Below are positions 1 to 22,638 of a DNA stretch of 22,638 nt, piece after piece; position 1 is the first letter of the stretch; each line of letters starts with the position of its first letter. The notes beneath the pieces were generated by a model, which saw only the letters and a list, made by a program, of their open reading frames with translations, was not told where the DNA came from and did not search any database. Origin of the DNA: a virus; IMG/VR virus record IMGVR_UViG_3300033149_000507, positions 1 to 22,638 of that record, one strand, 5' to 3'. The translations under genes and the position numbers were made by a program.

Positions 1-1
1 A

Positions 2-346
2 GAGCTTTCGACCAGTAACATAGTAAGCCTACTTAGAGAACACACCGAACAGGGCAGTTTAATTGTCGCGGACTGTGCCGAAAAGAGATTAATTAACGAT
101 CTGATTAACGAGCGTCTAAACGTGTCACCATGCCGTAAGGGTAAAGACAGCATAAAAACAGGCATTAAGAACATGCAAGACTATACAATTATCGTATGCG
201 GAAATAGCCCTAATTTAAAGGTCGAATTAAATAACTATATTTGGAACGACAAAAAGGCGGGAATACCCGTAGACGATTACAACCATTTAATTGACGGCAT
301 ACGCTATGTGTTCGATAGGCTCACTCAATCAGTCGGGTTATTATAA
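2..346 (+). CDS. Terminase large subunit, C-terminal part (partial at left edge)
   Basis: The frame is open from the window edge and ends at TAA 344-346, giving about 114 residues of the C-terminal nuclease half of a phage large terminase. The ATPase half lies outside the window. TerL nucleases are RNase H-like and cut concatemeric DNA during packaging. Two typical segments are visible: a beta strand with an acidic residue followed by a helix (IVADCAEKRLINDL) and the closing motif DDYNHLIDGIRYVFDRL, whose Asp-rich D..NH..D.IRY pattern ends many TerL proteins and carries a metal-binding Asp. The ATG at 122 is internal to this frame and is not the real start. A portal gene follows after 28 nt, as expected for a packaging/head module. 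Family call from motif recognition only. Confidence 0.85.
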   Translation, partial: ELSTSNIVSLLREHTEQGSLIVADCAEKRLINDLINERLNVSPCRKGKDSIKTGIKNMQDYTIIVCGNSPNLKVELNNYIWNDKKAGIPVDDYNHLIDGIRYVFDRLTQSVGLL

Positions 347-351
347 TTTAT

Positions 352-359
352 TAACTTTG
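352..359 (+). promoter_or_regulatory. Candidate Bacteroidota -7 promoter element before portal
   Basis: TAACTTTG matches the Bacteroidota -7 consensus TAnnTTTG exactly and sits 15 nt before the portal start. It lies inside the 11-mer ATTAACTTTGT (350-360), which recurs before the tail-fibre gene at 16050-16060. No good -33 TTTG is visible 19-21 nt upstream, so the call rests on the -7 box, its intergenic position and the recurrence. Confidence 0.45.
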
Positions 360-374
360 TCTTAAAATATTCGT

Positions 375-1691
375 ATGAAAGAATGGTTAGCCTCTAAAGC
401 ATTTCAAGCCCTGACGGGTTTAAAGCATCAAGAATTTAGATTTTTAAGCAACCTACAACACAGAGACTTAGCAAACGGGAACTTTACCGTAATAGGCTAC
501 GACGGTAGCCAAGGTCAACACACAGACGATAAGTTATTAAAAGAGGGCTACAGCCGTAACGCGCAGGCTTATTCTATTATTCGTAAGATAAGCGAAACGG
601 GTTCAGACATACCTTGGCAACCTGTAGAGGTAATGCGAGACGGCACAATAGAGCCAATAACCGAGGGGCGGTTTTATGACTTCGTAATGAATCCCAACGA
701 AGAGCAAACTATTAAAGACTTTAAAGAGGTTTCATATACTTATTTTCTTACTACGGGTGACCTATTTTGGCGACGTATTGAGGCTATAGGATTCACAGCC
801 ACACGCGAACTAATGACCTTACCGAGTCAGTTAATCGAAGTATTGACCAATCAAAACGAACCGTTAAAGCCTAGCGGCTATCAGTTTGAACTAGGACGGA
901 CTAAGGAGAAGTTTACCCTCGAAGAGATCATACATCAACAATACGTTAACCCGACGACAAGGGGCATAGAATCTCTTAGGGGTATGTCTCCGCTTTCCGC
1001 TTCTTGGTTAACACTCTCAGGAGACAACCAAAGAGCCGAAGCTCAGGACGCAATGATGAAGAACAGAGGCGCGGCGGGTATCGTAACCAATGAGAGTGAT
1101 TATTCAATGTCACCAGACGACAGGAAAATACAGCAAGGTTTATTTGATAAGATGTTAGGCGGGGCTAAGAATTTCAATAGAATAATACAGGGTGTTTCTT
1201 CCGCTAAGTTCTTACAGCTTGGTATGTCGTCCAATGACTTAAAGATATTAGAGACAGGCATAGAAAACCTTAGAACCCTTTGTAATGTTTACGGCGCACC
1301 TTCTGAGCTATTCAACGACCCTGCAAATAAGACCTTTGCCAATCAAAAGACAGCCTTAAAAGCATTTTACGAAAACGCGGTCTTGCCAGTAGATAGGCGT
1401 TTATTGTCTAAGTATAACAGAGAGATAGTAACCGAATGGAGCGAGCAGGACGGCAAAAACTATCAAGTAATACAAGACCTAGAACACATAGGAGCGTTAC
1501 AAGAGGACGAAGAGAAGAAAGCAGCTAAAGCGGAGAAGGTAATTAATAGCATTATGAAAGTAGTAGCAGAGGTTAAAAACGGTTTAGACCCAGAGGCAGC
1601 CGCCAACATTATAGCCCACTCTCACGACATGACAAAAGACGAAGCAATGAATTTTGTAACTTTGTTAAATCAAAATCAAGACAATGAATAA
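375..1691 (+). CDS. Phage portal protein (HK97 type)
   Basis: This 438-residue protein fits the size of HK97/SPP1-type portals, which form the dodecameric ring at one capsid vertex through which DNA enters and leaves. The N-terminal half contains the usual alpha/beta wing segments (for example TTGDLFWRRIE). The C-terminal half has the diagnostic region with SSNDLKILETGIENLR followed by LCNVYGAPSELFND, corresponding to the 'ic..fgvP..ll' segment of the family. A charged Lys/Glu-rich stretch and a helical tail follow. The start at 375 is the first ATG after the terminase stop, preceded by an A/T-rich leader and a TAACTTTG box. The end overlaps the protease start by 8 nt. Role from family knowledge; the identification is firm because portal, protease and capsid genes follow one another. 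Confidence 0.92.
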   Translation: MKEWLASKAFQALTGLKHQEFRFLSNLQHRDLANGNFTVIGYDGSQGQHTDDKLLKEGYSRNAQAYSIIRKISETGSDIPWQPVEVMRDGTIEPITEGRFYDFVMNPNEEQTIKDFKEVSYTYFLTTGDLFWRRIEAIGFTATRELMTLPSQLIEVLTNQNEPLKPSGYQFELGRTKEKFTLEEIIHQQYVNPTTRGIESLRGMSPLSASWLTLSGDNQRAEAQDAMMKNRGAAGIVTNESDYSMSPDDRKIQQGLFDKMLGGAKNFNRIIQGVSSAKFLQLGMSSNDLKILETGIENLRTLCNVYGAPSELFNDPANKTFANQKTALKAFYENAVLPVDRRLLSKYNREIVTEWSEQDGKNYQVIQDLEHIGALQEDEEKKAAKAEKVINSIMKVVAEVKNGLDPEAAANIIAHSHDMTKDEAMNFVTLLNQNQDNE

Positions 1692-2364
1692 AAACTTTAA
1701 AAGCTGCGGTTTAGAATTAAAGGACGCGGACACCGTTAAGGGTATCGTATCTTTTTACTTTTCTGCATTTGATAATAAGGATTCAGACGGCGACATAATG
1801 CGAAAGGGCGCATTTACTAAGTCGATCAAAGAAAACTTACCTAGAATCAAACACTTTAAGAACCACGACCCACATTTAGCCGTTGGGCGAATACTTGAAC
1901 TACACGAAGATTCTAAAGGGGCTTACGCTGTTAGTCAAATGTCAAAGAGTACACTAGGTAAAGACACACTTATACAGTATCAAGAGGGCATTATAACCGA
2001 ACATAGTCACGGTTTCCAAACTGTAAAGGAGAAGTTCGACACTAGTTTAGACGCTAATGTTATAAGCGAGGTTAAGCTGTGGGAAGTTTCGAGCCTTACC
2101 GCTTGGGGTGCTAACATGAATACACCCTTAACAGGACTTAAAAGCCTTGAAGACGTAGAGACCATGTTTAAAAGCCTAGAGAAAATATTAAAAAGTTCTA
2201 CCATATCAGAAGAGAGAGGGGCAGAGCTACAAAAATCTTACGACCAGTTAGGTAATTTAATTAAATCACTTTCTAAGCCGTCAGACGATGACACTTTAAA
2301 AGCCGAGACGTTAAAGCGTGAGGAAGACAATTTATTTTTAAATACAATCATTAATAATTTATAA
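1684..2364 (+). CDS. Prohead protease (HK97 / S78 family)
   Basis: This 226-residue serine protease should cleave the delta domain of the major capsid protein during prohead maturation and then degrade itself. The fold order of the family is visible: an N-terminal strand with VKGIVSFYFSAFDN and the DSDGDIMRKGAF segment, the His motif KHFKNHDPHLAVGRI (H61), the Ser motif EHSHGF (S108), and LWEVSSLTAWGANMNTPL with E134. H61/S108/E134 would be the His-Ser-Glu triad of this family. The C-terminal 60 residues are charged and helical, a region often trimmed. The start overlaps the portal stop by 8 nt (ATGAATAA), suggesting translational coupling, and the capsid gene follows after 4 nt. Catalytic residues are assigned by motif, not by structure. 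Confidence 0.9.
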   Translation: MNKNFKSCGLELKDADTVKGIVSFYFSAFDNKDSDGDIMRKGAFTKSIKENLPRIKHFKNHDPHLAVGRILELHEDSKGAYAVSQMSKSTLGKDTLIQYQEGIITEHSHGFQTVKEKFDTSLDANVISEVKLWEVSSLTAWGANMNTPLTGLKSLEDVETMFKSLEKILKSSTISEERGAELQKSYDQLGNLIKSLSKPSDDDTLKAETLKREEDNLFLNTIINNL

Positions 2365-2368
2365 TCAA

Positions 2369-3661
2369 ATGGAACAAATTTGGATTAAAGACGGCAAGTT
2401 CAACGAGCTTTCAGAAAACGAAGCGCACGGACTTAAAGTTGAAGAAAAGGCAGCCTATATGGTTGCTTTGAATGGTTCTAAAATGGACGCTCTTAAGAAA
2501 GAAATGGAGGCTAAAGTAGGAACGGAAGTAGTAGACGAGTTAAAAAAGCAGTTCGGAGAGCTTAAGGAGAAGCACGTAGAGCAGTTAGAAAAAGCTATGG
2601 AAGAGCAAGGCAAAACACTTGCAGACCTTAGAAAATCTAACGCAGCCTTAGAAGCTCCTAAGAACATGAGCGAAGAACTTAAACACGTTTGGAACGCTAA
2701 GAAAGACGAAATAGCGTCTTTCATTGACGGTAAGTCTAAAGGGTTTAACCTTGAATTAAAAACAGAAGTAACAAGAGCAAGCGTAGCAAATAATACTATG
2801 GCGCATTCTGTGGAAGGTGTAGGACAAATACCAAGACGTTCAAACGCTATTATTGACTTGTTTAGCGTAGGTACTGTAAGCCCTAACTCTAACGGAGTAG
2901 TTAGATACTGGGAGCAAAACAGCCAAACAGACAACGCGGCTAATATCGCCGAGTCTGCGGCTTACCCTGAGTCTGCTATTGATTGGATAGAGAGAACTTT
3001 ACCAGTAGAGAAAATTGGTGATTCTATCCCAGTTACTAGAGAGGCTTTAGAGGACGTTGATTTTGTAGGCTCTGAAATTAGAAACTTCTTACTTAAAAAC
3101 GTTGATTTGCGTTGCGATCAACAAGCGTTATTAGGTACGGGAGCAGCTAACCAACTTACAGGAGTAGACACTATCGCACCAAACTGGGCAGCGGGTAATT
3201 TTGCCGCTTCAATCGACGATGCTAGTATCTACGACGTAATTTCTACGGGGTTAGTGCAGATTGCAAACGCAGGACAAAACAACGCTTTTGTTCCTAATGC
3301 AATCATTATGAACCCAGAGGACGCGGAGTTGATGCGACTTACTAAAGACGCAGACGGTAACTACGTTATGCCAATGTGGATGACGCAGGACGGTATGAGC
3401 GTAAGAGGTGTTAGAATTATCGAGAACCAATTAGTACCACAAGACGAGGCATATATCGGAGACTTTACTTTCGGTACTATGTTTGGAATGGGAGGTGTTA
3501 CTTTAGATGTAGCTACTCAACACGGTACGGACTGGCTAGAGGACGTAACTAGACTTAAGGCATCAGTAAGAAAAGCCTTAGTTATTAGAAACGTACACTA
3601 CGGAGCGTTCTTGCACATTGACGGTATCGCAGCCGCTCAAGCAGCGTTAGAGACTCCTTAA
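2369..3661 (+). CDS. Major capsid protein (HK97 fold) with N-terminal delta domain
   Basis: This 430-residue shell protein has the two-part layout of HK97 gp5. Residues 1 to about 105 are strongly helical and charged (KKEMEAKVGTEVVDELKKQF and following), matching a scaffold-like delta domain, so no separate scaffold gene is needed. From about residue 130 a typical HK97-fold core follows: the loop region, VEKIGDSIPVTREALEDVD at the spine helix, DLRCDQQALLGTGAANQLTG, then PNAIIMNPEDAELMRLTKDADG, and a P-domain end with VRKALVIRNVHYGAFLHIDG. Proteolysis near residue 105-130 is expected from the adjacent protease but the exact site cannot be read. The start lies 4 nt after the protease stop. An intrinsic terminator follows directly, consistent with high-level expression of this gene. 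Confidence 0.93.
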   Translation: MEQIWIKDGKFNELSENEAHGLKVEEKAAYMVALNGSKMDALKKEMEAKVGTEVVDELKKQFGELKEKHVEQLEKAMEEQGKTLADLRKSNAALEAPKNMSEELKHVWNAKKDEIASFIDGKSKGFNLELKTEVTRASVANNTMAHSVEGVGQIPRRSNAIIDLFSVGTVSPNSNGVVRYWEQNSQTDNAANIAESAAYPESAIDWIERTLPVEKIGDSIPVTREALEDVDFVGSEIRNFLLKNVDLRCDQQALLGTGAANQLTGVDTIAPNWAAGNFAASIDDASIYDVISTGLVQIANAGQNNAFVPNAIIMNPEDAELMRLTKDADGNYVMPMWMTQDGMSVRGVRIIENQLVPQDEAYIGDFTFGTMFGMGGVTLDVATQHGTDWLEDVTRLKASVRKALVIRNVHYGAFLHIDGIAAAQAALETP

Positions 3662-3678
3662 TAGGATTCTATACTATT

Positions 3679-3707
3679 GTAAGGGGTGTAAAAACCCCTT
3701 ACTTTTT
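3679..3707 (+). terminator. Intrinsic terminator after the capsid gene
   Basis: A perfect 9-bp inverted repeat (GTAAGGGGT at 3679-3687 and ACCCCTTAC at 3694-3702) with a 6-nt loop is followed at once by five T residues (3703-3707). It lies between the capsid stop and the next start on the same strand. No clear promoter is seen between it and the next gene at 3719, so it probably reduces, rather than stops, transcription into the tail genes. Confidence 0.85.
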
Positions 3708-3718
3708 AAACTTATACT

Positions 3719-3913
3719 ATGAAAGTAGAACTAATCAAGTCCATAACAGGACACAAAAAAGGCGACAAGGTAGAGGTAAGCGACAGAAAAGCGAAAAGGT
3801 TGATACAATCTAAGCGCGCTAAAGCCTACACGCCGCCAAAGAAGAAAGCCGAAAAGACCGAAAAGAAGGATAAGGCAGACAAAAAAAGCATTAAAAACAA
3901 GTCTAAGAAATAA
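3719..3913 (+). CDS. Small basic protein between capsid and connector genes
   Basis: This 64-residue protein has two parts. Residues 1-38 (MKVELIKSITGHKKGDKVEV, then a segment ending in SKRAKAY) look like a small beta barrel with a 'G.kKGD.vEvsdrkAkrLi' pattern seen in short proteins following capsid genes in many phages. Residues 39-64 are almost entirely Lys, Ala and Ser, a disordered basic tail that could contact DNA or the acidic capsid interior. It starts 12 nt after the terminator T-tract and ends 3 nt before the next gene. Function is unknown. Head decoration, capsid-vertex or DNA-binding roles are possible but not shown. Confidence 0.7.
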   Translation: MKVELIKSITGHKKGDKVEVSDRKAKRLIQSKRAKAYTPPKKKAEKTEKKDKADKKSIKNKSKK

Positions 3914-3916
3914 TAA

Positions 3917-4438
3917 ATGGCTCGATTTGTAGCAGTAACAGACTTTGAAAGCGGGGAGTTTTTAATCTCTGCACAAGATCAAACCGCAGACTTAGAGGCG
4001 GTAATAGATAGGCTAGAAGAGGAAGTATTACAGGACTTACTAGGTAAGGAACTTTACGACCTATTTATAGCAGACCTAGACGGCTCACCAACTATACCGC
4101 AAGCACCACTAACAGCTAGGTTCTTAGACATCTATAACCCTATCTTTGAAACTGACCCTATTTACATACGTTCGGAGGGGTTTATAAAGATGCTACAAAT
4201 GTTTATATGGTTCGAGTACACCAAAGACTTAGGCAAACAAAATACGCCCGTAGGATATGTACAAAACGAATTTGCTAACGGGGTTAATCTGTCAGCTAAT
4301 AAGGCGGGTATAGAAAAGACATATAACAGAGGCGTTAAATCGTTTCACGCTGTACTAGATTATATTATACAGGATTCGACCACTTACCCAGAGTGGGACG
4401 GGCAAGGCAAAGTAAAAGAGTTTATTTCTTGGTTATAG
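3917..4438 (+). CDS. Putative head-tail connector (head completion adaptor)
   Basis: This 173-residue, mostly helical protein occupies the position of the head-tail adaptor (gp6/gp15-like) between capsid and tail genes. The segment LEAVIDRLEEEVLQDLLGKELYDLF resembles the N-terminal helices of such adaptors, where a short helix pair is followed by 'LLG..ly..l'. The C-terminal part has a conserved-looking helix with KSFHAVLDYIIQ and an aromatic end (EFISWL). This pattern resembles proteins common in Bacteroidota phages that carry only domain-of-unknown-function labels. The gene abuts the next start with no spacer (TAG then ATG), so the two are probably translated together. Structural role inferred from position and helical content. 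Confidence 0.6.
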   Translation: MARFVAVTDFESGEFLISAQDQTADLEAVIDRLEEEVLQDLLGKELYDLFIADLDGSPTIPQAPLTARFLDIYNPIFETDPIYIRSEGFIKMLQMFIWFEYTKDLGKQNTPVGYVQNEFANGVNLSANKAGIEKTYNRGVKSFHAVLDYIIQDSTTYPEWDGQGKVKEFISWL

Positions 4439-6115
4439 ATGGCAACTAAAACACCCGACACGGTAGACATAATAAGCGACCTAGTAGACCAGTTAACCCC
4501 TATGTTCGCTATTGACTCAGCCACAACGAACGCAGACGGCACTTATACACTAGAAACGCTTAACACGTATTGGCTAAGACCTGAAAAGGTTATAACGATA
4601 GACGGCAAAGATTACCGTATAGTATCTTTTGTAATTAATGAGTCAATAACTATTAAGGAAATAGTTACGGGTTCGGGAGTTCCAACGGTTACAGCTTTCT
4701 CCATACCTAAGCCTAATTTTTATCACGGCACGCCCATGATGGCAGGACAAGAGCAAGGCAGGGTAAAGAGCGCAGCAGGTAAGACGCCTTTTATATGGCT
4801 TTATGAAGTGTTTAACGAAACGGTAATAGACGACAGGCGTAGCCCGTACGGTAGAAGCTCAACGCCTAGACTGTTTTTTATGGACGAGGCAAAGAATAAA
4901 GATTGGACTAGCGCACAGCATAAGACAAACGCTATAGAGCCTATACGACAAATGAGCGAATTACTACAGGCTACCATAAGGTCGCAGCGCGATATGTTCG
5001 ACGAGGTAAAGGAGAGGACAGAAATAGCCCGCGCAAACTGGGGAACGTTTGTAACTGACAAGGGTAATACGAGTCGTTTTTTCAATCAAGACTTAAGCGG
5101 CATAGAATCTACTTTCGATCTAGTAATGACTAAAAAGGCGTGCGATAATAGAATAGGCGGGCTTAGTTGTAACATAGGTGTAACAGTTTCGACGACAGAC
5201 GAGACAGGAGCAGGTGCAGCAGACGGAACAGCCACGGCAAACATAAGCGGGCTACAGGGTGAGGCTAGTTATTTATGGACTACCGAAGACGGTAGCATAC
5301 CCGCAGGAGAGGAAACAAAGCAGACCGCAACGGGGCTAATAGCGGGTACTTATACCGTGTTAGTATCAGATAGCGTTTTAGAAAATTGCTCTGCGATGAA
5401 TAGTGGAGACGTTAACGCGTTAGCGACGGCAAACCCTGACGACCTAGACAATTTAACTATATGGATAAGACCAGACATTCAGACCTTGTTTAATGGCGGT
5501 TCGGTTTCTGATTTAGACCCAGTTTCTGACGCTGATTCGCAAGCACCCGCAACGGTTGACTTCTTGGAAGCTGTGGCAGCCGATCAAGCTACATGGCATC
5601 AAGCAAGCGGGGGAGACTTAGAATATATAAGATATAATAAAACGCAAGGTACTAGACTTAATTCTACCTACGGGCAAGCAGCAGGATTTACGACTATTGA
5701 TGTTATCGAAATGGTTACACTTTCAGCAGACAATAATATTTGGGATAACGAAGGGGGCGGAGGTACTAACTACAGGCTTCAAATAAATGCAGACGGTGAA
5801 ATAAAACTATCGTCTTCCGATCAAATTGTAACGGGGGTATTAGATTATATATCTGCGGGACAAAAAGTAGTTATTACGTGCGTAGTAAATGCAAGCGGTA
5901 CAGACAGTAAATTAAGGATAAATAACGAGGATTGGATAGAGGGCGACTTAGCTACTAAGGCAATAAACAACTTTACATACGGTTCAAAAGCAAATAACGC
6001 TAATTCAGAAAGTGGAGATTTTAAGCAATTCGAATCGGTACTTTATAGCGATGTAAAGACAGACGAAGAGATAGACCCAGTTAAGAACGGTTTAATGTTA
6101 AAGCATGGAATTTAG
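4439..6115 (+). CDS. Modular neck/tail-completion candidate with SprB-like Ig domain and LamG-like domain
   Basis: This 558-residue protein is a mosaic. Residues 1-245 form a phage-type domain of unknown family (DTVDIISDLVDQLTPMF, TPFIWLYEVFNETVIDDRRS), placed where neck or tail-terminator proteins are encoded. Residues 245-320 resemble one SprB repeat or PKD/Ig-like unit: Cys near 244, 'DGTATANISGLQGEASYLWT', then 'TATGLIAGTYTVLVSDSVLENC'. Residues 335-558 look like a concanavalin/LamG jelly roll: NPDDLDNLTIWIRPD at the start, a beta-rich core, and GDFKQFESVLYSDVKTDEE near the end. The Ig and LamG parts would be exposed on the virion and may bind carbohydrate; this is inference. The start directly follows the upstream stop, and the stop overlaps the next ATG by 11 nt. 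Confidence 0.65.
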   Translation: MATKTPDTVDIISDLVDQLTPMFAIDSATTNADGTYTLETLNTYWLRPEKVITIDGKDYRIVSFVINESITIKEIVTGSGVPTVTAFSIPKPNFYHGTPMMAGQEQGRVKSAAGKTPFIWLYEVFNETVIDDRRSPYGRSSTPRLFFMDEAKNKDWTSAQHKTNAIEPIRQMSELLQATIRSQRDMFDEVKERTEIARANWGTFVTDKGNTSRFFNQDLSGIESTFDLVMTKKACDNRIGGLSCNIGVTVSTTDETGAGAADGTATANISGLQGEASYLWTTEDGSIPAGEETKQTATGLIAGTYTVLVSDSVLENCSAMNSGDVNALATANPDDLDNLTIWIRPDIQTLFNGGSVSDLDPVSDADSQAPATVDFLEAVAADQATWHQASGGDLEYIRYNKTQGTRLNSTYGQAAGFTTIDVIEMVTLSADNNIWDNEGGGGTNYRLQINADGEIKLSSSDQIVTGVLDYISAGQKVVITCVVNASGTDSKLRINNEDWIEGDLATKAINNFTYGSKANNANSESGDFKQFESVLYSDVKTDEEIDPVKNGLMLKHGI

Positions 6116-6356
6116 AGGTATAACAGGAACGCGAGAAGAGTCAGAAAGCAGGGCGTTAAGACTGTGGGAGGCAATAAAAGACATAGCTGTAGGCACGTCT
6201 AATTCGTATTCCGATGTAATACAGAACCCAACAGAAGAGAATTTAACGGCAATTAAAGTGGTTGAATCGGGCTACTATTGGGACAACGTACGCGAAGAAC
6301 TAACACAAGAAGAGATAGACAGTATAGAAGACATTAACTGGTCTAATAGTGTATAA
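6105..6356 (+). CDS. Small acidic protein of unknown function
   Basis: This 83-residue, Glu-rich and mostly helical protein is not recognised. Its ATG lies 11 nt inside the end of the LamG-containing gene, and it is the last gene before the promoter region of the major tail protein. The second half contains VVESGYYWDNVREELTQEE, suggesting a short folded helix pair. It has no signal peptide, membrane segment or cysteines. Placement suggests a neck, tail-completion or chaperone role, but nothing in the sequence proves it. The frame is open and its base composition resembles the flanking genes, so it is probably real. Confidence 0.6.
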   Translation: MEFRGITGTREESESRALRLWEAIKDIAVGTSNSYSDVIQNPTEENLTAIKVVESGYYWDNVREELTQEEIDSIEDINWSNSV

Positions 6357-6376
6357 ATCGAAAATATTTAAAATTG

Positions 6377-6384
6377 TATCTTTG
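6377..6384 (+). promoter_or_regulatory. Candidate Bacteroidota promoter (-7 box) for the major tail protein
   Basis: TATCTTTG matches TAnnTTTG exactly and lies in a 58-nt A/T-rich gap, 31 nt before the start of the major tail protein. The leader from about 6391 to 6414 is A/T-rich with an A-run before ATG, as in strongly translated Bacteroidota genes. No convincing -33 TTTG is seen at 19-21 nt. Confidence 0.5.
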
Positions 6385-6414
6385 AATATATTTATTAATT
6401 AAAAACAAAAACAC

Positions 6415-7371
6415 ATGAGTAATATAGGTACTTGTAGCTGCGGACCCGGTAGCTCAATCAATAACTATGGTTTAGCTAACTGCTTAAAGGGGTTAGACGT
6501 GCCAGAAGATGTTATATTTTTAGACTTGGACAAAGTAGACGGAACTAGCAACGGGATTGACTTAGTTAACGACACTTTAAACCAAGCCTTTTTTGACGGT
6601 AAATTCGAAGCGGCAGACGCTCGCGAAAGGTGGCTATTGATAAAGGACGTTGAAGACTTCCAAAGCACACCCGCAGACGCTAATACATTCACTTTTCCAA
6701 GTGGTAGAATTATCAAATTGTCCGATGGTATCAGACAGGTTGTAATGACTTTTCCAATAGCTGACCCTTACAAGCTGAAAGCTAAACTCGATACAATGGG
6801 ATGTAGAAGCATTGCAGTAATGTATAAAGATAGAAGTGGCTCTTTAGTTGGTCAACTGTCAGGAGACGACTTTATAGGTCGTAAGATCGTAGACGGTTCT
6901 TTAGACGTTAAGGCATACGATAAGACAGACACCGAAGCGGCTAGAGTAGAGGTTTCTTTTCAATACGCTAGAAGCGCAGCAGACGCGGACGTAGATTTTA
7001 TAGAAGAGGCTTCTATGGGCGGTTATTCTTTAGACTCAGTAACTCCACTATTAGACGCTAACATAGAATTTGTTTCTGCTACTACTGCGGCGGTAACGTT
7101 CAAGGTTTTTGCCGATTGGGGCGGGGCATTGTCACGAGTTCCGATAGGCGGACTAGCGGACGCGCCTAGCTTAGAGATTTACAACGTAACAGACGACACG
7201 GTAGAAACTTTGTCTAGCTTTACAGAATCTACGGCGGGTACTTATGTAGCTACTTACTCCGTAGCTGTGGACTCTTCGGACGTAATCGAGGTTAGAGGCA
7301 TTGGCGAGGACTACATACAGTTAGGTAATGACCTTAAACGCTTAATAGGTGAAACTATAACAACCGCGTAA
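6415..7371 (+). CDS. Major tail (tube) protein with C-terminal Ig-like domain
   Basis: This 318-residue protein is probably the tail tube subunit. The N terminus (TCSCGPGSSINNYGLANC) matches the Cys-rich '...N.G...C' opening that I associate with major tail proteins of Bacteroidota phages. A beta-rich middle follows, including VVMTFPIADPYKLKAKLDTM and a basic-acidic 'DRSGSLVGQLSGDDF' stretch. From about residue 205 a separate beta-sandwich-like domain occurs (IEFVSATTAAVTFKVFADWG, ESTAGTYVATYSVAVDSSDV), similar to the Ig-like domains that decorate tail tubes. The gene has its own promoter box and a 30-nt leader, fitting a protein needed in many copies. It ends as TAATG, overlapping the next start by 1 nt. 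Position before the assembly genes and tape measure supports the call. Confidence 0.82.
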   Translation: MSNIGTCSCGPGSSINNYGLANCLKGLDVPEDVIFLDLDKVDGTSNGIDLVNDTLNQAFFDGKFEAADARERWLLIKDVEDFQSTPADANTFTFPSGRIIKLSDGIRQVVMTFPIADPYKLKAKLDTMGCRSIAVMYKDRSGSLVGQLSGDDFIGRKIVDGSLDVKAYDKTDTEAARVEVSFQYARSAADADVDFIEEASMGGYSLDSVTPLLDANIEFVSATTAAVTFKVFADWGGALSRVPIGGLADAPSLEIYNVTDDTVETLSSFTESTAGTYVATYSVAVDSSDVIEVRGIGEDYIQLGNDLKRLIGETITTA

Positions 7372-7586
7372 TGGCTAAGAAAACAGAAAAGATAGGCGGT
7401 ATTAATTTCGTACTCCAAGGGGTAGCCAGATCGACCCGTAAGGCTTTTGATAAGTCGTACGGCAGTCCTGACAGCTACCACAAATTAAGCCCAACCCAAT
7501 TAGATAGGGTTTGGGACACCTTACAAGAGGTATTAATTAAAGAGGGGTACAAAAAGAAGCCTAAAAAGAAGTCTAAAGACGACTAA
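7371..7586 (+). CDS. Small basic tail-region protein
   Basis: This 71-residue protein is unrecognised. Residues 1-20 look beta-like (KIGGINFVLQGVARSTRKAF), the middle is helical (SPTQLDRVWDTLQEVLIKEG), and the last 14 residues are Lys-rich. It begins with a 1-nt overlap (TAATG) with the major tail protein and ends with the same arrangement into the next gene, so it is tightly coupled. Location between tube and tape measure genes suggests a tail-assembly or tube-associated function. No catalytic or metal-binding motif is seen. Confidence 0.65.
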   Translation: MAKKTEKIGGINFVLQGVARSTRKAFDKSYGSPDSYHKLSPTQLDRVWDTLQEVLIKEGYKKKPKKKSKDD

Positions 7587-8029
7587 TGTTTGACACAATA
7601 AGAAAAGTAACTAAGAATATGCAGAGCATAACCGCCGAGCGTGTTCTTAGTTTACTTATCGAAGGGGACGAACTGAAAGACTTAATAATAGAACTCAATA
7701 CGGACGCGCAGTTATTCCAAAAGGGGATAGACTCACAGGGGCAAAGCCTTGGAGAGTACGCCGAAAGTACCAAACTATTAAAGAGGTCTGATGGCTTACC
7801 GTTCGATAGGGTTACATTATACCAAGAGGGCGACTTTTACAAAACGTGGCGCGTCTTTATGCGTAACGGCAATATAGCCATAGAGGCAGACGGCGACAAA
7901 GACGACAAGAACCTTTTCGATGTGTACGGCGAGGACGTAGTAGGATTAACCGAGGAAAACTTACAAATAGTTATAGATGAAATTAAAAACGATACTCCTG
8001 AACTGGTTAAAGAGCTTCTTTTTGCCTGA
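7586..8029 (+). CDS. Putative tail completion/assembly protein
   Basis: This 147-residue protein has an N-terminal helical part and a central motif, GIDSQGQSLGEYAESTKLLK, followed by DRVTLYQEGDFYKTWRV. This 'D..G..LgeY......G...v.Ly.tGdFy.s..v' layout resembles small proteins in Bacteroidota phages and, loosely, gp10-type tail-completion proteins. The end is acidic and helical. It overlaps the next frame by up to 53 nt, unusually long here, and the next frame is in the +1 register, so a frameshift product analogous to a tail assembly chaperone cannot be excluded. I favour a separate tail-completion or assembly protein. Confidence 0.6.
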   Translation: MFDTIRKVTKNMQSITAERVLSLLIEGDELKDLIIELNTDAQLFQKGIDSQGQSLGEYAESTKLLKRSDGLPFDRVTLYQEGDFYKTWRVFMRNGNIAIEADGDKDDKNLFDVYGEDVVGLTEENLQIVIDEIKNDTPELVKELLFA

Positions 8030-8525
8030 GCTGTACGACGACTTGCACACTATGCCCGTAGTGATTTGGTGGAAAGTACAGAAAGCAGACGACGCTTTAG
8101 ACTTAATCAAGGGTAAAAAAAGGAGATCGAAACGCATCATAAACCATTGCGCGAAACAATGGGACAAACTAAACGACGATTTTACAGACTATTTCGGGGT
8201 ACAACCTGCACAACAAAAGTATTTAAAGCTATTAGGCTTACAACAGTATTACGCGGCTCAATATGCTATAACTAAATCTCATTACTGGACTACCAAAAGA
8301 CTGATAACAGAGGCAGAACTAGAGGACTTACGACCAGAACGCGCCGAAGAGTTCAACCAATACGAAGAACTTAGAAGCGTATCAATGGCTTTAGGTGGGG
8401 CTAATATGAACCCGTTAGAGATCAGCGTAATACAGTACTATTCAGATAAGAATTTAGCCGTTAAGAAGAGCAAAGAGGCTAAAAGTGAGGCTAACAAATT
8501 AAAGGCTAAGAGATGGCAGAAATAA
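7977..8525 (+). CDS. Putative tail assembly protein upstream of the tape measure
   Basis: The frame encodes up to 182 residues from ATG 7977. The real start may be TTG at 8022 (8-nt overlap with the upstream stop, protein beginning at LPELYDDLHTMPVVIWWK) or ATG at 8052. The segment LPELYDDLHTMPVVIWW looks like the true folded start, since the preceding 15 codons overlap a gene in another frame. The body is helical: KRRSKRIINHCAKQWDKLND, then QPAQQKYLKLLGLQQYYAA and a Lys-rich end. The order (completion protein, this gene, tape measure) and 13-nt overlap with the tape measure fit a tail assembly chaperone or tape-measure partner. Family not recognised with certainty. Confidence 0.6.
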   Translation: MKLKTILLNWLKSFFLPELYDDLHTMPVVIWWKVQKADDALDLIKGKKRRSKRIINHCAKQWDKLNDDFTDYFGVQPAQQKYLKLLGLQQYYAAQYAITKSHYWTTKRLITEAELEDLRPERAEEFNQYEELRSVSMALGGANMNPLEISVIQYYSDKNLAVKKSKEAKSEANKLKAKRWQK

Positions 8526-11500
8526 AACGTACGGACATATTTGCTAAAAACGTCTTTACAGACCCCGCAAAGGAGGCGGAGATGCTAGACGATGCGCTGA
8601 ATATGGTTGAAAAGTCATTGAAGGACATAGCCAAATTGTCAGCCGAGGCGGTTAAAAACTTCAAAGTAGCCGATTCTAAAGACCTAAAAGAGTTTAACGA
8701 GGCATTAGGACGAAGCAAAAAGGCGGTTTCTGATCTCGACGAGTTCGAAAAAAGACGGTTAAAAACGCTAAAGAAATTAAAAGAGGCTAATAGTACAAGG
8801 ATTGAAGACTTAACCGAGCTACAAGTACAATTACAGGAACAAAACAAGGCTAACAAACAACTAGCCAAAGAGAAACTTGGACTTATTGGGGCGTACCAAA
8901 AGGAGAGCGCACGACTTGTAAAACTGCGTAAGGAGTACAAAGATTTAGCCGTTCAGAACAAAGAGAACACCGACGAGGGCAAGAAGTTACTCAAAAACAT
9001 AACCACCTTAGACAAGAAGTTAAAGGACATAGACGAAACGGTAGGACAAAACCAGAGAAGCGTAGGAGACTATAAGAAAGCCGTAGAGGGTTTAAATAGT
9101 ACAATAGGTAAACTTGGTATAGTAGCGATTGTAGCTAAAGGATTCGACCTATTAAAAGACGCTTTCGGAGACACTAGAGAGGGGGCTTTGGCTTTACAAA
9201 TAGCATTCTCGAAGTTCACCGTAACCGCGAGGGTGTTTATAAATAACATAATTAATGCGGGTTCAGGGGTTAAAGATTTGTTTGTAGCTATATTTAACAC
9301 ATTTGAGGCTATAGGCGTAAGAGCAGAATTAACCATAAAAAAGATAGACCTATCTATATCAAAACTTCCCTCAACCGTTGCAAGACTAGAGGGTGAAATA
9401 TCGGTACTAGAGGACAAATTAAGCGAACTTGAAAAAACAAAAGTATCGGACGCTATAGATAAAATAGCCAAAGCGTTCGACGGAACAGTAGACAACACAA
9501 AAAGGGCTTTAGATGCAGAAAAGGACTACCTTGAACTTCAATTAAAAACGCGAATACAAATAGAAGAGCAGGAAAGAGCCTTAGCAGGACTAGCCGAAAA
9601 GCGACAGATATTACAGGACATAAGCGACGATGACACTATAGGATTCTTAACAAGAGCCGCAGCAGTCGAAAAGGCTAGAGAGGCAGCTATAAAATTTTCA
9701 GAGTTAGAATTAAAACTAGCAAAGACGCGAGAAAGGTTAACAATAGATGCGGTAAAACAAAGCCTTAGAGAAGCCAACGCATTGACAGAAGCCCAACTAG
9801 ATCAAATAAAAAGCGGAGAGCAGTTAGAAGAGGCTTTAACTAGACGTTTGTCATTTTATAAGAAACTAGAAGAAGGGGAAGAGGACGTATTAATAGCCCT
9901 TAAGGTATCGGACGAGGCAGACGAAGCCTTTACAGCCGCGTTCTTAGAGCGTATAAACAAACAAGTAGAAGCCGAGGCATTTAGACGAGATCAAGGCGAA
10001 AAGAACAGGAAAACAGCGCGGGACGCTTTCGAGCAAGAACTTGACATACTGGAAGAGTTCACAGAAAAGAGAATAGCCAACAATGAGCAAATAATAGGTA
10101 GTGACTCCGAAAGTTTAGAGGCTAGGAGAATAGCACTATTAGAAAATCAAGCACTAGAACAAGAGCTTTTAGAGGCTAGTATAGACCTAATATTAAAACA
10201 AGGTAAAGCCTCTATTGATTTAAGACAAAAGGAAATAGAACAAAGCAAGACCTTGAACGATGAAAAAAAGAAAGAAAAAATAGCCTTATTGGAAGAGCAA
10301 AAAGCCCTATTAACTAGAGAGGCTATACAGAAAATATTAAACGAACAAGACGCGCAAGAAATATTTAACTTAATCAGAAAGCTAGACCTTGGAGAGATCG
10401 AAGAAAAGAGACTAAAAGAAACCCTTAAAATAAAAGAGGACACGGCTAAAGTAAATAAGGATTCAAGCGAGGCGGAGCAAGAGGCGGCACTTAAAACGAG
10501 TGAGCTACTGGACGACATAGCGTTACAAGAAAAGGTACTAGCAGGGGAGCAAGTAGACCTAGAAGACGAGAGATTAAAGAAACAAGAAGAAAGCCTAAGA
10601 AAAAGAATCGAACTAGCCAAAGAGGGTTCTATAGAACAGCTAGAACTACAGAAGGAGCTTAATGATTTACTAATAGAAGAGGACAAGAAAGCAGCCGAGG
10701 AACGCCAAAAGATAAGAGACGCAGAATTAGAAGCAGCGCAAGACTTAGCGAATGAAATAATCGACCTAACATTAGAAGAGTTAGCCAAAAAAGACGAGGC
10801 TAGGTTACAGGCTATAGACGATCAGATAAGCGGACAAGAGGAACTTATAGCCAAACTAAGGGAGAACGCAGAGAAGGGAACAGAAGAGGCGTTAGCATTT
10901 GAAGAGGCGCAGTTAGAAAAGCAAAGACTAGCCCGCCAAAGAGAAGAAGAAAGACAAGCCAAACGTAACGAGGCTATACAATTAGCCCAAACGTTCCTCA
11001 ACCAAGTAGCCGAACAGTCTAAGGAGAACCCAGACACCGCAATAGCCGAAGCGTTTAAAAACACGTTCTTAGCTAGGGCAATAGCTAGAGGTTTAGCGGG
11101 ATTCTTTGAGGGTACGGACGACACAGGTAGCGGAGACGGTAGGTTAAGCGATAAATACGGTAATATAACAGGCTATACGCATGAGAACGAAATGGTATTT
11201 AGTGCCAAACAAAAGGCAGCTTTAGGACATAAGACAAGAGAGGAAATAATAGACATAGTACAAGACTATGACGCGGGTAATACGTGGGCTTTTATGCCAC
11301 GCCTTGAACAGATAGAACAGCCTAAAGGGTTAGACCTGTCGGAAGTGGTAGAAAGCAATAACAGGGTAGTTAAAGCAATAAGAGAAAACGCGGTACATAG
11401 TGAGTTCGATTTGTCAGGCTTCAACTATTGGATAGAGGAACGAATTAAAGGCAGTCAGAAAGAAGTTATAAAACACATGATAGAAAAGTTTAGACGTTGA
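8513..11500 (+). CDS. Tape measure protein
   Basis: This 995-residue protein is the longest gene here and almost entirely alpha-helical and charged, as expected of the tape measure, which sets tail length and fills the tube until ejection. It has an N-terminal coiled coil (about residues 60-185), the characteristic ETVGQNQRSVGDYKKAVEGL at about 176-195, a short hydrophobic helix (IGKLGIVAIVAKGFDLL, about 198-214), then long Glu/Lys/Leu coiled coils to about 880. The C terminus contains ITGYTHENEMVFSAKQKAAL, a common closing segment in these proteins. At roughly 0.15 nm per residue the tail would be about 150 nm, an inference from other siphophages. No lytic or peptidase domain is visible. The start overlaps the upstream gene by 13 nt, and the stop forms TTGA with the next TTG start. 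Confidence 0.93.
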   Translation: MAEIKRTDIFAKNVFTDPAKEAEMLDDALNMVEKSLKDIAKLSAEAVKNFKVADSKDLKEFNEALGRSKKAVSDLDEFEKRRLKTLKKLKEANSTRIEDLTELQVQLQEQNKANKQLAKEKLGLIGAYQKESARLVKLRKEYKDLAVQNKENTDEGKKLLKNITTLDKKLKDIDETVGQNQRSVGDYKKAVEGLNSTIGKLGIVAIVAKGFDLLKDAFGDTREGALALQIAFSKFTVTARVFINNIINAGSGVKDLFVAIFNTFEAIGVRAELTIKKIDLSISKLPSTVARLEGEISVLEDKLSELEKTKVSDAIDKIAKAFDGTVDNTKRALDAEKDYLELQLKTRIQIEEQERALAGLAEKRQILQDISDDDTIGFLTRAAAVEKAREAAIKFSELELKLAKTRERLTIDAVKQSLREANALTEAQLDQIKSGEQLEEALTRRLSFYKKLEEGEEDVLIALKVSDEADEAFTAAFLERINKQVEAEAFRRDQGEKNRKTARDAFEQELDILEEFTEKRIANNEQIIGSDSESLEARRIALLENQALEQELLEASIDLILKQGKASIDLRQKEIEQSKTLNDEKKKEKIALLEEQKALLTREAIQKILNEQDAQEIFNLIRKLDLGEIEEKRLKETLKIKEDTAKVNKDSSEAEQEAALKTSELLDDIALQEKVLAGEQVDLEDERLKKQEESLRKRIELAKEGSIEQLELQKELNDLLIEEDKKAAEERQKIRDAELEAAQDLANEIIDLTLEELAKKDEARLQAIDDQISGQEELIAKLRENAEKGTEEALAFEEAQLEKQRLARQREEERQAKRNEAIQLAQTFLNQVAEQSKENPDTAIAEAFKNTFLARAIARGLAGFFEGTDDTGSGDGRLSDKYGNITGYTHENEMVFSAKQKAALGHKTREEIIDIVQDYDAGNTWAFMPRLEQIEQPKGLDLSEVVESNNRVVKAIRENAVHSEFDLSGFNYWIEERIKGSQKEVIKHMIEKFRR

Positions 11501-13302
11501 GACTAGATTTATACATAAAAGACGACCCCGTAGAGTCTATTATTAACGGTGAATCTATACGGGTTCAACTAAATAACGACACTAACGACCCAAGCGCAAC
11601 GGGTACGGTATCTACTAACACGCTAGAACTAACCATAAAGGGGGCTAGACTAATAAATGAATATATTAACAACGGCTTAGACGGTGGCTTAGGTATATTC
11701 GAGGGGCTACCCGCTAGGCTCGAAGGTGTGGAAGGGGGCGAAGTATTACCATTAATAGACGGTTATTTAGACCTAGCAGACGGAACGACCGAAATAGAAT
11801 GCGACAAGGCGACTACTAAAATAGTTCAAAGGGGCGGCGCGGATTGGTTCGAAAGGCGTAAAGACTCATTTTCTTATGGTTACTTAGCTAGTCTTCCAGA
11901 CGGCGCGGCGGGTAAAATTTATACTACCGATTGGGTACAAGTGCCTTACGTTATATCTACAATCCCAAACACAAGAGAACTTGCTATAGTTGTTTTAAGT
12001 GGCTTTGTAATAGCTACACAATTAAGAACAGCCATAAAGGATTTAGTAGAATTTGTCATAGAAGCGGGGGGCGTATTTACAACCGTTCCCGCTATAGTTA
12101 AATTAGCTGCCTACATAGCGTATTTAGTTATACTTATTATAGCTATTATTAACCTAATTAAGCAACTATTTGACTTGATAATACAGCCTGTAAAGTATCA
12201 CGCGGGCATGAGGTTGCAAACCTTACTAGAGAGGGGCGCGGAGTACATGGGTTTAACATTCGAGTCTAGTAAGTTTAACGATTCATTTTGGCAGGACGTT
12301 GTAATAATACCTGAGAAGTTCGAGAGCTTTGACGACGGGACAGATAGCGGCGTACTAGGATTTAGAAAGCCTAAACCCGCAACGCAAACGGGATATTATA
12401 ACGGCACATTCGGAGACGTGTTAGAGATAGCTAAAAGGCTATGGAACGCTAGAGAGATAGTACGGGACGGAGTTATAACAGTAGAACGGGTAGACGTAAA
12501 CACCTCAACGGCTAATTATGTACTGCCAGACATTGAAATATTAGCCACTAGATTTAACACGGACGATCTTAAAAGTAATACGGCTATAAGATTTTCAACC
12601 GATCTAAGCGACACGAACACTATAGACAACTTTGAGGGTACTTACACGGACGTAATAGTTGAGCCGTTAGCGGTAGAGAATGAGGATATGGTACTACTTA
12701 AGGGGCTTGATATAGTCGAAATAGGAGTAGCCAGAACAAGACGTAAAGAAACCCTAACAACGCCTGAAAAGTTCGTAAGCGGATTAGTTAAATTAGTCGC
12801 CCCTTTAGTTAATGCGGTTATTAGTTTGTCACCTAAAAAGGCAAGGAGTAAAATTCCTTCTGGTGGTATTCAAAACCTAATTACTAACCGTATCGGCATG
12901 GCTTCACTTAGTAACGACTTTTTTCAAGTGCCTAAAGTGGTCGCTATGGACATCAAAACGAGAGACGTAGACAATAAAGTAAAGACAACCAACGCCACGC
13001 GCTTAAACTCTGATGCTCTTTATACTGAATCGTATTATGTTAATTCGTTTGTACCCTCTTCTAGCCTACCAAACCCTAACCAATGGAAGAAATACACTAG
13101 CGTAAGCCCATTTACTTTGTGCTTTGATGACTACAAATTGATTAGGAATAATAATCTTATCTTTGATAGCGAAGGAAATGAGTGTAAAATTATCTCTTTA
13201 GACTGGAATCCTACCTTGCAAGAGGCGGAAATAGAATATTGGAAAAGGGAAATTTACACTAGAAACCTAAAAGAAACCATAATAACACCCGATGGACTCT
13301 AA
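11497..13302 (+). CDS. Tail tip/hub candidate with transmembrane segments
   Basis: This 601-residue protein begins at TTG in the overlap TTGA with the tape measure stop; no ATG fits as well. Following the tape measure, it takes the place of distal-tail or hub (Dit/Tal) proteins. Residues 1-150 are beta-rich (SATGTVSTNTLELTIKGARL). Residues 161-176 are moderately hydrophobic, and residues 198-230 are strongly so (LAAYIAYLVILIIAIINLI), a clear membrane-helix stretch unusual for a hub. The C-terminal half resembles hub folds: MRLQTLLERGAEYMGLTF, FGDVLEIAKRLWNAREIV and a late beta-rich part with ECKIISLDWNPTLQEAEIEY. The membrane segment may act in DNA delivery across the host inner membrane; that is inference. 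No endopeptidase motif is seen. Confidence 0.7.
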   Translation: MRLDLYIKDDPVESIINGESIRVQLNNDTNDPSATGTVSTNTLELTIKGARLINEYINNGLDGGLGIFEGLPARLEGVEGGEVLPLIDGYLDLADGTTEIECDKATTKIVQRGGADWFERRKDSFSYGYLASLPDGAAGKIYTTDWVQVPYVISTIPNTRELAIVVLSGFVIATQLRTAIKDLVEFVIEAGGVFTTVPAIVKLAAYIAYLVILIIAIINLIKQLFDLIIQPVKYHAGMRLQTLLERGAEYMGLTFESSKFNDSFWQDVVIIPEKFESFDDGTDSGVLGFRKPKPATQTGYYNGTFGDVLEIAKRLWNAREIVRDGVITVERVDVNTSTANYVLPDIEILATRFNTDDLKSNTAIRFSTDLSDTNTIDNFEGTYTDVIVEPLAVENEDMVLLKGLDIVEIGVARTRRKETLTTPEKFVSGLVKLVAPLVNAVISLSPKKARSKIPSGGIQNLITNRIGMASLSNDFFQVPKVVAMDIKTRDVDNKVKTTNATRLNSDALYTESYYVNSFVPSSSLPNPNQWKKYTSVSPFTLCFDDYKLIRNNNLIFDSEGNECKIISLDWNPTLQEAEIEYWKREIYTRNLKETIITPDGL

Positions 13303-13513
13303 TTTAGACAAACAGTTAAAGGAATTACAAAAGCTAGGCGTATCGGTCGGTAAGGATATGACCAAGCTAGTAACCAAATTAAGCGAGGTAAAAAGCGCAC
13401 TAAGCCCAGAGCAAAGAGCAGAGGTAGAAAAGGCAGAAAAAGAGGCGGGCGTTATGGACGAGGCTTTAGAGCAGCTTAAAAACACAAATTTAGACTTTAG
13501 CAAATGGGCGTAA
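13292..13513 (+). CDS. Small coiled-coil protein in the tail-tip operon
   Basis: This 73-residue protein is predicted to be nearly all helical, with a leucine/lysine heptad pattern (LDKQLKELQKLGVSVGKD, TKLVTKLSEVKSALSPEQ). It lacks cysteines, signal peptide and membrane segment. The ATG overlaps the end of the hub candidate by 11 nt and the stop overlaps the baseplate gene by 10 nt. This close coupling supports a real gene that assists folding or trimerisation of one of its neighbours, but there is no direct evidence for that role. Confidence 0.65.
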   Translation: MDSNLDKQLKELQKLGVSVGKDMTKLVTKLSEVKSALSPEQRAEVEKAEKEAGVMDEALEQLKNTNLDFSKWA

Positions 13514-16041
13514 TAATTGAATCAATACAATCATACGACGATATTAACGGAGCGTCCGATAAGACTAACTTTTTAGCCGCTAACCAAAGTTCAGTACAAT
13601 ATATTGACGTTAATATAAGGCTAGAGACTTACCTAATAGCCCAAACGTTACTAAGTGCGGATTTTCCAGACAAATACTTTATACAGGCTAACGCACGTAG
13701 CCAATTTACAGGCAAAAAACAAGATAATAGAACAATTCATACTAACAAGGTGGGCGGCTTTGAGGGGTTTAATGTGGGCGACACATACGTAGTAACAGGC
13801 ACATCTACAAGCGACGGCTCAGGAACTATATTAGAAATAAGCGAAGACCAAAGAACGCTTATAACAGATCAGACTTATTCTACTTTAGAAACCTTTCCGC
13901 TAGACGCAATAATAGGACTAACCACACCACAAACCGCCGTTGATTATTTATTTAACCTAATAGAGAACCAAGAGCCAGAGAATTACACCTCTAAAGTAGA
14001 CGGAGACACACAAAACGCGCTAGTAGGTGGGCTAGACTATACCGATACGGTAACCAATCACGTAATGACTTTTTTAGGCAATAAGTCGTGGCAGTTTGGA
14101 AGTATAACAGTAACAGGTAACGGAACAGGGAACGGAGACGCTACATTGCCTACGGGAGTAGTACAAGCGTTTACGATCACGCACGAAATACTAGTTAACC
14201 CTTTAATGCTGTTTGATGAGTGGGACGACATACAAGCGAGAATAAAGCCCGAAAGGTTAATAGACGGCAATTCGTTAAAATACATACTAACGGCGGGCGT
14301 ATCGTCCGAAGAGAACAACCCTAACGGCATAGAAACCGTAATAGAAACCGAAATACTTGGAAATGTGGGTTGGTTTAATGAGAATCTAAACGGCAAGCCT
14401 AATAACTACACCTTTTCGACCCCTGTTTATAAGCGTTTAGACGCTACTATAAACCCGTCTTTAGAGCTTACCACAACCGAAACAACGGTTGAATTTAGCG
14501 TATTTAACACGACTGATAGCCCATTTAGCAACACAAATAGTAAGGTTATTGTAGGTTTCAACTTTGCTCCCTCGGATAGTTCGCAATATAGGGACATTGT
14601 AGCTGCTACTTCACAGACTCAGGACTACAATTTTATTTTCGATAGAGTAGTAGAGACGTTAGGGAGTGGAGGAACGGCAACGCCTAGACAGTTCGGGACA
14701 GACTTGCAAGTAATTAAGAGCGTAACAGCTACATTAGTAAGCAGTTCACAAATAGATGTAGTAGTGAGTATCGAAATGGCTTCGGATGTGGTTTCTAGGG
14801 TTAGCGCGAACGTAGATCAACGTTACATGCTATATGTTGAGGTAGCAGACCACACTTTAACAAGGGACGAAACAGACAAAGTACAGTTATTACTAGACGC
14901 TACAGACTATTATAACGACTTTTCGGACGATGGTATGATAGTTATGAGTCAATCCTTTTTAACACACCCTTTTAGCGACGTAGACACCGAAACAAAGAGC
15001 GAAATAGACATATTCGCAGAGGGCGACTTACTGAACTTAAACGATTTTTATTTAGATAAGGTAACAAGAGAGACGGACGAGGTACAATTTACTGGAATTA
15101 CTAGCGAGATCATAGCGCGTAAGAATACCGGGGCTTCGTTTGTGCTAGATTCACAGAGTAAAAACCTGTCCGCTTTTAGTTCTATAAATGACGCTACTTA
15201 CGGCGACATACCGAACACCAACTTTACAGAATCAAGAGGCTTTAGAACGCCTGTAGACGACAACAGAGCCAATACTAAGCTCATTAGAATGTACGACTTA
15301 GACGCTGCGGGGCTTTTTTATTATCGATCACAGTTTCCAACATACATAAGATGGGACGACTACACAGCTTTAACTGGCGTAAATGATGAATTTTTCGACT
15401 CTAACGAACCAAACGACGGCTTTAATAATGATTGGATTCGCTACGGTGCGCCTGCTGATTGGACGATATACTATAGAACTACGCTAACGGCTTTAAAAAA
15501 CGGAAACCCGTTAAGCTATCAAGCTATTAGCCCAATATATACCAATAACTACACGGCGGGCGACGAGTGGGACACGGAGCAAATAAAATCCTTTGACGAG
15601 AACGACGTAGAATTAACAGGCTTCGGCATCAAGTATGCAGACGGTAAGCTACAAGCTAATTTCACTTTTATAGGTGTTACACCACCCGTAGCGGACGACA
15701 TAGTAATTGATTTTCACATTTACGTATATCAAGAGGGCACATTTAAAAGCCTCTACACTATGTCGAGCGCATACGACGCGCATCCAGATACGTTATTTAA
15801 AAGCATTGATTCAAGTAACAGGGTAGTAGTAACCAATCCTAGCGGGGCAATATGGAGGGGTGAGGTGTTAACCGATAGCGTTAAAATGTCGGATTTTGAC
15901 AAGTCAGAATTTCAAGTAAGTGCTTTGATTTATGATAAGAGAGACCCAGAGCCACCAAGCCCGCCCGCAGTACCTAAACTAATGGAAGACGGAACTAATA
16001 AAATAATGAATGGCTCTAGTACATTCAAAATAATGGAATAA
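13504..16041 (+). CDS. Large baseplate/fibre structural protein
   Basis: This 845-residue beta-rich protein probably forms part of the baseplate or a tail spike. The N-terminal 160 residues resemble attachment domains (SVQYIDVNIRLETYLIAQTL, FNVGDTYVVTGTSTSDGSGT). The middle contains beta-sandwich-like repeats (LELTTTETTVEFSVFNTTDS; VTATLVSSSQIDVVVSIEMA). The end is a proline linker (PEPPSPPAVP, about 815-824) followed by LMEDGTNKIMNGSSTFKIME, two copies of an (I/L)ME/MN motif seen at the ends of other Bacteroidota phage tail proteins. No enzymatic motif was found. It overlaps the preceding small gene by 10 nt and precedes the fibre gene behind a promoter box. Structural role is firm from position and composition; exact role is open. 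Confidence 0.75.
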   Translation: MGVIIESIQSYDDINGASDKTNFLAANQSSVQYIDVNIRLETYLIAQTLLSADFPDKYFIQANARSQFTGKKQDNRTIHTNKVGGFEGFNVGDTYVVTGTSTSDGSGTILEISEDQRTLITDQTYSTLETFPLDAIIGLTTPQTAVDYLFNLIENQEPENYTSKVDGDTQNALVGGLDYTDTVTNHVMTFLGNKSWQFGSITVTGNGTGNGDATLPTGVVQAFTITHEILVNPLMLFDEWDDIQARIKPERLIDGNSLKYILTAGVSSEENNPNGIETVIETEILGNVGWFNENLNGKPNNYTFSTPVYKRLDATINPSLELTTTETTVEFSVFNTTDSPFSNTNSKVIVGFNFAPSDSSQYRDIVAATSQTQDYNFIFDRVVETLGSGGTATPRQFGTDLQVIKSVTATLVSSSQIDVVVSIEMASDVVSRVSANVDQRYMLYVEVADHTLTRDETDKVQLLLDATDYYNDFSDDGMIVMSQSFLTHPFSDVDTETKSEIDIFAEGDLLNLNDFYLDKVTRETDEVQFTGITSEIIARKNTGASFVLDSQSKNLSAFSSINDATYGDIPNTNFTESRGFRTPVDDNRANTKLIRMYDLDAAGLFYYRSQFPTYIRWDDYTALTGVNDEFFDSNEPNDGFNNDWIRYGAPADWTIYYRTTLTALKNGNPLSYQAISPIYTNNYTAGDEWDTEQIKSFDENDVELTGFGIKYADGKLQANFTFIGVTPPVADDIVIDFHIYVYQEGTFKSLYTMSSAYDAHPDTLFKSIDSSNRVVVTNPSGAIWRGEVLTDSVKMSDFDKSEFQVSALIYDKRDPEPPSPPAVPKLMEDGTNKIMNGSSTFKIME

Positions 16042-16051
16042 AAAAATAAAT

Positions 16052-16059
16052 TAACTTTG
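16052..16059 (+). promoter_or_regulatory. Candidate Bacteroidota -7 box before tail-fibre gene
   Basis: TAACTTTG matches TAnnTTTG exactly, 13 nt before the fibre start, in the 23-nt gap after the baseplate gene. The surrounding ATTAACTTTGT (16050-16060) is identical to that before the portal gene. No clear -33 element was found. A very short leader would follow. Confidence 0.45.
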
Positions 16060-16064
16060 TAATT

Positions 16065-17150
16065 ATGCCAGAAACAGGAAAAGTAAGCGAATATTTAAAC
16101 GAGTTAACAGCAGAACCCGCAGACGATGACTTGTTCGACGTAACCGTATTGATCTCTACAGCGCCAGACGTTTGGCAATCTCAAAAGATGCGATACGAAG
16201 AGATAAAAAACGCTGCTGAAGGTGTGGCTATAGATGATGATCTGATAGTTATCGGTACAGGTACAGGAATAGAGGGTAGCACAGGCAAAGCAGGTGGCAT
16301 AGTAGGCGACGAAATGTCTTTATACATAGCTCAAAAGGACTTTTTTAATGGTGACGACTACGCATTTTGGCAAGGTGATGGAGGTGATAGTCAAATGAAT
16401 GCGCCATCGGGTAATATTGCCGTTATAAGTATCGACAACCAACCTAAAATAAGTGTATCGGACGGTGTTAATAGTGGTGTTGAATTGGGCTTTGGGTCTT
16501 CGGATGTAGTTAGAGTAGGCGGTACGGGGGGAGATGCAAAGCTTCAGATAAAATCAATTGGCAACGATGATACCACTTTCGGTATAGAGGCTTTTGATTC
16601 AGACGATGTATTACTGTTATCTCTTAGGGATGATGGGCAATTATTTCTTACAAACGGTACAGGAGTTAACAACATATCTACGGATAGTGATTTTTCAGGA
16701 GCTACCGACGATGAATTAAAAACTGCATTAGCTATAAAAGATTTTGTAGAGTCTCAATCTTCTGGCGGTTGGTTAGGCTCTGAGACACGAATAAAGATAG
16801 CTCCGTGGGATGTAGTCTCGTATAATGATAAAGACGGCGTATCTATTCAAGACGATGGGGGCGTAGTAAATGACGCAGCAGCTAAGATTACTACAATGGT
16901 AACGGGTGTATTTATTCCTACTGGCTACAGGGCAACGGCTTTTATGATAAACGCAAGCGCTAATATAGCCGTTGAGTTGTTTGAAAGCCAAATAGACGAT
17001 GCAACGGCAGTTTCAAAAGGCTCAGGAAATGCAAATACGGAAGTTAACATAACCAACGTAGACTCTACGACTACAAATTATCTCTCCATAATTATAGTAG
17101 AGGCAGGTAATGACATTTATGGAGGTTACATTACAATAGAAAAAATATAA
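16065..17150 (+). CDS. Tail fibre/receptor-binding protein
   Basis: This 361-residue protein has the layout of a phage tail fibre. The N terminus (KVSEYLNELTAEPADDDLFDV, here split as KVSEYLNELTA then PADDDLFDV) is the common fibre opening 'kiSe.n.lt....dDlf.v'. Residues 75-200 are Gly/Asp-rich beta, likely a trimeric shaft. STDSDFSGATDDELKTALAI (about 205-224) resembles the recurring fibre motif 'td..l.GasDd.latq.AIkdYv'. Residues 235-361 form a C-terminal tip domain that may bind the receptor. It is more GAT-rich for Asp (about 22 GAT to 18 GAC by my hand count) than neighbours such as 7586-8029 (5 to 11), suggesting exchange. It has its own promoter box and ends as TAATG into the next gene. 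Confidence 0.8.
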   Translation: MPETGKVSEYLNELTAEPADDDLFDVTVLISTAPDVWQSQKMRYEEIKNAAEGVAIDDDLIVIGTGTGIEGSTGKAGGIVGDEMSLYIAQKDFFNGDDYAFWQGDGGDSQMNAPSGNIAVISIDNQPKISVSDGVNSGVELGFGSSDVVRVGGTGGDAKLQIKSIGNDDTTFGIEAFDSDDVLLLSLRDDGQLFLTNGTGVNNISTDSDFSGATDDELKTALAIKDFVESQSSGGWLGSETRIKIAPWDVVSYNDKDGVSIQDDGGVVNDAAAKITTMVTGVFIPTGYRATAFMINASANIAVELFESQIDDATAVSKGSGNANTEVNITNVDSTTTNYLSIIIVEAGNDIYGGYITIEKI

Positions 17151-17497
17151 TGCAGCAAACTTACCCACACTTAAAAAATCAGTGTTGTAGGCTTAAAACA
17201 CAAGTTCCAGACTACACACTACAGAAGATAATAGACAATGCAGAAATGAACAATTCGGACGTATATCCCGCTCAGGATTCAGGTAATTTCATGCAATTTG
17301 ATATGACTAACGAGGCAGAGGGATACCCTTGTGTTCATTTAGGTGAAGAGGGGTGCACTATACACCCCCAGCGCCCAGCGCAATGCGCTTCTTTCCCTTT
17401 AACGGAAAAAAGTATAGAATTTTGCACAGGCTGTAGTTATACATTTGATGCGAATGAGAACAGGTCTGGATCATGTAACGGATGTAATGTAGTGTAA
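17150..17497 (+). CDS. YkgJ-like cysteine-cluster (zinc/iron-chelating) protein
   Basis: This 115-residue protein contains the core of the CxxCxxCC (YkgJ) family: CC at 12-13, then YPCVHLGEEGCTIHPQRPAQ followed by Cys and SFPL. The Cys61/Cys69/Cys79 with His72 and the 'RPaqC..fP' element are diagnostic. Two further CxxC pairs occur at 92-95 and 109-112. The family is described as metal or Fe-S binding, with little known biochemistry. The gene is locked into the tail-tip operon by 1-nt overlaps at both ends (TAATG), between the fibre and another tail-tip gene, so it is likely needed for tail assembly or function. No signal peptide is seen. Whether it is a virion part or an assembly factor is not determinable. 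Confidence 0.75.
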   Translation: MQQTYPHLKNQCCRLKTQVPDYTLQKIIDNAEMNNSDVYPAQDSGNFMQFDMTNEAEGYPCVHLGEEGCTIHPQRPAQCASFPLTEKSIEFCTGCSYTFDANENRSGSCNGCNVV

Positions 17498-18420
17498 TGG
17501 CAATTAGGGGAGACGCAGTAACAATAAATTTAACTTTTCTATCTAGCAAGATAGACGAGACGGAAGGGACTAACATATTCTTAAGTCCTAATACCATAGA
17601 TTGTTGCTACGAATTACCAATTTTAGCCGATCAATCAGACGACGACCCATTAAAAAACGACGTTACTAGGTTTTTAAAAGGTTACGAAACATCTATTACA
17701 AGCGTAGACTTATTCTTAACCAAACCAAGTGATTCGAGTTTCGTAGAGGTAGCTTTAACAGACGACACTTACGGCACGTTCTACGCTTTAGGGTTTCATT
17801 CTGACGAACTGGGACGCGATTATATAGGATATAGAGTAGATTGGAGGTTAGTATTAACCGCATTTGGTGAGGGCACTTACCAGATAAGAGCCGATAAAAC
17901 GGGCATACTTCCAAGCCTACCAAGCGACTACGATTTTGCTTATTGTGTGGCTAATTTCACAGCTAACAGGGCAGACGGTACTATAAGAATGAGCTTCGAG
18001 AACTCATATATTTTGGGCGACAGATTCGACGTAACTAAGCGCGTTTACTTCCCTAATAACTGGACTAACCAAGTAAGGGTAAAAGGTTTCTTTGGGGGCG
18101 ATAATAGCGACTACGAAAAGACTTTTACCAAGTACCGCGACCAAACCTTAAGAACGGTACAAGACAGGCAAATAGAACGTTATTCTATGCGTATAGATCA
18201 AGCACCCGCAGAGGTCCACAATTATATCAAAACGGAGTTAATGCAAGCCGATACTAAGACAGTAACGGACTACAACAGGGACAACCCTAACACGCACATA
18301 GAAACACCTGTAAGGAATCCAAGCGAATATAGACCAGAATATAGAGAAGACACCTTATTAGCTAACGTAAATGTAGACTTTGAAAGCCTATACGATAATA
18401 AGCTAAAAAAATATTGTTAG
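17497..18420 (+). CDS. Putative tail-tip structural protein
   Basis: This 307-residue protein is not recognised by family. The N-terminal two-thirds are beta-rich (GDAVTINLTFLSSKID, EVALTDDTYGTFYALGFHSD, GTYQIRADKTGILPSLPSDY), and the section FGGDNSDYEKTFTKYRDQTL, then RTVQDRQIERYSMRIDQAPA, suggests a helical linker followed by a C-terminal polar domain. It begins with a TAATG overlap with the cysteine-cluster gene and is the last gene before the lysis region, so it is probably a baseplate or receptor-contact protein. It has no membrane segment or enzyme motif. Confidence 0.6.
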   Translation: MAIRGDAVTINLTFLSSKIDETEGTNIFLSPNTIDCCYELPILADQSDDDPLKNDVTRFLKGYETSITSVDLFLTKPSDSSFVEVALTDDTYGTFYALGFHSDELGRDYIGYRVDWRLVLTAFGEGTYQIRADKTGILPSLPSDYDFAYCVANFTANRADGTIRMSFENSYILGDRFDVTKRVYFPNNWTNQVRVKGFFGGDNSDYEKTFTKYRDQTLRTVQDRQIERYSMRIDQAPAEVHNYIKTELMQADTKTVTDYNRDNPNTHIETPVRNPSEYRPEYREDTLLANVNVDFESLYDNKLKKYC

Positions 18421-18455
18421 AATGAATGTATGTAATAATAAAAATCATTCTTTTT
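18419..18455 (+). terminator. Weak terminator-like hairpin after the tail operon
   Basis: AGAATGA (18419-18425) pairs with TCATTCT (18445-18451), followed by a short T run to 18455. The stem is only 7 bp, A/T-rich, with a 19-nt loop, and it overlaps the start of the next small ORF. It may only modulate read-through between the tail and lysis genes. Confidence 0.25.
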
Positions 18456-18620
18456 ATCATGTTCTTAGAAAGGACATGGGAAAAAATACGCTACTCTCAG
18501 GGGTTTCACATAGCTTACTTTACTCTAATGCTATCAATCGAAAAATGGAAACATGTTAAAAGACACAATAATAGACATAAGCGCGCCGCTTCTGGTAGTA
18601 GGTGTTGGATGGATGACTAA
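18426..18620 (+). CDS. Possible small membrane protein before the holin
   Basis: This 64-residue frame has a hydrophobic N terminus (MYVIIKIILFIMFLERTW) and a second moderately hydrophobic stretch (GFHIAYFTLMLSIEKW), then a basic tail that overlaps the holin frame by 68 nt. It would fill the otherwise empty 132 nt between the tail and holin genes. The long overlap and the low-complexity, Arg/Lys-rich end make it less certain than its neighbours. Alternative start: ATG at 18459. If real, a lysis accessory such as an antiholin is possible. Confidence 0.35.
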   Translation: MYVIIKIILFIMFLERTWEKIRYSQGFHIAYFTLMLSIEKWKHVKRHNNRHKRAASGSRCWMDD

Positions 18621-18804
18621 CATAGTCGTTGAAGATCATATGGCACTAGCTGAGGTAGTAGAAGCATATTGTAAGATGGCTATCACATTAGGCACAACAG
18701 GCTACGCGCTGTGGATGCTCTTTAAAAGGGGCAATACCAAGCAAAAAGAAGAGATTAAAAAACATATTGAGGAAACCATAAAGGAAACTTTAAAAAATGA
18801 GTGA
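18553..18804 (+). CDS. Putative holin
   Basis: This 83-residue protein has two probable membrane helices, about residues 8-26 (DISAPLLVVGVGWMTNIVV) and 42-58 (MAITLGTTGYALWMLFK), followed by a strongly charged Lys/Glu tail (residues 60-83). Size, two helices, charged cytoplasmic tail and a directly overlapping endolysin gene (8-nt overlap, ATGAGTGA) fit a class II-like holin that opens the inner membrane to release the lysin at a set time. Holins are too diverse to assign by sequence alone, so the call is based on topology and context. Confidence 0.65.
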   Translation: MLKDTIIDISAPLLVVGVGWMTNIVVEDHMALAEVVEAYCKMAITLGTTGYALWMLFKRGNTKQKEEIKKHIEETIKETLKNE

Positions 18805-19273
18805 ATCGGAAATACTAAGAGGTATCAAGGATTATTTCGAGGTTTACGAGTTTATAGACAAGCGCACCTTTGACAAATACGGCGAGAAGTCTTGGCAGTT
18901 TATCGACATTAGATTGTTACATACTATCCTAATCATACGCGACGAACTAGACAAGCCTATGACTATTAACAACTGGAAATGGGGCGGGGGATTCTCTCAG
19001 CGCGGTTTAAGAACTAACATAAGCCATATCGTAAGCAAGAAAACGGACGCGGGCAAACTGTACCTATCTGCTCATACAATGGGAAAAGCTGTTGATTTTG
19101 ACGTTAAAGGCATGACAGCCCCAGAGGTTCGGGAGTGGTTACAGGATAACGAGGACTTATTACCCTATAAAATAAGACTTGAAAACAATATGAACGGCAA
19201 GCCTATTAACTGGGTTCATCTTGACGTTTATTACCTAGAAAGAAACCCTAAAATTTATTTATTTGACGTATGA
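18797..19273 (+). CDS. Endolysin: M15-type zinc peptidase
   Basis: This 158-residue protein carries the M15 peptidase zinc motif: SAHTMGKAVDFDV gives His93 and Asp100 as two ligands, and the distal INWVHLDV gives His141 as the third. Glu129 in IRLEN is a plausible catalytic residue. It resembles the short M15 (D-Ala-D-Ala carboxypeptidase/L,D-type) lysins of many Bacteroidota phages, which cut peptide crosslinks of peptidoglycan. The N-terminal 45 residues are helical and have no signal peptide, so export would require the holin upstream, whose stop overlaps this start by 8 nt. The next gene overlaps by 4 nt. No separate cell-wall-binding domain is visible. Confidence 0.85.
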   Translation: MSESEILRGIKDYFEVYEFIDKRTFDKYGEKSWQFIDIRLLHTILIIRDELDKPMTINNWKWGGGFSQRGLRTNISHIVSKKTDAGKLYLSAHTMGKAVDFDVKGMTAPEVREWLQDNEDLLPYKIRLENNMNGKPINWVHLDVYYLERNPKIYLFDV

Positions 19274-19527
19274 AAAAACCATTTAAAGAAACTAAAGCGT
19301 TCGGACTTATTAAAGGACTATTGCAAGACGGTTTACAATCTGTTCCAGTAGTAGGAACTATTGTAACCAACTTAAAAGAGGACACCAAAGAGAACCCCGC
19401 AGGCAAATTAAAGCTAACAGCATGGGACGGCTACCGCCTTGTTATTGGCGCGGCTATCGTTTACGCTCTGCATAAGGGAGTATCTAAGGAAATTATAACT
19501 TTTGTACTTGAGGCAATCGGCTTGTAA
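19270..19527 (+). CDS. Small membrane-associated protein in lysis cassette
   Basis: This 85-residue protein starts within the endolysin stop (ATGA overlap, 4 nt) and ends as TAATG with the next gene. The N-terminal half is amphipathic and basic (FKETKAFGLIKGLLQDGLQS). A hydrophobic segment at about 55-68 (RLVIGAAIVYALHK) could span or lie on the membrane, followed by an amphipathic helix. Short proteins with this layout follow lysins in Bacteroidota phages, but the role (second holin, antiholin, or lysis accessory) is unknown. Confidence 0.6.
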   Translation: MKKPFKETKAFGLIKGLLQDGLQSVPVVGTIVTNLKEDTKENPAGKLKLTAWDGYRLVIGAAIVYALHKGVSKEIITFVLEAIGL

Positions 19528-19736
19528 TGAACATAGACGCTCAAACATTAGCTAAATACCCCTTACCCGCTATGCTTTTAATTGCTTTGGGTGTTATTGG
19601 TTATCTATACCACCAAGACAAAGAAGCCTCTTTAATAAGGGACGAAAAGCAAGACGCTAAGATTGAGCAATGGATAGAGAAGTACGACGATCTGAACGAG
19701 AAGTATAACGAACTAGCCAGAAAATGCGGAAGTTAA
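19527..19736 (+). CDS. Putative inner-membrane spanin subunit (i-spanin)
   Basis: This 69-residue protein has one N-terminal membrane helix (about 12-29, PLPAMLLIALGVIGYLYH) and then a charged coiled coil through residue 66 (KIEQWIEKYDDLNEKYNELA). That is the topology of an i-spanin: a signal-anchor in the inner membrane with a periplasmic coiled coil. The next gene overlaps by 13 nt and encodes a lipoprotein with coiled coils, the expected o-spanin partner. Together they would fuse inner and outer membranes at the final step of lysis. Topology-based call; it is shorter than most known i-spanins. Confidence 0.6.
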   Translation: MNIDAQTLAKYPLPAMLLIALGVIGYLYHQDKEASLIRDEKQDAKIEQWIEKYDDLNEKYNELARKCGS

Positions 19737-20149
19737 TTCTATTAATACTATGCTTTAGCCTGTTTTCTTGTGGTGACAAATTAATAGAATCTGAAAGAGA
19801 CGTTCTAACGTACACAATTAATCACGACAGCATATTACAACAGATTGACAATAAAAAGCGCTTAGAGGGGCTTAAAATGGATTCTATTAGTAGATTAGCT
19901 AAAGAGATTACCCGACTTAACACAATGAAGGAGGTTAATATGCTTAATCACTTCGAGAAAGTAAAGGATTCTTTAGTACACGAATTAGAGATAGAACACA
20001 AAATAGTACATCAATTACAGGAATTACCCAGAGATTCTATTATATTTGACACGATATACGAGTATATTACTGTTTATGATACCGTTAAAATATACGATAC
20101 TGTTACAGTCAAGTACTCCAAGTTTAACAAAAAACGAGTCAAAAAATGA
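19724..20149 (+). CDS. Lipoprotein, putative outer-membrane spanin subunit (o-spanin)
   Basis: This 141-residue protein has a lipoprotein signal: positively charged N terminus (RK), hydrophobic LILLILCFSLFS and lipobox L13-F14-S15-C16, then G17. The mature chain is a long charged coiled coil (for example KRLEGLKMDSISRLAKEITR, about 46-65) with a C-terminal segment rich in Asp-Thr-Ile/Tyr repeats (DTIYEYITVYDTVKIYDTVT) and a basic end. It overlaps the i-spanin candidate by 13 nt and the next lipoprotein start by 4 nt. o-spanins are usually shorter (40-110 residues) and often proline-rich, so this would be a long variant. Its other possibility is a virion or envelope lipoprotein. Confidence 0.6.
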   Translation: MRKLILLILCFSLFSCGDKLIESERDVLTYTINHDSILQQIDNKKRLEGLKMDSISRLAKEITRLNTMKEVNMLNHFEKVKDSLVHELEIEHKIVHQLQELPRDSIIFDTIYEYITVYDTVKIYDTVTVKYSKFNKKRVKK

Positions 20150-20427
20150 AAAAAATAGCTTTAGTATTGCTTGTTGCTCTAGTTGGATGCAGTAAGGAAC
20201 AGGACGGACAATGTAGTATTTGCACCGTAACAATAACGGACGATTTAACAGGGGCTAACAGCACCACAGTAAAACAAACCGAGAGACACGGGCAAAGCTC
20301 AGGAGCTTGTAGTATGTCGCAAGACGAATTTAAGAGCGAATTAGCAAGCGAAGCGGCTAACGGCGTGGAAGTGCTAAACGCCCAAGGCATTAACGCGACT
20401 TACTCCGTAGATTGCGCTTATGAATAA
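20146..20427 (+). CDS. Second small lipoprotein with four conserved-looking cysteines
   Basis: This 93-residue protein has a lipoprotein signal peptide (KKIALVLLVALVG) with lipobox L12-V13-G14-C15. The mature part has four cysteines (23, 26, 55, 90), allowing two disulfides, and a Thr/Ser-rich beta region (TVTITDDLTGANSTTVKQTE) followed by a helix. Small proteins of this style occur in Bacteroidota genomes without assigned function. It is the last gene of the lysis cassette, overlapping the o-spanin candidate by 4 nt. A phage-encoded outer-membrane lipoprotein could serve in superinfection exclusion or in blocking receptor reuse; this is only a hypothesis. It precedes the terminator pair. Confidence 0.65.
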   Translation: MKKIALVLLVALVGCSKEQDGQCSICTVTITDDLTGANSTTVKQTERHGQSSGACSMSQDEFKSELASEAANGVEVLNAQGINATYSVDCAYE

Positions 20428-20454
20428 CGGTTGACTACTGACCTAGATCGACCC

Positions 20455-20492
20455 GAAGAGCCGTTACATTAATTTGTTTCGGCTTTTCTTTT
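20455..20492 (+). terminator. First intrinsic terminator after the lysis genes
   Basis: GAAGAGCCG (20455-20463) pairs with CGGCTTTTC (20480-20488) with one G-U pair and a 16-nt loop, followed by a T run to 20492. An overlapping alternative pairing, TAACGG (20425-20430) with CCGTTA (20461-20466), begins in the stop codon of the lipoprotein gene. The two pairings are mutually exclusive. Confidence 0.55.
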
Positions 20493-20533
20493 GTTTATAT
20501 TCGCCCTTTATTTACGTTCGGTTATAAGCGATT

Positions 20534-20570
20534 AGCCCCAATAGAAGAGTTCTAAAGGGGCTTTTCTTTT
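20534..20570 (+). terminator. Second intrinsic terminator in the boundary region
   Basis: AGCCCC (20534-20539) pairs with GGGGCT (20557-20562), with an inner AGAA/TTCT stem in the loop, followed by TTTTCTTTT. It is a compact G/C stem with a T-rich tail, and it shares the 13-mer GGCTTTTCTTTTG (20559-20571) with the first terminator (20481-20493). Together they close the late transcript. Confidence 0.75.
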
Positions 20571-20653
20571 GCCCGTCAATTAAGGAAAATGTAACTTTTT
20601 TTAAAAAAAACTGTATAAAAGTTAGGTATTAACAATTAGATATATTAGTTTAG
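20568..20653 (+). promoter_or_regulatory. Candidate promoter region for the right-end genes
   Basis: Two candidate pairs are visible. TTTG (20568-20571), 20 nt, then TAACTTTT (20592-20599) fits the Bacteroidota -33/-7 spacing with one mismatch in the -7 box. TTAG (20622-20625), 20 nt, then TAGTTTAG (20646-20653) has one mismatch in each box and lies 23 nt before the next start. The gap 20428-20676 otherwise holds only the two terminators; I see no gene in it. Confidence 0.4.
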
Positions 20654-20676
20654 CCTTATAATTAACAACTAAAGAT

Positions 20677-20925
20677 ATGACACCACTAGAAACAATTAAA
20701 CAAATAGAAGAGCTACAAGATCAACAAGCAGAATTATTAACTAAATGGGAACTAAAAGAAAAGGAGCTAGAAGCCCATAGAAACAACCAACTATTAAAAC
20801 TTGGTTTAATGCCTATAGACGACGAATATTTCGACAAAGAGCAGGAGTTAACAATAGAGATACACAAGACCAAGCTACAATACTATTACAATATTGTACG
20901 CATTAACACATTAGTAAAATTATAA
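20677..20925 (+). CDS. Small coiled-coil protein, first gene of the right-end cluster
   Basis: This 82-residue protein is helical and Glu/Lys/Gln-rich (ETIKQIEELQDQQAELLTKW, LKEKELEAHRNNQLL), with a second helix around DEYFDKEQELTIEIHKTKLQ. It has no cysteines or membrane segment and is not recognised. The start follows the promoter region with an A-rich leader, and the stop overlaps the next ATG by 1 nt (TAATG). It opens a new transcription unit, probably of early or accessory genes. Function unknown. Confidence 0.7.
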   Translation: MTPLETIKQIEELQDQQAELLTKWELKEKELEAHRNNQLLKLGLMPIDDEYFDKEQELTIEIHKTKLQYYYNIVRINTLVKL

Positions 20926-21194
20926 TGATAACAGGAAACCCAGAACAAGACGCGCAAACGTTTATAAACAGAGGCGTATTAATTGAGCTTTGCGAGTGCG
21001 ATAATTGCAACGAAATGGTAGAGGCAGAACAGATAAAACCCGAAACCGACAATCTCTGCGACGATTGCAAGAAACTAGATTTTTGCATTTGTGGCGAAGT
21101 GTTAGACGAGTGCTTATACTGCAAGCCGTCTAAGGTTGATCTATTTCAAAAGATTAGAGGCTTTTGGATTGGGTTAATGCAGGATTTTATATAA
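20925..21194 (+). CDS. Small cysteine-rich, zinc-ribbon-like protein
   Basis: This 89-residue protein has nine cysteines in two clusters. The first (C25xxC28 in CDNC and C45xxC48 in CDDC) has the spacing of a zinc ribbon, and the second (C54 and C56 in CIC, C63xxC66 in CLYC) suggests another metal site. The last 20 residues are hydrophobic and aromatic (KIRGFWIGLMQDFI), possibly a membrane or protein contact. It is coupled to the preceding gene by TAATG. Its stop is part of TAACG. It might bind DNA, RNA or protein; no family is recognised. Confidence 0.7.
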   Translation: MITGNPEQDAQTFINRGVLIELCECDNCNEMVEAEQIKPETDNLCDDCKKLDFCICGEVLDECLYCKPSKVDLFQKIRGFWIGLMQDFI

Positions 21195-21240
21195 CGTTGA
21201 ATCTATGGGTAGTTATTGCCCGACTAAATACAGATAAATT

Positions 21241-21468
21241 ATGACTAAAGAACAAATTAAACAATGGCTTATAAATGACGGTCAAGTACCTGAGGGTTGT
21301 GAAAACAATGAATATTGGAGTCATTGGTATGATGTAATACACAGAATGTTACAAGGGCAATCATTACCTATAGATAGTGTTAGCAACTGCGATGTTATTT
21401 TCGAAAAGGCATCTAAGTTTCCTGATGAAGATATAGAATGTGATGCAACCGAAGCCGATATTTATTAG
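21241..21468 (+). CDS. Small acidic protein of unknown function
   Basis: This 75-residue protein has a helical N terminus (MTKEQIKQWLINDGQVPEGC) with aromatic residues (NNEYWSHWYDVIHRMLQ) and an acidic end. Three cysteines (residue 20, then near 50 and 67) are spread out. It uses GAT for seven of eight Asp codons by my count, unlike the structural genes, suggesting separate acquisition. The 46 nt upstream contain no clear promoter. It is not recognised. Confidence 0.6.
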   Translation: MTKEQIKQWLINDGQVPEGCENNEYWSHWYDVIHRMLQGQSLPIDSVSNCDVIFEKASKFPDEDIECDATEADIY

Positions 21469-21475
21469 TTGTTGC

Positions 21476-21499
21476 TAACGTTTAGTATAACAAGCGTTA
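21476..21499 (+). repeat. Short inverted repeat after a small gene (TAACG/CGTTA)
   Basis: TAACG (21476-21480) and CGTTA (21495-21499) flank a 14-nt spacer in the gap between two small genes. The element shares its TAACG start with the 3' ends of four neighbouring genes. It resembles gene-3' repeats seen in Bacteroidota genomes, but it is short. Confidence 0.35.
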
Positions 21500-21529
21500 A
21501 GTCTTAAATTAATAGATAAAAAATGAATT

Positions 21530-21751
21530 ATGAGTAAAGAAATAGGTAAGCAAAAAGTAACTGACAATGATTGTTATACATTGTTATATACCGTTTTGGA
21601 AAAGTATGTTAGTTATGTGATGGATGCAGAGGGAACTGATTTTATAAGCATACATGATAATAGGTGTATGAGCGATGTTAAATTTACAGACGAGGAATGG
21701 AAAATATTAGAAAAAATATCTGAAAAAATTAATTACCCAAATGGTATCTAA
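21530..21751 (+). CDS. Small protein of unknown function
   Basis: This 73-residue protein has a mixed alpha/beta look: DNDCYTLLYTVLEKYVSYVM, then a beta pair with TDFISIHDNRCMSD, and a C-terminal helix (DEEWKILEKISEKINYP). The start at 21530 is preceded by an out-of-frame ATG at 21523. The stop lies in TAACG and is followed by a hairpin. Mostly GAT for Asp (about five of seven). Function unknown. Confidence 0.6.
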   Translation: MSKEIGKQKVTDNDCYTLLYTVLEKYVSYVMDAEGTDFISIHDNRCMSDVKFTDEEWKILEKISEKINYPNGI

Positions 21752-21759
21752 CGGTTTGG

Positions 21760-21788
21760 CTATGCGCCTGTACTTGTATGGCGTATAG
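21760..21788 (+). repeat. Intergenic hairpin after the gene ending at 21751
   Basis: CTATGCGCC (21760-21768) pairs with GGCGTATAG (21780-21788) with one G-U pair and an 11-nt loop. It lies 9 nt after the TAACG stop context. No T run follows closely, so it is not a typical terminator; it could stabilise mRNA or be part of a mobile repeat. Confidence 0.5.
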
Positions 21789-21815
21789 GTATTGTTGTAA
21801 ATCTTTTAAAAATAC

Positions 21816-21908
21816 GGGTAAAATGAACAAACTTATAATAGATAACAGAACAGAATTAACAGGGTAAAATGAACAAACTTATAATAGATAACAGAACAGA
21901 ATTAACAG
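21816..21908 (+). repeat. 46-bp direct tandem duplication spanning a start codon
   Basis: The 46-nt unit beginning GGGTAAAATGAAC at 21816 is repeated without mismatch at 21862, and the match runs one base further to 21908. It duplicates the translation start and first 13 codons of the gene at 21869. As 46 is not a multiple of 3, the first copy reads into a stop. The perfect identity suggests a recent event. Confidence 0.95.
21823..21867 (+). CDS. Leader minigene (14 codons) made by tandem duplication
   Basis: The upstream copy of the duplicated start reads MNKLIIDNRTELTG and stops at TAA 21865-21867, one base before the ATG of the full gene at 21869. The first 13 residues equal the N terminus of the downstream protein. 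It has the same A-rich leader (GGGTAAAATG), so ribosomes may initiate at either ATG. Whether it is translated, and whether it couples to or competes with the main gene, is not known. Confidence 0.4.
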   Translation: MNKLIIDNRTELTG

Positions 21909-22075
21909 ACTTTGAAGCGGTTACTTTGGTTGGCAGAGTAATAAAGCAAGGTAGAATAAGCAATGACGGTAAACAGTATTGCTACGGTACAGAAATAACG
22001 ATTGAAGATAAAGAGTATATGATATGGACAGACCTAAATAAAAAGAGCGATAGGTTTGTGATAACTACTCGGTAG
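21869..22075 (+). CDS. Small conserved-looking phage protein of unknown function
   Basis: This 68-residue protein appears beta-rich (AVTLVGRVIKQGRISNDGKQ, then YCYGTEITIEDKEYMIWTDL) with the ending NKKSDRFVITTR. I recognise the general pattern from small proteins in Flavobacterium-type phages, but no function is known to me. Its start and first 13 codons are duplicated upstream, leaving a 14-codon leader ORF ending one base before this ATG. It is followed after 57 nt by the next gene, or 9 nt if that gene uses a TTG start. Confidence 0.65.
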   Translation: MNKLIIDNRTELTDFEAVTLVGRVIKQGRISNDGKQYCYGTEITIEDKEYMIWTDLNKKSDRFVITTR

Positions 22076-22100
22076 TATTTTTAATTGTTTACAATAAAAT

Positions 22101-22108
22101 TAGTTTTG
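22101..22108 (+). promoter_or_regulatory. Candidate -7 box before the gene at 22133
   Basis: TAGTTTTG matches TAnnTTTG and lies 24 nt before the ATG at 22133. No matching -33 TTTG is clear. If it is a promoter, the TTG start at 22085 would not be on its transcript, supporting the ATG start. Confidence 0.3.
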
Positions 22109-22132
22109 AACGATTTAAAAAATGAAATGATT

Positions 22133-22399
22133 ATGAGTTACGAAGCAGATAAATTAGAAAACTTGGTTGCATTTGTGTTTAGTGAACACGCAGATGGTAA
22201 GGTTAGTGAGGATACCGCTACAGAGATAGTAAGAATATTACGAGAGGTAAGTGAAAAATTAAATTTAGCCCCTGTTAGTTTAGCTGAACAAGGTGAAGCG
22301 ACGGTTTGCGATATAGATGACTACTGCCCTAACAAAAATGAAAAACAAGAATGTAAAGTACCAAAAGGTATGTGCGCATATCAGCAAACTGGAAACTAA
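22133..22399 (+). CDS. Small acidic protein with C-terminal cysteine cluster
   Basis: From ATG 22133 the protein has 88 residues, MSYEADKLENLVAFVFSEHA followed by a helix with SEDTATEIVRILREVSEKLN. The C-terminal 30 residues hold four cysteines (TVCDIDDYCPNKNEKQECKV and PKGMCAYQ), a possible metal site. In-frame alternatives are ATG 22127 and TTG 22085, the latter giving 104 residues. I prefer an ATG because a TAnnTTTG box lies at 22101 and the leader is A-rich. The stop is in TAACG, and the next gene starts 19 nt later. Function unknown. Confidence 0.6.
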   Translation: MSYEADKLENLVAFVFSEHADGKVSEDTATEIVRILREVSEKLNLAPVSLAEQGEATVCDIDDYCPNKNEKQECKVPKGMCAYQQTGN

Positions 22400-22417
22400 C
22401 GAATAAAAACAAATAAA

Positions 22418-22638
22418 ATGAGTTTAAAAATTGAAGGTAAAATAGTAGCGATCTTACCAATCGTAAAAGGAACAAGTAAAGCGGGTAAAGAATGGCAAAA
22501 GATGAATTTTGTTGTTGATACTGGAGCACAATATAACCCGGAGGTATGTTTTCAAATTTTTGGAGGCGATAAATCTGGTGAATTTTTAGCTACTAATAAA
22601 GTAGATGATTATATAACAGTCTATTTTAACGTTTCGTC
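22418..22638 (+). CDS. DUF3127-type OB-fold protein (partial at right edge)
   Basis: The ATG at 22418 opens a frame running off the window (73 codons). The start MSLKIEGKIVAILPIVKGTS, then AGKEWQKMNFVVDTG and EVCFQIFGGDK, matches the DUF3127 pattern ('...l.GkI..ilp...G.s..G..W.kq.fvvet...yp..v.f...g.') in which a predicted OB fold may bind single-stranded DNA. Proteins of this family are common in Bacteroidota and their phages, often with replication or recombination genes. It is preceded by an A-rich leader (AAACAAATAAAATG). It suggests the replication module begins to the right. Confidence 0.75.
   Translation, partial: MSLKIEGKIVAILPIVKGTSKAGKEWQKMNFVVDTGAQYNPEVCFQIFGGDKSGEFLATNKVDDYITVYFNVS

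Follow-up and report, generated by a model that had tools for sequence, protein, structure and literature searches.

The gene at positions 4439-6115 of the viral DNA analysed here encodes a neck protein with a predicted tail-terminator fold, to which an exchangeable outer part is attached: one SprB-like Ig repeat and a terminal domain predicted to be a ConA-type jelly roll. This outer part and the small gene downstream form a cassette that is swapped between closely similar phages and has moved between phages, including the otherwise unrelated, Winoviridae-like L042. It is likely that the cassette supplies neck-anchored lectin arms, about six per ring, for attachment to host or environmental glycan.

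The Neck Gene and Its Genomic Context

The window is the full 22,638-nt stretch, positions 1-22,638 of IMG/VR record IMGVR_UViG_3300033149_000507. Its neck-gene ORF encodes a 558-aa protein of three parts: a neck domain (residues 1-236), a SprB-like Ig repeat (241-326), and a predicted jelly roll (334-558). A previous sequence-only reading of this DNA had placed the adhesin-like half at 5171-6115, beginning with residue 245; codon 245 indeed starts at 5171 and the stop codon ends at 6115. The features relevant to this gene are as follows.

375-1691, + strand: portal protein, context (PHROGs portal, E 1.4e-32)
1684-2364, + strand: head maturation protease, context (PHROGs head maturation protease, E 1.7e-32)
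2369-3661, + strand: major capsid protein, context (PHROGs major head protein, E 5.4e-39; capsid proteins of Flavobacterium phages are 31-32% identical)
3917-4438, + strand: head-completion or adaptor candidate, DUF6712-like, 5' neighbor of the neck gene (weak Pfam DUF6712 match, E 0.058; place kept in all loci reaching that far)
4439-5146, + strand: neck domain, residues 1-236 (AlphaFold2 model, Foldseek, stand-alone homologues)
5159-5416, + strand: SprB-like Ig repeat, a single one, residues 241-326 (Pfam SprB, shuffle test, seven-strand model)
5438-6115, + strand: predicted ConA/LamG-type jelly roll, residues 334-558 and stop (Foldseek; BLASTP homology to the L021 and L026 terminal domains)
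6105-6356, + strand: companion gene, 83 aa, overlapping the 3' end of the neck gene (family tracks the type of terminal domain)
6415-7371, + strand: tail tube candidate, the next conserved downstream gene (named by position and length, with no family match; homologues in all loci reaching that far)

Wherever a related locus extends far enough, it keeps the order capsid, adaptor, neck gene, tail tube. Further downstream, the gene for a 147-aa tail protein (7586-8029, phrog_6195) overlaps a 182-aa ORF (7977-8525) by 53 bases just 5' of the tape measure gene, possibly a tail-chaperone-type arrangement. Among the tail-end genes, 17150-17497 encodes a 115-aa cysteine-rich protein that by eye has a YkgJ-type metal-binding look. 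The segment 18797-20427 is, again by eye, a likely lysis block, with an M15-type peptidase (18797-19273), small membrane proteins, and a lipoprotein-like ORF (20146-20427).

The host is probably a flavobacterium or another member of the Bacteroidota, since the capsid protein has its nearest relatives in Flavobacterium phages, which are also the only phages matched by the tail gene at 11497. A scan for the Bacteroidota promoter motif found 3 occurrences for 1.24 expected, a count reached in 11 of 100 shuffles and not clearly above chance.

In the virus collection, the full-length protein occurs only as identical copies (L002, L003). Related loci L004-L007 and L012-L027 were reached through the capsid, the portal, and the neck domain, and twelve more (L029-L040) from L027, which lies on the same contig as L028. 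No relative of the whole protein or of the neck domain was found in INPHARED, and no cultured phage there has this domain. Similarly, no cellular relative was found in the bacterial-genome collection; the two scans used full-length or neck-domain patterns and have little bearing on the origin of the repeat. Pfam and PHROGs gave too little signal for the window neck protein by itself, and the relatives alone settled its assignment.

A Neck Domain with a Predicted Tail-Terminator Fold

The AlphaFold2 model of the neck domain, based on 20 sequences (pLDDT 85, pTM 0.83; pLDDT about 80 in the full-protein model), predicts an N-terminal beta barrel (about residues 20-97) followed by a tail-terminator-like fold (about 98-232). 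The top PDB matches retrieved with Foldseek are the P74-26 neck, lambda gpU, T4 gp15, the SaPI1 neck, T5 p142, the Mu terminator, cyanophage A-1(L), and Milano. About half of the best 50 are terminator or neck proteins, and BppU is not among these 50. The terminator matches, with E of 0.001-0.1 and TM-scores of 0.2-0.5, compare folds, not sequences; when the neck domain was compared with the PDB by sequence profile, the result was noise, and the fold search alone worked. For the full model, the two best matches among viral models are stand-alone phage proteins of 228-246 aa (TMt 0.72-0.78), and many of the others are phage ConA-like proteins.

The protein thus resembles tail terminators such as lambda gpU, T4 gp15, and T5 p142 in its predicted fold, and its gene likewise lies between the adaptor or stopper and the tail tube, the latter itself named by position. 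The model shows the neck domain to be of the tail-terminator fold class. The earlier proposal that the carrier is a neck or tail-completion protein is borne out, and its fold can now be named as that of a tail terminator. Unlike those terminators, the protein has an additional N-terminal beta barrel and C-terminal adhesin-type modules. Additional domains have been reported in larger terminators, for example domains interacting with the sheath (PMC11784142). Rotary-ATPase barrels also occur in the match list; the first hundred residues form a separate barrel, and these matches probably concern it. As no other gene lies between the adaptor gene and the neck gene, this barrel may be the stopper or head-closure part.

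Whether residues 1-245 stand alone elsewhere had been set beforehand as a test of the fusion, and its outcome is positive: residues 1-236 correspond to the whole protein in L006 (224 aa) and in L028-L038 and L040 (241-246 aa). Where an outer part is present, the neck domain ends at a (S/T)KxxC motif that is conserved, and the L006 protein stops at the matching position. Two loci with a stand-alone neck domain, L034 (1590-3659) and L040 (2447-3660), have a 109-111 aa ORF and a fibre-like protein between the adaptor and the neck gene. These fibre-like proteins (578 or 292 aa) are similar at the N terminus and different at the C terminus, and the related L035 is without the insert. This slot may hold attachment genes in a separate form.

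A SprB-Like Ig Repeat as Proposed Spacer

SprB is an adhesin repeat of Bacteroidota, and SprB-type adhesins are large exported proteins with many tandem repeats and a secretion tail. For the isolated 86-aa piece of the window protein, Pfam SprB (PF13573) is the best family (E 4.6e-4, compared with 0.02 for PKD); for the whole protein, the E is 0.0087. The window scores, 16.1-21.3 bits (20.2 for the isolated piece), are below the curated cut-off of 28 bits, and a SprB search over the whole window record hits a single place, 5183-5284, within the neck gene. The cut-off is passed by repeats at the same place in relatives, with 31.9 bits for L014 and 28.7 bits for L024 (whole protein) and 28.7 bits for the L026 record. 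Of 14 related records, three have a SprB match above the cut-off.

When aligned, all 12 homologous repeats share the residues C, G, W, L, G, D, and C. Their signature is a cysteine at the start, a central YxW, the closing motif L-x-x-G-x-Y-x-V-x-V-x-D, and a cysteine at the end. When the window repeat is left out and a profile is made from the remaining 11, the window protein scores 85.1 bits against it, whereas the best of 2000 segment shuffles reaches 12.3. The resemblance to SprB is thus not due to chance, because the relatives share the aligned repeat and the shuffle test separates it so widely from random segments. In PDB searches, the repeat profile weakly matches 5lxk, 8zvi, 9occ, and 3shs.

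The Ig unit of the full-protein model has seven strands (pLDDT about 75) and is separate from the neck domain, so that the protein is not one continuous fold over residues 1-558, the outcome named in advance as refuting the sequence-only reading; its proposal of one SprB-like unit stands. The window protein differs from SprB-type cell-surface adhesins: it has a single repeat, Pfam finds no secretion-tail family in it, and the carrier is a phage neck domain. The open literature searched yielded no account of phage-borne SprB repeats, and an INPHARED search with the SprB repeat returned a single, weakly matching phage record.

A Predicted Lectin-Type Jelly Roll at the C Terminus

Foldseek comparison of the full model with the PDB retrieved the PilC lectin module, sialic-acid-binding modules of CBM40, LNS/neurexin domains, and other jelly rolls of the ConA type. 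The jelly-roll matches (CBM40, LNS, PilC) have E of 1e-7 to 1e-4 and TMt up to 0.50 and come from a low-confidence part of the model, the pLDDT block means of the tip being about 30-83 and mostly low. L021 and L026 have terminal domains homologous to the window jelly roll (BLASTP E 3e-17 and 9e-18). The latter has no Pfam match and stays below the 27.6-bit cut-off of Laminin_G_3 (PF13385). This cut-off is passed by homologues occupying the same slot in L013 (35.1 bits), L018 (29.6 bits), and L017 (30.1 bits). An HMM comparison of residues 335-558 with LamG, suggested earlier as a check, is therefore negative for the window itself and positive for these same-slot homologues. Together with the lectin-type Foldseek matches, the homologues uphold the earlier view that a LamG/ConA-like jelly roll extends to the C terminus, and the model supports residues 334-558 as a ConA-type jelly roll, probably of lectin type. 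We do not claim close kinship between the window-type and the Laminin_G_3-type jelly rolls, because profile comparison gives a probability of 6%. In the L021 record, a separate 237-aa open frame elsewhere (G008:C1:29747-30223) has a strong Laminin_G_3 match of 41.2 bits.

Architectures and the Companion Gene

The neck domain occurs in six architectures among the loci.

Neck domain alone: L006 (224 aa), L027/L028 (246 aa), L029-L038 and L040 (241-244 aa)
Neck domain and window-type jelly roll, without SprB: L022, L023
Neck domain, one SprB, and window-type jelly roll: window, L021, L026
Neck domain, one SprB, and Laminin_G_3 domain: L013, L017, L018
Neck domain, two SprB, and LamG-like domain: L007
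Neck domain, two SprB, and leucine-rich-looking domain: L014-L016, L024, L025

The leucine-rich character of the L014 and L024 tips comes from reading the sequence; Pfam gives only LRR_EndoS, with E 0.16.

An ORF of 58-92 aa lies directly 3' of each neck gene with an outer part and usually overlaps it (window 6105-6356; L007 8068-8307; L013 7572-7790; L015 8259-8435; L017 7557-7781; L021 7653-7916; L024 8398-8583; L026 1522-1773). Loci with a stand-alone neck domain lack this companion; in all eight such loci examined, the tail tube candidate comes directly next. The companion sequences form blocks by tip type, with z of 10-19 for window, L021, and L026, 17-23 for L007, L013, and L017, and 6-7 for L015 and L024. 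Between types, z is mostly near 0, the largest value being about 3.3 (window versus L024). The companions of L022 and L026 reach a z of only 5 despite their common tip type, and L018 is an exception, as its tip matches Laminin_G_3 and its companion is unlike the others. By sequence comparison, the companion family follows the tip type and not the neck domain, since L017 and L026 have near-identical neck domains and unrelated companions.

Exchange of the Cassette

The sequence-only reading had overlooked that the outer part is exchangeable, together with the gene at 6105-6356, as a cassette. In two pairs of phages the outer part has been replaced between flanking DNA that is 74-97% identical on both sides. 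L017 and L026 have neck domains 88% identical and repeats 60% identical, and BLASTP finds no match between their tips at E 1e-3; at the DNA level, identity is 81% up to L017 position 6890, there is no match across the tip, and identity is 97% from 7788 on. Similarly, the neck domains of L022 and L024 are 86% identical; DNA similarity is lost at L022 position 5106, at the end of the neck domain (the codon of residue 237 extends to 5113), and returns at 6120. Conversely, the window, L026, and L021 have a common tip type (BLASTP E about 1e-17 for the window against each) on neck domains that are only 43-61% identical.

The cassette also occurs outside this group of phages. What L042 has in common with L026 is limited to the SprB repeat, the tip, and the companion, which are 88% identical in DNA (L026 610-1783). 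Its protease, its capsid protein, and the upstream 174-aa protein are 30-40% identical to those of Flavobacterium phage lotta8-2 (Winoviridae). The L042 cassette (611-1881) is a gene of its own, with an ATG at 620, directly behind the 174-aa phrog_6911 gene. We rejected a fusion by frameshifting in L042: the slippery-looking TTTAAAA at 604-610 leads to the wrong frame, and the ATG at 620 overlaps the upstream stop.

It is possible, and we put it forward tentatively, that these are instances of a mobile adhesin cassette common to Bacteroidota phages. It would consist of one or more SprB-type Ig spacers, an interchangeable lectin or leucine-rich tip, and a dedicated companion, and would insert behind neck-region genes of unrelated families: a terminator-like neck protein here and a head-to-neck gene cluster in the Winoviridae-like phage. 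The companion would serve the assembly, folding, or capping of its specific tip, and gliding-adhesin repeats of the host would be the source of the Ig spacer.

Proposed Role of the Outer Part

We propose that residues 1-236, with their beta barrel and terminator fold, would make up the neck ring between adaptor and tail tube. Tail terminators form hexameric rings, as in phage Douge (PMC13033339), and about six copies of the C-terminal arm might accordingly project from the neck, each with one SprB-like Ig spacer and a ConA-type jelly roll at its tip. From its predicted fold, the jelly roll would most likely bind a glycan on the host surface or in the surroundings. Such binding may be weak but multi-copy and accessory to receptor binding by the tail tip; avidity from several weak tips has been proposed as the benefit of glycan-binding domains on neck, tail, and capsid (PMC6669499; PMC13033339). 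The small downstream gene probably aids the folding, assembly, or capping of the terminal domain.

An unlikely alternative is that the outer part is a structural decoration that stabilizes or spaces the head-tail joint and binds nothing. Some phage decoration proteins do serve capsid stability, according to a review (PMC7602432), and neck domains exist without an outer part, so that the ring does not need it. However, terminal domains that are exchanged for unrelated folds between near-identical neighbors are typical of ligand-binding tips and not of joint stabilizers. Moreover, the recognized tip types, ConA-type and Laminin_G_3, are binding-type folds, and the third looks leucine-rich.

Somewhat less probable still is an enzymatic jelly roll, a glycan lyase, hydrolase, or sialidase-like enzyme that would remove exopolysaccharide or capsule near the neck. 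An alginate lyase (1uai) is among the proteins with a ConA-type fold, and several of the Foldseek matches are glycosidases, but the compactly aligned matches are lectin modules (CBM40, LNS), whole glycosidases aligning only at an rmsd above 20, and the fact that tips of the Laminin_G_3 and leucine-rich-looking types can take its place suggests binding. Very improbable, and for the SprB unit refuted by the shuffle test (85.1 versus 12.3 bits), is a third reading, in which the beta-rich tail formed by the C-terminal half is due to chance or specific to the lineage and its SprB and LamG resemblances mean nothing: in the window alone SprB is below its cut-off and LamG without a match, but homologues at the same place pass both cut-offs.

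Relation to Known Phage Adhesion Modules

The reading as neck-anchored lectin arms has its closest parallel in the neck passage structure (NPS) of lactococcal 936 and P335 phages (PMC6669499), which likewise has a conserved N-terminal anchor (about 180 residues, 236 here), several unrelated C-terminal groups (carbohydrate-binding modules, CBMs, in the NPS), a neck location, and modules common to and shuffled between phages. One of the neck CBMs of 936 phages bound its host (PMC6669499). However, the NPS anchor is a BppU-like beta sandwich that forms a collar and is non-essential in TP901-1, and its spacer is a coiled coil; here the anchor has a predicted tail-terminator fold, the spacer is a SprB-like Ig unit, and the tip is exchanged along with a companion gene.

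Ig-like units are also found, surface-exposed, on virion proteins such as lambda gpV, T4 Hoc, T5 pb10, those of Douge, and the "putative neck whiskers protein gp24" of PDB 9occ, and the Ig-like domains of mycobacteriophage Douge bind host glycans (PMC13033339). In contrast to these, the best family here is SprB and not PKD, Big_2, or FN3, and the Ig unit would act, within a terminator-like protein, as a spacer beneath a lectin-type tip. Gut Bacteroidota phages carry modular Ig-like adhesins for which adhesion has been shown (PMC13370021); there BACON and PKD were tested on epithelium, and the terms SprB and neck have no occurrence in the text of that paper. With the SprB repeats of gliding flavobacterial adhesins (PF13573), the unit shares the family profile match and the signature of cysteines, YxW, and closing motif, but one or two copies on a phage neck protein replace the long arrays. 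The working principle is known from the 936 NPS, whereas the anchor, the SprB spacer, the set of tips, and the co-swapped companion differ.

The phage neck is usually regarded as a joint and a valve. Here, a terminator-fold protein appears to double as an adhesin carrier. The natural pairs of near-identical phages that differ in the tip and its partner gene are a ready series for the role of neck adhesins and the function of the companion. The same pairs bear on how attachment modules pass between families of flavobacterial phages.
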